From the NCBI RefSeq assembly GCF_014191305.1, contig NZ_JACHWJ010000001.1, forward strand, positions 620,001 through 684,000: a stretch of DNA of 64,000 nt, given 5' to 3'. The notes below the pieces were generated by a model, which searched no databases, was not told the origin of the DNA, and was given only the letters and a program-made list of their open reading frames with translations. The position numbers and the translations under genes were made by a program. Below, piece by piece: positions 1 through 64,000 of this stretch. Position 1 is the first letter of the stretch; each line of letters begins with the position of its first letter. This DNA is from Pseudoclavibacter helvolus. GTDB lineage: Bacteria; Actinomycetota; Actinomycetes; Actinomycetales; Microbacteriaceae.

Positions 1-73
1 ACGGCATAGTGATCTCAACGATACCTGGTCTCAGGTGAATCACCAGGCCACCGTTCTTGCCCTACTTTCAGGT

Positions 74-1045
74 TCAGTGGTTCCCGTGCTCACGGAGTGC
101 CGCTTCAGCCCAGTCCGCGACCGCACCTCGCGCGGATTCTGGTGAGATGACTCGCATCTCCGCGGCGTTTCCTGACACGAGTCTGGCCAGGTGCTGCAGG
201 GAGGCGATGCGGATTTCTACGATGGCGCGGCCGTGCTCGTTGGCCTGAGGCGCCGACTCCCCCGCGGGCAGGTAGTCGCGAACGAGCGGTAAGGCGGCGG
301 CCCCGACCTCCAAGGTGACGAGCTGGTGGTCGTCGCTCGGCGTGAAAATGGGTCGTGAACGCTCGGATTCCGGATGCGACTCGGCAGACACATCCGTGAC
401 AACAGCATCGCGCATGCGGTCGAGCCTGAAGACTCTCGCAGCGCCGCGTTCCAGGCTCCATCCGTGTAAGTACAGGTCGCCGCCGAGCGTCTCAAGGGTG
501 AGTGCGTCGACGTGACGCACGCTCTCCTCGCCGTCTTCGCGGCGGTACCGGAAGCGGAGCCGCCGGCCAGTCGCGATGGCGGTCGCGACCGCGTCTCGCG
601 CCGCCGGGTACTCCCCCGTTGTCCCGAAGGCGTAGTGCGGTGTCGCTCCGCTCGCACCAAGCTTTGCAAGAAGCTCGTCGATCCGAGACTCGTCGACGAG
701 GCGAGGCAGACTTCTGAGGAACCCGAGGCCCGCGATGACGGCGGCAGCCTCCCGGTTGGACATGCGCGGAGCCTCTTCGAGGGCGACGAAGTGGGTGACC
801 TCGATGAGATCGTGCAACTCGAGCGCGTCCCAGTTGATGTCGAACAGGTCGAGGTGACTGTAGACGCCAGCCTCGCCCGGGGTCCCCGAGACCGCGATGA
901 GTCGTACAGCGTCTCGCACCTGCTTGGGTTTGACTCCGAAGTGCGATGCCGCGGTCTCGACTGGGACAGCTTCCTCCTGCTGGCGGAGGTACGGCACTAG
1001 CGACACGAGCAGCGCGAGGCGGTCCGCGGAGACGAACGCGCTCAT
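74..1045 (-). CDS. pafC: PafC-type WYL-domain transcriptional regulator
   Basis: This 323-residue protein has an N-terminal winged-helix-like segment (residues 1-70), a long central linker, a WYL/Sm-like region around residues 155-215 (RRLRFRYR ... GGDLYLHGW ... FRLDRM) and a C-terminal WCX extension. In mycobacteria the paralogues PafB and PafC form a heterodimer that activates the LexA/RecA-independent DNA-damage response when single-stranded DNA is sensed. That role is family knowledge. The start overlaps the end of the upstream pafB-like gene by four bases (ATGA), so the two are translationally coupled, which supports the assignment. In many actinobacteria tatA/tatC follow downstream, but the window edge cuts that region off. 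Confidence 0.87.
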   Translation of the reverse strand: MSAFVSADRLALLVSLVPYLRQQEEAVPVETAASHFGVKPKQVRDAVRLIAVSGTPGEAGVYSHLDLFDINWDALELHDLIEVTHFVALEEAPRMSNREAAAVIAGLGFLRSLPRLVDESRIDELLAKLGASGATPHYAFGTTGEYPAARDAVATAIATGRRLRFRYRREDGEESVRHVDALTLETLGGDLYLHGWSLERGAARVFRLDRMRDAVVTDVSAESHPESERSRPIFTPSDDHQLVTLEVGAAALPLVRDYLPAGESAPQANEHGRAIVEIRIASLQHLARLVSGNAAEMRVISPESARGAVADWAEAALREHGNH

Positions 1046-2079
1046 GCGGTGCGCTCCACGTGCGCGGCCACGACTTTGGTCAGCCGCGAGGTGACCAGCT
1101 GCTTGAGCTCCGGTGGCGTCGTGACTCTGATCTCAGGCCCGAACGCTGCGAGGCGGTCAGCGAGGAGGCTCAGGTCGGTGTACCCGAGCTCCACTGGGCG
1201 CCAGGTGCCGGTGCTCGTTGGTGTGCCGCTGCAGAGACGGACTTCCGCGTCGGAGCCCTCTCGGACCTCGAGGGTGGCGCGCTGCCTGCTCGCGAGTTCA
1301 GCAAGCTCATCGAGCGCTCTTGCTGCGTGACGCTCTGGACTCACGCCCTGGTAGCGCGAGGCATCCACGTCTCCGACCTGTCGCGGTGGCGAGACGATCC
1401 GCGAGAGCAGGAACATGCGCTCGTATGATCGATCGAGGTCGTAGGAGACGAGCAGCCAGTTCCCGTCGGCGAACACGAGCGCGAGCGGCTCGACACGGCG
1501 GACCTTCGCCTCGTTGTCGCCAGGCTTCGAATAGGAGAAGGAGACGAGCCGCCGCTCCTCGATTGCCGTCGAAAGCGGCTCGAACGCGGCGTCGCGCGCG
1601 CGCAGGCGTGGTGCGACACCGATGAGGTCGTCGCGGGTCTGGGCGCCGAGCGCTTTAAGCTTCATGAGCCCTCGCCTCGACTCCTGCGAGACAGAACCCT
1701 CACGCCAGACCTGAGCCGCCAGCGCCAGCAGGGCCGTCTCGTCTGCGTCGAACTCGAGCCCGGCCGGCATGGCGAAGCCACCGCGCGGCACTCGATAGCG
1801 CACGAGCTGGTTGTTGCCGGGGGCGGATGGATCGTCGATGACCTCGACGGGGACACCCAGGTCTCGCAGTTCCGCCTTGTCGCGCTCGAAACGCTTCTCG
1901 CGGGCCGCGGCCGCGCCGACGGTGCTGGGGTCCCTGCTGTCGTCCGCGTAGCCGTGGACAGTCTCGAAGACGTCGCTCTTCGTCAGACCACGCTCGGTGG
2001 TCAAGAGCGCGAGAATCAGCGAGAACTGGCGCTCCGCAGCGGCGGGAGCCTTCGCTCGGGATGTTCGCTCGTGCGTCAC
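1042..2079 (-). CDS. pafB: PafB-type WYL-domain transcriptional regulator
   Basis: This 345-residue protein has an N-terminal helix-turn-helix (FSLILALLTTERGLTKSDVF, about residues 19-38), a linker with RDKAELRDLGVPVE typical of WYL regulators, and a WYL domain about residues 175-235 (RLVSFSYSKPGDNEAKVRRV ... NWLLVSYDLDRSYERMFLLSRI). It should act as the partner of the downstream PafC in proteasome-accessory-factor-linked control of DNA-damage genes. The canonical Trp-Tyr-Leu triplet is relaxed, as is common in this subfamily. Only about 10 bases separate its start from the end of the FKBP lipoprotein gene upstream on the same strand, so the block from 5.9 kb down to pafC may be one transcription unit. 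Confidence 0.87.
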   Translation of the reverse strand: MTHERTSRAKAPAAAERQFSLILALLTTERGLTKSDVFETVHGYADDSRDPSTVGAAAAREKRFERDKAELRDLGVPVEVIDDPSAPGNNQLVRYRVPRGGFAMPAGLEFDADETALLALAAQVWREGSVSQESRRGLMKLKALGAQTRDDLIGVAPRLRARDAAFEPLSTAIEERRLVSFSYSKPGDNEAKVRRVEPLALVFADGNWLLVSYDLDRSYERMFLLSRIVSPPRQVGDVDASRYQGVSPERHAARALDELAELASRQRATLEVREGSDAEVRLCSGTPTSTGTWRPVELGYTDLSLLADRLAAFGPEIRVTTPPELKQLVTSRLTKVVAAHVERTA

Positions 2080-2088
2080 GCCTCGACT

Positions 2089-3006
2089 TTAGATCGTGCC
2101 GAGGATGTCGACGACAAAGACAAGCGTCGAGCCTGCAGGAATCGTGTCACTCGCTTGGTCGCCGTAACCGAGCGCAGGCGGGATGACCGCGACGACCTGC
2201 GAGCCGACCGTCTGGCCGACGAGGGCCTGCGCGAAGCCGTCCACGACTCCGGTGGTCGAGAACTGGGCTGGCGTGCCGCGGTCCCAAGAGCTGTCGAACT
2301 TCTCGCCTGTAGCGAAGAGGACGCCCGTGTACTGGACGACGACGGAGCTCCCCTCTGCCACGACGTCGCCGGTTCCGAGCTTCCGGGTCTCCAGCACCAG
2401 TTCGGTGGGGGCGGCAGCGCCCTCAACGATGGAGATCTGAGGGGCTCCCTCAGCTGCGTCCGTCACCGTGACGAGGGACTGCGTCGATTCCTGCTCAGCT
2501 CCCACGGCACGCGTTTCAGGCACCTCGATGACGTCGGCGACGACAAGCGCGGGAGGTGTGTCCGTAGCTCCCGCGTTCGCGGTCCCCTCGAGGAGCAGAG
2601 CCGATGGGATGAGCGCCACGACGCGCGACCCGGAGGCCACCCCTTCGAAGAGGCCGGTCAGGTATTCGGGGATGCCTTCAGCGCTGAGGTCGAGCACCTG
2701 TCCAAGCGGCCTGTATGGGCTCTGCTCTGCTTTGGTGCCAGCGTCGTAGACCGTGAGGTTCGCTGCAACCGTCGAGTCGACCGTGATCTCCTCGCCGTCC
2801 CCCTCGATGTCGACGCGGCGTTCGATCTCCTCGCCAAGACCCGAGACGTCGGCGATCGTGATCGTCGGGGCCGCGCCGTACTCGCCGGTGACCTCGACGC
2901 CCTTGAGCGCATCGCCGGTCGCGACTGGCGTGGAACTGCCGGCGCACGAGGCGAGTCCGAGAGAGAGGAGGACGGCCGCGGCGATCGCGGGGAGACGTCG
3001 TTGCAT
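2089..3006 (-). CDS. FKBP-type peptidyl-prolyl isomerase lipoprotein
   Basis: The 305-residue precursor has a lipoprotein signal peptide with lipobox LASC near residue 21, so it is probably anchored to the outer face of the membrane. The C-terminal FKBP domain is well preserved (VVVQYTGVLFATGEKFDSSW, PAQFSTTGVVDGFAQALVG, IPPALGYGD, IPAGSTLVFVVDIL). The middle of the protein (about residues 60-170) resembles a second, degenerate FKBP fold lacking most active-site residues. Such proteins catalyse or assist prolyl isomerisation of exported proteins. AAGGCGGA lies seven bases before the ATG. It sits next to a second FKBP-like lipoprotein gene, an apparent tandem paralogue. Confidence 0.88.
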   Translation of the reverse strand: MQRRLPAIAAAVLLSLGLASCAGSSTPVATGDALKGVEVTGEYGAAPTITIADVSGLGEEIERRVDIEGDGEEITVDSTVAANLTVYDAGTKAEQSPYRPLGQVLDLSAEGIPEYLTGLFEGVASGSRVVALIPSALLLEGTANAGATDTPPALVVADVIEVPETRAVGAEQESTQSLVTVTDAAEGAPQISIVEGAAAPTELVLETRKLGTGDVVAEGSSVVVQYTGVLFATGEKFDSSWDRGTPAQFSTTGVVDGFAQALVGQTVGSQVVAVIPPALGYGDQASDTIPAGSTLVFVVDILGTI

Positions 3007-3055
3007 GAATCCGCCTTGCGTTGAGTGGGAGAAGCGTTGGTGGTGGAGTCGGCGC

Positions 3056-4051
3056 CTATTCGGCGGCGAGGATGTCGATCACGAAGACGAGGGTGCTGCC
3101 CTGCGTCGCAGCCGCGTTGAGCGGGCCAGGCTGGGATGCGAGCCGCTCGGGCGGGAGCACCACGACGAGCTGCGAGCCCACGGGCGTTCCGACGATCTCC
3201 TCGCTCAGACCGAAGAGGCCATCTGTCGGTGCCGTCGTGACCTGGAGGACGTTGTTGCCCGGAGTCCAGGTCGAGGCGACCTGCTCGCCCGTCGTCCAGT
3301 CGAACGCCGACAGCTGCATCGTGACGACCTGGCCCTCGGCGACCGGGGAGCCGTAGCCCTCGATTCGGACGTGCCGCTTGGGTGCAGTCGGCGGGTCCTG
3401 CGCCGGCATCGTGACGCCTGGCGTGCCGTTCGGCGCGGTGACGACGGCGGGGACGCCGTCCTCTGGCGCGGCGATCCGACCGCCGGCGCTCGAGGGGTAC
3501 ACGTCAAGCACGTCCGCGATCGCGACGATTGTCATTGCCGGGTCGACCCCGACCGAGGTGGCTGCTTCACCGAACAACACGCTCGCGGGCATGACGGCGA
3601 TGACGCGTTCCCCGGTCTGCGAGCATTCAATCGCCTGCGCGAGTCCAGGGAAGGTGTTCGCGATCGTCGCGACGCTTGTGGGCGCCGCGGCACCAGACGA
3701 GTCGGCGACGGTGGGGCTGTACGGGACGAGGACTTCCCCTCCGGCACCGTCAAGCAGTTCGAAGTTGGCTCGAACGACGCCGGACGGCGTGACCGGGTCG
3801 CCGGTACCGACTCCGTCACGCGTGGTCTCCAGCGAGGTGACGGCGAGTGGATGCGCGAGCGTCGCCCCGCTGATCTCCCCGAAAGCTCCCGCTGCGGAGA
3901 CACTGGCAGTCGCGGCGCCATCGACGCCGGGCAGCTCGCAGGCCCCTGCATCGAGGTCGCTCTCCGGCCAGCTCACGCAGCCGGTGAGGGCGACCGCCAC
4001 CGCGGCCGCAGTCAGTGCGGCTCCCGCGAGTCGCATGCGTGTGCGTGTCAT
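3056..4051 (-). CDS. FKBP-like lipoprotein, degenerate paralogue
   Basis: The 331-residue protein begins with a basic N-terminus, a hydrophobic stretch and the lipobox LTGC (Cys about 25), so it is a predicted lipoprotein. The C-terminal 110 residues follow the FKBP pattern (EGQVVTMQLSAFDWTTGEQV ... VGSQLVVVLPPERL ... GSTLVFVIDIL). The aromatic active-site positions and the GYG motif of true peptidyl-prolyl isomerases are missing, so catalysis is doubtful and a chaperone or binding role is more likely. Its start overlaps the end of trmI by four bases (ATGA), and the better-conserved FKBP lipoprotein follows after 49 bases. The fold assignment is fairly safe; activity is not. Confidence 0.8.
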   Translation of the reverse strand: MTRTRMRLAGAALTAAAVAVALTGCVSWPESDLDAGACELPGVDGAATASVSAAGAFGEISGATLAHPLAVTSLETTRDGVGTGDPVTPSGVVRANFELLDGAGGEVLVPYSPTVADSSGAAAPTSVATIANTFPGLAQAIECSQTGERVIAVMPASVLFGEAATSVGVDPAMTIVAIADVLDVYPSSAGGRIAAPEDGVPAVVTAPNGTPGVTMPAQDPPTAPKRHVRIEGYGSPVAEGQVVTMQLSAFDWTTGEQVASTWTPGNNVLQVTTAPTDGLFGLSEEIVGTPVGSQLVVVLPPERLASQPGPLNAAATQGSTLVFVIDILAAE

Positions 4052-5118
4052 TCGCTCTCTCCCTGTGGTTCTGAGCCGGCGTCCACGGCTGCATCCGATG
4101 CATCCGGCGTCTGGCTTGTCTCCGGGCCGGTCTGGTCTCGCCCCTTTTCGGCCGTGATCGCGGCTCCTCGCTGCGCGAGGCGAGCGCGCTTGCGCAGTAC
4201 CTTGTCGCTCACCTGGCGGTCGCCGAGCGACCCAGGCGTCCAGATCTCCACGTCCTCATCGCTGAAGTCGGACTTGGACGCGCGGCGCTTGAGGTTCGGC
4301 AGAACGGCGCCGTCTGCCAGGCGGCGCGCAGTCAGCAGGAAGCCCGTGTGCGCGATCATGCGGTGGTCTGGGCGAACGGCGAGACCTTCGACGTGCCAGC
4401 CTCTGACCATGGTCTCGTCGGCGTTCGGGTCGGTGAAGAGCCCCGTTGCGCGGATCGCCTCGGCGACGCGGGAGAGCTGCGTGACGGTCGCGACGTAGCA
4501 GAGCAGGATCCCGCCTGGCTTGAGCGCGTCAGCGACGACGTCGAGGCATTCCCAAGGGGCAAGCATGTCGAGGACCGCACGGTCGGCCGACCCATCGGCG
4601 TGCTGCTCGGGAAGCGCTTCAGCGAGGTCTCCGAGGACCAGATTCCAGTTGTCGGGCTTCTCGCCCATGACACTGATGACGTTGCCCTCGGCGACTTGGG
4701 CGAACTCCTCGCGTCGCTCGAACGAGGTGAGCGAGCCCGTGCCGCCGAGCATGCGAAGAATCCAGAGCGAGAGCGCGCCAGAGCCGACTCCAGCTTCAAT
4801 GACGCGAGCACCCGGACGAATGTCTGCCTTCGCGAGGATCGCGGCGGCGTCCTTGGGGTAGATGATGGCGGCGCCGCGGGGCATCGACATGACGATGTCT
4901 TCGAGCAGTGGGCGCAACGCGAGGTACTGCCCTCCGTCGGTCGCGGAGATCACGGAGCCCTCATCCACGCCGATGATGGTGTCGTGGTCGATCATGCCCT
5001 TGTGCATGAAGTATCGCTTGCCCGGCTCGAGGTAGAGCGTGCTCACGCGGCCCTTGGGGCCTGTCAGCTGCACGCGGTCTCCGGCGCGGAAGGGTCCGCC
5101 GATGTCGGTCTCGGTCAT
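4048..5118 (-). CDS. trmI: tRNA (adenine-58-N1)-methyltransferase TrmI
   Basis: This 356-residue class I SAM-dependent methyltransferase has the TrmI hallmarks: an N-terminal beta domain (GDRVQLTGPKGRVSTLYLEPG), the GAAIIYPKDAAAILAKADI segment, SAM motif I VIEAGVGSGALSLWILR and the later LDMLAPWECLDV motif. It should make m1A58 in the T-loop of tRNAs. The start at MTETDIGG was chosen because it gives the family N-terminus and overlaps the stop of the HAD gene (ATGA). The longer in-frame reading upstream is arginine-rich shadow sequence. The C-terminal tail (about 30 residues, acidic and low-complexity) is not part of the fold. Confidence 0.92.
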   Translation of the reverse strand: MTETDIGGPFRAGDRVQLTGPKGRVSTLYLEPGKRYFMHKGMIDHDTIIGVDEGSVISATDGGQYLALRPLLEDIVMSMPRGAAIIYPKDAAAILAKADIRPGARVIEAGVGSGALSLWILRMLGGTGSLTSFERREEFAQVAEGNVISVMGEKPDNWNLVLGDLAEALPEQHADGSADRAVLDMLAPWECLDVVADALKPGGILLCYVATVTQLSRVAEAIRATGLFTDPNADETMVRGWHVEGLAVRPDHRMIAHTGFLLTARRLADGAVLPNLKRRASKSDFSDEDVEIWTPGSLGDRQVSDKVLRKRARLAQRGAAITAEKGRDQTGPETSQTPDASDAAVDAGSEPQGESE

Positions 5119-5855
5119 AGCTGTGCTCCGCTTTCTGAGTTGGCGGCGTCGTCGGCCGTCTGTGCGCTCTCGCGCCGTTCCGCCTCGCCCGCGACCTGCT
5201 CGACGAGGTCGCCGAGTCTCTCGAGCGTGATTCCCTCGAGGGTCGTCGTGACGAGGTGCGCGTGGTGGGCCTCGAGTGTCTGTCCGTGTGGAATGCCGAT
5301 CGTCGCGCATCCGGCCGCACGAGCGGCTTCCAGGCCGCGCTGCGAGTCTTCGACGGCGACGCAGCGATCGGGTGCGACGCCGAGCTGCTCTGCGGCGCGG
5401 AGATACGGCTCAGGATGCGGCTTGCCGTTCTCGACCTCGTCGCCGGCGATCACGATCGTGAACAGTGGGTCTTCGAGAGTTGAGACGACCGCGTCGGCGA
5501 GGATGCGCGTCGAGTTGGTGACGAGTGCGTTCGGCACGCCCGCCGCGTGCAGCGCCTCGAGGAGCTCGAGCGCACCAGGTCGCCAGTCGAGTTCCTTGAG
5601 GATGCTCGCCATGACCGTGGCATTCATGTGGTCGACGATCTCGCCGGGTTTGAGCTCAACACCCAGGCCCGCGAAGAACTCGGCCGCGTCCGCCATGCTC
5701 GACCCGACCATTCCAAGCTCCTGCTCCTCGGTGAGCGGGGGCAGGCCGTGATCGGCGAGCAGGTTGAGCTGGGCGGTCTGCCAATACTGCTCGGTGTCGA
5801 CGATGGTGCCGTCCATGTCCCACAGGACGGCGGCGGGAAGTTTCGAAGGAGCCAC
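5115..5855 (-). CDS. HAD-superfamily phosphatase/phosphomutase-like protein
   Basis: A 246-residue HAD hydrolase with all four motifs: nucleophile motif LWDMDGTIVDTE near residue 14, motif II LVTNSTR, the catalytic lysine in NGKPHPEPYL, and motif IV VAVEDSQRGLEAARAAG. The helical cap between motifs I and II is of the beta-phosphoglucomutase / phosphoglycolate phosphatase type. It should dephosphorylate a small sugar phosphate or similar metabolite; the substrate cannot be read from sequence. A GTG at 5855 (VAPSKLPAAVLWDMDGT) is the preferred start because it places motif I at the usual distance from the N-terminus, although no strong ribosome binding site precedes it. It overlaps trmI by four bases. 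Confidence 0.85.
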   Translation of the reverse strand: MAPSKLPAAVLWDMDGTIVDTEQYWQTAQLNLLADHGLPPLTEEQELGMVGSSMADAAEFFAGLGVELKPGEIVDHMNATVMASILKELDWRPGALELLEALHAAGVPNALVTNSTRILADAVVSTLEDPLFTIVIAGDEVENGKPHPEPYLRAAEQLGVAPDRCVAVEDSQRGLEAARAAGCATIGIPHGQTLEAHHAHLVTTTLEGITLERLGDLVEQVAGEAERRESAQTADDAANSESGAQL

Positions 5856-5941
5856 GGGGCGACAGTCTACGGGGCGGCAGGACGGCCACCGACGCCCGGC
5901 GCGTATCCTTGGACAACACTTCATCCATGGCGAGGAGCACG

Positions 5942-7066
5942 GTGACGGATCACAGCGAGGCCACCACACCATTTGCGCGAGGCCGACTGCTTGTGGTCGC
6001 CCTGCTCGGCTGGAACGACGCAGGGGACGCCGCGTCGAGCGCCGTCCGCGCGCTGCAGGAGGCCATCGGAGCCGACCGGCTCATCGAGGACATCGACGAC
6101 GAGTCGTTCTTCGACTACTCGATCCACCGGCCCGTCATGAGGGCCGGTACCGAGGGCGTCCGGAAGATCCAGTGGCCCAGCGTGTCGTTCAGCGGCACGC
6201 CGCTCCGTGAGGCCGAGACGGTGGATGCGCCAGCCGAGAGCACGGAGCTTGCTGCTGACGCCGGCCTGTCTGTCAGCTCCGACAACGGAGAGAACGTGTT
6301 CGTGCTGATCGGCCCGGAACCGACGCTGCGCTGGCGGAGCTTCACGAAGCAGGTCATCGATCTTTGCGAGCGGGAGGGAATCACGCGCGTCGTGCTGGTC
6401 GGCGCGCTGCTCGCGGATGTGCCCCACACCAGACCGATCACGATCTTCATGTCGAGCGACGATGCCGCTGTGCGTGACGAGCTCGATATCGATCGCAGCG
6501 AGTACGAGGGCCCGACCGGCGTGCTCTCGGCGATCGGGGAGGAAGCCCGCTCGCGGGACATGCGGGTGCTCTCGCTGTGGGCTTCGGTGCCGCACTACGC
6601 GCACCACTCCCCGTCCCCCAAGGCGACGCTCGCGCTCGTCGACCGCTTGACCGAGATCGTCGACGTCTCCATTCCTCACGGCGACCTCGTGACGGAGTCG
6701 GCCGAGTGGGAGGCCGAGGTCACCGAGGCGACGGCTCAGGACGACGAGATCGCTCAGTACGTCGGCTACCTCGAGCGGACGCGCGACATGGTCGAGGCAC
6801 CAGAAGCGTCAGGCGAGGCGATCGCCCAGGAGTTCGAGCGCTTCCTCGAGCAGGCGGCGGGCAAGAAGCCGCAGCCGGGCCCCGCAGCGTTCCCCACGGA
6901 TCTGTCCGGCACCGCGCAGCGACCGATGGGCGTCGACCGACGGACCACAGCCGACGACGAGGGGGTCGAATCGGACACCGAGTCGAGGCCCGACGAGGAT
7001 CCCGAGCCGGGCGATGGCGGAGCTGACGACCAGGACGCCGACGACGGCCACGAGCGTCCGGCCTAG
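5942..7066 (+). CDS. PAC2 family protein (proteasome assembly chaperone-like)
   Basis: A 374-residue PAC2-fold protein, recognised from LLVVALLGWNDAGDAASSA near the N-terminus, SFFDYSIHRPVM, and the GALLADVPHTRP and SIGEEA/PHYAHHSPSPKATLALVDRL segments. Actinobacterial members resemble archaeal/eukaryotic proteasome assembly chaperones, and their role in bacteria is unsettled. The start GTG at 5942 has GAGGAG four bases upstream; an ATG at 5927 in the same frame has no such signal. The last 60 residues are acidic and repetitive (DEDPEPGDGGADDQDADDG). It converges on mshC in the ancestral arrangement, and now faces the displaced mshC tail. Confidence 0.85.
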   Translation: MTDHSEATTPFARGRLLVVALLGWNDAGDAASSAVRALQEAIGADRLIEDIDDESFFDYSIHRPVMRAGTEGVRKIQWPSVSFSGTPLREAETVDAPAESTELAADAGLSVSSDNGENVFVLIGPEPTLRWRSFTKQVIDLCEREGITRVVLVGALLADVPHTRPITIFMSSDDAAVRDELDIDRSEYEGPTGVLSAIGEEARSRDMRVLSLWASVPHYAHHSPSPKATLALVDRLTEIVDVSIPHGDLVTESAEWEAEVTEATAQDDEIAQYVGYLERTRDMVEAPEASGEAIAQEFERFLEQAAGKKPQPGPAAFPTDLSGTAQRPMGVDRRTTADDEGVESDTESRPDEDPEPGDGGADDQDADDGHERPA

Positions 7067-7271
7067 GCGGCCACGCGCACGGCGGACCGCCGCGCGCGCA
7101 TCCAGCCGCCGCTAGTCGGTCGTGAGGTCCAGCCCGAGCAGGGCGTCGACGAGCGCGACGACGTCGGTGTCGCCCGCGGCAGGGGGCGTCGAGACCCACT
7201 CGTCAACGATAGCGACGACGCGAGGCGTGTCGAGGTCGTCGGCGATGGCGTCGCGCATCCGCTGGACGACG

Positions 7272-7279
7272 GCATTGCG
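7272..7279. repeat. Left target-site duplication of ISL3 element
   Basis: GCATTGCG directly abuts the left terminal repeat and is repeated exactly at 8739-8746. Eight base pairs is the usual ISL3-family target duplication. Confidence 0.95.
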
Positions 7280-7304
7280 GGCTCTTGGGACATTCGGTGG
7301 GGGT
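7280..7304. repeat. Left terminal inverted repeat of ISL3 element
   Basis: This 25-bp repeat is perfectly inverted at 8714-8738. It begins GGCTCTTGGGACATTCGG and continues with a G-rich run. Confidence 0.95.
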
Positions 7305-7394
7305 GAGGCGCGCCGGGTGATGGTTGGCGGGTAGGGGTCGAGGTCCCCGAGGATCAGTAGCGCTAACTGTCTGATCGATTCCGAGGACCTCGAC

Positions 7395-8714
7395 GTGTTT
7401 CACCCTACTTCGGGGTGCGCTTCTGCGCGCTCCACTGCCTGCCCTTGCTCGCGCTGTGACCTGTTGCTCGGCCTCGACGGGGTCCATGTTGAGGCTGTCG
7501 AGCGGGACGACGGGGTTCTGACGGTCACGGTCTCGAGCCCGACGGTGCCGACGGGTTGTCCCTCGTGCGGGGTCGTCGCGATCGGTCGTGGCAGGCGGCG
7601 TCGGGTCCTGCACGATGTCCCCAGTGTTGGGCGGGTGCGGATCGTGTGGCGGCAACGCATCTGGCAGTGCATCGATAGCAGTTGCGATCGGAAGACGTTC
7701 GTGGAGCAGGTCTCGACGCTCGTCGCTCCGCGGGGGTCGATCACGAAGCGGGCGGTGGTGTGGGCGATTGTTCAGTTGCGGCGTGAGCACGCGACGATCG
7801 CAGGTCTTGCCCGCCAACTCGGGACGTCGTGGAAGACGGTGTGGCGTGCCATCGAGCCCGAACTTCAGCGTCTCGCGGCCGATGAGTCCCGGTTCGAGAA
7901 CGTCACCACACTCGGGGTGGATGAGCACATCTGGCATCACGTCGACCCCCGCAGGCGTGGCCCGAAGGAGCTGACCGGGATGGTCGATCTCACCCGAGAT
8001 GACCGCGGAAAGACGCGGGCTAGGCTCCTCGACCTCGTGCCGGGTCGTTCCGGGAAGGCTTACGCGACCTGGCTCGCTGAGCGCGGGGACGCGTTCCGCA
8101 AGAACGTGCAGGTGGCAGCGCTGGATCCGTTCGCCGGATACATGAGCGCGATCGATGACCAGCTCGAAGATGCGACCGCGGTCCTTGACGCGTTCCACGT
8201 CGTCAAGCTCGGCACCGCCGCCGTCGACGAGGTTCGCCGCCGTGTTCAGCAAGACACCCTCGGGCATCGCGGGAGAAAGGGAGACCCGCTCTACGGCATT
8301 CAGACGATCCTCCGCGCGGGAGAGGAGAACCTGACCGAGAAGCAACGAGCCCGCCTCGACACGGCGATCGGGGCCGACCCCGCCCACATCGAGGTGTTCA
8401 TCGCGTGGCAGTGCGCGCAGGAACTCCGCTCGGCCTACCGCGCGAAGGACCTGGCCGAGGGGCGGCGGATCGCCGTGAAAGTCGCCGAGTCGTTCCATAC
8501 CTGCCCGATCCCCGAGATCGCCCGCCTGGGGCGCACACTACGACGGTGGCGTGACGCGTTCCTCAACTACTTCACCACCGCACGCGCGAACAACGGCGGC
8601 ACCGAAGCGATCAACGGGATCATCGAACTCCACCGCCGACTCGCCCGCGGCTACCGCAACCGCCACAACTACCGACTACGCATGCTCCTCGCCGCCGGCG
8701 GCCTCACCCCCTGA
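7395..8714 (+). CDS. ISL3-family transposase
   Basis: A 439-residue transposase with the ISL3 layout: an N-terminal zinc-binding segment (CPSCGVV near residue 54 and a second Cys pair around CIDSSC), a helix-turn-helix (ATIAGLARQLGTSWKTVWRAI), then the DDE nuclease (DEH in TLGVDEHIWHH, ALDPFAGY / LDAFHVVKL, and the final glutamate in NNGGTEAINGIIELHRRLARGYRN). The reading frame is intact, so the element may be active. The stop codon (8712-8714) touches the first base of the right terminal repeat. Plus-strand orientation puts it antisense to the mshC remnant. Confidence 0.96.
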   Translation: MFHPTSGCASARSTACPCSRCDLLLGLDGVHVEAVERDDGVLTVTVSSPTVPTGCPSCGVVAIGRGRRRRVLHDVPSVGRVRIVWRQRIWQCIDSSCDRKTFVEQVSTLVAPRGSITKRAVVWAIVQLRREHATIAGLARQLGTSWKTVWRAIEPELQRLAADESRFENVTTLGVDEHIWHHVDPRRRGPKELTGMVDLTRDDRGKTRARLLDLVPGRSGKAYATWLAERGDAFRKNVQVAALDPFAGYMSAIDDQLEDATAVLDAFHVVKLGTAAVDEVRRRVQQDTLGHRGRKGDPLYGIQTILRAGEENLTEKQRARLDTAIGADPAHIEVFIAWQCAQELRSAYRAKDLAEGRRIAVKVAESFHTCPIPEIARLGRTLRRWRDAFLNYFTTARANNGGTEAINGIIELHRRLARGYRNRHNYRLRMLLAAGGLTP

Positions 8715-8738
8715 CCCCCACCGAATGTCCCAAGAGCC
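8714..8738. repeat. Right terminal inverted repeat of ISL3 element
   Basis: Perfect inverse of 7280-7304. It ends GTCCCAAGAGCC next to the target duplication. Confidence 0.95.
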
Positions 8739-8746
8739 GCATTGCG
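8739..8746. repeat. Right target-site duplication of ISL3 element
   Basis: Exact copy of GCATTGCG at 7272-7279. The mshC remnant resumes immediately after it. Confidence 0.95.
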
Positions 8747-8932
8747 CTCGGGTGCCACCGTGTCGTCAGACGACCGAGCCGCGCGCCCGCGCCACTCCTG
8801 CAGGCGGACGTTCGAGCGTGCGAGCTCCTCGTCGGTCGACTCCCAGTCGCTGCGGTAGTGGTGCGAGAGCAGCGCGAGCCGGATCGCACCGGGGGCGACC
8901 CCGGCCGCGGTGAGCCGTGACTAGCGTTGCTG

Positions 8933-9226
8933 CTACCGATTGGGGAGCAGCCGGACGGAGAGTATGCAGAACCCAGGCGTCAGACCTACATCGGACACCG
9001 CACACGGCACATCATCCGACGTGATCGACGTAATTTCGACGCTGACTTGCCGCCCGGTTGCCTCAGAGAGTTGGGGATCCCACTCCAACAAACACATGAT
9101 GTCGCCCACTCTGAAGTCACGATCGTTACGTCGCAGCTCATGCACTCGATCGCCAGCTGCGATCGGGCCGAAGAAGCGCGTCCAGCTCTTGAGCTGATGC
9201 TCTACGGGTGGTCGTGGTGTGGACAT
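8933..9226 (-). CDS. DUF3850 (ASCH/PUA-like) domain protein
   Basis: A 97-residue single-domain protein. The N-terminal HQLKSWTRFFGPIAAGDRVH plus ELRRNDRDFRVGDIMCLLEW matches the DUF3850 signature (H-x-LK-x-W ... G-x-K/R-x-x-E-x-R-x-NDRDF-x-VGD). This fold is related to ASCH/PUA domains that bind RNA or modified nucleic acid, and it is frequent in phages and accessory elements. The ATG lies two bases after the stop of the upstream FAD-binding gene, so the pair is almost certainly translated together. GC content is clearly lower than that of the neighbours, pointing to transfer. It ends 15 bases from the break in the mshC remnant. The domain call is firm; its function in this pair is unknown. 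Confidence 0.8.
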   Translation of the reverse strand: MSTPRPPVEHQLKSWTRFFGPIAAGDRVHELRRNDRDFRVGDIMCLLEWDPQLSEATGRQVSVEITSITSDDVPCAVSDVGLTPGFCILSVRLLPNR

Positions 9227-9228
9227 TC

Positions 9229-11322
9229 TTATGGACTCTCAGTCTCGAGGAAGGTCGTCTGGTCCAGGTTAAGCCTTCTTAGCTGCACCTGGGGGATTGG
9301 CTCGCTGTCCAGGACCTCCAAGCTCGGCTTCGGTGATGGCGTCTCGGAGCTGCGAAGTGGCGGTGCCGACACAGGAAAAGCCGTGTTTGAGACGGCCCTC
9401 GTCCTCTGTAGCTCGGCAGAAACTGCATCCAAAGAGCCGACACACATCTGGGCAATGCGGCGTATGCGGTCCGTATCTCCAAAGAAGTCTCGGACGTCGC
9501 TATCGATGTAGAGCACGGCCACGACCGGATTTATGTTGGAGCCCTCTGCTATGCCGAGTAGGGGAAGAGCTAGGACTGACGTAACCTCGCCTGACATCTC
9601 GCGGGCATCCTTTGTAAGGTGAGCCACGAGCATGTCGCTCTGTAGATCCTTCGTGTCCGCGCCAGGGCGACTCCTTACTATCTTGCTAGTTAGATAAGCA
9701 TGTCCGATAGTCGCAAGCGTTAGTGGAAAAGTTCGTCCTGCAGTCATGCGCTCGCTGCTGACCTGAGAACCGTTGTAGTCACAACACTGTTGAAATACGA
9801 GCCTGTCGCCTATTTGTACGACTCGATGCAAGGTTATGCGCAATCGCTCCCGCTCGGGGTGTTCGAGCGAGAGGGCGCCTGCGATAGCGCCGCAAAGTGT
9901 TGCAGATACGATCTCTGTGGAGGGTGGAAGGTACTCGCGTCGCCAGTACTTTTTTGTTTCCTCGTTCGCGGGTCGTAAAGTCGTTCCAAAGTAGCCTGGC
10001 AGCCAGTAATTCTTTGTCGACTGGGGAGATGTTGAGCCGAATCTCTCTGAAGTTGATTTCCCCTTTTCCAAGCGCGCCTGTAAAGCCGGGCCTAGTACAC
10101 GCTTGATGCCGAGATCTGGCCGTGGTCCGTGTCGTATCACAACGGCATTGTCACTCACGTGTTCTTCTTGGATCAGATGATCCATCTCGCCGTGCCAGAT
10201 ACTGAAGCCGCCTGATGCGTAAAGCACCCACCCTAGGAGCTGGTTCTGGAAGGAGACGCGCCGATTGAAAAGGGACTCAAAGTCGCCATTCTTCCTCAAA
10301 TGCAAAATAGCATCGGTGTCATGGCGGAGTCGCTCGTCCATGTCGGCAATGACACGCTCACCTTCATCCGGATGCTCGGACCAAACTCGCCGTAGTTCGG
10401 AAATTACGGACACGCCCTCGATGGCAGTCTGCTGTACGCCTTGGAGCGCGCTCAGTAGTGCAGGCTGGCGACCGAAGAGCTCACCGAGGATTCGATCCTG
10501 GCGAAAATCCGAAATTCTAATTCGGAACAGATCGATCCACCCACCGTCTCCGGCTCCGGAGACAACGTACGTGCGGCGCCGACGACGCAGAGCGGGCTGA
10601 GCCAGAGTTTCATTTCTCCAGTAAGACATGGCTCCGTCGGTCTCAACTCCGAAACCAACGGCGAGGATGATCACGTCGAATTCTTCTCGCAGTCCTCGTT
10701 GAGGGCGGTTGCCCTCCGGTACTGATGGTTTCCAAGTCTTTCGTTGCTGACCGATCCATTCGGCCGCAAGTGCAGTGCGGCCACTTTGTTCCTGAACGTC
10801 GACTTTAACGGGGGCTGTGTTGCAGAAAAGGCGAACCTTAGCGTATCCAGCGTCCTTCTCGAGATCCTCCCACGCGGTCTTGACTTGAACCACCACATCG
10901 CTCGCTCGCGCGGCCGTCCAATTAAGAACCGGCAGTCCAGCACTATGGGCCGAACTACCGTCACGTGGCCACTCGTAGATATGCGGATGAAGCCAGCGTG
11001 TATCGTTACCGTGCTGAAGGGGCAACACTGAGTCGCGTTGCTCCAATAGTGTGACTTCCACATTGGCTTCTTTGCTGATCAGGCCAGCGGCAACGGTTAG
11101 GCCCGCGAATCCTGCTCCAATAATCGCAATTCGTGTGGTTGAGTCGATGTTGACGATTCCGGTCTCGGTTAGCGCCCAGGCAAGGTTCAGTGCACGCGTC
11201 TGTTGCGAAAGGACAGTCACCGAGCTGTCCGACAAGCCAATCGCGAAAACATTTAGTCCCGCGTCGAGACGGTACGTGTCGAGCACTGCGGCAGCATTCG
11301 GTTCGGCACTTCTCGGGTCCAT
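9229..11322 (-). CDS. FAD/NAD(P)-binding protein with C-terminal GAF-like domain
   Basis: A 697-residue protein of unassigned function. A short N-terminal module (residues 1-60, with SQQTRALNLAWAL) precedes a Rossmann FAD-binding motif RIAIIGAGFAGL (64-75). FDVIILAVGFG (215-225) and a second dinucleotide motif VVSGAGDGG (253-261) complete a two-dinucleotide oxidoreductase-like core. After a helical linker, residues about 490-635 resemble a GAF sensor domain (RITLHRVV, LVFQQCCDYNG, GRTFPLTLATIGHAYLTSK, VLALPLLGI ... VVAVLYIDSD). There is no signal peptide or membrane segment, so it is cytoplasmic. The coupling to a DUF3850 protein, the low GC and the setting between two mshC ends mark it as horizontally acquired. 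Redox or nucleotide sensing is an inference; a defence or stress role is a hypothesis only. Confidence 0.72.
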   Translation of the reverse strand: MDPRSAEPNAAAVLDTYRLDAGLNVFAIGLSDSSVTVLSQQTRALNLAWALTETGIVNIDSTTRIAIIGAGFAGLTVAAGLISKEANVEVTLLEQRDSVLPLQHGNDTRWLHPHIYEWPRDGSSAHSAGLPVLNWTAARASDVVVQVKTAWEDLEKDAGYAKVRLFCNTAPVKVDVQEQSGRTALAAEWIGQQRKTWKPSVPEGNRPQRGLREEFDVIILAVGFGVETDGAMSYWRNETLAQPALRRRRRTYVVSGAGDGGWIDLFRIRISDFRQDRILGELFGRQPALLSALQGVQQTAIEGVSVISELRRVWSEHPDEGERVIADMDERLRHDTDAILHLRKNGDFESLFNRRVSFQNQLLGWVLYASGGFSIWHGEMDHLIQEEHVSDNAVVIRHGPRPDLGIKRVLGPALQARLEKGKSTSERFGSTSPQSTKNYWLPGYFGTTLRPANEETKKYWRREYLPPSTEIVSATLCGAIAGALSLEHPERERLRITLHRVVQIGDRLVFQQCCDYNGSQVSSERMTAGRTFPLTLATIGHAYLTSKIVRSRPGADTKDLQSDMLVAHLTKDAREMSGEVTSVLALPLLGIAEGSNINPVVAVLYIDSDVRDFFGDTDRIRRIAQMCVGSLDAVSAELQRTRAVSNTAFPVSAPPLRSSETPSPKPSLEVLDSEPIPQVQLRRLNLDQTTFLETESP

Positions 11323-11328
11323 CAGTCG

Positions 11329-11334
11329 ACTCTA
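11329..11334 (-). promoter_or_regulatory. Possible -10 box of the FAD/GAF-DUF3850 operon
   Basis: On the minus strand TAGAGT lies six bases before the ATG of the FAD/GAF gene, a spacing that would give a leaderless mRNA. No convincing -35 hexamer is visible and no ribosome binding site precedes the ATG. Confidence 0.35.
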
Positions 11335-11596
11335 GCGTGGAATCTCGCCTGCCGACCTGCACTGTGGAAGGACGCGACGATCAGCAGATCTGCAGGGGGT
11401 CCGGCTGGCTGAGGGCGCTGACGCTGATACTCGATGCTTCCCTCATCGTTTAATCACATGCGTCGAGTGTGTTCCTCGACTGCCGATCTGTGATCCGACC
11501 GAAGTCGAAAGAGACCCGGTTCATCAGAGAGCTGAGTGCAGAACGTCTGATTCTGAGGTTCGGCGCTGCAAGCCGGCGGCTTCAGACCCGAACCAT

Positions 11597-12916
11597 CTAC
11601 TCGGACCTCGTGAGGTCCAGCCCGAGCAGGGCGTCGACGAGCGCGACGACGTCGGTGTCGCCCGCGGCAGGGGGCGTCGAGACCCACTCGTCAACGATCG
11701 CGACGACGCGAGGCGTGTCGAGGTCGTCCGCGATGGCTTCCCGCATCCGCACGACAAACGAGTTCTGCTCAGCCGGGAGCGTGCCCTCAACGGATCGGGC
11801 CGCCCGCTCTCGCCACTCCTGCAGGCGGACGCTGGAGCGTGCGAGCTCCTCGTCGGTCCACTCCCAGTCGCTGCGGTAGTGGTGGGAGAGCAGTGCGAGG
11901 CGAATCGCCATCGGGTCGACGCCATCGGCCGTCAGCCGAGAGACGAGCACCAGGTTGCCGAGGGACTTCGACATCTTCGTGCCGTCGTAGGCGATGAGAC
12001 CGGCGTGCGCGTAGGTCCGCGCGAAGTCCGAGGTCGAGCCGCTCCCGCCAGGGGTGACGAGCGACATTGCGTGCGCAGCCGAGAGCTCGTGGTGCGGGAA
12101 ACGGAGGTCGCGTCCGCCGCCCTGCACCGAGATGGGTGCCCCGAGGGCCCGCGTCGCGATCACCGAGCACTCGATGTGCCAGCCGGGGCGGCCGAGGCCG
12201 ACTGCGCTCTCGAAGGCCGGCTCCCCCGCCCGAGCGCTGCGCCAGAGCAGCGGGTCAAAAGCGCCGCGCTTGCCGTCGCGGTCAGGGTCTCCCCCGAACT
12301 CGACGAACGCCGCCTCCATCTCCGCGGCCGAGTAGCCGGACACGTCGCCCATGGTCCAGTCGCTTGCCGCCTCGGCGGCCGCGACGTCGTAGTACACGTC
12401 GCCGAGCTCGGTGACGGCCGCTGGCTGCGCGTCAGTGGCGACCGCGACCCGATAGGCGAGCCCGGACTCGATGAGCGCCGCGATCGCCTCACCGGTCTCG
12501 ACGATCGTGTCCTGCACCCGCACGTAGGAGTCCGGAGGGAGTACGCGCAGCGCTGCCATGTCTGAGCGGAAGAGGTCGGTCTGCGATGTGGCGATCTCCT
12601 GCCAGTCGCGCCCCGTCTTCGCGGCACGCTCGAGCAGTGGGTCGTCGACGTCGGTGATGTTCTGCGCGTAGCGGACCTCGAGGCCCGCGTCCCGCCAGGC
12701 GCGGCCCAGCGTATCGAAGGCGACATAGGTCGCCGCGTGCCCCAGGTGCGTCGCGTCGTATGGCGTGATACCGCAGACGTAGAGTGTCGCGACGCCGTCT
12801 GGGGTGACGGTGTCCTGCACGCGACCGCTCGCGGAGTCGTAGACCCGGATCGCACCACCGCCGCTGCCACTTACCGAGGGGACGGGAGGAATGGGCCACG
12901 AGGGAACGGTTCGCAC
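11597..12916 (-). CDS. mshC: L-cysteine:GlcN-Ins ligase MshC (mycothiol synthesis)
   Basis: A 439-residue class I cysteinyl-tRNA-synthetase-like ligase. MshC joins cysteine to 1D-myo-inosityl-2-amino-2-deoxy-glucopyranoside in mycothiol biosynthesis using ATP. Visible hallmarks are TLYVCGITPYDATHLGHA (zinc Cys and HIGH-like motif, about residues 44-61), GRPGWHIECSVIA (second metal-ligand region), FPHHELSAAHA and KMSKS near residue 325. The start is GTG at 12916, giving the usual N-terminal PIPPVPS segment. The 3' 340 bases are duplicated at 7112-8917, and the reading here is complete (ends GLDLTRSE). The gene is functional by sequence, but its C-terminal third may have been replaced by the incoming element. 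Confidence 0.94.
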   Translation of the reverse strand: MRTVPSWPIPPVPSVSGSGGGAIRVYDSASGRVQDTVTPDGVATLYVCGITPYDATHLGHAATYVAFDTLGRAWRDAGLEVRYAQNITDVDDPLLERAAKTGRDWQEIATSQTDLFRSDMAALRVLPPDSYVRVQDTIVETGEAIAALIESGLAYRVAVATDAQPAAVTELGDVYYDVAAAEAASDWTMGDVSGYSAAEMEAAFVEFGGDPDRDGKRGAFDPLLWRSARAGEPAFESAVGLGRPGWHIECSVIATRALGAPISVQGGGRDLRFPHHELSAAHAMSLVTPGGSGSTSDFARTYAHAGLIAYDGTKMSKSLGNLVLVSRLTADGVDPMAIRLALLSHHYRSDWEWTDEELARSSVRLQEWRERAARSVEGTLPAEQNSFVVRMREAIADDLDTPRVVAIVDEWVSTPPAAGDTDVVALVDALLGLDLTRSE

Positions 12917-12922
12917 CGGAAC

Positions 12923-12928
12923 ATCCTA
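12923..12928 (-). promoter_or_regulatory. Possible -10 box of mshC
   Basis: Minus-strand TAGGAT stands six bases upstream of the GTG start, again fitting a leaderless transcript. No clear -35 is seen. The site lies in the 63-base gap after uppP. Confidence 0.35.
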
Positions 12929-12979
12929 TGTCGCGCCCCAGCCTCGCTCGCTTCGCGAGACCGCGTCAGCGTGTCAGGG

Positions 12980-13822
12980 TCACGCAGATCCGCCGGTCGG
13001 GTCCATGAGGCCGAACGAGAGCAGGATGATGATGAGGGTGCCGAGCGCGATCCGGTAGACGACGAAGGGCAGGAAGCTGCCCTTGTTGAGGTAGGCCATG
13101 AGGTACTTGATGACCACGAGCCCAACCACGAACGAGATGATCGTCGCGATGATCGTGCCGACAACCGGGGCCTCTGCGCCCTCGGCCTCCCCGAAGGCGG
13201 AGACGAGCTCGTAGAAGCCCGAGCCGAAGACCGCGGGAACTGCGAGCAAGAAGCTGTACCGCGCCGCGGACGGGCGGTCGTAACCCATGATGCGCCCGGC
13301 CGTGATGGTGCCGCCAGAACGGGAGACCCCCGGGATGAGCGCGAGCGCCTGAGCGAAGCCGTAGACGATGCCGTCCCTCGTGTTGAGGTCCTTCAGCGCC
13401 TTCGCGCGCTTGCCGAAGATATCGGCGAGACCGAGGATGACACCGAAGATGATGAGCGTGAACGCCACGATCCACAGCGAGCGGAACTGGTCTCGGATGA
13501 GGCTCTGCAGCAGGAAGCCGAGGACGACGATCGGAATCGAGCCGAAGATGATCAGCCAGCCCATGCGCGCATCCGGGTCGTTGCGGGGGACGCTGCCGCG
13601 CAGCGAAGCGAACCAGCGCGTGATGATGCGCTTGATGTCGCCCCAGAAGTAGACGAGGACGGCGGCCTCGGTACCCAACTGGATGATGGCGGTGAAGGTC
13701 GCGCCGGGGTCCTGGACCCCGATCCACTCGCCGACGATGCGAATGTGTGCGCTCGAGGAGATCGGGAGGAACTCCGTGAGCGCCTGTACGAGTCCGAGGA
13801 TCACGGCGTCAAACCAGCTCAT
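12980..13822 (-). CDS. uppP: Undecaprenyl-diphosphatase UppP/BacA
   Basis: A 280-residue polytopic membrane protein that recycles undecaprenyl pyrophosphate to the monophosphate carrier for peptidoglycan synthesis and can confer bacitracin tolerance. Both BacA signature regions are present: VQALTEFLPISSSAH near the N-terminus and PGVSRSGGTITAGRIMGYDR around residue 165, which carry the catalytic Glu, Ser, Arg and His residues. Multiple hydrophobic helices follow, ending in YRIALGTLIIILLSFGLM. The start MSWFDAV at 13822 was chosen over an upstream one because AAAGG precedes it at normal spacing. It is followed on the same strand by mshC after 63 bases. Confidence 0.94.
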   Translation of the reverse strand: MSWFDAVILGLVQALTEFLPISSSAHIRIVGEWIGVQDPGATFTAIIQLGTEAAVLVYFWGDIKRIITRWFASLRGSVPRNDPDARMGWLIIFGSIPIVVLGFLLQSLIRDQFRSLWIVAFTLIIFGVILGLADIFGKRAKALKDLNTRDGIVYGFAQALALIPGVSRSGGTITAGRIMGYDRPSAARYSFLLAVPAVFGSGFYELVSAFGEAEGAEAPVVGTIIATIISFVVGLVVIKYLMAYLNKGSFLPFVVYRIALGTLIIILLSFGLMDPTGGSA

Positions 13823-13944
13823 TACCACTGCCTTTTCGAGAGAGTTCCAGTTGCGGGCGCGCGAGAGCACTCGCTTCGGGCCCGGCGCACGCTAACACGA
13901 ATCGAGTGGCAGCCGCGGAGGGCACCCCGGGGTGCTCGGGATGC

Positions 13945-13980
13945 GGTGGCGGGCCCACGCGGTGCGGCGGGCCCGCCACC
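13945..13980 (-). terminator. Hairpin terminator after the M20 peptidase gene
   Basis: A 12-bp perfect stem (GGTGGCGGGCCC, 13945-13956, pairing with 13969-13980) lies four bases beyond the peptidase stop. It has no U-run. It separates the peptidase from uppP on the same strand. Confidence 0.7.
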
Positions 13981-13983
13981 CGA

Positions 13984-15294
13984 TCAGTAGCTGCGCAAGA
14001 AGTCGCCGAGCACCTTGCGCCCGAAGACCAGCGATTCGAGCGGGACGCGCTCGTCGACGCCGTGGAACATCGCCGGGAAATCGATGCCCTCCGGCAGGCG
14101 TAGCGGGGCGAACCCGTAGCCCTCGATGCCGAGTGTTGCGAGCGCCTTGTTGTCGGTGCCGCCCGAGAGGAAGTACGGGACCACGACCGCCTCTGTGTCG
14201 TGGCGCTGGAGCGCCGAAGTCGCGGCATCGACGATCGGACCGGAGACGGGCGCCTGCGTACCGATGCCGCGGAACACCGTCTCGATCTCGATGTCGTCAC
14301 CGACGATCGCCTGGATCTCCGCGAGCAGCTCGTCTTCGGCGCCGGGGAACGGGCGTGCGTCGATGGCGACGCTCGCCGACTCCGGGATGACGTTGTGCTT
14401 GTAGCCGGCGCTGAGCATGGTTGGGTTCGTGGTCGACCGGAGGCTGGCCGTGAGGAAGCCGGACGCGCTACCCGTCGCCAGGACGATCGCGCCAGGCGTC
14501 GTCTCCTGCGGGTCGACGTCGAGGAGCCGCGCCAGTTCGGTGATCATCGACGTGGTCGTGTCGTTCAGAAGAACCGGCCACTCGTGCGAACCGAGCTTCG
14601 CGATCGCCTGCGCGAGCCGCGTTACGGCGTTCTCGGCTGCGGGGATGACTCGTGAGCCGTGTGCCGCTCGGCCCTTCGCGTGGAGGCGAAGCCAAAGGAG
14701 CGCCTTCTCCCCCGTCTGCAGAAGGTAGGCGCGCTTGCCGCCGACCGTGATCGAGTAGCCACCGACCTCGGAGATCGCCTGGGTCGCGCCGGCGAAGAGC
14801 TCCGGGTGGTCGCGGGCGATGGGCTCCGAGCCGAACTGGCCGCCGTTTTCCTCATCGGCGAAGAACGCGAGCACAAGCTCGCGCTCGGGGAGCTCCCCTG
14901 CGCCGAGGATCTCCTCGACGGCGGTCAGGATCATGGCGTCCATGTTCTTCATATCGACGGCCCCACGCCCCCACAGGAGGCCGTCCTTGATGACTCCCGC
15001 GAACGGGTCGACGCTCCAGTTGCCGGCCTCGGCGGGAACGACGTCCGTGTGGCCGTGCACAACGAGTGCTGGCTTGTCGGTGTTGCGCCCGGGGATGCGT
15101 GTGAAGATGCTCGGGCGTCCCGGCGCGGCCTCGATCGTGGTCACGTCGAGCCCCAGCGCCTGAAGGCGGGCCTCAAGGTACTGCGCGGCCTCGGTCTCAC
15201 CCTTTGATCGGCCTTCGCCGTAGTTGGTGGTGTCGAGCCGGATGAGGTCCTGGGTGGTTGTGACGGTGGGGTCGAGTTCGAGGGAGTCAGCCAT
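13984..15294 (-). CDS. M20/M28-type metallopeptidase (dipeptidase family)
   Basis: A 436-residue M20 family zinc hydrolase. Metal-binding and catalytic motifs are in order: GHTDVVPAE (metal His and catalytic Asp, about residue 80), GRGAVDMKNM (bridging Asp, about residue 113), FADEENGG (catalytic and metal Glu, about residue 147), and GGTDNKALATLG with a late HGVDERVP. The lid domain lies between residues 200 and 310. The family cleaves dipeptides or acylated amino acids in the cytoplasm; actinobacterial members of this length are often annotated as M20/M25/M40 dipeptidases. The substrate is unknown. It is transcribed towards uppP, with a terminator between. Confidence 0.9.
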   Translation of the reverse strand: MADSLELDPTVTTTQDLIRLDTTNYGEGRSKGETEAAQYLEARLQALGLDVTTIEAAPGRPSIFTRIPGRNTDKPALVVHGHTDVVPAEAGNWSVDPFAGVIKDGLLWGRGAVDMKNMDAMILTAVEEILGAGELPERELVLAFFADEENGGQFGSEPIARDHPELFAGATQAISEVGGYSITVGGKRAYLLQTGEKALLWLRLHAKGRAAHGSRVIPAAENAVTRLAQAIAKLGSHEWPVLLNDTTTSMITELARLLDVDPQETTPGAIVLATGSASGFLTASLRSTTNPTMLSAGYKHNVIPESASVAIDARPFPGAEDELLAEIQAIVGDDIEIETVFRGIGTQAPVSGPIVDAATSALQRHDTEAVVVPYFLSGGTDNKALATLGIEGYGFAPLRLPEGIDFPAMFHGVDERVPLESLVFGRKVLGDFLRSY

Positions 15295-15410
15295 GCCCCA
15301 ACGCTACCTCCGAGGCCAACTCTGCCGTCGCGAAGGCACTCTGGATGTCCTCGCGACGCGCCCGGGATGCACGCATTTCGGCCTCGATTCGCGTTTCGCC
15401 GGAATCCTGG

Positions 15411-15416
15411 TAATGT
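15411..15416 (+). promoter_or_regulatory. Possible -10 box of tRNA-Leu
   Basis: TAATGT preceded by TGG lies 28 bases upstream of the tRNA 5' end. The hexamer 17 bases upstream (TTCGCG) is only a weak -35. Confidence 0.35.
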
Positions 15417-15443
15417 TTCTCCTCGTGCTCAACAGCACAACCT

Positions 15444-15529
15444 GCGCGGGTGGCGGAAATGGCAGACGCGCTAGCTTGAGGTGCTAGTGCCCGTATTAGG
15501 GCGTGGGGGTTCAAGTCCCCCCTCGCGCA
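15444..15529 (+). tRNA. tRNA-Leu (anticodon GAG)
   Basis: The 86-nt sequence folds into a class II tRNA: acceptor stem GCGCGGG/CTCGCGC with one G-U pair, D-arm with GGCAGAC, anticodon stem CTAGC/GCTAG around loop TTGAGGT (anticodon GAG, reading CUC codons), a long variable arm (TGCCCGTATTAGGGCG) and a perfect T-arm GGGGG-TTCAAGT-CCCCC. The discriminator is A, and CA follows. The long variable arm together with anticodon GAG identifies leucine. A strong terminator follows within 10 bases. Confidence 0.97.
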
Positions 15530-15536
15530 CAGGTTG

Positions 15537-15566
15537 AAAGGCCCGGGAGTTTTCTCCCGGGCCTTT
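15537..15566 (+). terminator. Rho-independent terminator after tRNA-Leu
   Basis: A 13-bp perfect stem (AAAGGCCCGGGAG pairing with CTCCCGGGCCTTT) and a TTTT loop lie eight bases after the tRNA. A T-rich stretch (TTTCGTGTTTT) follows. Confidence 0.93.
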
Positions 15567-15763
15567 CGTGTTTTCTGCTGCAGGTGACGGCTCCCCGCAG
15601 CGCGCGTGCATCCAGCGACGGCGCGAAGACTCGATTTCCTCGACTGACTCACCACGTAGTGAGGTGCCGCGGAGGGAAACACTCGGCAATGTTGGCTTGC
15701 AAGGAAGCCGCCGGCGCGTGACGCTCGAGGTTGCCCATCCCCCGTCATCACAGGAGTGCACCA

Positions 15764-16312
15764 GTGTCAGCTGAAACCACGTCGCTCGTGAACCACGCGC
15801 AGATCGACCAGACCGAGCTCTCCGAGAGCTTCCGCTCCCTGTTCCGCCAGCACCCCTCGGGTGTCGCGGTGCTCACGGCTGAGAGCGCAGATGGTCCTGT
15901 CGCGATGACGATCACCTCGCTCACGTCGGTGAATGCCTCCCCAGCCCTCGTGGCCTTCTCGCTCTCAAAGGCGTCCTCCGCAACGCCGGGCATCCTTTCG
16001 TCGTCGAGCATCCTCGTGCACTTCATCGACGAGGCGTCGCTTGCCGTCGCGCAGGTCGCCTCGACGAGCGGCGTCGACCGATTCGCGGACCGGGACAGCT
16101 GGGGCTACCTGCCGAGCGGTGAGCCGCACTACAAGGCCGTCCAGCGCTGGGCCAGAGGCAGCGTCCGCAGCACGCTCGACGTCGACGGGGCCGTGCTGGT
16201 TGTGCTCGACGTTGTCGAGGCACGGGACGGAAGCGCCGAGTCCGCACCGGAGGACACGGGTGTCGTCTACCGCAATCGCGTCTGGCGCAAGCTCGGCGCT
16301 CCACACAGCTGA
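15764..16312 (+). CDS. Flavin reductase family protein
   Basis: A 182-residue FMN-binding split-barrel protein of the flavin reductase-like family (SLFRQHPSGVAVLTAESADG, AMTITSLTSVNASPALVAFSL, ILVHFIDEASLAVAQ, GAVLVVLDVVEARD). Members reduce flavin with NAD(P)H to supply two-component monooxygenases or act in electron shuttling. The partner is not encoded nearby. The start GTG at 15764 has CAGGAG seven bases upstream; the in-frame reading from 15731 lacks such a signal. The gene stands alone between the tRNA terminator and the DedA gene. Confidence 0.85.
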   Translation: MSAETTSLVNHAQIDQTELSESFRSLFRQHPSGVAVLTAESADGPVAMTITSLTSVNASPALVAFSLSKASSATPGILSSSSILVHFIDEASLAVAQVASTSGVDRFADRDSWGYLPSGEPHYKAVQRWARGSVRSTLDVDGAVLVVLDVVEARDGSAESAPEDTGVVYRNRVWRKLGAPHS

Positions 16313-16418
16313 CAGGTCGGAGGGTGCCCGTCGGGTAGTTTGGGGTCGCAGCACAGCGCCGAGCATTCGCGCGTGAACTGCTTCGACGCTCCAAGACCGA
16401 GAAGGATCTCCTCGAACC

Positions 16419-17120
16419 ATGCCTGGCCTCGCCACAGCCGTCCTGCACGCCGCTAGTTCGGGAGGGGGCGCCGTCGAAGAAGCGACAGGCGGAATCTTCG
16501 GGGTCATCTCCGACTGGGCGATCGACATCATGGGCACCATCGGCGCTCCTGGCGCAGGCATCGCCGTGGCGCTCGAGAACCTCTTCCCGCCGATCCCCTC
16601 GGAGATCATCCTGCCGCTCGCGGGGCTGGCCGCGCACCAGGGCAAGTTCACCGTCATCGAGGCGATCATCTGGACCACGATCGGCTCCGTCGTCGGCGCC
16701 TACGCGCTGTACTGGCTGGGCCGCTGGCTTGGCCACAACCGCATGGTGTGGATCGCGCGGAAGATCCCGCTCGTCGACGCGGCCGACGTCGTCAAGACGA
16801 CAAACTGGTTCAAGAAGCACGGCAAGAAAGCCGTCTTCTTGGGCCGGTTCCTGCCCATCTTCCGCAGCCTGATCTCGATTCCGGCCGGTATCGAGCGGAT
16901 GCCGGCGCTCCAGTTCGGGTTGCTGACGCTCGCGGGTTCCGCGATCTGGAACACCGTCTTCGTCATGGCCGGCTACCTACTCGGCGATTCGTGGGAGCAG
17001 ATCCTCATCTACGCGGATGCGCTCAAGTACCTCGTGTACGCCCTCGTCGCGGGCGCCATCATCTGGTTCCTCGTCGTGAAGATCCGCGGTCGCGTGCAGC
17101 GGGGCGGTCACTCCGCCTGA
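16419..17120 (+). CDS. DedA-family membrane protein
   Basis: A 233-residue DedA/VTT-domain integral membrane protein. The diagnostic segments are ALENLFPPIPSEIILPLAG (conserved Glu, about residues 50-68) and FLGRFLPIFRSLISIPAGIERM (conserved Arg pair, about residues 138-160), followed by WNTVFVMAGYLLG and a C-terminal transmembrane helix YLVYALVAGAIIWFLVV. DedA proteins are proton-dependent flippases, some moving undecaprenyl phosphate or phosphatidylethanolamine, and they support envelope integrity and antimicrobial resistance. The start ATG has AAGGAT about 12 bases upstream. It is the last gene before a bidirectional hairpin. Confidence 0.9.
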   Translation: MPGLATAVLHAASSGGGAVEEATGGIFGVISDWAIDIMGTIGAPGAGIAVALENLFPPIPSEIILPLAGLAAHQGKFTVIEAIIWTTIGSVVGAYALYWLGRWLGHNRMVWIARKIPLVDAADVVKTTNWFKKHGKKAVFLGRFLPIFRSLISIPAGIERMPALQFGLLTLAGSAIWNTVFVMAGYLLGDSWEQILIYADALKYLVYALVAGAIIWFLVVKIRGRVQRGGHSA

Positions 17121-17138
17121 GGCGCTGCCTGCAAGCCC

Positions 17139-17171
17139 GAGAGGACGCCCGCGACGAGCTGGCGTCCTCTT
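17139..17171. terminator. Bidirectional hairpin between DedA and helicase genes
   Basis: A 10-bp perfect stem (AGAGGACGCC, 17140-17149, pairing with 17161-17170) sits between the two convergent stops. T-rich sequence follows on the plus strand (TCTTCTCG). Confidence 0.75.
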
Positions 17172-17186
17172 CTCGTGTCTCTCGTC

Positions 17187-19016
17187 CTAGGCGCGCATAC
17201 GTCGGCGGAGAACGTCGATGCGTGCCTGGATCTGCGAGACGGTGGCCTGCCCAACTGCTGGCCCGCCGCAGCTGCGACGCAGCTCGGCGTGGACGATGCC
17301 GTGTGGCTCCCCCGACTGCTTCGAGTAGACGGAGACGAGGCTGTTGAGCAGCGTGCGCTGCTCCTTGAGCGTTCGGTGCAGGGCCTGCGGCGGTGCGGGT
17401 GCGGGCGGCCCCGCCTTGACGCGGGATTCCTGGATGCGCCCCTGCTTGGCCTGTCGCTGCGAGAGGACGGAACGCACCTGGTCGGCGTCGAGGATGCCAG
17501 GCAGCCCGAGGAACTCCAGCTCCTCCTCGCTGCCGACCTCCGCGGCATAGCCGAAGTCGCCTCCGTCGTACAGGACCTTGTCGAAGAGCGCCTCGCTGGA
17601 GATGGCCTCGAAGGTGAACTTCCCGAGCTCGTCTGAGGTTTTGTCCGGCCGCTCGGCGGCCGCCATCATGTCTTCCTCAGGAGCCCTCGAGTCATCGGCG
17701 TCTGCGAGCCTGTCGAGCGCGTGGTTGCGCTCCATCTCCAGGGCGTGCGCGAGCTTCGTGAGCTGCGGCACGCTCGGGACAAAGACCGTCGCCGTCTCGC
17801 CCTTCTTGCGGGCGCGGACGAAACGGCCGATCGCCTGCGCGAAGAACATGGGCGTCGAGGCGTTGGTGGCGTAGACGCCCACCGCAAGGCGCGGCACGTC
17901 GACTCCCTCTGACACCATGCGGACGGCGACCATCCAACGTTCGTCGCTTGTCGAGAACTCGGTGATGCGGTCGGACGCCCCCTTGTCATCGGAGAGGATG
18001 AGCGCGGGCTTCGTGCCTGTGATGGTCTTCAGGATCGCCGCATAGCCCTTGGCCGCGGCATGGTCGGTCGCGATCACGAGGCCGCCAGCGTCTGGCACTT
18101 CCTGGCGCACTTCGCTGAGGCGCTGGTCGGCGGCCTGGAGCACCTGCGGGATCCACTGCCCCTCGTGGTCGAGTGCCGTGCGCCAGGCCTGCGAGACGAT
18201 GTCCTTCGTGTTGTCTTCGGCCAGGCCTGCAGACATCTCCTCGCCCTGCGTGTCACGCCAGCGCACATTGCCTGCGTACGACATGAAGAGCACCGGGCGA
18301 ACCACGCCATCCTCGAGCGCCCGCCCGTAGCCGTACGAATAGTCGGTGAGCGAGGTGCGGATGCCGTCTTCATTCGGCGCGTACGTGACGAACGGGATCG
18401 GGGCCGAGTCGGACCGGAACGGAGTGCCCGTGAGCGAGAGGCGGCGGTCTGCGTGGCCGAACGCCTCCCGGATCGCGTCGCCCCAGCTCAGCGCGTCTCC
18501 GCCGTGGTGCACCTCGTCGAGGATCACGAGCGTTCGCCCGGAGGCCGTCAGATGGCTGTGCACGCTCGGCTTCATCGCCACCTGCGCGTAGGTCACGGCC
18601 ACGCCGTGGAACTGGCGTGAGTGGATGCCCTGGTTGTTGCCGTAGCGAGGGTCGATCCGGATGCCGACGCGTGCAGCGGCTTCTGCCCACTGCGTCTTGA
18701 GGTGGTCGGTCGGGGCAACGATCGTGATGCGGTCGACGGCACGCCGCTGGAGGAGCTCGGTCGCGAGGCGCAGCGCGAAGGTCGTCTTGCCTGCACCCGG
18801 AGTCGCCGAGGCAAGGAAGTCCCGCGGCTCGGACTCGAAGTAGACATCGAGGGCCTCTGCCTGCCAGGCGCGCAGCCTTCCGGCCGTGCCCCACGGGGCG
18901 CGCTGCGGGAACGACGGGGAGAGGTGCTCCGCGGCGAACGTGCCGACCTGGTGACCGTAGCGGGAGCCGTCGTGGCTGGAGGAGTGCGCTTCCTGGACGG
19001 CCTCGCGTTCGGTCAT
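17187..19016 (-). CDS. DEAD/DEAH-box (SF2) helicase
   Basis: A 609-residue superfamily 2 helicase with ordered motifs: Walker A SATPGAGKTTFALRLA (about residue 70), motif Ia IVAPTDHLKTQW, motif II ILDEVHHGGD, motif III SLTGTPFR, and in the second RecA fold VSEGVDVPRL and QAIGRFVRARK (motif VI). The tail of about 150 residues is charged and helical and shows no nuclease signature. Such XPB/ERCC3-like helicases are a stable part of many actinobacterial chromosomes. A DNA repair or RNA role is inferred, not shown. A weak AAAGGAA lies about 13 bases before the ATG. The gene stands alone between its convergent and upstream neighbours. Confidence 0.87.
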   Translation of the reverse strand: MTEREAVQEAHSSSHDGSRYGHQVGTFAAEHLSPSFPQRAPWGTAGRLRAWQAEALDVYFESEPRDFLASATPGAGKTTFALRLATELLQRRAVDRITIVAPTDHLKTQWAEAAARVGIRIDPRYGNNQGIHSRQFHGVAVTYAQVAMKPSVHSHLTASGRTLVILDEVHHGGDALSWGDAIREAFGHADRRLSLTGTPFRSDSAPIPFVTYAPNEDGIRTSLTDYSYGYGRALEDGVVRPVLFMSYAGNVRWRDTQGEEMSAGLAEDNTKDIVSQAWRTALDHEGQWIPQVLQAADQRLSEVRQEVPDAGGLVIATDHAAAKGYAAILKTITGTKPALILSDDKGASDRITEFSTSDERWMVAVRMVSEGVDVPRLAVGVYATNASTPMFFAQAIGRFVRARKKGETATVFVPSVPQLTKLAHALEMERNHALDRLADADDSRAPEEDMMAAAERPDKTSDELGKFTFEAISSEALFDKVLYDGGDFGYAAEVGSEEELEFLGLPGILDADQVRSVLSQRQAKQGRIQESRVKAGPPAPAPPQALHRTLKEQRTLLNSLVSVYSKQSGEPHGIVHAELRRSCGGPAVGQATVSQIQARIDVLRRRMRA

Positions 19017-19074
19017 AACTGCTGTGCGTTCCTTTCGAAGCCTGGGGGCCTAGCCGCTCAGGGCTTCCGCCGTT

Positions 19075-20253
19075 CTAGCGGACTTGTGGTGGATCTTGGA
19101 TGGGGCCGAGCCGGTGGCCCGCGTGCAGCCGGCGGACGGCCCGCTCGTTGGACGGGTGCAGCCCGCCCGCAAGCACGTCCCGCAACAGGCGCGCGAGCTC
19201 GTGTCCGGAACGGTAGCCGCTGCCACCGACAATCCCGAGCGCGTCGTGCGTCGTGGCCGTCGCGGCGGCGACCGCTTCATACTTCGCCATCGTCAGGCGC
19301 GCGAACCAGGCGTCGCCGTGTGGCGCCCCCTCGTCGACATCGCGAGCGATGGACTCAACGAGGGTACGCGCTGCGAGCTGTCGAATGCTCATTCTGGCGA
19401 TTTCTTCTCGAACTTGCACGTCGTCGGCGAGCCGGATCCCGCCCTGCGTCGAACTCGTCCGGTGCTTCGCGGCATCGATCGCCAGCTCGAGCGCCCGGTC
19501 GCCAATCCCGACGTAGCAGGAGGCGACGAGAAGCAGGAAATTCGAGTGCACGGCGAAGATGTGCGGCTCGCCGTTCGGGCCGACGGGGAGACGAGCAATC
19601 ACTCGTTCCGGCGGGATCAGCGCGCCTTCAAGCGACGTGGAGCAGCTCTGCGTCGCGCGCATCCCGAGCGTGTCCCAGTCGTCGTGGATGCGCACCCCGT
19701 CATCGTCGCGCCGCAGCACGCCGTGCACGAGCGCTGGAGTATCGCCCGTGTCGTCACGGCCGAACGTGACGAGCCTCGTCCAGACAGGCGAGAGGGACGT
19801 GAAGATCTTCATGCCGTGGAGCCGATAGCCGCCGTCGCTCTGCGGTTCCGCGCGGACGTTCGAGTCGTAGAGCACCGCGTCGTTGCCAATTTCAGAGATC
19901 GCAAGGGCGTAGGTCTCCCCCGCGACGATCTCGCGCATCATCCAGTCGAGAGCGTCATCACCCGACTCGTGCCTCGACCGAGCGATACCCGAGACGACGT
20001 GGTGCATGTTGACGGCGAGCGCGGTCGCGGGCGCTGCAGCAGCGAGTCGCGCCTGGCACTTGACGGTCTGCTCCAGCGATGCTCCCGTGCCGCCGAAGTC
20101 GCGGGGAACGAGGAGGCGGAGGTAGCCCGTATCGCGCAGGGCCTCGAGATCGTCGGTGGGGAACGAATTCTCCGCGTCGTGGCGGCTCGCGCGCTGGTTG
20201 AGCACCTCGAGCAGGTCGTCGGCCAAAATGGATCTCGGGTCTGAAGCTGGCAT
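19075..20253 (-). CDS. Acyl-CoA dehydrogenase family flavoprotein
   Basis: A 392-residue protein with the acyl-CoA dehydrogenase fold: an N-terminal helical domain with LRLLVPRDFGGTGASLEQTV, a middle beta domain with YALAISEIGNDAV, GYRLHGMKIFTSLSPV and WDTLGMRATQSCST, and a C-terminal helical bundle ending DALGIVGGSGYRSGHELARLLRDVLAG. The catalytic-base position of classical enzymes is not obvious, so it may be an ACAD-like hydroxylase or DszC-type monooxygenase-related member that uses reduced flavin. The ATG at 20253 is preferred; a GTG at 20262 is also in frame. There are no fatty-acid oxidation genes nearby. Confidence 0.83.
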   Translation of the reverse strand: MPASDPRSILADDLLEVLNQRASRHDAENSFPTDDLEALRDTGYLRLLVPRDFGGTGASLEQTVKCQARLAAAAPATALAVNMHHVVSGIARSRHESGDDALDWMMREIVAGETYALAISEIGNDAVLYDSNVRAEPQSDGGYRLHGMKIFTSLSPVWTRLVTFGRDDTGDTPALVHGVLRRDDDGVRIHDDWDTLGMRATQSCSTSLEGALIPPERVIARLPVGPNGEPHIFAVHSNFLLLVASCYVGIGDRALELAIDAAKHRTSSTQGGIRLADDVQVREEIARMSIRQLAARTLVESIARDVDEGAPHGDAWFARLTMAKYEAVAAATATTHDALGIVGGSGYRSGHELARLLRDVLAGGLHPSNERAVRRLHAGHRLGPIQDPPQVR

Positions 20254-20350
20254 GTCCACCACGCTACTCGTCAGTGCTTCGACCTCAATGAAGAAGTCGC
20301 GGCCGACGAGGGTCTAGTCTTCAGTTCCGATCGAGGAGAGAAACAGCGAG

Positions 20351-21157
20351 ATGTCAGAACGCGAACTCATTCCCTGGAGCCGCTACGTCGCCCTCGGCGA
20401 TTCCTTCACGGAGGGCGTCGGAGACCCGGAACCCACTGCTCCTGGCGGCCTTCGAGGCTGGGCCGACCGTGTCGCCGAAGAACTCGCCGCGCACCGCTCC
20501 GATTTCGCCTACGCGAACCTCGCCGTCCGCGGGCGGCTGCTCGATCAGATCGCCGAGGAGCAGCTCGAACCGGCTCTTGAGCTCAAGCCGGACCTCGTGA
20601 CGATTTCCGCTGGCGGCAACGACATCATCCGCCCCGGAGCCGATCCAGACGCGATCGCCGCGCGCTTCTCGCGGCTCGTCGGCTCGCTGCGCAAATCAGG
20701 TGCAACGGTTGTCGTCTTTACTGGGGTCGACACCAAGTTCGCGCCAGTGTTCTCCTCGATGCGTGGCAAGATCGCGATCTACAACGAGCACATCCGCGGC
20801 ATCGCCGAGTACCACGACTGCATCGTCGCGGACCAGTGGGCACTGCGGGCCATCCAGAGGCCGAGCATGTGGGTCAGCGACCGACTGCACCTCAACTCGT
20901 ACGGGCACCACGAGGTGGCGCGAATGGTGCTCGACGCGCTTAACGTCGAGAACGAGCTCGTCGCTATGCAGCCAGCCCCCGCGCGGCCCGCCAGGTGGCG
21001 CGAGGCGCGCGCTCAGGACATGGTCTGGGCACGCGAGCACCTGGTGCCCTGGGTGCTCCGCCGACTCCGGAACGAGTCGTCCGGCGATAACGTGATCGCC
21101 AAGCGCCCGTTCGCGGAACCCTTCTCCTTCGGCAGGGACGACACGCCTACCCAGTGA
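20351..21157 (+). CDS. SGNH/GDSL-type hydrolase
   Basis: A 268-residue SGNH hydrolase with all four blocks: YVALGDSFTEGVGD (nucleophile Ser near residue 18), NLAVRG (Gly), TISAGGNDI (Asn) and SDRLHLNSYGH (catalytic Asp and His, about residue 180). These enzymes are esterases or lipases acting on small esters or acylated glycans. No signal peptide is seen, so it is probably cytosolic. GAGGAGA lies about nine bases before the ATG. The last residues run 11 bases into the convergent methyltransferase gene. Confidence 0.9.
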   Translation: MSERELIPWSRYVALGDSFTEGVGDPEPTAPGGLRGWADRVAEELAAHRSDFAYANLAVRGRLLDQIAEEQLEPALELKPDLVTISAGGNDIIRPGADPDAIAARFSRLVGSLRKSGATVVVFTGVDTKFAPVFSSMRGKIAIYNEHIRGIAEYHDCIVADQWALRAIQRPSMWVSDRLHLNSYGHHEVARMVLDALNVENELVAMQPAPARPARWREARAQDMVWAREHLVPWVLRRLRNESSGDNVIAKRPFAEPFSFGRDDTPTQ

Positions 21158-21986
21158 GCGCGTAGAGCGCCACTGCGCTCGCCGCTGCGACGTTGAGCGA
21201 GTCGACTCCGTGGAGCATGGGGATCGTGACGGTGGTCGTCGCCGCGCTGAGTGCGCCGCGACTGAGCCCGTCCCCCTCGGTGCCGAGCATGATCGCGACG
21301 CGGTCGGGTCGGTTTGAGGCGTACTCGCGCAGCGAGACCGCGTTGTCGTCGAGGGCAAGCGCAGCGACGTCGAAACCGGCGTCGGCGAACAGCTTTGCGG
21401 CCTCCCCCCAGGCTGGGAGGCGCGTCCAGGGCACCTGGAAGACAGTGCCCATGCTGACTCTCACGCTTCGTCGATAGAGCGGGTCGGCGCACTCCTGGGT
21501 GACCAGCACGGCGTCCGCGCCGAGGCCCGCAGCGGCGCGGAAGACAGCGCCGACGTTCGTGTGGTCGACGAGATCCTCGAGGACAACCACGGTCTTCGCC
21601 CCGGAGAGGAGCTCGGCCGGGTCGCGGAGGGCAGGGCGGTGCATGGAGGCGAGCGCTCCCCGGTGCATCCGGAAGCCCGTGAGCTGCTCAAGCTGCTCGC
21701 TGGTGCCGACGAAGACAGGGACGTCAGGGAAGGGCTCGAGCAGCGGCTCGACGGTCGGCAGCCACTGCTCCATGAGCAGGAGCGACCGCGGCGTGTGTCC
21801 GGCGCGCAGGGCTCGCTCGATAACCTTCGGCGACTCGGCGATGTAGAGGCCGCCCTCTGGCTCGAGCCGCCTGCGAAGCGCGACGTCGGTCAGCCGGGAA
21901 TAGTCGTCGAGTCCAGACTGTTCGAGTGAGCGGACGGATGGGGCCGCACGTGGCCAATCGGTCGGCTGGAGAGGGGTCAGGCGCAT
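21147..21986 (-). CDS. SpoU/TrmH-family RNA 2'-O-methyltransferase
   Basis: A 279-residue SPOUT methyltransferase: an N-terminal substrate-binding part (FIAESPKVIERAL-like GLYIAESPKVIERALRAG) and the C-terminal knotted domain with the three SpoU motifs, VVLEDLVDHTNVGAVFRAAA, AIMLGTEGDGLS and VTIPMLHGVDSLNVAAASAV. It methylates a ribose 2'-OH in tRNA or rRNA; the target is unknown. The MRLTPLQPTDWP start at 21986 fits the family, whereas the longer frame upstream is antisense to the sirtuin. Its start codon overlaps the divergent sirtuin start by two bases. The stop overlaps the convergent SGNH hydrolase gene by 11 bases. Confidence 0.9.
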   Translation of the reverse strand: MRLTPLQPTDWPRAAPSVRSLEQSGLDDYSRLTDVALRRRLEPEGGLYIAESPKVIERALRAGHTPRSLLLMEQWLPTVEPLLEPFPDVPVFVGTSEQLEQLTGFRMHRGALASMHRPALRDPAELLSGAKTVVVLEDLVDHTNVGAVFRAAAGLGADAVLVTQECADPLYRRSVRVSMGTVFQVPWTRLPAWGEAAKLFADAGFDVAALALDDNAVSLREYASNRPDRVAIMLGTEGDGLSRGALSAATTTVTIPMLHGVDSLNVAAASAVALYALTG

Positions 21987-22860
21987 GGAGGCAATCCTGT
22001 CAGAAGCGAGCGGAGCCGGGGCGGCGCGGTCGCGAGTAGAAGGGCTCGCTCGTGCTGCCGACGTGCTCACGGATCGCACGTTCGCCGTGCTGACGGGCGC
22101 TGGCCTCTCGACCGACTCCGGCATCCCGGACTACCGCGGCGACGGCAAGGCGCCGCGGATCTCGCCTATGACGATCCAGCAGTTCATGTCGGACGAGTCG
22201 ATTCGCCGGCGGTACTGGGCGGGCGCTGCAGTCGGTGCTGCTCGATTCGCCGGAGCCGAGCCGAACGCAGGCCACCTCGCGCTGGTCGAGCTCGAGCAGC
22301 ATGGGGCCGCCACGGGTGTCGCCACCCAGAACGTGGATGGGCTCCACCTGCGCGCTGGGAGCCGAAACGTCGTCGAGCTGCACGGCAGCATGCGGACTGC
22401 GAGCTGCACCAATTGCGGCCATGAGATCTCGAGGGCGGCTCTGCTCGCGGACATCCTCGAATCCTCGCCAGGTATCGCCGAGCTCGCCGCGGACGCAAGC
22501 AGCCGACCCGACGGTGACGCCGACGCCAGCGGCACCGAGATCGAGACGCTGCCGTCCTGCCCCGTCTGCGGCGGCATCCTGCAGCCTGACGTCGTGATGT
22601 TCGGCGACGTCGTGCGCCCAGACGTCGCCGAGCGCGCCAGACAGCTCGTCGACGGGGCAGACGCCCTGCTTGTCGCGGGCACGTCCCTCGTCGTCAACAC
22701 CGGGCGCAGGCTGGTCCACCGCGCTGTCGCCGCGAACAAGCCAGTCGTGCTGTTCAATCGCGGCGACGCCGCCATCGAGCACCTGGCGTCCGTCTACGTC
22801 GAAGGTGGAACCTCGGAGTCGCTCGCCGACCTCGCTGCGCGGCTCACTTCGGAGTCCTAG
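21985..22860 (+). CDS. Sir2-family NAD-dependent protein deacylase
   Basis: A 291-residue sirtuin: the NAD-binding GAGLSTDSGIPDYRG (about residues 37-51), TQNVDGLH (catalytic region, about 112-119), the HGS catalytic histidine, a zinc ribbon with Cys pairs in CTNCGHE and CPVCGG, and VAGTSLVVNTGRRLV plus LFNRGDAA for the adenosine pocket. It removes acetyl or other acyl groups from lysines, coupling protein acylation to NAD level. The segment between the zinc Cys pairs is long (about 50 residues) with an acidic DGDADASGTE stretch. The start at 21985 overlaps the divergent methyltransferase start, which is unusual; a GTG about 80 bases further in is an alternative. Confidence 0.9.
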   Translation: MEAILSEASGAGAARSRVEGLARAADVLTDRTFAVLTGAGLSTDSGIPDYRGDGKAPRISPMTIQQFMSDESIRRRYWAGAAVGAARFAGAEPNAGHLALVELEQHGAATGVATQNVDGLHLRAGSRNVVELHGSMRTASCTNCGHEISRAALLADILESSPGIAELAADASSRPDGDADASGTEIETLPSCPVCGGILQPDVVMFGDVVRPDVAERARQLVDGADALLVAGTSLVVNTGRRLVHRAVAANKPVVLFNRGDAAIEHLASVYVEGGTSESLADLAARLTSES

Positions 22861-22875
22861 GAACGCGCCGAGCTG

Positions 22876-23955
22876 TCAGGCGCGGCGCAGCTCGGCTACC
22901 TGTCGGCACGCCTCGAGCAGCTCGGAGGCCGAGCGCTCCCACGCGTACTCCCCCGCCCGCCCCACTCCTGCTTCCGACGCGGCGCTCCACGCCGCGGGAT
23001 CGTTCTGGAGCCGCCTGGCCATGGTGGCCAGCAGACCGGCATCGTCCGCAGGGAAGTACCGGGCCGCGGTTCCGCCGACCTCTCTGAAGATCGGGGTGTC
23101 GCTCACCAGGATGGGCGTGCCCGCAGACATCGCTTCCACGAGCGGGAGCCCGAAGCCCTCGCTCTTCGAGGCCGTCACGAGCGCTGTCGCTCCGTGGAGG
23201 AGCGACCGGTACTCTTCGTCGCTGACTCCCTGGTGGGCGACGATCGATCCTGCGGGTGCGATCGCCTCGAGCTCGGCCAGCGTGCGTGCATCCGCCTTCG
23301 AGCAGAGGTGGAGGCGCCAGCCAGGCAGGTCCCGCATGGCGCGAGCGAGCGTCTCCACGTTCTTGTACGGCATGAACGAACCCATGTAGACGAGGTTCGG
23401 CTCGCTCGGGGGCGTCGATCTGGGGGCGGAGGCGAACGCGGGGTCGGGTGCGTTGGGAACGAGCGGGATCGGTTTTCGAGTCAGCCTGTTGGCGCGCAAC
23501 AGCTCGCGGGTTGTCGCCGAGACGACCGCCACCTGGTCGGCGCCTCGCAGGAGCAGCCGCTGCGGCCAGAAGGACAGGTGGTAGACGCGCCACAGTGCCC
23601 GGACGTACCAGGGCAGGAACTGCGGCGGTTTCGGGTGCTCGTAGTAGATGAGGTCGTGGATCGTCAGGATGAGGCCGTAGTCGCGCCCGATCGAGCCCAT
23701 CGTCTGCATCGGGCTCACGACGACGTCAGGGTCCAGGCGGTTCACCTGTCTGGCTACGAGCGGCTCGACGGCCGAGGTGGGCGCGCTGATGAGCTCGTGT
23801 GGCAGGTCGGGCAGCATCGGTAGCTGCCGTTCGTCCGAGATGAGCATGGTCACTGGGTGCAGGGCGGAGAGCGCTCGAACGAGCTCTGCAGAGTATCGGG
23901 AGATGCCGTCGTGGCGGTCTATGCGCACGTAGCGGCAGTCGAAGAGGAGCTTCAC
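22876..23955 (-). CDS. GT4-family glycosyltransferase
   Basis: A 359-residue GT-B glycosyltransferase (group 1). The N-terminal domain has DCRYVRIDRHDGISRYSAEL and ILTIHDLIYYEHP. The C-terminal nucleotide-sugar domain has NLVYMGSFMPYKNVETLARA, the E-x7-E motif region SKSEGFGLPLVEAMSAGTPI, and FREVGGTAARYF. It transfers a sugar from a nucleotide donor to an envelope glycan or lipid; donor and acceptor cannot be told. It is coupled to the upstream alpha/beta hydrolase by a four-base overlap. No signal peptide or transmembrane helix is seen, so it probably acts on the inner face of the membrane. Confidence 0.9.
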   Translation of the reverse strand: MKLLFDCRYVRIDRHDGISRYSAELVRALSALHPVTMLISDERQLPMLPDLPHELISAPTSAVEPLVARQVNRLDPDVVVSPMQTMGSIGRDYGLILTIHDLIYYEHPKPPQFLPWYVRALWRVYHLSFWPQRLLLRGADQVAVVSATTRELLRANRLTRKPIPLVPNAPDPAFASAPRSTPPSEPNLVYMGSFMPYKNVETLARAMRDLPGWRLHLCSKADARTLAELEAIAPAGSIVAHQGVSDEEYRSLLHGATALVTASKSEGFGLPLVEAMSAGTPILVSDTPIFREVGGTAARYFPADDAGLLATMARRLQNDPAAWSAASEAGVGRAGEYAWERSASELLEACRQVAELRRA

Positions 23956-24899
23956 CTCGTCCGCTCCGCGTCGTCCTCGACCCGTGCTTCGTTGATGCCT
24001 GTCTCGCCGTCGATGCCTGTCTCGCCGTCGATGAAGGTGGAGATGAGGCGGGCCGCAGCGATGGGAGTCTCGTAGTGCACGAGGTGGCCCGTGCCCGCGA
24101 TGACATGCAGCGGCAGGTCCGCGACCCGGGCGAGCTCGAGTTGCGCCTCGAGCGGCGCGATGTCGTCGAGCGCACCTGCGATGAGCACGGTGGATGACGG
24201 GAGCTCGGTTGCATGCGCGAGCACGGAATCGGACACGGATGCTCTGAAGGCCGCGAGGAGCGTGTCCCGGTCGGAGAAGTCAGAGAAGTGGCGCTCGTGC
24301 TCGGCGTGGATCCAGGCCCGCAGCGGCTTCGACTTGGTCTTGGCCATGACCTCGCTCATGACGCGCGTGATGAGCGGATGGGACAGGAGGAGTTGACCGG
24401 CAGGCGCGGGGAGGCGGGAGCCGAGCCAGTAGTAGAAAATCGCGAGCCTCGTCAGGATCGCCTGCGGTCCTTCCAAGGCGGGCGACGCGATGGGGTTGAC
24501 CAGGACGAGGCGACGCTCGCCGATGGCGGCTTGCCTGCGGGAGATCACGAGCGAGCCGAACGAATGACCGAGGACGATCGCGTCGCCCGCGGGGTCGACC
24601 TGCTCGAGGAAGGCCTCGAGCCAGGCCGAGTAGTCGTCGAGCGAGTGGCCACGCTCGAGCGGTGCCGACGCGCCGAACCCTGGCAGGTCGGGCGCGATGA
24701 AGCGAACCCGCGGGAGTCGCTCGACGACCGGAAGGAGCCCGTGGTGGGTGCCCCGGAAGCCATGCACCAGCACGACGGTCGCCGCTGCGTCAGCGGCGGC
24801 GGGGCCGATCTCCCACCAGGCGCACTCTGAGCCGAGGACGTGCGTCGTGTGGGCGAGCGACGGGGACTCAGGAGTGGCTGCGAGAGCTGAGGAAGGCAT
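23952..24899 (-). CDS. Alpha/beta-fold hydrolase
   Basis: A 315-residue alpha/beta hydrolase: oxyanion region VVLVHGFRGTHHG, nucleophile elbow ILGHSFGS-like VLGHSFGSLVIS (Ser about residue 110), Asp in IAGALDDIAPLEA and His in GTGHLVHYETP. A helical cap spans residues 150-235. Start MPSSALAATPESP at 24899 was chosen because the longer frame upstream is antisense to the exonuclease gene. Near the C-terminus is a perfect 18-bp tandem repeat giving GETGID twice. The gene overlaps the downstream glycosyltransferase gene by four bases. The substrate is unknown. Confidence 0.87.
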   Translation of the reverse strand: MPSSALAATPESPSLAHTTHVLGSECAWWEIGPAAADAAATVVLVHGFRGTHHGLLPVVERLPRVRFIAPDLPGFGASAPLERGHSLDDYSAWLEAFLEQVDPAGDAIVLGHSFGSLVISRRQAAIGERRLVLVNPIASPALEGPQAILTRLAIFYYWLGSRLPAPAGQLLLSHPLITRVMSEVMAKTKSKPLRAWIHAEHERHFSDFSDRDTLLAAFRASVSDSVLAHATELPSSTVLIAGALDDIAPLEAQLELARVADLPLHVIAGTGHLVHYETPIAAARLISTFIDGETGIDGETGINEARVEDDAERTR

Positions 24900-25005
24900 C
24901 GTGCAAGAGTGTACCGAGCAGGGCGGGAGGCCGTGCTCAGGCGCGTCCGTGCTCCGGCGGGGAACCTGCGTCTGCAAGATGACTTCGAGGTGGGATGAGG
25001 AAGCA

Positions 25006-25701
25006 ATGACCGAGTGGACGAAGCGGATCGCGGTGTTCGACCTCGAGACGACGGGCATCGACGTCGAGAATGACCGGATCGTCACGGCCTTCGTCGGCCT
25101 GATCGACGGCGAAGGCACCGTCGAGCGCGGAACGGACTGGCTCGCTGACCCTGGTATGCCCATCCCGGAGCGCGCCGCCGCGGTGCACGGCATCACGACG
25201 GAGATCGCGCAGGCCGAAGGTCGCCCAGCTCTGGAAGTCGTCACGGAGCTTCGTGCAGCCCTCGACTGGATAGCGAGGCACCGGGTTCCCCTGGTCATCT
25301 ACAACGCACCATACGACCTCACTCTGTTCGCTCGGGAGTGCGCGCGTCACGGCATCGAGCCGGTCGTGTTCACCGAGCAGGTCGTCGATCCTCTGGTCAT
25401 CGACCGCGCGCTCGACCGCTACCGAAAGGGAAAGCGGACGCTCACGGACACGTCGATTTTCTACGGCATCGAGCTCATCGACGCCCACTCCGCAGGTGAC
25501 GACGCCGTCGCGGCTGGTCAGCTCGCGCTTGCCCTCGCCGCGAAGTACCCGTCCGAGCTCGGCATCCCGCTGCCGGAGCTGCACACGAAGCAGATCACGT
25601 GGGCGGCAGATCAGGCTCGGGACTTCGAGGCCTACATGCGGGCGAACCGCGACCCAGACTTCACCGCCGACGGCGCGTGGCCCGTGCGCACGGCTCCCTG
25701 A
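25006..25701 (+). CDS. DEDDh 3'-5' exonuclease domain protein
   Basis: A 231-residue exonuclease of the DnaQ/RNase T superfamily. Exo I is AVFDLETTGID (Asp and Glu, residues 11-13), Exo II is VIYNAPYDLTLFA, and Exo III is DAHSAGDDAVAA (His and Asp), so all DEDDh metal ligands are present. Length and sequence match the stand-alone epsilon-like 3'-5' exonucleases of actinobacteria, which lack polymerase and often act in repair or RNA turnover. The start has GAGGAA six bases upstream. An in-frame extension to 24697 overlaps the opposite-strand hydrolase gene and is rejected. A large terminator follows. Confidence 0.89.
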   Translation: MTEWTKRIAVFDLETTGIDVENDRIVTAFVGLIDGEGTVERGTDWLADPGMPIPERAAAVHGITTEIAQAEGRPALEVVTELRAALDWIARHRVPLVIYNAPYDLTLFARECARHGIEPVVFTEQVVDPLVIDRALDRYRKGKRTLTDTSIFYGIELIDAHSAGDDAVAAGQLALALAAKYPSELGIPLPELHTKQITWAADQARDFEAYMRANRDPDFTADGAWPVRTAP

Positions 25702-25770
25702 GCCTCTGGCACGTCCGCACTGCGGCTCAAGTCGGCCGGTCGGCGGGACGCGCGGCAGTCGGCAGGAGAC

Positions 25771-25807
25771 GCGAAAGGGCGGCACCGAATCGGTGCCGCC
25801 CTTTCGC
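25771..25807. terminator. Bidirectional terminator between exonuclease and rpmE2
   Basis: A 17-bp perfect stem (GCGAAAGGGCGGCACCG pairing with 25791-25807) around a three-base loop, placed between two convergent genes. It has A-rich and T-rich sides. Confidence 0.93.
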
Positions 25808-25839
25808 GTGAGCAGGTGCTCGTCTGCGATGCAGAGAGA

Positions 25840-26100
25840 CTACTTGCTGCCGCCGCCGAACTTTGCGTAGCGGTTCTTGAACTTCTCGACACGACCGGCC
25901 GAGTCCATGATGCGCTGCTTGCCCGTGTAGAACGGGTGCGAAGCGCTGGAGATCTCCACGTCGATGACTGGGTACGTGTTGCCGTCTTCCCATTCGATCG
26001 TCTTGGCGCTCGAGACCGTGGAACGGGTGAGGAACTTCTCCCCCGATGCGAGGTCGTTGAACACCACCGTGTTGTAGGTGGGGTGGACGTCAGCCTTCAT
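25840..26100 (-). CDS. rpmE2: 50S ribosomal protein L31 type B
   Basis: An 86-residue L31 of the zinc-free type: [47 protein letters not shown] and the C-terminal [12 protein letters not shown]. None of the four zinc-binding cysteines of type A L31 is present. Type B L31 often replaces the zinc-containing form when zinc is scarce (Zur control in several actinobacteria), but no Zur box is obvious here, and it may be the only L31 in the genome. AGGAAC lies about six bases before the ATG. Confidence 0.95.
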
Positions 26101-26188
26101 AAGGGTTCCTTCAACGAGTTTGATGAGCAGAATCGGACCACGGGTCCTGAGCCAAAGAACAACTTTAGCAGATGAGGACGAGTGGGTG

Positions 26189-26974
26189 TCAGTTCGACGC
26201 GCGGGCGGCGTAACGGCCGTCCGCGTTCGTGACGTGCAGGGGAAGACCGAACGTAGTCTCGAGGTTCGCGCTCGTGAGCACTTCGGCAATGGGTCCAGCG
26301 GTGACGACCTTGCCCTCGCGCAGCAGCAGCACGTGGGTGATGCCCACTGGAATCTCTTCGACGTGGTGCGTGACCATGACGATGGCTGGCGCGTACACGC
26401 TCTGCGCGAAGCTGGAAAGCGCCGCGAGGAGGTTCTCCCGCGAACCGAGATCGAGGGACGCGCTCGGCTCGTCGAGCAGAAGCAGCTCGGGATCGGTCAT
26501 GATCGCCCGTGCGATGAGCGTGCGCTTCTGCTCGCCGTCGCTCAGGGTGCCGAAGTCGCGCTCGGCGAATTCGCCGAGGTTCCACTCTTCGAGCACCCGC
26601 TGCGCGCGCCGCTCGTCGATCTCCTCGTAGTCCTCGTTCCACCTGCCCGTGACGGCGTAGGAGGCGGTGAGTGCCACGTCGATGACTCGCTCGTCGCCCG
26701 GGATGCGGCGCGCCATGGCGCTGGACGCGACGCCGATGCGCGGGCGCAGCTCGAAGACGTTCGTGCGTCCGAGACGCTCGCCGAGCACGTCGACCTGCCC
26801 CGTTGTCGGGTGCTGGGTCGCAGAGGCCAGCGAGAGGAGCGTGGACTTGCCTGCCCCATTGGGGCCAAGCACCGCCCAGCGCTCCGACTCGTCGACGTTC
26901 CAGGTGACATGGTCGAGGATCGGACGACCGTTGCGAACGACTGTTGCGTCGTTGAATTCGAGAACCGTTGCCAT
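26189..26974 (-). CDS. ABC transporter ATP-binding protein
   Basis: A 261-residue ABC ATPase: Walker [13 protein letters not shown] (about residue 38), signature [15 protein letters not shown], Walker [16 protein letters not shown]-loop [10 protein letters not shown]. No permease gene is adjacent, so this may be an orphan ATPase of the ModF/PhnC-like soluble class (the [21 protein letters not shown] tail is typical of it), and the transport substrate is unknown. A minus-strand -10-like TAGGCT seven bases before the ATG and no ribosome binding site suggest leaderless translation. Confidence 0.88.
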
Positions 26975-26981
26975 ATGCCTA

Positions 26982-26987
26982 AGCCTA
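26982..26987 (-). promoter_or_regulatory. Possible -10 box of the ABC ATPase gene (leaderless)
   Basis: Minus-strand TAGGCT is followed by seven bases and then the ATG. There is no Shine-Dalgarno sequence between, and no clear -35. Confidence 0.4.
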
Positions 26988-27024
26988 AACGCGGCTCACG
27001 TGCAGGCTTCGGCGGCGCACCGCG

Positions 27025-28209
27025 TCAGCCAACGAGCTGGTCGTAGATCGCGATGGTCTCGTCGCTGATGCGGCGCCACGTGAACTCGCGCTCGGCGCGT
27101 TCCCGTCCGGCCTTGCCGTAGCGTGCCGCCGTCTCGGGGTCGCTGACGACCTCCGTCAGGACTCTCGCGAGGTCGGCGACGAACTTGTCGGGGTCGACGG
27201 GCGTTCCCGTTCCGTCGGTGACCTGCTCGATGGGCACAAGCCGTCCCGTGACGCCGTCGTCGACGACCTCGGGGATGCCACCGGTCGCGGTGCCGACGAC
27301 GGCGGTGCCGCAAGCCATGGCCTCGAGGTTCACGATGCCGAGCGGCTCGTAGATCGACGGGCAGGCGAACACGGTGGATGCGGAGAGGGCCGTCATGATC
27401 TCTCGCTTGCTCAGGTGCCGTGCGAGCCAGACGACGCCATCGCGTTCGGTCTGGAGCTGCTCCACGAGGCCGGAGACCTCAGCTTCGATCTCCGGAGTGT
27501 CAGGAGCGCCGGCGCACAGGATGACCTGTACCTCTGGTGGGAGTTCCCGAACGGCGCGCAGGAAGTACGGCAACCCCTTCTGTCGAGTGATTCGGCCGAC
27601 GAACACAACAGCCGGACGATCGGGATCGATGCCGAGCTCGCGCGCCGCGTCGGGATCTTCCACTCGCTGCCAGGTGTCGAGGTCGATGCCGTTGTAGACC
27701 ACTTCGACCTTCTCCGGGTCGAGGTTCGGGTATGCGCGGAGAATGTCGGCTCGCATCCCGTGGCTCACCGCGATGATGCGGTCCGCGTGTTCGTACGAGA
27801 CCTGCTCGATCCAACTTGACAGGCGGTATCCGCCGCCGAGCTGTTCGGCTTTCCATGGACGCAGCGGTTCGAGGCTGTGCGCGGTGATGACGTGCGGGAT
27901 GCCGTGCAGGAGCTTCGCCACATGGCCTGCGGCGTTTGCGTACCACGTGTGCGAGTGCACGAGATCGGCGCCCTCGATGTCGTTCGCGATCTCGAGGTCG
28001 GTGCCGAGGAAGCCGAGCGCGGGGTTCGCGGAACGCAGCGCCGGTGGCGTCGTGTAGGCGTACGTCTGCTGCTCGTCACGGGCCTCGCCGAAGCAGCGGA
28101 CGTTGACATCGATGTCGCGCCTCATCGCCTTGACGAGCTCGGTGACGTGGACTCCTGCCCCGCCGTAGACGGCCGGTGGATACTCGCGTGTTACCAGATC
28201 TACTCTCAC
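27025..28209 (-). CDS. glgA: Actinobacterial GlgA/GlgM-type glycogen synthase
   Basis: A 394-residue GT4 enzyme of the actinobacterial glycogen synthase group: TREYPPAVYGGAGVHVTELV, HSHTWYANAAGHVAK, VVYNGIDLDTW, VFVGRITRQKGLPYFL and CPSIYEPLGIVNLEAMACGTAVV with the E-x7-E acid residues. The orthologue in mycobacteria was shown to make maltose-1-phosphate from ADP-glucose and glucose-1-phosphate (GlgM), feeding the GlgE pathway, so the historic name may mislead. It is transcribed divergently from glgC, with 47 bases between starts, so the two steps (ADP-glucose supply and use) are likely co-regulated. The start is a GTG. Confidence 0.92.
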   Translation of the reverse strand: MRVDLVTREYPPAVYGGAGVHVTELVKAMRRDIDVNVRCFGEARDEQQTYAYTTPPALRSANPALGFLGTDLEIANDIEGADLVHSHTWYANAAGHVAKLLHGIPHVITAHSLEPLRPWKAEQLGGGYRLSSWIEQVSYEHADRIIAVSHGMRADILRAYPNLDPEKVEVVYNGIDLDTWQRVEDPDAARELGIDPDRPAVVFVGRITRQKGLPYFLRAVRELPPEVQVILCAGAPDTPEIEAEVSGLVEQLQTERDGVVWLARHLSKREIMTALSASTVFACPSIYEPLGIVNLEAMACGTAVVGTATGGIPEVVDDGVTGRLVPIEQVTDGTGTPVDPDKFVADLARVLTEVVSDPETAARYGKAGRERAEREFTWRRISDETIAIYDQLVG

Positions 28210-28244
28210 GGGCTACACGGTAGTACAGCGGGGCTGTGAACCCC

Positions 28245-28250
28245 TAAGCT
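28245..28250 (+). promoter_or_regulatory. Possible -10 box of glgC (leaderless)
   Basis: TAAGCT is six bases before the glgC ATG. No ribosome binding site lies between, and no good -35 is seen in the 47-base glgA/glgC gap. Confidence 0.4.
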
Positions 28251-28256
28251 TGAGTC

Positions 28257-29498
28257 ATGTCACAGGCAAAGGTGTTCGGCATCGTTCTCGCTGGCGGTGA
28301 GGGGAAGCGGCTCATGCCGCTCACTGCAGACCGGGCAAAGCCCGCTGTGCCCTTCGCAGGCCAGTATCGACTCATTGACTTCGCGCTCTCGAACCTGGTG
28401 AATTCCGGGCTTCACAAGATCGTCGTCCTGACGCAGTACAAGTCCCATTCGCTGGACAGACACGTGTCGCACACGTGGCGCCTCCCTGCGATGCTCAACT
28501 CCTACGTCGCCTCCGTGCCGGCGCAGCAGCGGCTCGGCAAGCGCTGGTTCTCCGGTTCTGCCGACGCCATCAGGCAGAGCCTGAACCTCATCAACGATGA
28601 GTCGCCAGACATCGTCGTCGTGGTCGGCGCAGACCACGTCTACCGCATGGACTTCTCGCAGATGATCGACGCGCACATCGCGTCAGGGCGCAGCGCGACG
28701 GTCGCCGCAATCCGGCAGCCGATCTCCCTCTCCGACCAGTTCGGTGTCATCGACGTCGACCCGGACGACCGCACGCTCATCCGCGAGTTCCTCGAGAAGC
28801 CGGAGGACGCGCAGGGACTCCCCGACAGCCCAGGCGAGATCCTCGCTTCAATGGGCAACTACGTCTTCACGGCAGACAAGCTCGTCGAGGCTGTCATCCG
28901 CGACTCCACGCTCGAGGATTCGAAGCACGACATGGGCGGTGACATCATCCCGAGCTTCGTCGCTCAGGGTGACTGCGGCGTCTACGACCTCAAGGACAAC
29001 GTCGTTCCCGGATCCACCGAGCGCGACCGCGACTACTGGCGCGACGTCGGCACGATCGACTCGTTCTACGACGCGCACATTGACCTCATCTCCACGCTGC
29101 CGATCTTCAACCTGTACAACGAGAAGTGGCCGATCTTCGCGCAGCAGCTGAACTCGCCACCCGCGAAGTTCGTCCGCGACAGCCGTGGCTCGACGGGAAC
29201 CATGATCGACTCGATCATCTCGCTCGGCTCGGTCATCTCGGGTGCGCACATCGAGCGAAGCGTGCTCGGGCCGTGGGACAAGGTCGAGTCTGGGGCCGCA
29301 GTCGTCGACTCCATCCTCTTCGACCGAGTGAACGTGCAGGCAGGTGCCGTGGTGCGGCGCGCGATCCTGGACAAGAACGTCATCGTCAAGGAAGGCGCCT
29401 CTGTCGGCGTCGACCGTGAGCACGACCTTCGCCGCGGGTTCACGGTCACCGATTCTGGCCTCACGGTCGTGGAGAAGTTCGGGATCGTCGAGCCGTGA
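28257..29498 (+). CDS. glgC: Glucose-1-phosphate adenylyltransferase GlgC
   Basis: A 413-residue ADP-glucose pyrophosphorylase: nucleotide-binding [20 protein letters not shown] (residues 11-30), [24 protein letters not shown] (catalytic Asp), [13 protein letters not shown], and a C-terminal left-handed beta-helix with hexapeptide-like repeats ([34 protein letters not shown]). It makes ADP-glucose from ATP and glucose-1-phosphate for glycogen and GlgE-pathway glucan. The stop overlaps the serB start (GTGA). Confidence 0.97.
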
Positions 29499-30154
29499 CG
29501 TCGGGCACGGCCGCTCGCGCCCCGTTCCTGGTGCTCCTCGACGTGGACTCGACCCTGATCGAGGACGAGGTCATCGAGCTGATCGCCGACTACGCCGGTG
29601 TGACCGCAGAGGTGACCGAGGTCACCGAGCGGGCCATGGCTGGCGAACTCGATTTCGAGGAGAGCCTGCGTCATCGCGTGGCGTTGCTCGAGGGCGTCTC
29701 CGCGGCTGACGTCGCGTCGGTCGTCGATCGGGTCGTCGTCACCGAGGGCGTACCAGAGCTCGTTGCCGGCGTACACGATGCCGGGGGGTACATCGCAGCC
29801 GTGTCGGGCGGGTTCCACGAAATCCTCGATGAGCTCGCCGACAGGCTCGGGCTCGATCGGTGGCGCGCCAATCGGTTCGAGATCTCCGACGGAAAGCTCA
29901 CAGGTCGGGTCTCCGGTCCCATCATCGGCCGTGAGGCGAAGCGCGAGACGCTGCTCGAATGGGCGGAAGAACTCGGTGTCGACCCATCGCGCACGGTCGC
30001 GATCGGCGACGGGGCCAACGACCTCGGGATGATGTCGGCCGCAGGACTCTCGGTTGCGTTCGACGCGAAGCCCGTGGTGCGCGAGCAAGCTCATGTGAGT
30101 CTCCCTGACCGTGACATGCGGCAAGTGCTGCACGTGCTCGGTCTGGCAGGCTGA
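29495..30154 (+). CDS. serB: Phosphoserine phosphatase SerB
   Basis: A 219-residue HAD phosphatase of the SerB type: motif [17 protein letters not shown] (nucleophile Asp), motif [10 protein letters not shown], lysine in [12 protein letters not shown], motif [15 protein letters not shown], and the tail [14 protein letters not shown]. It releases serine from phosphoserine in the last step of serine synthesis. It lacks the N-terminal ACT domain found in longer mycobacterial SerB2. The GTG start overlaps the glgC stop, so expression is tied to glgC, an odd metabolic pairing that recurs in this family of bacteria. A terminator follows. Confidence 0.93.
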
Positions 30155-30170
30155 AGCAAGAACGACAGGA

Positions 30171-30208
30171 GAAGGGCCGCGCGGATGCGCGCATCCGGTC
30201 GGCCCTTC
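30171..30208. terminator. Bidirectional terminator between serB and fabG
   Basis: A 9-bp outer stem (GAAGGGCCG with CGGCCCTTC) encloses a second GC-rich hairpin. It is placed between the convergent serB and fabG stops. Confidence 0.85.
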
Positions 30209-30236
30209 GTCTGTGCTCTCGGCGAGACGCCGCTCG

Positions 30237-30947
30237 CTAGTGCCCCATGCCGAGCCCGCCGTCGACCGGAATGACGGCACCTGAGATGTACCCCGCGTCG
30301 TCGCTCGCGAGCCAAGCTGCCGTCTTCGCGATCTCGCCGACGCTGCCGTAGCGCGCGGCCGGAATCTGCGAGAGGTATTCCTTCTTCGTCTCCTCGGGGA
30401 GCACGGCGGTCATCTCTGTCTCGATGAACCCGGGGGCGATGACGTTGGCCGTGATGCCGCGCGAACCGAGTTCACGGGTCAGTGAACGCGCCATGCCGAC
30501 GAGGCCCGCCTTCGCGGAGGAGTAATTGATCTGGCCCGGTGAGCCGAAGAGCCCCACGACGCTCGAGATGAAGATGACGCGACCGAAGCGTGCCTTGAGC
30601 ATGCCCTTCGACGAGCGCTTCAGTACGCGGAAGACGCCGGTGAGGTTGGTGTCGATGACCTGCTGGAAGTCATCCTCGGACATGCGGAGGAGCAGGTTGT
30701 CCTTCGTGATGCCGGCGTTGGCGATGAGCACCTCGACGGCGCCGAACTCCTGCTCGACCGCCTTGAAGGCAGCGTCGACGCTAGCCGAGTCAGTGACGTC
30801 GGCCTGCACGGTGAGGGAGCCCTCCGGCCCGCCCTCCCCCGAGCGCGAGGTCACCGCGACGCGGTGCCCCAGGCTGACGAAGTGTGCGGCGATGGCGAAG
30901 CCGATGCCGCGGTTTCCTCCCGTGACGAGGACGGTTCTTTGGGTCAT
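30237..30947 (-). CDS. fabG: 3-oxoacyl-ACP reductase FabG (SDR family)
   Basis: A 236-residue short-chain dehydrogenase: NADP-binding VTGGNRGIGFAIA (residues 7-19), NAG in LIANAGITKDN, the catalytic Ser-Tyr-Lys set (FISSVVGLFGSPGQINYSSAK), and PGFIETEMTAVLPE. The GSPGQINYSSAKAGLVGMAR block is typical of FabG/MabA, so it most likely reduces 3-oxoacyl-ACP in fatty-acid synthesis. GGGAGC lies before the ATG. No FAS genes are beside it, so another SDR substrate is possible. Confidence 0.87.
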   Translation of the reverse strand: MTQRTVLVTGGNRGIGFAIAAHFVSLGHRVAVTSRSGEGGPEGSLTVQADVTDSASVDAAFKAVEQEFGAVEVLIANAGITKDNLLLRMSEDDFQQVIDTNLTGVFRVLKRSSKGMLKARFGRVIFISSVVGLFGSPGQINYSSAKAGLVGMARSLTRELGSRGITANVIAPGFIETEMTAVLPEETKKEYLSQIPAARYGSVGEIAKTAAWLASDDAGYISGAVIPVDGGLGMGH

Positions 30948-31027
30948 GCTGCTCCCTTGAGACGGTTCGCTCCAGTCTAGGGGCGAGGAGTAAGCTGATC
31001 AGATCGCCGAGAGGAGCACCTGCCACC

Positions 31028-31303
31028 GTGCGATCAACTACAACGAACGTCACCTCCATGGCGGTCAGCGAGTACGACGAGCGCGCCGCCCGCATGAAGA
31101 AGTACACCATCATGATGCTCATCAGGGTGGCCTGCTTCGTCGCGCTCATCTGGGTGCGGGGACCTTGGATGTTCGTCTTCGCAGCCGGTGCCATCTTCCT
31201 GCCCTACTTCGCCGTCGTCATCGCCAACGCCGCGACTCAGCGCCGCACGCGCAAGGTCGAGCGGCCCAACTTCCTGCAGCGCCGAGGTAAGCCGGATGCG
31301 TGA
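31028..31303 (+). CDS. DUF3099 small membrane protein
   Basis: A 91-residue protein with DUF3099 features: a charged head (YDERAARMKKYTIMMLIRVACF) and two closely spaced hydrophobic segments (about residues 28-46 and 50-68: VACFVALIWV, MFVFAAGAIFLPYFAVVIAN) followed by a basic tail. It is a two-helix inner-membrane protein of unknown function, common in actinobacteria. The start GTG at 31028 has GAGGAG about 11 bases upstream; an ATG at 31058 is the alternative. It overlaps the next small gene by eight bases and begins a SURF1-containing run. Confidence 0.8.
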   Translation: MRSTTTNVTSMAVSEYDERAARMKKYTIMMLIRVACFVALIWVRGPWMFVFAAGAIFLPYFAVVIANAATQRRTRKVERPNFLQRRGKPDA

Positions 31304-31574
31304 CGGATTCGACCTGCTCGGCGCGCTGCAGAGCGGCGGCCTTGGCGCCGTCGAGGCAGAGCCGCGCTGCTCGCGCGCGGCGTGCGGCGCTGACGCGACG
31401 ACTCGACTCGTGTGGCGGAACCCTCGCATCCACGACGAGTCGCGTCGCAAGGTCTGGCTCGCGTGCGACGAGCACGCTGGCTACTTGGAGGGGTTCCTCC
31501 GCCAGCGTGACTTCCCGGTAGCGGCCTCCCCGATTTCGGCTGGCCCTCTCGATGACGTGGACGGGCACGCGTGA
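31296..31574 (+). CDS. Small Cys/His-rich conserved hypothetical protein
   Basis: A 92-residue protein not assigned to a named family. It contains CSRAACGADATTRLVWRNP and VWLACDEHAGYLEGFLRQRD, so three cysteines and a His follow the spacing of a small zinc-binding knuckle (C-x4-C ... C-x2-H). It overlaps the DUF3099 gene upstream by eight bases and the SURF1 gene downstream by four (GTGA), so it is translationally linked to both. The context suggests a role near the membrane or in cytochrome oxidase assembly, but that is inference only. Confidence 0.72.
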   Translation: MRDGFDLLGALQSGGLGAVEAEPRCSRAACGADATTRLVWRNPRIHDESRRKVWLACDEHAGYLEGFLRQRDFPVAASPISAGPLDDVDGHA

Positions 31575-32425
31575 GCGGCGAGCGTCGCTGGCGTTTCGCA
31601 TTCTCGAAGCGCTGGCTCGGCTACCTCGGGCTGCTCATCGTGTTCGCCATAGCGTGCGGCTTCCTGAGCCACTGGCAGTTCGAGCGTCGCGACGAGCGCG
31701 TCTCCGAGAACGCTCGCATCACGGGCAACTTCGACCGTGAACCCGTGCCGCTCGAGGACGAGCTCGCCGCACTCGACGACTTCACGATCAATCAGGAGTG
31801 GACGCCCGTGTTGATGGAGGGCAGGTACCTCACTGACGAGCAGCTGCTCGCGAGGTCACGCCCGCACAACGGCCTCCCCGGCTTCGAGATCCTGACGCCG
31901 TTCGAGACCGAGGACGGCCGCGTGTTCATCGTGAACCGCGGCTGGATCCCGACGGGCGACGCGCAGGACTCCCCCGATCACGTGCCAGCGGCCCCTGCAG
32001 GGGACGTCACGGTCGTGGCGCGCCTCAAGCCTGGCGAGCCGGAGATCCCAGGCCGCAGCGCCCCCGCCGGTCAGATCGCGACCATCCACCTGCCGCAGTT
32101 CGCGGATGAGCTCGGCACCGACCGCGTCTACACGGGCGCCTACGGCCTGCTGTCCGCCGAGCGCCCAGCGACGGAGACCGGCGCGCTCACGGCCAAGCCC
32201 GCGCTGACGGAGGGCAACCACCTCTCCTACGCGTTCCAGTGGATCATCTTCGCGATCATCGCGCTGCTCGGCCTCATCTTCGGACTGCGCGCCGAGTACC
32301 GCGACCGCAACCCCGATGATCCCAAGGTCCGCCAGGCCATTGCCCGCGAACGTGAGCGAGCCGGGAAGCGTCGGAAGACTGACGCCGAGATCGAGGACGA
32401 GCTCCTCGACCGCGCTGGCGGCTGA
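31571..32425 (+). CDS. SURF1-family cytochrome oxidase assembly protein
   Basis: A 284-residue SURF1 protein: an N-terminal transmembrane helix (YLGLLIVFAIACGFLSHWQF, about residues 17-36), an extracellular domain with TPVLMEGRYLTDEQLLARSR-like WTPVLMEGRYL, GFEILTPFETEDGRVFIVNRGWIP, and a C-terminal transmembrane helix (YAFQWIIFAIIALLGLIFGLR). It helps haem a insertion into subunit I of cytochrome aa3 oxidase, consistent with COX15 and ctaB elsewhere in the window. The start GTG overlaps the small upstream gene by four bases. Confidence 0.93.
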   Translation: MSGERRWRFAFSKRWLGYLGLLIVFAIACGFLSHWQFERRDERVSENARITGNFDREPVPLEDELAALDDFTINQEWTPVLMEGRYLTDEQLLARSRPHNGLPGFEILTPFETEDGRVFIVNRGWIPTGDAQDSPDHVPAAPAGDVTVVARLKPGEPEIPGRSAPAGQIATIHLPQFADELGTDRVYTGAYGLLSAERPATETGALTAKPALTEGNHLSYAFQWIIFAIIALLGLIFGLRAEYRDRNPDDPKVRQAIARERERAGKRRKTDAEIEDELLDRAGG

Positions 32426-32450
32426 ACCGGCGCGGGCAACCGCGCATACA

Positions 32451-32487
32451 GCGAAGCGCATGCCCCGAGTGGGAGCATGCGCTTCGT
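32451..32487. terminator. Hairpin between SURF1 and ABC-F genes
   Basis: An 11-bp perfect stem (GAAGCGCATGC pairing with GCATGCGCTTC) lies between two convergent genes. The loop contains CCCGAGTGGG, which can pair further. Confidence 0.8.
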
Positions 32488-32517
32488 GCTGCGGCGCGGA
32501 GCCGTGGCAGGTACCGG

Positions 32518-34116
32518 CTAGTTCATCGTGATGAGGTCGAAGTAGTCGGGCGTCCAGTGGTCTTCGACGCCGTCCGGCATGATGAGCACACGTTCGGGGT
32601 TGAGCGCCGCAACGGCGCCCTCGTCGTGGCTGACCAGCACGACAGAGCCCTCGTAGTGAGCGAGGGCGTCGAGGATCTGCTCTCGGCTGAGCGGGTCCAG
32701 GTTGTTCGTGGGCTCGTCGAGGAGGAGCACGTTGGCACTGGATACGACGAGCATCGCCAGCGCGAGCCTGGTCTTCTCCCCTCCGGACAGGACGCCCGCG
32801 GGCTTGTGCACGTCGTCTCCCGAGAACAGGAACGAGCCGAGCACCTTGCGCGCCTCGGTCTCCGTGAGATGGCTTGAGACGCTCACCATGTTCTGCAGCA
32901 CGCTGCGGGCGACGTCGAGCGTCTCGTGTTCCTGGGCGTAGTAGCCAATCTTGAGGCCGTGCCCTGGCTCGAGCGCACCCGTGTCTGGCTCGTCGACGCC
33001 GGCGAGCATCCGCAGGAGCGTCGTCTTTCCCGCTCCGTTGAGGCCGAGGATGACGACGCGCGATCCGCGGTCGATGGCGAGATCGACGGCGGTGAAGATC
33101 TCGAGCGAGCCGTACGACTTCGAGAGGTTGGAGGCGCGCAGCGGCGTCTTGCCGCACGCGGCGGGCGTCGGGAAGCGGAGCTTTGCGACGCGGTCTGCGA
33201 CGCGAACCTCCTCGAGCCCAGAGAGCATCTTTTCGGCGCGTCGGGCCATCTGGTGCGCCGCGGTGGCCTTCGTTGCCTTGGCGCCGAACTTGGCGGCCTG
33301 CTGCTGGAGCACTGTCGCCTTCTTCTCGATGTTCGCGCGCTCTTTCTTGCGGCGCTCCTGGTCGGCCTCCCGCTGGCGCAGGTAGTGCTTCCAGCCCATG
33401 TTGTAGACGTCGATGACCTGCCGGTTGGCGTCGAGGTAGAACACGCGGTTGACGGTGTCCCCCACGAGCTCGACGTCGTGGGAGATCACGATGAGCCCGC
33501 CCGAGTAGCCCTTGAGGAACTCGCGAAGCCAGATCACCGAGTCGATGTCGAGGTGGTTCGTGGGCTCGTCGAGGAGCATCGTCTCAGCGCCGGAGAACAG
33601 GATGCGCGCGAGTTCGATGCGTCGACGCTGTCCACCGGAGAGTGTCTGCAGTTCCTGGTCGAGGATGCGGTCAGGCAGCTTCAGGTTGCTGGCGATCGCG
33701 GCGGCCTCGGCTTCGGCAGCGTAGCCGCCGAGCGCGAGGAAGCGATCGTCGAGGCGCGAGTACTTCTTCATCGCGGCTTCCTGCTCGGCGGGGCTGCCTT
33801 CCGCCATGGCCACCGTTGCCTCGTCGATGCCGAGACGGAGCTCTCCGAGCCCTCTGGCGTCAAGGATGCGCGTGCGAGCCGTCTGCGTCGGGTCGCCGCT
33901 GCGCGGGTCCTGCGGCAGGTAGCCGATCTCTCCACGCCGCTCGATCTTGCCAGCGGTCGGCAAGGTGTCCCCCGCCAGGATCTTGGTCAGCGTCGTCTTA
34001 CCGGCACCGTTTCGGCCAACGAGGCCGATCTTGTCGCCAGCGGCAACACGAAAGTCGACTCCCGACATGAGGGTGCGGGCACCCATGGTGATTTCGAGGT
34101 CATGTACGGCGAGCAA
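32518..34116 (-). CDS. ABC-F family ATPase
   Basis: A 532-residue protein with two ABC domains and no membrane part. The first has Walker A GRNGAGKTTLTK (about residue 35), signature LSGGQRRRIELARIL and LLDEPTNHLD. The second has GLNGAGKTTLLR, LSGGEKTRLALAML and LLDEPTNNLD. The linker (residues about 245-310) is basic and coiled. ABC-F proteins bind the ribosomal E site and either regulate translation or protect it from antibiotics. Housekeeping members resemble this one (LSGGQRRRIELARIL with tandem domains), so a resistance role is not suggested. The stop lies beyond a hairpin shared with SURF1. Confidence 0.93.
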   Translation of the reverse strand: MLAVHDLEITMGARTLMSGVDFRVAAGDKIGLVGRNGAGKTTLTKILAGDTLPTAGKIERRGEIGYLPQDPRSGDPTQTARTRILDARGLGELRLGIDEATVAMAEGSPAEQEAAMKKYSRLDDRFLALGGYAAEAEAAAIASNLKLPDRILDQELQTLSGGQRRRIELARILFSGAETMLLDEPTNHLDIDSVIWLREFLKGYSGGLIVISHDVELVGDTVNRVFYLDANRQVIDVYNMGWKHYLRQREADQERRKKERANIEKKATVLQQQAAKFGAKATKATAAHQMARRAEKMLSGLEEVRVADRVAKLRFPTPAACGKTPLRASNLSKSYGSLEIFTAVDLAIDRGSRVVILGLNGAGKTTLLRMLAGVDEPDTGALEPGHGLKIGYYAQEHETLDVARSVLQNMVSVSSHLTETEARKVLGSFLFSGDDVHKPAGVLSGGEKTRLALAMLVVSSANVLLLDEPTNNLDPLSREQILDALAHYEGSVVLVSHDEGAVAALNPERVLIMPDGVEDHWTPDYFDLITMN

Positions 34117-34243
34117 GAAGTGAGTCCATTCGGTGGGGTGCGGGAGAGTTCTGTGGTGAGGAGCCGAGGACGATCGGGTCTGGCCTCGGAAGCAACCGGG
34201 GCTGCCCCGGAACCGACAACCTCCCTAGTCTAGACGAGACGCG

Positions 34244-34271
34244 GAAGAGCCCCGCCGGGGCGGGGCTCTTC
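34244..34271 (-). terminator. Terminator after the suf operon
   Basis: A stem of at least 11 bp (GAAGAGCCCCG with CGGGGCTCTTC) lies 17 bases beyond the last suf gene. It separates the operon from the ABC-F gene on the same strand. Confidence 0.85.
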
Positions 34272-34287
34272 GCAGTCAGGGCGTCGG

Positions 34288-34620
34288 TCAGATGTTGAAG
34301 CCGAGTGCGCGCATCATGTCGCGCCCGTCGTCCGTGATCTTCTCAGGTCCCCACGGCGGCATCCAGACCCAGTTGATGACGAAACGCTCAACCGCGCCAT
34401 CGAGTGCCTGTGCCGTCTCGGACTCGATGACGTCGGTAAGCGGGCAACCCGCCGAAGTGAGCGTCATCGAGATGACGAGCGCGTCGGAGTCGTCGTCCCA
34501 GTTCAGGTCGTAGATGAGTCCCAGGTCGACGATGTTGACGCCGAGCTCCGGGTCAACGACCTCCTTGAGCGCCTCTTCGATCTCGTCGTAGCGTGTCGCT
34601 TCGAGTGTCGTCAGTGCCAT
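34288..34620 (-). CDS. sufT: Metal-sulfur cluster assembly factor (SufT/MIP18 family)
   Basis: A 110-residue DUF59/MIP18 protein: YDEIEEALKEVVDPELGVNIVDLGLIYDLN is the family signature, and TSAGCPLTD carries the conserved Cys. SufT family members help mature Fe-S proteins, especially under high Fe-S demand. It is the last gene of a minus-strand operon behind sufC. The ATG is preceded by a 9-base gap after the sufC stop. Confidence 0.92.
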   Translation of the reverse strand: MALTTLEATRYDEIEEALKEVVDPELGVNIVDLGLIYDLNWDDDSDALVISMTLTSAGCPLTDVIESETAQALDGAVERFVINWVWMPPWGPEKITDDGRDMMRALGFNI

Positions 34621-34629
34621 GGCGAAATC

Positions 34630-35394
34630 CTACGCCTCGACCTGCTGCGCGAGGTAGCGGTCGTAGCCCTCGTTCTCGAGGCGGTCGGCAAGCTCGGGTC
34701 CGCCCTGGTCTGCGACCTTGCCCGCGACGAACACGTGCACGAAGTCCGGCTTGATGTAGCGGAGGATGCGCGTGTAGTGCGTGATCAGAAGCACACCGAG
34801 GCCGGTGTTCTCCTTGACGCGGTTGACGCCCTCGGACACGATGCGCAGCGCATCCACGTCCAGGCCAGAGTCGGTCTCGTCGAGCACGGCGAACTTCGGC
34901 TTGAGGAGCTCGAGCTGGAGGATCTCGTTGCGCTTCTTCTCTCCGCCGGAGAAGCCTTCGTTGACGTTGCGCTCGGAGAACACCGGGTCCATGCGGAGTG
35001 CAGCCATGGACGCCTTGACCTCCTTGAGCCACGGGCGCAGGGGCGGAGCCTCGCCCGCAACGGCGGTCTTCGCCGTGCGGAGGAAGTTGGCGACCGTGAC
35101 ACCCGGGATCTCGACGGGGTACTGCATCGCGAGGAAGAGCCCAGCCTTGGCGCGCTCGTCGACGGACATCTCGAGGACGTCCTCGCCGTCGAGCGTGATC
35201 GAGCCGCTGGTCACCTCGTACTTCGGGTGGCCCGCGATCGTGTAGGCGAGAGTCGACTTGCCGGAGCCGTTCGGCCCCATGATGGCGTGGATCTCACCCT
35301 TGTTGATCGTCAGGTCGACACCGCGGAGGATTTCCTTGGTGCCCTGGTCGGTTTCGACCGTGACGTGGAGGTCGGATATCTGCAGCGTGGACAT
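34630..35394 (-). CDS. sufC: Fe-S cluster assembly ATPase SufC
   Basis: A 254-residue ABC ATPase of the SufC type: Walker [21 protein letters not shown], the SufC-specific [15 protein letters not shown], signature [13 protein letters not shown], Walker [18 protein letters not shown], and [10 protein letters not shown]. It is the energy-coupling subunit of the SufBCD scaffold that builds Fe-S clusters. It follows the Rieske gene by three bases and precedes sufT, within one minus-strand operon. Confidence 0.97.
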
Positions 35395-35397
35395 GTG

Positions 35398-35730
35398 CTA
35401 GCTCTTCTCCTCGAAGATTGGAGTGGGGTCGATGTAGATGTCGCCCTCTTGCACCTGGATGCGGTACACGGGCACTGGTTCGTAGGCGGGGAGGCTGCGG
35501 GGCCAACCGGTCTTGAGCGAGAACTGAGAGCCATGCGCCCAGCATTCGATCGAGTCGTCCTCCACGAAGCCCTCGGCGAGCGAGATGTCTCCGTGCGAGC
35601 ACCGGTCCCCGAGAGCGAAGAGCTCACCGGCCGAGTCTCGGACGACGCAGATGGCCTGACCCTCGATCTCGAAGCGCTGAGGCGCCTCGACTTTCACGTC
35701 GTCTGCCGCGCAGAGACGCACCGAGGTCAT
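35398..35730 (-). CDS. Rieske [2Fe-2S] ferredoxin-like protein
   Basis: A 110-residue Rieske domain: the C-x-H ... C-x2-H cluster ligands lie in LGDRCSHGDISLAEG and IECWAHGSQF, followed by YEPVPVYRIQVQEGDIYID. Such small proteins are annotated as non-haem iron oxygenase ferredoxin subunits, and in actinobacterial suf operons they sit between sufD and sufC, probably serving electron supply or cluster transfer in assembly. It overlaps sufD by four bases. It is likely a suf accessory protein rather than an oxygenase partner, since no oxygenase is present. Confidence 0.92.
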   Translation of the reverse strand: MTSVRLCAADDVKVEAPQRFEIEGQAICVVRDSAGELFALGDRCSHGDISLAEGFVEDDSIECWAHGSQFSLKTGWPRSLPAYEPVPVYRIQVQEGDIYIDPTPIFEEKS

Positions 35731-36932
35731 CGCTCAGCGACGAGCAGAGGGCTTGCACCCTCGTTGAGCTCGCGTTCGAGCGCGTCCCGCAGGTGGGTGG
35801 CGATCTCCTCGTTGCCGATCTGCTGAACGATCTCGTTGAGGAAGCCGTGCACGACGAGTCGGCGACTCATGGCCTCGGAGATTCCGCGGCTCATCAGGTA
35901 GAAGAGCTGCTCGTCGTCGAAGCGACCCGTGGCGGAAGCGTGGCCAGCCCCCTCGATGTCTCCGGTCTCGATCTCCAGGTTCGGGACGGAGTCGGCGCGG
36001 GTGCCTTCGGAGAGCACGAGGTTGCGGTTCTGCTCGTAGGAGTCGGTGCCAGGCGCGTTGCGGCGGATGAGGACATCCCCGATCCACACGGCCCTGGCGC
36101 CTTGGCCCTGCAGAGCGCCCTTGTAGTTGACGCGGCTGCGAGTGTGCGGAGCGTTGTGGTCAACGAAGACCTGGTGCTCGAGGTGCTGCCCCGCATCTGA
36201 GTAGTAGAGGCCGTAGAGCTCGCCGTCGGCGCCCTGCGCGTTGAGCTGAAGCGTCGGGTTCAGGCGGACGATGCCGCCTCCGAGCGAGACCACGATGTGC
36301 TTGATGAACGCGTCCCGGCCCACCGAGACGAAGTGCGTCGAGAGGTGCTGTGCCGAGTCTTCCCACTCCTGCATGGAGACGACCGTGACGTTCGCGCCGT
36401 CACCCACGAGGATCTCGACGTTCTCGGCGACCGTCGCCTCCCCCGTGTGGCGCAGGATGATGAGGCCCCTGGCGTGCGGCTTGATGTCAACCACGACGTG
36501 GGCGGCCGAAGCCGCCGAGCCGAAGCCCTTGCGGTCGAGGACAAACTGCTTGTCGTCCTCACCAGAGACCTCGACGAGGAGCGCCTCCTCGAAGTTCGTC
36601 CAGGCATTGGCCGACGCGCGGTCCTCTGGCTTGCCGGCAGAGCCGATCCGCGCATCCGAACGAGGAATCCAGCTCACGGTGACACCGTCGGTCTCCGCGA
36701 ACTCGAGTTCGGAATGGCTTGCTACGAGCTCGCCGTTGATAAGCGCGTCGAGCTTCGCGACGGGGGTGTACTTCCACTCGATCTCGCGGCCGCTGAGCGG
36801 CGCGAAGTCGGCGAAGTCGAAGGAGGTGAATCGCTCCGACCTCGTCTGCACCGGGACCTCGGAGCCTGGCCCGTGGCTGTGCTTGTTGAGACCGAGCGGG
36901 TTGATCTGCTCGCTCGTCACCTGCGTCGTCAT
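35727..36932 (-). CDS. sufD: Fe-S cluster assembly protein SufD
   Basis: A 401-residue SufD: C-terminal SufBD core with GDGANVTVVSMQEWEDS, TLQLNAQGADGELYGLY, DHNAPHTRSRVNYKGALQGQ (conserved His), and [40 protein letters not shown]. SufD pairs with SufB on the scaffold, where its His and SufB cysteine take part in cluster building. It lies one stop away from sufB and overlaps the Rieske gene by four bases. Confidence 0.96.
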   Translation of the reverse strand: MTTQVTSEQINPLGLNKHSHGPGSEVPVQTRSERFTSFDFADFAPLSGREIEWKYTPVAKLDALINGELVASHSELEFAETDGVTVSWIPRSDARIGSAGKPEDRASANAWTNFEEALLVEVSGEDDKQFVLDRKGFGSAASAAHVVVDIKPHARGLIILRHTGEATVAENVEILVGDGANVTVVSMQEWEDSAQHLSTHFVSVGRDAFIKHIVVSLGGGIVRLNPTLQLNAQGADGELYGLYYSDAGQHLEHQVFVDHNAPHTRSRVNYKGALQGQGARAVWIGDVLIRRNAPGTDSYEQNRNLVLSEGTRADSVPNLEIETGDIEGAGHASATGRFDDEQLFYLMSRGISEAMSRRLVVHGFLNEIVQQIGNEEIATHLRDALERELNEGASPLLVAER

Positions 36933-38351
36933 CTAGCCGACCGATCCTTCCATGCTCATCTCGATGAGCTTGTTGAGTTCCAGCGCGTACTCCATCGGCA
37001 GCTCTCGCGCGATGGGCTCGATGAACCCGCGCACGATCATGGCCATCGCCTCGGTCTCAGGGAGGCCACGGCTCATGAGGTAGAAGAGCTGCTCCTCCGA
37101 CACCTTCGTGACGGTCGCCTCGTGGCCGAGCTGGACGTCGTCCACCCGGATGTCGATCGCGGGGTACGTGTCGGAGCGCGACTGCGTGTCGACAAGCAGT
37201 GCGTCGCAGACCACGCTGTTCGAGGAGTGGTGCGCCTTGGCATCGATGCGGACCTCGCCTCGGTAGCCGGCTCGTCCCCCACCTCGCGCGATCGACTTCG
37301 ACGTGATCGACGACTGCGTGTACGGCGCCATGTGGATCATCTTGGCGCCGGCGTCCTGGTGCTGGCCGGGACCAGCGAAGGCCACCGACATGGTCTCGCC
37401 CTTGGCGTGCTCGCCGACCAGGTAGATCGACGGGTACTTCATCGTGACCTTGGAGCCGATGTTGCCGTCGACCCACTCCATCGTCGCGCCCTCTTCGGCG
37501 ATCGCGCGTTTCGTGACGAGGTTGTAGACGTTGTTCGACCAGTTCTGGATCGTCGTGTAGCGAACGCGTGCGTTCTTCTTCACGATGATCTCGACGACCG
37601 CCGAGTGCAGGGAGTCGGACTTGTAGATGGGAGCCGTGCAGCCCTCGATGTAGTGCACGTAGCTGCCCTCGTCGGCGATGATCAGCGTTCGCTCGAACTG
37701 ACCCATGTTCTCCGTGTTGATGCGGAAGTAGGCCTGCAGAGGGATCTCGACGTGGACGCCCTTCGGCACGTAGACGAACGAGCCACCAGACCACACCGCT
37801 GTGTTGAGCGCCGCGAACTTGTTGTCGCCCGAAGGGATGACCGTGCCGAAGTACTCCTCGAAGAACTCCGGGTGCTCGCGGAGCGCTGTGTCGGTGTCCA
37901 TGAAGATGACACCCTGCTTCTCGAGCTCTTCGTTGATCTGGTGGTAGACGACCTCGGACTCGTACTGGGCCGCGACGCCTGCGACGAGGCGCTGGCGCTC
38001 AGCGTCAGGGATGCCGAGCTTCTCGTACGTGTTCTTGATGTCGTCTGGCAGGTCTTCCCACGTCTGGGCCTGCTTCTCCGTCGAACGAACGAAGTACTTG
38101 ATGTTGTCAAAGTCGATGCCGGAGAGATCAGCTCCCCAGTTCGGCATCGGCTTGCGCTCGAACATCTTGTAGCCCTTGAGACGCGTCTTGAGCATCCACT
38201 CCGGCTCGTCTTTCAAGCGTGAGATATCGGCGACGACGGCATCGTTGATGCCTCGCTTCGCGGATGATCCCGCTACGTCGGAGTCAGCCCAGCCGAACTC
38301 GTAACGGCCAAGGCCCTCGAGTTCTGGGCGATCGATCAGGACATCTGACAT
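36933..38351 (-). CDS. sufB: Fe-S cluster assembly protein SufB
   Basis: A 472-residue SufB, first gene of the minus-strand suf operon. Clear family blocks: [85 protein letters not shown] and [21 protein letters not shown]. The start [13 protein letters not shown] at 38351 has GAGG six bases upstream and gives the family length; an upstream extension is rejected. SufB is the central scaffold on which the nascent cluster forms. The operon starts here, with no sufR, sufS or sufU upstream. Confidence 0.97.
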
Positions 38352-38613
38352 GTCTGCCTCGTCTCTCTCATCTCTGAAGTCGTTCTGCACGCACGGCTGC
38401 ATCTCTGGCTTGTCGCCCTCGATCGTCTCGCGCGTGGGGTCTTCGGCCGGTGGGCCCGCGGCTGCTCCGGCAGACGGCGTGCGTCTACCTCTCGTAGAAT
38501 GGAACCCGCGAGGGGCCTCCATTGTTCCCTGCGCCGCGATTCGGGCGCACGTCCCGAGCGAAGACAACAACTTCTATCCTACGCCAGACAACCTCGGCGT
38601 CTGAAAGGCAATC

Positions 38614-39579
38614 GTGACCGCGCAAGTCGCTCCCGTCCGTCCCCCACGCGCGGAGGCACTGCGCGCGCGACTGATGCCGACGAGCATCACGAGGTACACG
38701 CGGTTTCTCGCGTGGGCGAGCCTCGTGGCGAACATCGCCATCGTCGGCACCGGCGGCCTGGTGCGGCTCACGGGCTCCGGGCTCGGCTGCCCCACCTGGC
38801 CGTACTGCACGGATGAGTCCCTCATCAACACGCCCGAGATGGGCATCCACGGCATCATTGAGTTCGGGAACCGCACGCTGACGGGCGTCCTTGCCATCAT
38901 CGCGCTCCTGCTCTTCCTCGCGGTCCTCCGTGCCCGCCCGCACGGGATGCGCCTCGCCGTTCCCGCCTTCGCGATCGGCGTGCTCATCATCGTCCAGGCG
39001 ATCGTCGGTGGCATCACCGTGCTCACGGGCCTCAACCCCGACATCGTCGGGTTCCACTTCCTCATCTCCGGACTCATGGTCGCTCTCGCGGCTGTCCTGC
39101 TCTTCCGCGTGCGCAGCGGCGTGCCGGTCCCTGAAGTGGGTACTCGCCTCGACGTGAGCCGGGCGGGCCTCGTGCTCACGCTGAGTGTCGTCGTGAACGT
39201 CTGGGTCTGGGTGACGGTCTTCGTCGGCACGCTCACGACCGGATCCGGCCCGCACGCGGGTGACTCCGGTTCGGCCAGGAACGGTCTCGACCCAGTGATC
39301 ATGCAGCACGTCCACTCGTGGCCCGCATACATCCTGCTCGCGTGCACGCTCGCCTTCGTTGTGCTCTCCGCCGTCCGCGGGTTCACCGCCACGCGCGGGG
39401 TCTCGTTCTGGCTCCTCGGTCTCATATTTGCGCAGGCGGTCGTCGGCATCTGGCAGGCTCGGACGGGGCTGCCAATCGGGCTCGTGATCGTGCACGTGGT
39501 GCTCTCGGTCACGACGATCGCCGTCGCGACCACCGCCGTCGCCACAATCCGCCGCGAGGGGCGCCCCGGACGCGTCTGA
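38614..39579 (+). CDS. ctaA: Haem A synthase COX15/CtaA
   Basis: A 321-residue polytopic membrane protein: GTGGLVRLTGSGLGCPTWPYC (CtaA signature with cysteine pair region), GIIEFGNRTLTGVLAIIALLLF, QHVHSWPAYILLA and VIVHVVLSVTTIAVAT, so the haem-ligand histidines of the eight-helix fold are present. It oxidises haem O to haem A. The start GTG has AAAGG six bases upstream. It faces ctaB (haem O synthase) across a shared terminator, and with SURF1 provides for cytochrome aa3. It shares a 262-base divergent intergenic region with sufB. Confidence 0.94.
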   Translation: MTAQVAPVRPPRAEALRARLMPTSITRYTRFLAWASLVANIAIVGTGGLVRLTGSGLGCPTWPYCTDESLINTPEMGIHGIIEFGNRTLTGVLAIIALLLFLAVLRARPHGMRLAVPAFAIGVLIIVQAIVGGITVLTGLNPDIVGFHFLISGLMVALAAVLLFRVRSGVPVPEVGTRLDVSRAGLVLTLSVVVNVWVWVTVFVGTLTTGSGPHAGDSGSARNGLDPVIMQHVHSWPAYILLACTLAFVVLSAVRGFTATRGVSFWLLGLIFAQAVVGIWQARTGLPIGLVIVHVVLSVTTIAVATTAVATIRREGRPGRV

Positions 39580-39606
39580 GGCACGCGAGAGCGAACCGGA
39601 TACAGC

Positions 39607-39641
39607 TCAGCCCCGACGAGAGAATCTCTCGTCGGGGCTGA
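39607..39641. terminator. Bidirectional terminator between ctaA and ctaB
   Basis: A perfect 17-bp palindrome arm (TCAGCCCCGACGAGAGA, 39607-39623, pairing with 39625-39641) is centred between the two convergent stops. Confidence 0.95.
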
Positions 39642-39658
39642 TTGCTGTGTGCTCAGAG

Positions 39659-40585
39659 TTAGGAGAGCAGCGGGTCGATGCCCACGGCGACGAAGACGAG
39701 CGTGAGGTACGTGATCGAGAGGTGGAAGACCTTCATGGGCTTGCCACCCTTGCCCGTGATCGTGCGGTAGTAGAGCACGTGGGCCTCGTAGAGGAACCAG
39801 CCCCCAGAGAGCAGGGCTACCGAGGTGTAGAGCCAGCCCATGCCCGCGATCGGAACAAGCAGGAGCGAGCAGATGACCGTCGCCCACGCGTAGAGCACGG
39901 TCTGCAGTGAGACGGAGAGTTCGCCTTCGGTGACGGAGAGCATGGGAACACTCGCCTTGGCGTAGTCGTCGCGGTACTTGACCGAGAGCGGCCAGTAGTG
40001 GGCTGGCGTCCAGAGGAAGATGATGGCGAAGAGCACAAACGGAGCCCAGCTGAGCGAGTTGGTGACTCCAGCCCAGCCGATGAGCACCGGCATGCAGCCT
40101 GCCACTCCGCCCCAGATGATGTTCTGCTCGGTACGGCGCTTGAGCACGATCGTGTAGAAGACGACGTAGAGCAGGATCGCCCCGACGGAGAGCGCCGCGG
40201 TCAGCGGGTTGGCGACGAGCCACAGGACAACGGTCGAGAGGATGCCGAGGGCAAACGCGAAGACGAGCGCCTCGCGGTCAGAGAGCTCACCCGTGACGAG
40301 TGGTCGCTTCGCCGTGCGCTTCATGAGGCGATCGATGTCACGGTCGATGTAGCAGTTGAACGCGTTTGCGCTCCCCGCCGACATCGCACCGCCGAGCACC
40401 ACGCCGAGCACAAGCCAGAGGTTCGGCACGCCACCCTGGGCGAGGAACATCGTCGGGACCGTCGTGATGAGCAGGAGCTCGATGATCCGGGGCTTCGTCA
40501 GCGCCACATATGCCCGAGCCTTGCGTCCGAAAGACGTCCGCTGCGGGGGTGCGACAGCCACTAGTTCATCGACAGACAAAGCCAC
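39659..40585 (-). CDS. ctaB: Protoheme IX farnesyltransferase CtaB/COX10
   Basis: A 308-residue UbiA-family prenyltransferase with about nine membrane helices. Prenyl-diphosphate motif 1 is [20 protein letters not shown] (Asp-rich, about residue 78) and motif 2 is [16 protein letters not shown] (about residue 203). It adds farnesyl to protohaem, giving haem O, the substrate of COX15 next door. The GTG start at 40585 has GAGGA at normal spacing; a TTG one codon earlier is too close to that signal. It is divergent from tkt. Confidence 0.95.
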
Positions 40586-40806
40586 CAAGTCCTCTTCGCT
40601 CGAAATCTCCTGTCAATTCTATCTGCTCTGGCCGAGAACGGCTCCCCATTCGGCGCGCGGGTTCGCTCGTCACAGCACGCGAGCTGAACCGTGACACTCG
40701 TCGCAATGAGAAACATGGCCAGGAAGTGGATGCCGTTCCTCCCGCGCGGACCACTCGTGGCGATAGGCTGTTAGGCGGCCCTTTCCCAACGACGACGGGA
40801 CGCAGT

Positions 40807-42897
40807 GTGACGAATTTTGAGTGGTCCGAGCTCGATCGACGTGCAGTCGACACAGCAAGGATCTTGGCGGCAGATGCAGTTGAGAAGGCGAAGGGTGGTC
40901 ACCCAGGCACGGCGATGAGCCTCGCTCCCCTCGCGACGCTGCTCTACCAGCACGTGATGCGGGTCGACCCGAAGGACCCGAACTGGATCGGGCGAGACCG
41001 CTTCATCCTCTCGGCGGGGCACTCCTCGCTGACGCAGTACTGCCAGCTCTACCTGGGCGGCTTCGGCCTCGAACTCGACGACCTTAAGCAGCTTCGCCAG
41101 TTCGGCTCGAAGACGCCGGGGCACCCCGAGTACGGCCACACGGACCACGTCGAGATGACGACTGGGCCGCTTGGCCAGGGCCTCGCATCCGCGGTCGGGT
41201 TCGCCTACGCGCAGCGCTTCGAGCGCGGACTCTTCGACCCAGAGGCGGCAGCAGGCGAGAGCCCCTTCGACCACAGGGTCTATGTCATCGCCAGCGACGG
41301 GGACCTCCAGGAAGGCGTCACAAGCGAGGCTTCCTCGCTTGCCGGACACCAGGAGCTCGGCAACCTCATCGTCTTCTACGACGCCAACCAGATCTCCATC
41401 GAAGACGACACTGACATCGCCTTCACCGAGGACGTCGCCAAGCGCTACGAAGCCTACGGCTGGCACGTGCAGACGGTCGACTGGACGGCGGGCGAGCAGT
41501 ACCACGAGGACCTCGCGGCCCTCCACGACGCGACCCTCGCAGCGCAGGCTGAGACTGGTCGCCCCTCGATCATCGTGCTCCGCACGATCATCGGCTGGCC
41601 GAGCCCGAACAAGCAGAACACGGGCGCCATCCACGGCTCCGCGCTCGGCGAGACCGAGCTCGAAGCCGTCAAGACCCTCGTCGGCTTCGACCCGAAGCAG
41701 AGCTTCGAGGTCGCGGACGACGTCCTCGCGTACACCCGCGGACTCGCTGACCGCGTCGCCCCAGTGCGCGCCGAATGGCAGCAGGGCTTCGACGCCTGGA
41801 AGAGCAACAACCCGGAACGCGCCGAGCTGTTCGACCGTCTCGAAGCCGGAGAGCTGCCGGAGAACATCGCGGATGCTCTCCCCGACTACGCGGGCGTCGC
41901 CAAGGTCTCGACCCGCAAGGCGTCTGGGGACGCGATCAACGCGCTCGCCGCGCAGCTCCCCGAGCTCTGGGGCGGCTCAGCCGACCTCGCGGGCTCGAAC
42001 AACACGACCATCAACGGCGCGGCGTCGTTCATCCCCGAGAAGTTCTCGACCTCGAGCTGGACGGGCAACCCCTACGGGCGAGTCCTCCACTTCGGCATCC
42101 GTGAGCACGCAATGGGCGCGATCCTCAACGGCATCACGCTGCACGGCAAGACGCGTGCTTTCGGCGGGACCTTCCTCATGTTCAGCGACTACATGCGCCC
42201 ATCGGTGCGTCTTGCCGCCCTCATGAACATCCCCTCGATCTTCGTGTGGACGCACGACTCGATCGCCCTCGGTGGCGACGGGCCGACTCACCAGCCGATC
42301 GAGTCGCTCACCGCGCTCCGTGCGATCCCGAACCTCGCGGTCGTCCGCCCCGCCGACGGACCGGAGACGGCCGCCGCGTGGCTTGAGGTCGTGAGCCGCC
42401 GGGGTGGCCCGACCGGACTCATCCTCTCCCGCCAGGACCTCCCGGTCATCGCGCGCGGGTCCGGAGAAGCGAACGAGCAGGAGTTCGGCTCAGCGGCCGG
42501 AACGAAGCGGGGCGCGTACGTGCTCGCGGAAGCTGCCGGCGGCGCACCCGAGATCATCGTGCTCGCGACCGGCTCCGAGGTGCAGTACGCACTCGAGGCC
42601 CGCGAGACGCTCCAGGAACAGGGACACCCGACTCGGGTTGTCTCCGTCCCGAGCTTCGAGTGGTTCGCGGAGCAGGACGCCGCGTACCGCGAGCACGTGC
42701 TCCCCGCTGCCGTCGAGGCTCGCGTGAGCATCGAGGCCGGCCTCGCTCTTCCATGGCTCCAGTTCGTCGGGCCGAAGGGACGCAGCATCTCGATCGAGAC
42801 GTTCGGCGCGTCCGCGGACCAGCCTGAGCTCTACAAGGCCTACGGAATCACCGCAGAGGCAGTCGTCGACGCGGCGCTCGAGTCGCTCGCTCTGTAG
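40807..42897 (+). CDS. tkt: Transketolase
   Basis: A 696-residue thiamine-diphosphate enzyme and first gene of the pentose-phosphate operon: AKGGHPGTAMSLAPL (His), GDGDLQEG-like SDGDLQEGVTSEASSLAGH, the ThDP-binding NNTTINGAAS region with GIREHAMGAILNGI, and C-terminal LATGSEVQYALEA. It transfers two-carbon units between ketose and aldose phosphates. The start GTG (VTNFEWSELDRRAV) gives the usual length; the reading from 40510 runs into the ctaB start region and is rejected. GACGGGA upstream is a weak ribosome site. Tal follows after 54 bases. Confidence 0.97.
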   Translation: MTNFEWSELDRRAVDTARILAADAVEKAKGGHPGTAMSLAPLATLLYQHVMRVDPKDPNWIGRDRFILSAGHSSLTQYCQLYLGGFGLELDDLKQLRQFGSKTPGHPEYGHTDHVEMTTGPLGQGLASAVGFAYAQRFERGLFDPEAAAGESPFDHRVYVIASDGDLQEGVTSEASSLAGHQELGNLIVFYDANQISIEDDTDIAFTEDVAKRYEAYGWHVQTVDWTAGEQYHEDLAALHDATLAAQAETGRPSIIVLRTIIGWPSPNKQNTGAIHGSALGETELEAVKTLVGFDPKQSFEVADDVLAYTRGLADRVAPVRAEWQQGFDAWKSNNPERAELFDRLEAGELPENIADALPDYAGVAKVSTRKASGDAINALAAQLPELWGGSADLAGSNNTTINGAASFIPEKFSTSSWTGNPYGRVLHFGIREHAMGAILNGITLHGKTRAFGGTFLMFSDYMRPSVRLAALMNIPSIFVWTHDSIALGGDGPTHQPIESLTALRAIPNLAVVRPADGPETAAAWLEVVSRRGGPTGLILSRQDLPVIARGSGEANEQEFGSAAGTKRGAYVLAEAAGGAPEIIVLATGSEVQYALEARETLQEQGHPTRVVSVPSFEWFAEQDAAYREHVLPAAVEARVSIEAGLALPWLQFVGPKGRSISIETFGASADQPELYKAYGITAEAVVDAALESLAL

Positions 42898-42951
42898 AGC
42901 GCGCACCACACCCAAGCTCTTCTTCATCAGCAACACGAAGGAACAACAGCA

Positions 42952-44070
42952 ATGACTTCAACACCAACAGCAGCACTCGCCGAGGCCGGCGTCAGCATCT
43001 GGCTCGACGACCTCTCACGATCAAGCCTCGAATCTGGTGCTCTCGAGCGTCTCATCGCCGAGCGCGGCATCGTCGGCGTCACGACCAACCCGACGATCTT
43101 CGCTGGCGCCCTCAGCAAGGGCGAGGCCTACGACGCGCAGGTCGCCGAGCTGCAGGCTCGCGGTGCGAGCGTCGACGAGGCGATCTTCGAGATCACCACG
43201 GACGATGTGCGCTCTGCCTGCGACCTGTTCCTGCCGATCTACGAGTCCACGGATGGCCTCGACGGGCGAGTCTCGATCGAGGTCTCCCCCGAGCTCGCTC
43301 GTGACACGGCTGCGACGATCGACGAGGCCAAGCGTCTCTGGGCCACAGTCGATCGCAAGAACGCGATGATCAAGATCCCGGCGACCGTCGAGGGGCTCCC
43401 CGCCATCACCGAGGTCATCGCCTCTGGTATCAGCGTCAACGTCACGCTCATCTTCAGCCTGAGCCGCTACCGCGAGGTCGTCAACGCCTACCTCTCGGGC
43501 CTGGAGCAGGCTCGCGAGCGTGGACACCAGCTGTCGACGATCCGCTCCGTCGCCTCGTTCTTCGTGTCGCGTGTCGACGCAGAGATCGACAAGCGCCTCG
43601 TGGCCGTCGGAAGCGACGAGGCGATCGCGCTCAAGAGCCTTGCGGCCCTCGCCAACGCACGCCTCGCCTACGCCGCCTTCGAGGAGGAGTTCTCGAGCGA
43701 GCGCGCGAAGCTCCTGCTCGCGGAGGGTGCCAACGTCCAGCGTCCGCTGTGGGCCTCGACGGGGGTCAAGGACCCGGCGCTGCCCGACACGCTCTACGTC
43801 ACGGAGCTCGTCGCGCCTCACACCGTCAACACCATGCCGGAGAAGACGCTCGAGGCAGTTGCTGACCACGGCGTCATCACGGGCAACACGGTTGCCGGAA
43901 CGGCGCACGCCGCCAACACGACGCTCGATGAGCTCGAAGCGATCGGTGTGAGCTACGTCGAGGTGACCGAGCAGCTCGAGACCGAGGGTGTCGACAAATT
44001 TATCGTCTCCTGGCAGGAACTCAAGGCAACCGTCGACTCGCAGCTCCAGGCTGCCGCGGCGAAGGCCTAG
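42952..44070 (+). CDS. tal: Transaldolase
   Basis: A 372-residue Tal[22 protein letters not shown], the Schiff-base lysine in [46 protein letters not shown] and [20 protein letters not shown]. It interconverts sedoheptulose-7-phosphate and glyceraldehyde-3-phosphate with erythrose-4-phosphate and fructose-6-phosphate. GAAGGAACAACAGC precedes the ATG. The length matches the long actinobacterial transaldolases. It lies between tkt and pgi. Confidence 0.97.
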
Positions 44071-44081
44071 GGGTCACCGCC

Positions 44082-45668
44082 ATGGGCATCAAGGTCAGCG
44101 CTGCCGGGGCCGCGAGCTCAGCAGCTGCAGCAAAGGTCGGCGACCTCGTCGCCGACCGGTTCGCCTCGCGCCTCTTCGCGCAGGATGCAACGCTCTGGGG
44201 CGAAGCGGCCGAAGCTGAGTCGTCCATCCGGCTCGGATGGACGCGTGCTCACGAGGTCTCCCGGGAACTCGTCGAGGGCATCGTCTCGCTTCGGGACGAG
44301 TTCGCCGCGGCTGGCGTGACCAGGTTCGTGCTGTGCGGCATGGGCGGCTCTTCACTCGCTCCCGAGGTCATCACTCGGACCGCCGGAGTCGACCTGGTTG
44401 TGCTCGACTCGACCGACCCGGCACAGGTTCGCGCCGCTGTCGAAGAGGGCATCGAACGCACCGCGATCGTCGTCTCCTCCAAGTCCGGCTCGACGGTCGA
44501 GACCGACTCACAGCGCCGCGCCTTCGTGAGCGCTTTCGAGGCGGCGGGCATCGAGCCGGCCGGCCGAGTCGTGATCGTCACCGACCCGGGTTCGCCCATG
44601 GAGGCCGCCTCGCGTGAGGCCGGCTACCGGGTGTTCCTCGCCGACCCCCACGTCGGCGGCCGGTTCTCGGCGCTCACGGCGTTCGGCCTGGTCCCCTCCG
44701 GGCTCGCCGGCGTCGACATCGCTGGACTCCTCGACGACGCAGGCGTCGCTGCGACAGCAGTCGCCCTTGACGACGAGAGCAACCCAGCTCTTGTCCTCGG
44801 CGCCGCCATCGCCGCAAAGCGCTTCCTTGGAATCGTGGACGACGGCACCTCCATCGTGGGCTTCGGCGACTGGGTCGAGCAGCTCATCGCGGAGTCGACC
44901 GGCAAGGACGACCTCGGCATCCTGCCCGTCGTGCTCACATCGAACGCTCCGGAGATCGACTCGCGGCCCGCTGACATGCAGCTCGTCCGCGTGGTCGCCG
45001 ACGCCGAAGCAACCCCGGCCAGCGGCGATGACATCTCGGTATCCGGCACTCTTGGCGGCCAGTTCGTGCTCTGGGAGACGGCCGTTGCCGTTGCCGGGGC
45101 CGTTATCGGCATCAACCCGTACGACCAGCCCGACGTCGAGTCTGCCAAGATCGCCGCCCGCGGACTGCTCGAAGCGACCCCGGAGCCCACTCCAGCAGCG
45201 TTTGCCGTTGACGGCGTGGAAGTTCGCGGCACCGGGGCTGTCGTCGAGGGGCAGAGCACGCTCAGCGGCGCGATCGACGCGCTCGTGGCGCTCATCCCCG
45301 CCGACGGCTACCTGTCAGTGCAGGCATACGTCGACCGGAACCGCTTCGGCGCTCTCGAGTCGCTCCGCGACGAGCTCGCGAAGCGCTCAGGGCGACCGGT
45401 CACCTTCGGCTGGGGTCCCCGCTTCCTGCACTCGACTGGACAGTTCCACAAGGGCGGCCCGAAGGTGGGCGCGTTCCTGCAGATCACCTCGGCCGAGCCG
45501 AATGATCTGGAGATCCCAGAGCGCCCCTTCACCTTCGGCACGCTCATCTCGGCGCAGGCTGCCGGCGATGCATCCGTGCTGGAGTCGCACGCGCAGCCTG
45601 TGTTGCGCATCGACCTCGGCGAATCCGGTCGTGGTCTCGACGCACTCCTCGGCGCCATCTCGCGCTGA
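44082..45668 (+). CDS. pgi: Glucose-6-phosphate isomerase
   Basis: A 528-residue sugar isomerase. Phosphate-binding SSKSGSTVETDSQRRAFV, FVLCGMGGSSLAPEVI and RPVTFGWGPRFLHSTGQFHKG with conserved His and Lys are visible, and the C-terminal half has a second SIS-like domain. It interconverts glucose-6-phosphate and fructose-6-phosphate. The divergent, long actinobacterial-type sequence is closer to the PGI domain of transaldolase-PGI fusions than to E. coli Pgi. It follows tal after 11 bases. Confidence 0.9.
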   Translation: MGIKVSAAGAASSAAAAKVGDLVADRFASRLFAQDATLWGEAAEAESSIRLGWTRAHEVSRELVEGIVSLRDEFAAAGVTRFVLCGMGGSSLAPEVITRTAGVDLVVLDSTDPAQVRAAVEEGIERTAIVVSSKSGSTVETDSQRRAFVSAFEAAGIEPAGRVVIVTDPGSPMEAASREAGYRVFLADPHVGGRFSALTAFGLVPSGLAGVDIAGLLDDAGVAATAVALDDESNPALVLGAAIAAKRFLGIVDDGTSIVGFGDWVEQLIAESTGKDDLGILPVVLTSNAPEIDSRPADMQLVRVVADAEATPASGDDISVSGTLGGQFVLWETAVAVAGAVIGINPYDQPDVESAKIAARGLLEATPEPTPAAFAVDGVEVRGTGAVVEGQSTLSGAIDALVALIPADGYLSVQAYVDRNRFGALESLRDELAKRSGRPVTFGWGPRFLHSTGQFHKGGPKVGAFLQITSAEPNDLEIPERPFTFGTLISAQAAGDASVLESHAQPVLRIDLGESGRGLDALLGAISR

Positions 45669-45680
45669 TCGATCAGCGGG

Positions 45681-45710
45681 GCGGGGATGCGAACACCTTC
45701 GCATCCCCGC
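45681..45710 (+). terminator. Hairpin between pgi and zwf
   Basis: A 13-bp perfect stem (GCGGGGATGCGAA / TTCGCATCCCCGC) with a four-base loop, 12 bases after the pgi stop. It has no U-run, so it may attenuate or process rather than fully terminate transcription within this metabolic cluster. Confidence 0.8.
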
Positions 45711-45776
45711 GCTCGTGTCTGCAGGACATACACGGGGACACCAACACCCGTGCCTAGAAAGTAAGGAGGCGACGCT

Positions 45777-47318
45777 GTGACGCCAGTCGACATCAGCGCT
45801 GACAACAACCCCCTCAGGTCCATCGACGATGGGCGCCTGAGTCGCATCGCCGGACCGTCGAGCCTCGTCATCTTCGGAGTAACGGGAGACCTCTCCCGCA
45901 AGAAGCTCCTGCCGGCGGTCTACGACCTCGCGAACCGCGGCCTGCTCTCGCCATCGTTCGGACTCGTCGGCTTCGCTCGACGGCCGTGGTCTGACGACGA
46001 GTTCCGGGCCTTCGTGAAGGAGAACGTCGAGCAGCACGCCAGGACCCCCTTCAACGAGGACGTCTGGACCCAGCTTGCCAAGGGCATCCGCTTCGTCTCG
46101 GGAGAGTTCGACAACGACGAGTCGTTCGACTCGCTTAAGCTCGCCCTCGGAGAACTGGACGAAGACCAGGGCACCCGAGGTAACCACGCGTTCTACCTCT
46201 CGATCCCCCCACGATCCTTCCCCGAGGTGACGACGCAGCTGCGCCGCTCCGGACTCGCGGAGGAGCGCGAGGACTCCTGGCGCCGCGTCATCATCGAGAA
46301 GCCGTTCGGCCACGACCTGGCCTCGGCGCGCGAGCTGAACAGCATCGTCGAGTCAGTCTTCGCGAGCGACGCGATCTTCCGCATCGACCACTACCTCGGC
46401 AAAGAGACGGTGCAGAACATCCTCGCGCTGCGCTTCGCGAACTCCATGTTCGAGCCGCTGTGGAACGCCAACACGGTCGACCACGTGCAGATCACCATGG
46501 CTGAGGACATCGGCGTATCCGGCCGCGCCGGGTACTACGACGGTGTCGGCGCAGCGCGCGACGTCATTCAGAACCACCTTCTCCAGCTCCTCGCGCTGAC
46601 CGCGATGGAGGAGCCGCTCTCCTTCAACGCCAAGGACCTGCGACAGGAGAAGGAGAAGGCACTCGCGGCCGTCCGTCTCCCCCGCGACCTGTCACTCGCC
46701 TCCGCCCGTGGCCAGTACGGCTCTGGATGGCAGGGCGGCGAGTTCGTGCGCGGCTTCCTCGAAGAAGACGGCATGAACCCGCAGTCGACGACCGAGACCT
46801 ACGCGGCTCTTCGCGTCGAGCTCGACTCGCGCCGCTGGGCGGGAGTGCCGTTCTACCTGCGCACGGGCAAGCGCCTCGGCCGCCGCGTCACGGAGATCGC
46901 CGTCACGTTCAAGCAGGGGCCGCTGTACCTGTTCGACGAGGCCCAGCGAACCTCGCTCGGGCCGAACGCGCTCGTCATCCGTGTTCAGCCGGATGAGGGT
47001 GTCACCATCCGCTTCGGCTCGAAGATCCCAGGGTCCGGTATGCACGTTCGTGACGTGACGATGGACTTCGGCTACGGCCACGCGTTCACCGAATCCAGCC
47101 CGGAGGCGTACGAGCGTCTCATCCTTGACGTCCTCCTCGGCGACCCACCCCTCTTCCCACGGCATGAGGAGGTCGAGCTCTCCTGGAAGATCCTCGACCC
47201 GGTCGAGGACTACTGGGCGACGCAGGGCCAGCCCGAACTCTACAAACCCGGCAGCTGGGGACCGGCCTCGGCCACTGCCCTGCTCGCCCGCGATGGCCGC
47301 ACCTGGAGGCGCCCGTGA
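45777..47318 (+). CDS. zwf: Glucose-6-phosphate 1-dehydrogenase
   Basis: A 513-residue enzyme that makes 6-phosphogluconolactone and NADPH. Cofactor site VIFGVTGDLSRKKLLPAVYDL, active-site RIDHYLGKETVQNIL (catalytic His) and EKPFGHDLASARELN are present. Start GTG with AAGGAGG seven bases upstream, a strong ribosome site. Its stop overlaps the opcA start (GTGA). OpcA, encoded next, is known to be needed for full activity in actinobacteria and cyanobacteria. Confidence 0.98.
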   Translation: MTPVDISADNNPLRSIDDGRLSRIAGPSSLVIFGVTGDLSRKKLLPAVYDLANRGLLSPSFGLVGFARRPWSDDEFRAFVKENVEQHARTPFNEDVWTQLAKGIRFVSGEFDNDESFDSLKLALGELDEDQGTRGNHAFYLSIPPRSFPEVTTQLRRSGLAEEREDSWRRVIIEKPFGHDLASARELNSIVESVFASDAIFRIDHYLGKETVQNILALRFANSMFEPLWNANTVDHVQITMAEDIGVSGRAGYYDGVGAARDVIQNHLLQLLALTAMEEPLSFNAKDLRQEKEKALAAVRLPRDLSLASARGQYGSGWQGGEFVRGFLEEDGMNPQSTTETYAALRVELDSRRWAGVPFYLRTGKRLGRRVTEIAVTFKQGPLYLFDEAQRTSLGPNALVIRVQPDEGVTIRFGSKIPGSGMHVRDVTMDFGYGHAFTESSPEAYERLILDVLLGDPPLFPRHEEVELSWKILDPVEDYWATQGQPELYKPGSWGPASATALLARDGRTWRRP

Positions 47319-48298
47319 TCATCGAACTCGGCAACACCACGACTTCGGCCGTCTCAAAGCGGCTCGTCTCAATGCGTGAAGAGGGCGGGGCCGTCGCTCT
47401 CGGCCGCGTCCTGACGCTGGTCATCTCGACCGGCGAGCGCCGGGGCGAGGCTGCGATCGCGGCCGCGAACTCGGCGTCCGGCGAGCACCCCATGCGCGTC
47501 ATCGTCATCCACGTGGTCGATCGCGATGCGAAGACCTCCAACATGGATGCGGAGATTCGCGTCGGCGGAGACGCCGGTGCGAGTGAGGTCATCGTGCTCC
47601 ACGTCTCGGGGCCAGCGGCCGACGACCCCGAGACCCTCGTGCAGGCGCTGCTCCTCCCCGACGCGCCTGTCGTCGCCTGGTGGCCCGACTCCGCGCTCGG
47701 AGCGCCGAGCGCATCATCGCTCGGTCGCATCGCCCAGCTGCGCATCGTGGATTCCGGGAGCTCGACCAACGGCGAGGAGACGGTCACGAAGCTCGCGGCG
47801 GGCTTCTGCGACGGGGACAGCGACCTCGCGTGGACGCGACTCACGAGCTGGCGCGCGCAGATCGCCGCTGTCCTCGATCAGCCGCCGTACGAGCCGATCC
47901 AGGAAGTAGAGGTCATCGGGCGTCCGTCCCAGACCTCGACGCTGCTCATGGCGGCTTGGCTGCAGCTCGCGCTGCAGGTGCCCGTGCGACTCTCTCAGGC
48001 GACCGACCGCGAACTCGGGCGCGCCCAGCTGCGCGCGATCAAGCTCACGCGCCCGAGCGGAATCGTCTCGTTCGAGCGCGTCAGCGACACGGCGGTTGTG
48101 CTCACTCAGCCGGGACAGCCGGAGCAGAAGATCCCCATGCCAGTCAGGGACCTTCCCGATGTCCTCGCGGAGGAGCTTCGCTCGCTCGGGCCGGACCGGG
48201 TCTTCGGCGACGTGCTCGCGGCAGCCGCGGAGGCGGAAGCCCAAGCACAGGAATCTCCGACGGCAACGACCCCAGACGACGAGCAGCAGCAGGCATGA
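47315..48298 (+). CDS. opcA: OpcA, allosteric partner of glucose-6-phosphate dehydrogenase
   Basis: A 327-residue OpcA protein (MIIELGNTTTSAVSKRLVSM ... ALLLPDAPVVAWWPDSALGAP, WTRLTSWRAQIAAVLDQPPY, LLMAAWLQLALQVPV). OpcA assembles with or activates Zwf. The GTG start overlaps the zwf stop by three bases, and the stop overlaps the pgl start (ATGA), so zwf-opcA-pgl are translated as a coupled set. The last 25 residues are a low-complexity tail rich in Ala, Glu and Gln. Confidence 0.95.
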   Translation: MIIELGNTTTSAVSKRLVSMREEGGAVALGRVLTLVISTGERRGEAAIAAANSASGEHPMRVIVIHVVDRDAKTSNMDAEIRVGGDAGASEVIVLHVSGPAADDPETLVQALLLPDAPVVAWWPDSALGAPSASSLGRIAQLRIVDSGSSTNGEETVTKLAAGFCDGDSDLAWTRLTSWRAQIAAVLDQPPYEPIQEVEVIGRPSQTSTLLMAAWLQLALQVPVRLSQATDRELGRAQLRAIKLTRPSGIVSFERVSDTAVVLTQPGQPEQKIPMPVRDLPDVLAEELRSLGPDRVFGDVLAAAAEAEAQAQESPTATTPDDEQQQA

Positions 48299-49050
48299 CG
48301 CAGGCCACTCGGGTCAGGCACGTCGAGCCCTCGGTCGCCGGGGTCGCGGACTACGCGGCCCGGCGGTTCGCGGGGCTCGTCGGTTCGACCACCGCGGAAC
48401 TGCACATCGCGGTGAGCGGAGGTTCGGTCGCCACCAAGGTGCTCCCCGCGCTCGTGGCGGCCGTTGAGGACGCCGGACTCGATTGGCAGCGCGTGCACGT
48501 CTGGTTCGCGGACGAGCGCTTCGTGCCGACCGGCCACGACGATCGCAACGTCGTGGCCGTCGCCGAGGAGCTCAAGGGGGCCAAGGGTTTCGAGCAGGCG
48601 CGCCTGCACGCAACGCTCGCGAGCGACAGCGGCGAGTCCCTCGACGATGCCGCCGTCGCCTACGAGGCTGAGTTGCGGGCCCTCGTTCCTCCCGCGGACG
48701 GCGTGCCGGGCGGAGTCCCCTCGCTCGACCTCGTGCTCCTCGGCGCTGGCGGTGACGGGCACACTGCTTCGCTGTTCCCCGGCCGGCCGGGGCTCGAGAC
48801 AGGGTCTGCGCTTGTCGCGAGCATCCGCGACTCTCCGAAGCCGCCTCCAGAACGAGTGACGCTCACACTCCCCGCCATTCGAGCGGCTGCACGCGTCTGG
48901 GCCGTCGTGACAGGTGCTGAGAAAGCCGACGCCGTGCGGCTCGCAGCCACCGAAGGTGTGACCGCGGAGGAATCGCCCCTTGGCGCCGCAACCGGCCGAC
49001 TCGAGACGCTGCTGCTGCTCGATGCCGCAGCGGCAGAAGCGCTCGGCTAG
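48295..49050 (+). CDS. pgl: 6-phosphogluconolactonase
   Basis: A 251-residue Pgl/NagB-like enzyme: LHIAVSGGSVATKVLPALV, VHVWFADERFVPTGHDDRN, LVLLGAGGDGHTASLFPG (catalytic His) and GAEKADAVRLA. It hydrolyses 6-phosphogluconolactone to 6-phosphogluconate, completing the oxidative branch begun by Zwf. The ATG overlaps the opcA stop. An earlier in-frame reading is antisense-free but lies fully inside opcA and is rejected. The operon ends at the hairpin after it. Confidence 0.96.
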   Translation: MTQATRVRHVEPSVAGVADYAARRFAGLVGSTTAELHIAVSGGSVATKVLPALVAAVEDAGLDWQRVHVWFADERFVPTGHDDRNVVAVAEELKGAKGFEQARLHATLASDSGESLDDAAVAYEAELRALVPPADGVPGGVPSLDLVLLGAGGDGHTASLFPGRPGLETGSALVASIRDSPKPPPERVTLTLPAIRAAARVWAVVTGAEKADAVRLAATEGVTAEESPLGAATGRLETLLLLDAAAAEALG

Positions 49051-49089
49051 CTGCTGCTCCGGCGGATGCTCCTCCGGCGGAAACGGAAA

Positions 49090-49142
49090 CGGCTCCGGTC
49101 GTGAATCAGGCCCTCGATGGGGCTGGTTCACGACCGGAGCCG
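49090..49142. terminator. Terminator between pgl and rbpA
   Basis: A 16-bp perfect stem (49090-49105 with 49127-49142) carries an inner GC-rich hairpin in its loop. It stands between the convergent pgl and rbpA stops. Confidence 0.9.
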
Positions 49143-49194
49143 CTTGCTTTGCGCGTGACAACTTCGATCGCGGCGCCGGGCCGAGAAGACGGAG

Positions 49195-49563
49195 TCAGCG
49201 CTTGGAGGTCGTCTTGCTGCGACGCTCGCGGAGCTTCGAGAGCGCCTCGTCGAGGAGGCGCTCCGCCTCCTCGCTTGTCCGTCGTTCTTTGACGTAAGCA
49301 AGGTGCGTCTTGTAAGGCTCGTTCTTCACGGCAGCCGGCGGGTTCTCCCGGTCGCGGCCCGCCGGAAGCCCGGAGATCGGGCAGTCGATGAGATCAGGGA
49401 TGTCTTCCTCTGCGAGTTCTGCGGAGTAGTGCCTGACCGTCTCGTTGCCGAGCGCGTCCCAATAGGAGATGGTGAGGCGCGCAGCATGCACGCCATGGTC
49501 CAACTCCCCCATCGGTCCAGCGCCTACGCGCGATCCCCTGATCGCAGAGCCCCCCTGCGCCAC
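49195..49563 (-). CDS. rbpA: RNA polymerase-binding protein RbpA
   Basis: A 122-residue RbpA: basic N-terminal linker, central fold with RLTISYWDALGNETVRHYSA and the IPDLIDCPISGLPAGRD segment, then a C-terminal helix (KTHLAYVKERRTSEEAERLL). RbpA binds RNA polymerase and group 1/2 sigma factors and stabilises open complexes; it is confined to actinobacteria. The Cys pair of the zinc site in mycobacterial RbpA is reduced to one Cys here. The GTG start directly follows the secG stop, so it is coupled to secG. Confidence 0.92.
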   Translation of the reverse strand: MAQGGSAIRGSRVGAGPMGELDHGVHAARLTISYWDALGNETVRHYSAELAEEDIPDLIDCPISGLPAGRDRENPPAAVKNEPYKTHLAYVKERRTSEEAERLLDEALSKLRERRSKTTSKR

Positions 49564-49821
49564 CTAGCTCACCACGACGGTCTGAATGCGAGTGATGATT
49601 CCCATCGAAACGATAGCGAGCAGCCAGATGACCGCGAGGGTCACCGTGATGCGGTTCAGGTTCTTCTCGGCAACGCCTGACGCGCCGAGGTTCGATCCCA
49701 TGCCCCCACCGAACATGTCGGAGAGTCCGCCGCCTCGTCCGCGGTGCAACAGGATGAACAGGATCAGCAGGACGCTGGTGATGGCCAGCACGACCTGCAG
49801 GATGACGAGGAGAATATCCAC
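49564..49821 (-). CDS. secG: Protein translocase subunit SecG
   Basis: An 85-residue membrane protein: N-terminal helix ILQVVLAITSVLLILFILL (about residues 7-25), GRGGGLSDMFGGGMGSNLG, then helix VTLAVIWLLAIVSMGIIT. This is the SecG layout of the SecYEG channel. The start GTG has AAAGGGA seven bases upstream. It sits after tpiA, separated by a hairpin, a position conserved in actinobacteria. Confidence 0.95.
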   Translation of the reverse strand: MDILLVILQVVLAITSVLLILFILLHRGRGGGLSDMFGGGMGSNLGASGVAEKNLNRITVTLAVIWLLAIVSMGIITRIQTVVVS

Positions 49822-49844
49822 GGAATCCCTTTCAGATGAACGGA

Positions 49845-49880
49845 CTCGGACGTGGCCTGAGTGAACAGGCCACGTCCGAG
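49845..49880 (-). terminator. Hairpin between tpiA and secG
   Basis: A 15-bp perfect stem (CTCGGACGTGGCCTG with CAGGCCACGTCCGAG) around a six-base loop. It lies after the tpiA stop and before secG on the minus strand. Confidence 0.9.
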
Positions 49881-49902
49881 TATAGATGGTTGGGGTTCGC
49901 GG

Positions 49903-50684
49903 CTAGGAACCGACGTGCTGTCGGAACCGAGCGATGGCGCTGAACTCATCGACCTTGAGGCTTGCGCCTCCGATGAGTGCACCGTCAACGTCGGGCTCGC
50001 GCATGAAGCCCGCGATGTTGTCCGACTTCACCGAACCGCCGTACAGGATGCGGGTCGCTGCAGCCACTTCCTCGCCGAGGAGTTCCTCGAGCGCGGCACG
50101 GAGAGCGTGAGCGACGGTCTGCGCCTGCTCGGGCGTGGCAGCCTGGCCGGAACCGATGGCCCAGACGGGCTCATAGGCGACGACGAGGTCCGGAGTGCCC
50201 TCTACTCCGTCGAGCGCAGCCTTGAGCTGAGCCACGGGGACGGCACTTGCGCCGAACTTCTCGAGATCCTCGGAGGTCTCTCCGACGCACAGCACCGGAA
50301 CCAGGCCGTGCTTGAGCGCAGCCTTGACCTTGCTTCCGACAACCTCATCGCTCTCTGCGTGCAGGGTGCGTCGCTCGGAGTGCCCGAGGATGACGTACTT
50401 GCAGCCCAGAGCGCTCAGGAATGCACCTGAGATCTCACCCGTGTACGCACCGGAGTCGTGAGCAGAGACATCCTGGGCGCCGTAGCTCAGCGAGAGCTTG
50501 TCGGCATCCACGAGCGTCTGCACACTACGAAGGGCCGTGTAAGGAGGGAAGATCGCGACCTCGACGTCGTCGTAGTCGTGCTTCGCATCCTTGAGTGCCC
50601 AAGCGAGCTTCTGCGTGAACGCGATGGCCTGGAGGTGATCCAGGTTCATCTTCCAGTTGCCCGCCATGAGCGGGGTGCGAGTCG

Positions 50685-50691
<7 letters not shown>
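49903..50691 (-). CDS. tpiA: Triosephosphate isomerase
   Basis: A 262-residue TIM barrel: [12 protein letters not shown] (catalytic Lys), [14 protein letters not shown] (catalytic His), [19 protein letters not shown] (catalytic Glu) and [15 protein letters not shown]. It interconverts dihydroxyacetone phosphate and glyceraldehyde-3-phosphate. Its start overlaps the pgk end by seven bases, so the pair is coupled. It is followed by a terminator. Confidence 0.98.
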
Positions 50692-51896
<1,205 letters not shown>

Positions 51897-51927
51897 ATTG
51901 GCGATCCTTCCTCTTTTGCCGAAGTGG

Positions 51928-53055
<1,128 letters not shown>

Positions 53056-53113
53056 CTAGTCCCATGGAAGGTCACCGAGGTGACTAAATGGAATGAGGTG
53101 ATCTGTGCCGGAA

Positions 53114-54091
53114 TCAGAGCTCGTCGAGGACGGGCAGATTCGACTCCGTACCAGGGATGCCCCGGTCCGAAGCCTGCTTGTCCGCGAGGGCGAGTAGGCG
53201 GCGGATGCGGCCGGCGACCGCGTCCTTCGTCATGGGCGGGTCCGCGTAGCGGCCGAGCTCGTCAAGTGAGGCCTCGCGATGGGCGAGGCGCAGCTGTCCT
53301 GCGTACTTGAGGTGGTCGGGGGCCCCTTCGCCCAGGATCTCAAGAGCACGCTCGACGCGCGTGCAGGCCGTGACGGCCGCCTGAGCGGAGCGACGCAGGT
53401 TGGCGTCGTCGAAGTTCACGAGACGATTTGCGGTAGCGCGGGTCTCGCGGCGCTGACGCAGGCTCTCCCAGCTCTCGACGGTCGCGTGCGCGCCGATGAC
53501 GGTCAGCATGGCGCTGATGGCGTCCCCGTCGCGGATGACGACGCGGTGCACTCCGCGCACCTCACGCGCCTTCGAGGAGACCCCGAGGCGACCAGCGGCC
53601 CCGACGAGCGCCATCGCCGTCTCCGAGTTCGGCGTGATGATGTCCAGCGAGGCGGACCTGCCGGGATCCGTGAGCGACCCGGCGGCCAGGAATGCGCCGC
53701 GCCAGACGGCCGTCAGGTCGTCTTGGCTTCCCGTCGTGAGTCGGTTCGGGAGGCCGCGGACCGTGCGCCTGCGCGCGTCCATGAGTCCGGTCTGCCTGGC
53801 GAGCGTCTCGCCGTTCTCGAGCACGCGAAGAAGGTAGCTCTCCCCCGGCCTTGCGCCGGAACCGGCGACGATGGAGATCTTGGCGCGCACGCCGTACAAC
53901 TCGAGCAGCTCGCGACCGAGTCGACGGGCGAGCATCTCAGAGTCCAGCTGGGCCTCGACGGCGATACGCCCCGAGATGAGCTGCAGACCACCCGCGAACC
54001 GCAGGAGCGACGCGACCTCGGCAGCACGAGCTTGGGTTGTGGCTGCGCGCGTGCGCAAAAGCTCGTGCTTGACATCGGCGGTGAGCGTCAC
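53114..54091 (-). CDS. whiA: WhiA-family DNA-binding regulator
   Basis: A 325-residue WhiA: an N-terminal LAGLIDADG-like domain pair ([69 protein letters not shown]) and a C-terminal helix-turn-helix ([26 protein letters not shown]). In streptomycetes WhiA acts with WhiB in sporulation; in other actinobacteria it is a growth-linked regulator. The GTG start at 54091 has a very good GGAGG six bases upstream, so a longer form from 54166 is rejected. It sits downstream of rapZ, as is usual. Confidence 0.96.
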
Positions 54092-54162
54092 CGGGGTACC
54101 TCCATGGATCAGAGTGAGTGGGCGCGACGAAGCGTCGTCGCGGGTGCGAGATGGAACGAGAG

Positions 54163-55050
54163 TCACTCGCGACCGAGGTCGCGGTGGCGCACGCTGATGA
54201 TCGTGTCATCGCGTTCGCGCAGCAGGCTCGCAATGCGCTCGGTCATGGCGACCGAGCGGTGCTTGCCGCCGGTGCATCCGACGGCGAGCGTGACGTGCCG
54301 CTTGTTCTCTCGCTCGTAACCCCGCAGGACGGGGTCAAGCATCTCAATGTAGTGGGTCAGGAACTCGTCTGCACCTTCTTGGTCGAAGACGTAGTCGGAA
54401 ACGCGCTTGTCTCGGCCGTTGAAGGCGCGGAGTTCCGGCTCCCAGAAGGGGTTGGGGAGGAAGCGCATGTCGACGACGAGGTCGGCATCCGTGGGGATCC
54501 CGTACTTGAAGCCGAAGCTCTGCACCGTCACGGCGACCTTATTCTGGTCAGCCTCCCCGAAGCGCTTCACGATGCGGGTCACGAGCTGGTGCCCGTTGAG
54601 CTCCGAGGTGTCGATAACGATATCGCTCGCCTCGCGGATCTCCTGGAGGCGGCTGCGCTCGCGCGCGATGCCGTCGAGGATCGTCCCGTTGCCCTGCAGC
54701 GGGTGCGGGCGGCGCACGGCCTCGAAGCGCCGGACGAGCGTTCCGTCAGTGGCGTCCAGGAAGAGCACGTCGACTTCGTGTGTCTCGCGCAGACCACCGA
54801 CGAGGGCAGTGAATTCCTCCAGCAGGTGACCGCCGCGCACATCAACCGAGACGGCGAGCTTCGGGAGCGAGTCACGAGCCTTGCCAGCGACCTCGATGAG
54901 GGGCCTGATCATCTGCGGGGGCAGGTTGTCCACCACGAACCAGTCGAGGTCTTCGAACGCCTTACAAGCTGTCGACCGTCCCGCACCGGACATGCCAGTG
55001 ACGATCATGATGTGCTGGCGTCCTTCGCCGTCGATCTCCGCCGAACTCAT
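54163..55050 (-). CDS. rapZ: RapZ/YvcJ-family nucleotide-binding protein
   Basis: A 295-residue P-loop protein: [20 protein letters not shown] (Walker A; the usual Lys is Arg, as in many actinobacterial homologues), [54 protein letters not shown] and [17 protein letters not shown]. RapZ binds small RNAs or regulates enzymes in E. coli; in actinobacteria the role is less clear. The start ATG at 55050 has GGAGGTGA seven bases upstream. WhiA follows after 71 bases. Confidence 0.94.
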
Positions 55051-55108
55051 GCGCAGGTCACCTCCCATGGACTAAAACACCAGCCTACATAGCCGGAGCG
55101 AGCGTCTC

Positions 55109-57031
55109 TCACTCTTCCGCCGATTGTTCTCGCGCGAATCGCTCGGAAATAGCTGTTGCAGTTGCTGCCCCGATACCTTGCACGGTTGTCAGCTCGTCGA
55201 CGGTGGCGGCCCTGAGGCGCTTGACCGAACCGAACTTCTTCAGCAACGCGGCCACTCGTGTCGGCCCGAGGCCGGGGATGTCTGCCAGTACGGTACTGAT
55301 GTCGGCCTTGCGCTTCGTGCGCTGATGCCGGATCGCGAAGCGGTGGGCCTCGTCGCGGAGCCGCTGCACGAGGAAAAGCGCCTCGGAGCCGCGAGGGAGG
55401 ATGACCGGGAAGTCATCGTCCGGGAGCCAGAGCTCCTCGAGGCGCTTGGCGATGCCGACCACCGCGATCCCACGGACGCCTGACTCTTCCAGGGCTCGCT
55501 GCGCGGCATTCACCTGTGGGACGCCGCCGTCGATGAGCAGGAGCTGCGGGCGATAGGCGAACTTGGCGCGCGTCGATTCCTGGCCCGCTGCCTTGGCGGG
55601 GTCAGCTGAGAGCGCCGCGTCTTCGGCGATGTCCGCAGGTGTCGCATCATCGCGCAGGTAAGCCAGTCGGCGGGTGAGCACCTGGTGGATGGAGTCGGTG
55701 TCGTCCGTCGAGGACGCGATGTTGAAGCGCCGGTAATGGGACTTGCGTGCGAGGCCGTCCTCGAACACCACCATCGACCCGACGATCCCGGTGCCCTGAA
55801 GGTGCGAGATGTCGTAGCACTCGATGCGCAGTGGGGCCTCAGAGAGCCCCAGCGCGTTCTGCAGCTCGGTGAGCGCGTCCGAGCGAGCGACATAGTCGCT
55901 GCTGCGTTTGAGCTTGTACTGCGCGAGCGACCCCATGGCGTTGATGGTCGCGGTCTTGAGCAGTTCGGACTTTGGCCCCCGCTGCGCCGTTCGCAGGTTC
56001 ACCTTGGCCTGCCTGGTTGCCTCTAGCCACTCGGAGAGTGCCTCGGAGTCGTCCGGGAGGGCCGGCACGATGATCTCGCCTGGAGGGAAGAGGCCTTCCT
56101 TGCCGTACACGCGCTGCATGGTCTGATCGATGATCGTTCCAAGATCTGTGTCGAGTTCCTTGTCGAGGACCCAGTTGCGCACGCCGCGGATGCGCCCGCC
56201 GCGCACCGTGAACTGCTGGACGGAAGCGCTCAGCTCGTCCTCTGCGACGCCGAAGAGGTCGAGGTCGACGTTGTCGGGAAGCACGACGGCGCTCTTCTCC
56301 AAGACGTTCTCGAGAGCCCCGATGCGGTCGCGAAGCCTGGCCGCGTCTTCGAACCTCATCTCGCTGGCCGCGAGCTTCATCTCGTCCTGCAGCGTCGTCA
56401 GCAGGCTGCGATCGTAGCTCTCCATGAATCGCACGAACTCGTCGACGATCTGACGGTGCTCTCCTATCGTCACTCGCCCGCTGCACGGGCCGCCGCAGCG
56501 GCCGATCTGACCGGGGAAGCATGGGCGACCGCTCTGCATGGCCCGTGTGTAGTTCGAGTCATTGCACGTGCGGATGGGGAACGCCTTGACCATGAGATCG
56601 ATGGTCTCGTTGACCGCCCAGACTTTGGGATATGGGCCGAAGTAGCGGGCGCCTCGGATACGAGCGTTGCGCGTGACCAGCACTCTGGGCGCTTCGTCGC
56701 CGAGCGTCACGGCCATGAACGGGTAGCTCTTGTCGTCCTTGAACTTCACGTTGAAGGGCGGCGAGAACTCCTGGATCCAGGTGTACTCGAGCTGCAGCGC
56801 CTCGGTTTCCGTGCGCACGACGGTCCATTCGACGCGAGTCGCCGTCGTCACCATGTGACGGGTGCGCTCGTGGAGTCGCTCAAGCGGAGCGAAGTAGTTG
56901 CTCAGCCTCGCGCGGAGGTTCTTGGCCTTGCCGACGTAGAGGACACGGTCGTCATCCCCGAGGAATCTGTAGACCCCCGGGGCCGTCGGAATGTCGCTCG
57001 TCGCGGGGCGGTATGGCAGGACGTTCGCCAT
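55109..57031 (-). CDS. uvrC: UvrABC excinuclease subunit C
   Basis: A 640-residue nuclease: N-terminal GIY-YIG domain ([20 protein letters not shown] ... [14 protein letters not shown]), a UvrBC-interaction motif ([20 protein letters not shown], about residue 210), the RNase H-like C-terminal nuclease ([20 protein letters not shown]) and two helix-hairpin-helix motifs ([31 protein letters not shown]). It makes both incisions around DNA lesions. Its ATG overlaps the uvrA stop by one base (TGATG), so uvrA-uvrC are coupled. Confidence 0.97.
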
Positions 57032-59904
57032 CAGCGCGCAGCTGCCTCCCGCTCGAAGATCTCCTTGAGGTACTGGCCGGTGTGGCTCTCGGCGATGCCG
57101 GCGATCTTCTCCGGCGTGCCGACGCCGACGACGGTTCCGCCGCCGGAACCACCCTCCGGCCCCATGTCGATGAGCCAGTCCGCCGACTTGATGACGTCAA
57201 GGTTGTGCTCGATGACGATGACGGTGTTGCCCTTGTCCACCAGTCCGCCGAGCACCGTGAGGAGTTTGCGGACGTCCTCGAAGTGCAGTCCTGTTGTCGG
57301 CTCGTCGAGCACGTAGACGCTGCGCCCGTTTGACCGCCGCTGCAGCTCGGTGGCGAGCTTCACTCGTTGCGCCTCGCCGCCAGAGAGGGTCGTTGCAGAC
57401 TGTCCAAGGCGCACGTAGCCGAGCCCGACCTCGACGAGCGTCGACAGGTAGCGGTGGATGGCCGTGATCGGCTCGAAGAAGTCCGCGGCCTCCGCGATCG
57501 GCATCTGCAGGACCTCGGCGATGTTCTTGCCCTTGTAGTGCACGCTCAGTGTCTCGCGGTTATAGCGCGACCCACCGCACACCTCACAGAGCACGTAGAC
57601 GTCCGGCAGGAAGTTCATCTCGATCTTGAGTGTGCCGTCGCCCGAGCAGGCCTCGCAGCGACCGCCCTTGACGTTGAAGCTGAAACGGCCTGGCAGGTAG
57701 CCGCGGGCTTTCGCCTCGCTTGTCTCGGCGAAGAGCGTACGGATGCGGTCGAACACACCCGTGTACGTTGCGGGGTTCGAGCGGGGCGTGCGGCCGATGG
57801 GGTTCTGGTCGACGTGGATGACCTTGTCGAGTTGGTCGACTCCCGTGATGCGAGTGTGCTTGCCTGCAACGGCGCGGGCGCCGTTGAGCTTGGCAGCGAG
57901 CACTCGGTAAAGGATGTCGTTCACGAGTGAGGACTTGCCGGACCCGCTGACTCCGGTGACGGCCGTCAGGATGCCGAGTGGGAAGCTGACCTGCACGTTC
58001 TGCAGGTTGTTGGCACGCGCGCCGACGACGGTGAGCTCGCGCTTCTTGTCGTACTTTCGGCGCTTCTTCGGTGTCTCGATGCCGACGCGCCCCGAGAGGT
58101 AGTCGCCAGTGATCGACTTGGTGTTCTTTTCGAGGTCGGCGACGGAGCCGCTGTGCACGACTTCTCCCCCGTGCTCGCCTGCGCCTGGACCGATGTCCAC
58201 GATCCAGTCCGAGGTGCGGATGGTGTCCTCGTCGTGCTCGACGACGATGAGCGTGTTGCCGAGGTCGCGCAGCTTGATGAGCGTCTCGATGAGCCTGCGG
58301 TTGTCTCTCTGGTGGAGTCCGATGGAAGGCTCGTCGAGCACGTAGAGCACTCCGGTGAGCCCGGATCCGATCTGCGTCGCGAGGCGGATGCGCTGCGCCT
58401 CCCCGCCTGAGAGCGTGCCGGCGGCCCGCGCGAGGTCGAGGTAGCTGAGGCCGACTTCGATGAGGAAGTCGAGGCGAGCGCGGATCTCGCGGAGCACCTG
58501 CGCCGCGATCTTGGCCTCGCGGTCGGTGAGCTCGACGGTGTTCATGAAGTCGAGGCAGTCGGCGAGGCTCAGGGCCGTGGCGTCTGCGATGGAACGACCG
58601 TGCACCTTGACGGCGAGCACTTCTGGGCGCAGTCGCGCACCGTTGCAGGCGGAGCAGGGGATCTCGCGCAGGTACTGTGCCCAACGGGCACGCGTGGCGT
58701 CGGTCTCGGCCTCTGCGTACTGGCGCTCGATGTACGGCATGACGCCCTCGAAGCCGGAGCTGTAGGTCATCTGCCGCCCGAAACGGTTGCGGTACTTGAC
58801 TCTGACCTCGTACTCGCGCCCCTCGAGGATCGCCTCGCGGACTTCTTCCGGGAGCTTCTTCCAGGGCGTTGTGAGCTTGAACTGGATTTGCTCGGAGAGA
58901 CCGAGCAGGAGGCGCTCGTAGTACTGGTACAGGCTCTTGCCCTGCCCACTCCACGGCAGGATGACCCCGTCTGCGATCGAGTCGAGGGGGTCGCCGATGA
59001 GGAGCTCACGGTCGACGGACATCCGCGTTCCCAACCCGTCGCACGTCTGGCAGGCGCCGAACGGCGCGTTGAAGGAGAAGGTCCTCGGCTCGATCTCAGT
59101 GAGCGCGATGGGGTGGTTGTTCGGGCAGGAGAGCTGCTCGGAGAACGTGGTCCACGCATCGTCGCCCTCCGCATCGACGAAGTTGATCTGGACGAGGCCG
59201 TCCGCGAGCCTCAGCGCCGTCTCGAGTGAGTCGGTCAGGCGACCGAGGACGTCGTCGGAGGCGACGAGGCGGTCGACGATCACGGAGATGTCGTGCTTGA
59301 AGGACTTCTTGAGCTTCGGTGGGTCGGTGAGCTGGACCCGATCGCCGTCGACCATCGCGCGGGCGTAGCCCTGACCGGAGAGCGACTGGAAGAGGTCGAC
59401 GAACTCGCCCTTCTTCTGCTGGACGACCGGTGCGAGGACCTGGTACCGCGTGCCCTCCTCGAGCTCCATGAGGTGATCCGCGATCTGCTGGACGGTCTGT
59501 CGCTGGATGACCTCACCGCAGACCGGGCAGTGCGGTACGCCGATGCGCGCCCACAGGAGGCGCAGGTAGTCGTAGATCTCCGTGATCGTGCCGACGGTCG
59601 AGCGAGGGTTCCGGTTGGTCGACTTCTGATCGATCGAGACAGCGGGGCTCAGGCCCTCGATGAAGTCGACGTCTGGGCGATCGACCTGCCCGAGGAACTG
59701 CCTCGCGTACGCCGAGAGCGACTCCACGTAGCGGCGCTGCCCCTCGGCGAAGATCGTGTCGAACGCAAGTGACGACTTGCCTGACCCGGAGAGGCCGGTG
59801 AACACCACGAGACTGTCGCGTGGGATCTCGAGGTCGACGTTCTTGAGGTTGTGCACGCGGGCGCCTTGGACGCGCAGCTGTGAAGAAGGAGGAAGGACGG
59901 CCAT
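57031..59904 (-). CDS. uvrA: UvrABC excinuclease subunit A
   Basis: A 957-residue damage-recognition ATPase: two ABC modules with Walker [17 protein letters not shown] and [16 protein letters not shown], zinc-finger Cys sets ([38 protein letters not shown]), and the signatures [14 protein letters not shown] and [16 protein letters not shown]. It loads UvrB at DNA damage. The start at [13 protein letters not shown] (59904) is preferred over a longer in-frame reading that has no family match. It lies 64 bases after uvrB and is coupled to uvrC. Confidence 0.98.
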
Positions 59905-59968
59905 AGCTCTTTCGGGTTCTCTATTCGTGTGGATGCTCTGTGCGCCCGAGTTCTGCGGGCGGCCGTGG

Positions 59969-62047
59969 TCAGCCCTTGGTGACGTGCCCGGCACGTTCCA
60001 TGGTCCGCAGGTCTTGCTTGAGTGCTGAGAGCTCGTCGCGGAGGCGCGCTGCGAGCTCGAACTTGAGCTCGGCGGCGGCGTCGAGCATCTGCGCGTTGAG
60101 ATCCGAGATCATGTTCTCGAGCTCCCTTGCGCCGGACGCGGCGAGTCCCTCGCGCTTGAGTTTAGGTGTCGTCTGGCGCTTGTTGTCGCCCTTGCCTCTG
60201 GCAGCGAGGAGCTTCTCCGTGTCCTGGCCCTCGCGCATCAGTGACTCGGTAATGTCGGCGATCTTCTTGCGCAGCGGGGTCGGGTCGATGCCGTGCTCCT
60301 TGTTGTACGCGAGCTGCCGGTCGCGACGCCGGTCAGTCTCCTCGATCGCCTTCGCCATGCTGTCGGTGATGCGGTCGGCGTACATGTGTACCTCGCCGGT
60401 GACGTTTCGGGCCGCTCGACCGATCGTCTGGATGAGGGACGTGCTCGAGCGCAGGAAGCCCTCCTTGTCAGCATCCAGGATCGCGACGAGCGAGACCTCT
60501 GGAAGGTCGAGGCCCTCCCTCAGGAGGTTGATGCCGACCAGGACGTCGTAGATGCCTGCCCGAAGCTCGGAGAGCAGCTCGACCCGGCGGAGCGTGTCGA
60601 CGTCCGCGTGCAGGTAGCGCACTCGCACGCCGTTCTCGCCGAGGAAGTCGGTGAGCTCCTCTGCCATCCTCTTGGTCAAGGTCGTGACGAGGACTCGCTC
60701 GTCGCGGTCGGCCCGCACGCGGATCTCCTCGAGCAGGTCGTCGATCTGTCCCTTGGAGGGCTTGACGACGATCTGCGGGTCGACGAGTCCGGTCGGGCGG
60801 ATGATCTGCTCGACGAAGCCGTCGGCCTGGGCGAGCTCGTACTTGCCGGGTGTTGCGGAAAGGTAGACCGTCTGGCCGACGCGGTCGCTGAACTCGTCCC
60901 AGCGGAGCGGCCGGTTGTCGAGTGCGCTCGGCAGGCGGAAGCCGTGGTCGACGAGCGTGCGCTTCCTGGACGCATCGCCCTCGTACATCGCGCCGATCTG
61001 GGGCACGGTGACATGCGACTCGTCGATGACGGTGATGAAGTCGTCTGGGAAATAGTCGATGAGGCAGTGCGGGGCCTCACCGGGCGCGCGGCCGTCCATG
61101 TGGCGCGAGTAGTTCTCGATGCCGGAGCAGAAGCCGATCTGCTCCATCATCTCGAGGTCGAAGGACGTGCGCATCCGCAGTCGCTGGGCCTCGAGCAGCT
61201 TCTGCTCGCGCTCGAAGACACCGAGGCGGTCGTCGAGCTCGTCGCGGATCTGCCCCATCGCGCGCTGCATGGCATCGGCGCCGGCGACGTAGTGCGAACC
61301 GGGGAACACGCTGACGGAGTCCATCGAGCGGACGACGTCACCAGTGAGCGGATTGAGCGCGGTGAGCGCCTCGATCTCGTCCCCGAACATCTCGATGCGG
61401 ATCGCGAGCTCTTCGTAGACCGGGATGATCTCGATCGTGTCGCCGCGCACCCGGAACGTCCCGCGCTGGAAGGCGACGTCGTTGCGTTGGTACTGCATCG
61501 TCACGAAGCGCCTGAGCAGCTCTTGCCGCGGGATGCGGTCGCCGACGTGCATGGCCAGCATGGAGTTGAAGTACTCCTCCGGCTTGCCGAGCCCGTAGAT
61601 GCAGGAGACCGTGGACACGACGATGACGTCGCGGCGGCTCAGCAGCGAGTTCGTCGTCGAGTGGCGGAGCCTCTCGACCTCCTCGTTGACCGAGCTGTCC
61701 TTCTCGATGAAGGTGTCGGTCTGCGGGACGTATGCCTCAGGCTGGTAGTAGTCGTAGTAGGAAACGAAGTACTCGACGGCGTTGTTCGGCATCAACTCGC
61801 GGAACTCCGTGGCGAGCTGGGCCGCTAGCGTCTTGTTGTGCGCGAGGACAAGCGCCGGGCGCTGGAGCTTTTCGATGAGCCAGGCGGTTGTCGCCGATTT
61901 ACCGGTTCCCGTGGCGCCGAGCAGGACGACGTCCGGTTCGCCCGCGTTGATTCGGCTCGCAAGCTCTTCGATGGCCTTCGGCTGGTCGCCACTCGGCGTG
62001 TACTCGCTGACGACTTCGAAGGGACGTACGCTGCGTGTTGCTTGCAT
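59969..62047 (-). CDS. uvrB: UvrABC excinuclease subunit B
   Basis: A 692-residue helicase-like excinuclease subunit: Walker [40 protein letters not shown] (beta-hairpin region), [50 protein letters not shown], and a C-terminal UVR motif ([20 protein letters not shown]). It bends DNA at the lesion for UvrC. The ATG at 62047 has no ribosome site, but a -10-like TACACT sits six bases upstream inside a LexA-type box, so it is probably leaderless and SOS-controlled. Confidence 0.98.
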
Positions 62048-62048
62048 A

Positions 62049-62060
62049 GAACAAGTGTAC
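62049..62060 (-). promoter_or_regulatory. Putative LexA box over the -10 region of uvrB
   Basis: The plus-strand sequence GAACAAGTGTAC is one mismatch from the GAAC-N4-GTTC core of actinobacterial LexA sites. The minus-strand -10-like TACACT (62054-62059) lies inside it, and the uvrB ATG follows six bases later. Binding here would block promoter access. Confidence 0.6.
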
Positions 62061-62138
62061 GTGCAGGCTGCGACATTTCGGGGCCTCAGTGATGCGCTCT
62101 GCGCGATCACGAAGGCCCCGATTTGCAGTCTTCGCGGA

Positions 62139-62675
62139 CTAGTTCTCGCTCGAGAGAACGCCCTGCGTGTTCTCGAGGTGGGCGCGGATGAACCACTGGA
62201 ACTTCTCGAGCTCGGAGACCTGGCCGATGACAAGGTCCTGGGTCACGAGGTCGAGGTCGTCGAGCCGCTTGATGGCCTCGCGGTGGTCGGTGATGACACC
62301 AACGTAGACGTGGTCGAGCGCCTCGAGGTGCTGGCGGGTGCCCGCGCGGAACACCTCGTAGTCACCCCAGGTGCGAGCCTCCACGAGCGCGCCCGGGAGG
62401 CCGTTCGGGGGAACTCCGAGCGTCGCCATGCGCTCGGCGACCTCATCCGCATAGCCGCGCACGAGCTCGATCTGCGGGTCGAGCATCTCGTGAACGCTGA
62501 TGAAGTCGCGCCCGATGACGTTCCAGTGCGCGTGCTTGAGGGTGAGGTGCAGGTCGTTGAGCGCGTGCAGGCGGAGCTGGAGGAGCTCGCCGATCTCGTG
62601 GCCCTTGTCGAGCGAGAGCCCGGGAACCGTGTACTCGCCGTTCTCTGTCTGCTGGCTTGAGGCTGTCGTGGTCAT
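62139..62675 (-). CDS. dps: Dps-family DNA starvation/ferritin-like protein
   Basis: A 178-residue Dps: [20 protein letters not shown] (ferroxidase His at the dimer interface), the second ligand set [25 protein letters not shown], and [20 protein letters not shown]. It stores iron as ferric oxide and protects DNA from peroxide. The start [10 protein letters not shown] at 62675 has AGAGGACT upstream; an earlier in-frame start is rejected. It shares its strand with uvrB, which starts about 90 bases downstream. Confidence 0.96.
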
Positions 62676-62820
62676 GTCAGTCCTCTCTTGGGAGCGCGTG
62701 ACGCGTCTCCCGGTCAATGAACCCCATGCGTATCGGGGGAACGTCAACCATGTCAGCCAGATCTGAACGTTTGATCGGAGCGCGGACCGGCCCGTACTGC
62801 ACCCGCCGTAGAATGCCAGG

Positions 62821-63546
62821 ATGCGCGCCGAACGGTCAGAGGGTCCCGAGCCTGACGCTCGCTCCGCGGTCGCGCAGAGCTACGGGGTCCTTGCCGAGTC
62901 CGCCCCTATCGACCACGAGCTCGAGATCCGCAGGTCCAGGTTCATCTGCCGCCTGCAGCGTGTCGAGAGCGAGGCGCAAGCGAGGGACGTCATCGCCGGC
63001 CGGCGCGCAGCTCACCGCCTCGCGCGCCACCACTGCAGCGCGTTCGCGATCGGCGCAGGGCGCGGCATCCAGCGCTCGAACGACGACGGCGAGCCCGCGG
63101 GCACGGCGGGCACCCCCATGCTCGACGCCCTGGTGCTCGCCGAGCGCCCGCGAGAGGGGGCGGAAGCGGCGGCGGACCTCAGCGATGTGGTCGCGGTGGT
63201 CACGCGCTATTTCGGGGGTGTCCTGCTCGGCGCGGGTGGCCTCGTCCGTGCGTACTCGGAATCCGTTTCGTCGACGCTGCAGCTCGCGCGGGTCGTGACT
63301 CGAGAGGCGAGGGCGATCTACGGCCTCGAGGCCCCACACGCGACGGCGGGCCGGTGGGAGAACGAACTTCGCGCACGCGGGATTCTCGTGTCTGGGACAG
63401 AGTACGCAGGCGCCTCGGCCCTGCTGAGTCTTGCAGTGCCGGACTCGGCCGATTCCCGCGCACGGCTCTCCTCCGAGGTCGCCGCCGTCACGGCAGGTCG
63501 AGGTTCGCTCGTCGCGCTCGGCACCGAGTGGGTCGACCTCGCCTGA
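62821..63546 (+). CDS. YigZ/IMPACT-family protein
   Basis: A 241-residue UPF0029 protein: ELEIRRSRFICRLQRVESE, HHCSAFAIGAGRGIQRSNDD, GEPAGTAGTPMLDALVLAE and VTRYFGGVLLGAGGLVRAYS are the family signature; the C-terminal quarter matches the YigZ domain 2 loosely. Relatives of yeast YIH1/human IMPACT; bacterial YigZ has no settled role, though a link to translation control is proposed. A monocistronic plus-strand gene between dps and coaE. Confidence 0.9.
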   Translation: MRAERSEGPEPDARSAVAQSYGVLAESAPIDHELEIRRSRFICRLQRVESEAQARDVIAGRRAAHRLARHHCSAFAIGAGRGIQRSNDDGEPAGTAGTPMLDALVLAERPREGAEAAADLSDVVAVVTRYFGGVLLGAGGLVRAYSESVSSTLQLARVVTREARAIYGLEAPHATAGRWENELRARGILVSGTEYAGASALLSLAVPDSADSRARLSSEVAAVTAGRGSLVALGTEWVDLA

Positions 63547-63597
63547 GTTGCCCGATCAAGCCTGGGGAACAAGACCTCGACTGAGTTGCCCGACCGG
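63540..63597. repeat. Short direct repeat between yigZ and coaE
   Basis: TGAGTTGCCCGA occurs at about 63545-63556 (overlapping the yigZ stop) and again at about 63583-63594, with a similar flank (CCTCG before each). Both lie in the 89-base convergent gap. No long hairpin is formed. Confidence 0.55.
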
Positions 63598-63635
63598 CCC
63601 CGACGGATGCGTGCGCCGCACCGCGGTCGCCCGGG

Positions 63636-64000
63636 TCACACCCCGTAGGTCTGCGTCTCGGGGGCCCGCAGGGCCGCCCCGGCGAGTCGGCGCCACTCTG
63701 CATCGACCTGCTCGAGTGTCTCGTCGAGCGGGGCGCTCGTGTCGATGAGCACGTCCGCGATGCGTCGTCTCTCCTCGTCGCTCGCCTGCGACGCAATCCG
63801 GGCCCTGGCCTCCGCCAGCGACATCCCACGGCCCTCCACGAGACGTTCCTCGCGGACGGAGGCCGGTGCATCCGCGACCCAGATCTCCTCGTAGTCGTAA
63901 TTGCTCTTCGACTCGACCAGCAGCGGTATGACGTGAACAACCAGGGCCGTCGGGTCTTCGGCCAGCACCTCCTCGAGCCGCTCCCCGGTGATGCGGCGCA
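63636..64000 (-). CDS. coaE: Dephospho-CoA kinase, C-terminal part (cut by window end)
   Basis: The frame is open to the last base of the window, so only the C-terminal 120 or so residues are seen. They match CoaE after the P-loop region: ALVVHVIPLLVESKSNYDYE, IWVADAPASVREERLVEGRG, MSLAEARARIASQASDEERR and IADVLIDTSAPLDETLEQVD. The Walker A motif and N-terminus lie outside the window. CoaE adds the 3'-phosphate to dephospho-CoA in the last step of CoA synthesis. It is convergent to the yigZ gene, and coaE next to uvrB is a usual actinobacterial order. Confidence 0.93.
   Translation of the reverse strand, partial: RRITGERLEEVLAEDPTALVVHVIPLLVESKSNYDYEEIWVADAPASVREERLVEGRGMSLAEARARIASQASDEERRRIADVLIDTSAPLDETLEQVDAEWRRLAGAALRAPETQTYGV

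Follow-up and report, generated by a model that had tools for sequence, protein, structure and literature searches.

A two-gene module lies between intact mshC and a PAC2-family gene in the window, by which we mean the whole 64-kb stretch of DNA analysed here (Table 1). The mshC 3' end occurs in two copies over about 331 bases: at the far junction of the module stands a truncated duplicate of this anchor gene, which adjoins PAC2 and is interrupted by an ISL3-family insertion sequence (IS). Small inverted repeats at the junctions were also spotted by eye.

Table 1. Features of the PAC2–mshC locus, in window coordinates
Feature	Position	Strand	Evidence
PAC2-family gene	5909..7066	+	Pfam PF09754 1.6e-49
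Truncated second mshC 3' end, part nearer PAC2	7112..7279	-	Repeats, alignment, identity
ISL3-family IS within partial mshC copy	7280..8738		Pfam DDE_Tnp_ISL3 5.3e-52, inverted ends
Transposase ORF of the IS	7395-8714	+	Pfam DDE_Tnp_ISL3 5.3e-52
Truncated second mshC 3' end, part nearer module	8747..8917	-	Repeats, alignment, identity
DUF3850 (ASCH-like), second gene of the operon	8933..9226	-	PF12961 2.8e-17
697-aa FAD/Rossmann protein	9229..11322	-	Pfam DAO 1.5e-8; PADLOC LmuA 1.8e-66; full-length relatives
Module DNA upstream of FAD gene, to mshC stop codon	11323..11596		G+C 58.7% over 11300-11599
Intact mshC	11597..12916	-	TIGR03447 531.1 bits vs cut-off 485.1

The IS has 29-bp inverted ends (7280-7308 and 8710-8738) and an 8-bp target duplication, GCATTGCG, at 7272-7279 and 8739-8746, and other copies of it (80-100% identity) occur in the same genome. 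A preliminary description of this DNA had rightly placed it inside the partial mshC copy and had run it to 8746; its true end is 8738, and the eight bases beyond are the target duplication.

The duplicated mshC end and its junction in relatives

Two direct repeats pair the partial with the intact mshC end, 7120-7267 with 11608-11755 (96%) and 8746-8920 with 11767-11941 (80%), and besides these no direct repeats of at least 90 bases were detected in the 64 kb. Searched against the rest of the window, the intact end gave the same pairing by blastn (E = 1e-66 and 8e-43) and tblastn (E = 4e-27 and 5e-25), confirming the earlier claim that the mshC 3' end stands in two copies around an accessory module. 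The ungapped match reported there is also real, joining 11608-11938, less the last few bases, to 7112-7279 plus 8747-8917; its length is about 331 rather than 339 bases, and around the stop codon some 11 bases lack a clean alignment between the copies. Identity between the copies is 98.2% over 11608-11716, 81.7% over 11717-11896 and 69.0% over 11897-11938, and homology of the partial copy to intact mshC stops at 8917/8918. The stretch 11608-11716 is thus a near-identical duplicate of the displaced copy, and the remainder is a different allele.

Such a duplication could in principle arise from an assembly that chimerically joined the DNA of two strains at mshC, and the host assembly does comprise 12 contigs with 2.04% estimated contamination. 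We find this scarcely credible: copies only 98, 82 and 69% identical would not collapse together, the partial copy contains an IS with a clean target duplication, and the locus is interior to a contig (C1) that reaches at least 1.44 Mb.

In the four nearest genomes of a same-genus sample of 10 species, PAC2 and mshC are convergent and separated by only 48 (G006), 60 (G001), 71 (G004) and 42 bp (G007). Across a wider set of loci, taken by hand from mshC matches rather than by random draw, PAC2 is convergent to mshC at 75 of 80, with an interval above 500 bp at 11 of these 75. The PAC2 end was extended mechanically for this measurement, so that the 10 negative intervals are overlaps or artefacts, and one ambiguous locus (L129; 65 bp by the extension rule, 1966 bp if measured to where the PAC2 match ends) was kept out of the 11. 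By tblastn, a second mshC fragment occurs at one of 81 loci, the window alone, and none was found in the other 80 over a search of roughly 2.5-7.1 kb downstream; in many of these, blastn aligned short stretches weakly with the locus's own mshC end (lowest E 6e-6, at most 82 bases), but tblastn gave no match. Because the junction is empty in the four nearest relatives and no second fragment appears in the 80 other loci, the proposed insertion between the two neighbours is borne out.

A compositionally foreign module and its predicted function

With a G+C content of 53-60% between flanks of 63-74%, the module is compositionally foreign, and the DNA from 8918 to 11607 has no match among 117 other relatives. 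A close actinobacterial donor was rejected, since searches for the FAD protein hit 0 of 397 other genomes of the family (protein search, E <= 1e-10) and 0 of 395 other genomes of a phylum sample (profile, E <= 1e-20, with scoring of two candidates in each genome). We also rejected a phage source, since none of 50,697 phage records gave a protein match, and a plasmid source, as the FAD protein matched 28 plasmid records, every one below 60% identity. Of these 28, 27 are alphaproteobacterial and one is from Paraburkholderia; three of the 28 regions were opened. At the DNA level, two plasmid records matched: Rhizobium WSM1274 over 165 bases of the FAD gene at 71%, and Nonomuraea over 59 bases that fall in the query's mshC portion. 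Among viral contigs, two carry FAD-protein relatives together with DUF3850, and none had a confirmed relative of mshC.

DUF3850 lies downstream of the FAD gene in nine other loci, a gene order by which the pair is a conserved predicted operon, found elsewhere in Alphaproteobacteria; the literature searched yielded no description of it. A kinase gene present in eight of the nine related operons is absent from the window. In a tree, the full-length FAD proteins stand apart from four N-domain-only relatives (100/100), and the window protein sits on an end branch 1.36 long (median 0.39), with the tree not settling its place within its clade. A DUF3850 profile built from 10 relatives matches 3iuw (1.4e-11). 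Of the 'FAD-GAF' label given in the preliminary description, the FAD/Rossmann half is supported by the Pfam DAO match, and no Pfam GAF match was listed.

The cargo is probably a phage-defence cassette, a prediction that draws on its resemblance to Lamassu, whose LmuA effectors include a double-Rossmann dehydrogenase class (PMC10586767, passages cited). Like LmuA, the N-terminal half of the FAD protein (residues 13-368) matches the PADLOC LmuA model at 1.8e-66. Unlike LmuA, it matches only to profile position 349 of 827, leaving the LmuA C-terminal part without a counterpart, and the two-gene module has DUF3850 as its partner rather than an SMC-like LmuB. Around eight of the nine related loci, scanned singly and without a random-locus control set, 5 of 10 neighbour proteins, in 4 of the 8 loci, match PADLOC models at 1e-10; more matches occur among 57 neighbour ORFs unplaced by locus (57 of 69 listed ORFs, the best 25 of 87 families). 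We envision that the operon would protect against phage: the FAD/Rossmann half would be the effector, and the C-terminal half together with the ASCH-like protein would act as sensor or regulator. Somewhat more tentatively, at a little under even confidence, the cargo may be an SMC-independent defence system in which a Lamassu-type double-Rossmann FAD effector is fused to a different C-terminal domain and accompanied by an ASCH-like DUF3850 partner (joined in most alphaproteobacterial operons by a small P-loop kinase), now residing in an actinobacterium and spreading between species via mshC/PAC2 homologous recombination.

Ancestry switches in both flanking genes

In the background, the nearest relative is the sister species G006 (88.6% versus 84.7-85.8%), yet the displaced-end segment is 78-79% like G006 and 90-93% like G001 and G004, which rules against plain vertical inheritance of this segment. 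At informative sites, the PAC2 body (about 5780-6937) is G006-type and its 3' end from 6943 is G001/G004-type; the best splits fall at 6937/6943 in PAC2 and, switching back, at 11711/11729 in mshC (Fisher p 1e-37 and 9e-7, neither of them attained in 500 shuffles). Typed sites on the wrong side number 14/107 and 7/114 for the PAC2 switch and 8 of 52 (4/25 and 4/27) for the mshC switch. On the left side of the block, over 6945-8917 without the IS, 105 of 112 typed sites are G001/G004-type. Among 446 overlapping 400-bp background windows none is at least 90% G001/G004-type (highest 81%), and two are at most 10%, so G006-like stretches occur elsewhere too. These sharp ancestry changes in both core genes place the module within one G001/G004-type block inside G006-type flanks. 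No donor strain carrying the G001/G004-type allele was found.

Partial mshC copy, spacer and PAC2 3' end are continuous in ancestry, and we therefore regard the partial copy as the displaced old end, pushed to the far side as originally suggested. The accompanying expectation that it would be nearer to relatives than the intact end held over 11717-11896 for G001/G004 (90.0/92.8 versus 81.1/80.6) and was reversed for G006 (79.4 versus 97.2). The intact end itself is a mosaic of G006-type and displaced-copy type. The supposition that it is a separate replacement brought by an element is not supported: its last 109 scored bases, 11608-11716, share their type with the displaced copy (98.2%), whereas the next stretch upstream, 11717-11896, is sister-species DNA (97.2% to G006).

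Gene conversion between the copies within one genome, with no shared incoming block, offers another reason why 11608-11716 and the displaced copy are nearly identical. The two copies lie about 4.5 kb apart, and gene conversion between such close repeats is expected; as it leaves the separate PAC2 switch at 6937/6943 unexplained, we judge this account quite improbable. Somewhat less improbable, if still unlikely, is that module and duplication are older in the lineage, the G001/G004-type block being the recipient, and that a single transfer later overlaid PAC2 and mshC 11717-11896 with G006-type DNA, in two patches. Each patch is about 96-98% like G006, and close-set discontinuous donor patches have been reported in natural transformation (PMC13344027, in the part cited). 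This reading, however, needs a module-less donor that converts both flanks yet spares the module, and, with G006 as the nearest relative compared, the G001/G004-type block is foreign to this species as well, so that an import would be needed here too.

Proposed entry and spread without an integrase

Taken together, we consider it reasonably probable that this is a horizontally acquired operon, predicted to serve in phage defence, which reached the mshC/PAC2 junction by a one-sided founding integration and was then carried across species by homologous recombination without an integrase. That the flanking DNA is of mixed ancestry points to movement of the module by ordinary homologous recombination without an enzyme of its own, and we infer that the duplication fits a one-sided founding integration. 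In E. coli, foreign DNA can integrate by circularisation and single crossover or by homology-facilitated illegitimate recombination (HFIR) (PMC3240628, as far as cited). By either route, a fragment with part of mshC and the module would have recombined within mshC of a G001/G004-like strain, with the native 3' end cut off at 8917/8918 and left next to PAC2. Once complete, the allele would have passed between species by homologous recombination at PAC2 and mshC, and the ISL3 element would later have split the dead copy; neither entry nor spread would need an integrase.

The mover had been left as a relic, an activity in trans or homologous recombination, and only the last has positive evidence, in the ancestry switches. 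An integrase-borne island targeting the mshC 3' end and bringing a replacement end, its integrase lost or acting in trans, would likewise leave the old end at the far boundary and an intact gene. We consider it very unlikely: neither of the two module genes is a recombinase, no integrase lies near either end, and no mobile-element genes occur in the cargo, the IS sitting outside it in the dead mshC copy. The sequences at the candidate core positions 8917 and 11938 now differ, but the upper part of the intact copy has been overwritten, which may have erased an att-like core at 8917/8918; the 109 scored bases of 11608-11716 match the displaced type, not a divergent element-borne end; and no DNA repeats at E <= 1e-4 flank the operon in the nine related loci. 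With no recombinase, no shared core in the present sequences and no second example (displaced end in 0 of 80 other loci by tblastn), a site-specific island at mshC was dropped.

Integrase-less hotspots described in 2017 (PMC5635113, passages cited) share three features with the window: accessory genes between two conserved core genes with no recombinase or mobile genes in the cargo, recombination traces in the flanking core genes, and variable content at the same junction in relatives (here, above 500 bp in 11 of 75 loci). Compared with those passages, the window differs in that its block is sharply bounded by the best-fit splits (6937/6943 and 11711/11729) and in that the proposed founding event left behind a truncated duplicate of a flanking gene. 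For type VI secretion system (T6SS) effector–immunity arrays in Vibrio, one-sided recombination of the HFIR type has been proposed to displace old 3' modules (PMC5361080, passages cited). These arrays and the E. coli events above resemble the window in having anchor homology in one gene, foreign cargo and an old end shifted downstream, whereas the piece displaced here is a dead housekeeping-gene fragment and not, as in the cited account of the arrays, a retained immunity gene.

Overall, the locus may be read as a record of how a cassette without a mobility gene entered a genome and moved between species, written in a founding scar in mshC and in abrupt changes of ancestry within the core genes on either side. 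Its cargo, in turn, points to a conserved FAD-protein/DUF3850 operon that is open to direct testing.

The mshC–PAC2 junction and its insertion

The preliminary description placed a pair of genes, here called the module, between two copies of the mshC 3' end, and this duplication is borne out by direct repeats as well as by blast (E = 1e-66 and 8e-43); a search of the whole window found no further direct repeats of at least 90 bases. The intact copy scores 531.1 bits on TIGR03447, where the cut-off is 485.1, and so is a true mshC; the gene adjoining the partial copy is PAC2. Plasmids can carry mshC, since the gene is annotated at 11738-12829 on the 51-kb Corynebacterium striatum plasmid NC_004939.1. 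The genome contains roughly a dozen relatives of the insertion sequence (IS) in the partial copy, and because one of these is full-length and 100% identical, the IS probably entered the dead mshC copy recently. By eye, an eight-base sequence at the native mshC stop reappears in inverted orientation close to 8917, at the other junction; like the inverted arms beside intact mshC, this may be chance.

Features of the window at the mshC–PAC2 junction
Feature	Coordinates	Strand	Details
Partial mshC copy	7112-7279, 8747-8917	-	
ISL3-family IS	7280-8738		splits partial mshC copy; 29-bp inverted ends, 8-bp target duplication
DUF3850 gene	8933-9226	-	module
FAD/Rossmann protein gene	9229-11322	-	module; 697 aa
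Inverted arms	11603-11618		module/intact-mshC junction; 7-base arms GGACCTC / GAGGTCC around two bases (by eye)
Intact mshC	11597-12916	-	
Direct repeat 1	7120-7267, 11608-11755		96%
Direct repeat 2	8746-8920, 11767-11941		80%

That the module is an insertion also held up against relatives. PAC2 and mshC are convergent across an empty junction in the four nearest same-genus genomes (gaps of 48 bp in G006, 60 bp in G001, 71 bp in G004 and 42 bp in G007); among the remaining five, the gap is under 100 bp in G003, G005 and G009, and G002 and G008 carry other inserts of 1853 bp and 1290 bp. PAC2 lies convergent downstream of mshC in 75 of the 80 other loci surveyed (it was not found in 5), a second mshC fragment was detected at the protein level in none of the 80 but in the window itself, and the module DNA had no match among 117 other relatives. 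The insertion is therefore real and, among the genomes seen, specific to the window's lineage.

In other genera as well, the mshC–PAC2 junction takes up genes. Of the 75 convergent loci, 11 have more than 500 bp between the two genes, and one ORF was scanned from each of nine of these, plus the ambiguous L129. The matches were an alpha/beta hydrolase (L024), a histidine kinase (L130), a methyltransferase (L133), a DUF222-HNH protein (L177) and AAA_18 proteins (L156 and L172); the ORFs from L022, L129, L131 and L175 had no match.

The cargo and its relatives

At its N terminus the 697-aa protein contains a FAD/Rossmann region (Pfam DAO, 1.5e-8), and it matches the PADLOC profile of the Lamassu effector LmuA (1.8e-66), although the likeness is confined to its N-terminal part (residues 13-368, profile positions 7-349 of 827). 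DUF3850 is ASCH-like, with a profile match to 3iuw (1.4e-11). The window is the only carrier of the FAD protein in both the phylum sample (1 of 396 genomes) and the family sample (1 of 398).

A single pattern-based search across 84,980 genomes returned 25 loci with relatives of the FAD protein: seven with the DUF3850 gene directly downstream (L071–L076 and L078), two with full-length relatives lacking that gene (L077 and L079), one truncated by the end of its contig (L080) and 15 in which the match covers the N domain only. Three plasmid regions were also examined, and the DUF3850 gene is present in L068 and L069 and absent from L070, which matched in pieces, bringing the operon loci to nine. 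A third gene, encoding a P-loop kinase of ~184 aa (AAA_18 in the two scanned), occurs in eight of the nine and is absent from L076 and the window. The junction P-loop proteins of L156 and L172, from two family genomes, share the Pfam family of this third gene in the alphaproteobacterial operons, probably by coincidence. In L077 (5965-8069) and L079 (5788-7991), a Roseomonas and a Sphingomonas MAG locus, the FAD half and the C-half are two adjacent ORFs, with no DUF3850 match and an opposite-strand ORF of ~1560 aa nearby. Genes for the FAD protein, DUF3850 and the kinase also occur at 5001-8053 of L195, a contig that IMG/VR classes as viral and that may be a prophage or island. In a tree of the N-terminal 430 residues, the 12 full-length or operon proteins stand apart from four relatives that match in the N domain only (100/100).

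When ten neighbour proteins, drawn from eight of the nine operon loci, were scored singly against defence models, five had a match: to an HNH model (L069), ZacC (L074), a methyl-directed REase and MzaB (L076) and a dCTPase (L078); the other five, from L071, L072, L073 and L075, matched none. In a tally across 57 neighbour ORFs, the matches listed (for 25 families out of 87) include a type IIG RM and MTase_II, together with a further dCTPase and an LmuA match, at unspecified loci; these counts cover operon loci alone. Given the LmuA match, the operon relatives and these neighbours, phage defence is our best guess at a putative function. A literature search combining Lamassu, LmuA and FMO found nothing, which does not prove absence from print, and the cargo may be an undescribed system.

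Mosaic ancestry and a proposed founding event

Background identity of the window over ~24 kb is highest to G006, at 88.6%, against 85.8% to G001, 85.8% to G004 and 84.7% to G007, so G006 is the nearest (sister) genome compared; G001 and G004 share 93.9% identity. PAC2 at ~5780-6937 is 96-98% like G006, far above background. From 6943 the sequence is of G001/G004 type, and this type runs through the 3' end of PAC2 and the spacer and across the displaced mshC copy in full (105 of the 112 informative sites typed from 6945 onward, versus 16 of 109 in 5780-6944). Within intact mshC, 11717-11896 is 97.2% like G006 and 81% like G001/G004; for 11608-11716 the figures are 98.2% to the displaced copy, 92.7% to G001, 89.9% to G004 and 78.0% to G006. 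The best ancestry splits fall at 6937/6943 on the PAC2 side (p = 1e-37) and 11711/11729 on the mshC side (p = 9e-7), each reached by 0 of 500 shuffles. Among 446 background windows of 400 bp each, taken with overlap, the highest G001/G004-type share is 81%, so that none attains 90%, and two are at most 10%.

On the simplest reading of these similarities, a single block came in, from ~6940 to ~11720; it would hold the module together with the end of PAC2, the displaced end of mshC and the final ~110 bases of the intact gene. A different order, in which an older module allele was later overlaid by G006-type patches, is also conceivable, and transformation is reported to give mosaics of this kind (PMC13344027). 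Under the single-block reading, the duplication probably arose in a strain of G001/G004 likeness, because the part of both copies inside the block is nearly identical. There, a piece of DNA bearing the module and a portion of mshC could have circularised and entered by a single crossover in mshC, which would leave exactly intact gene, module and truncated end; homology-facilitated illegitimate recombination (HFIR) would give the identical layout. For E. coli both have been described, with HFIR very infrequent (PMC3240628); HFIR is also a mechanism proposed for Vibrio T6SS arrays (PMC5361080). Exchange of an integrase-less hotspot by homologous recombination, combined with a one-sided founding event, is a known route, and this locus is a clear new example.
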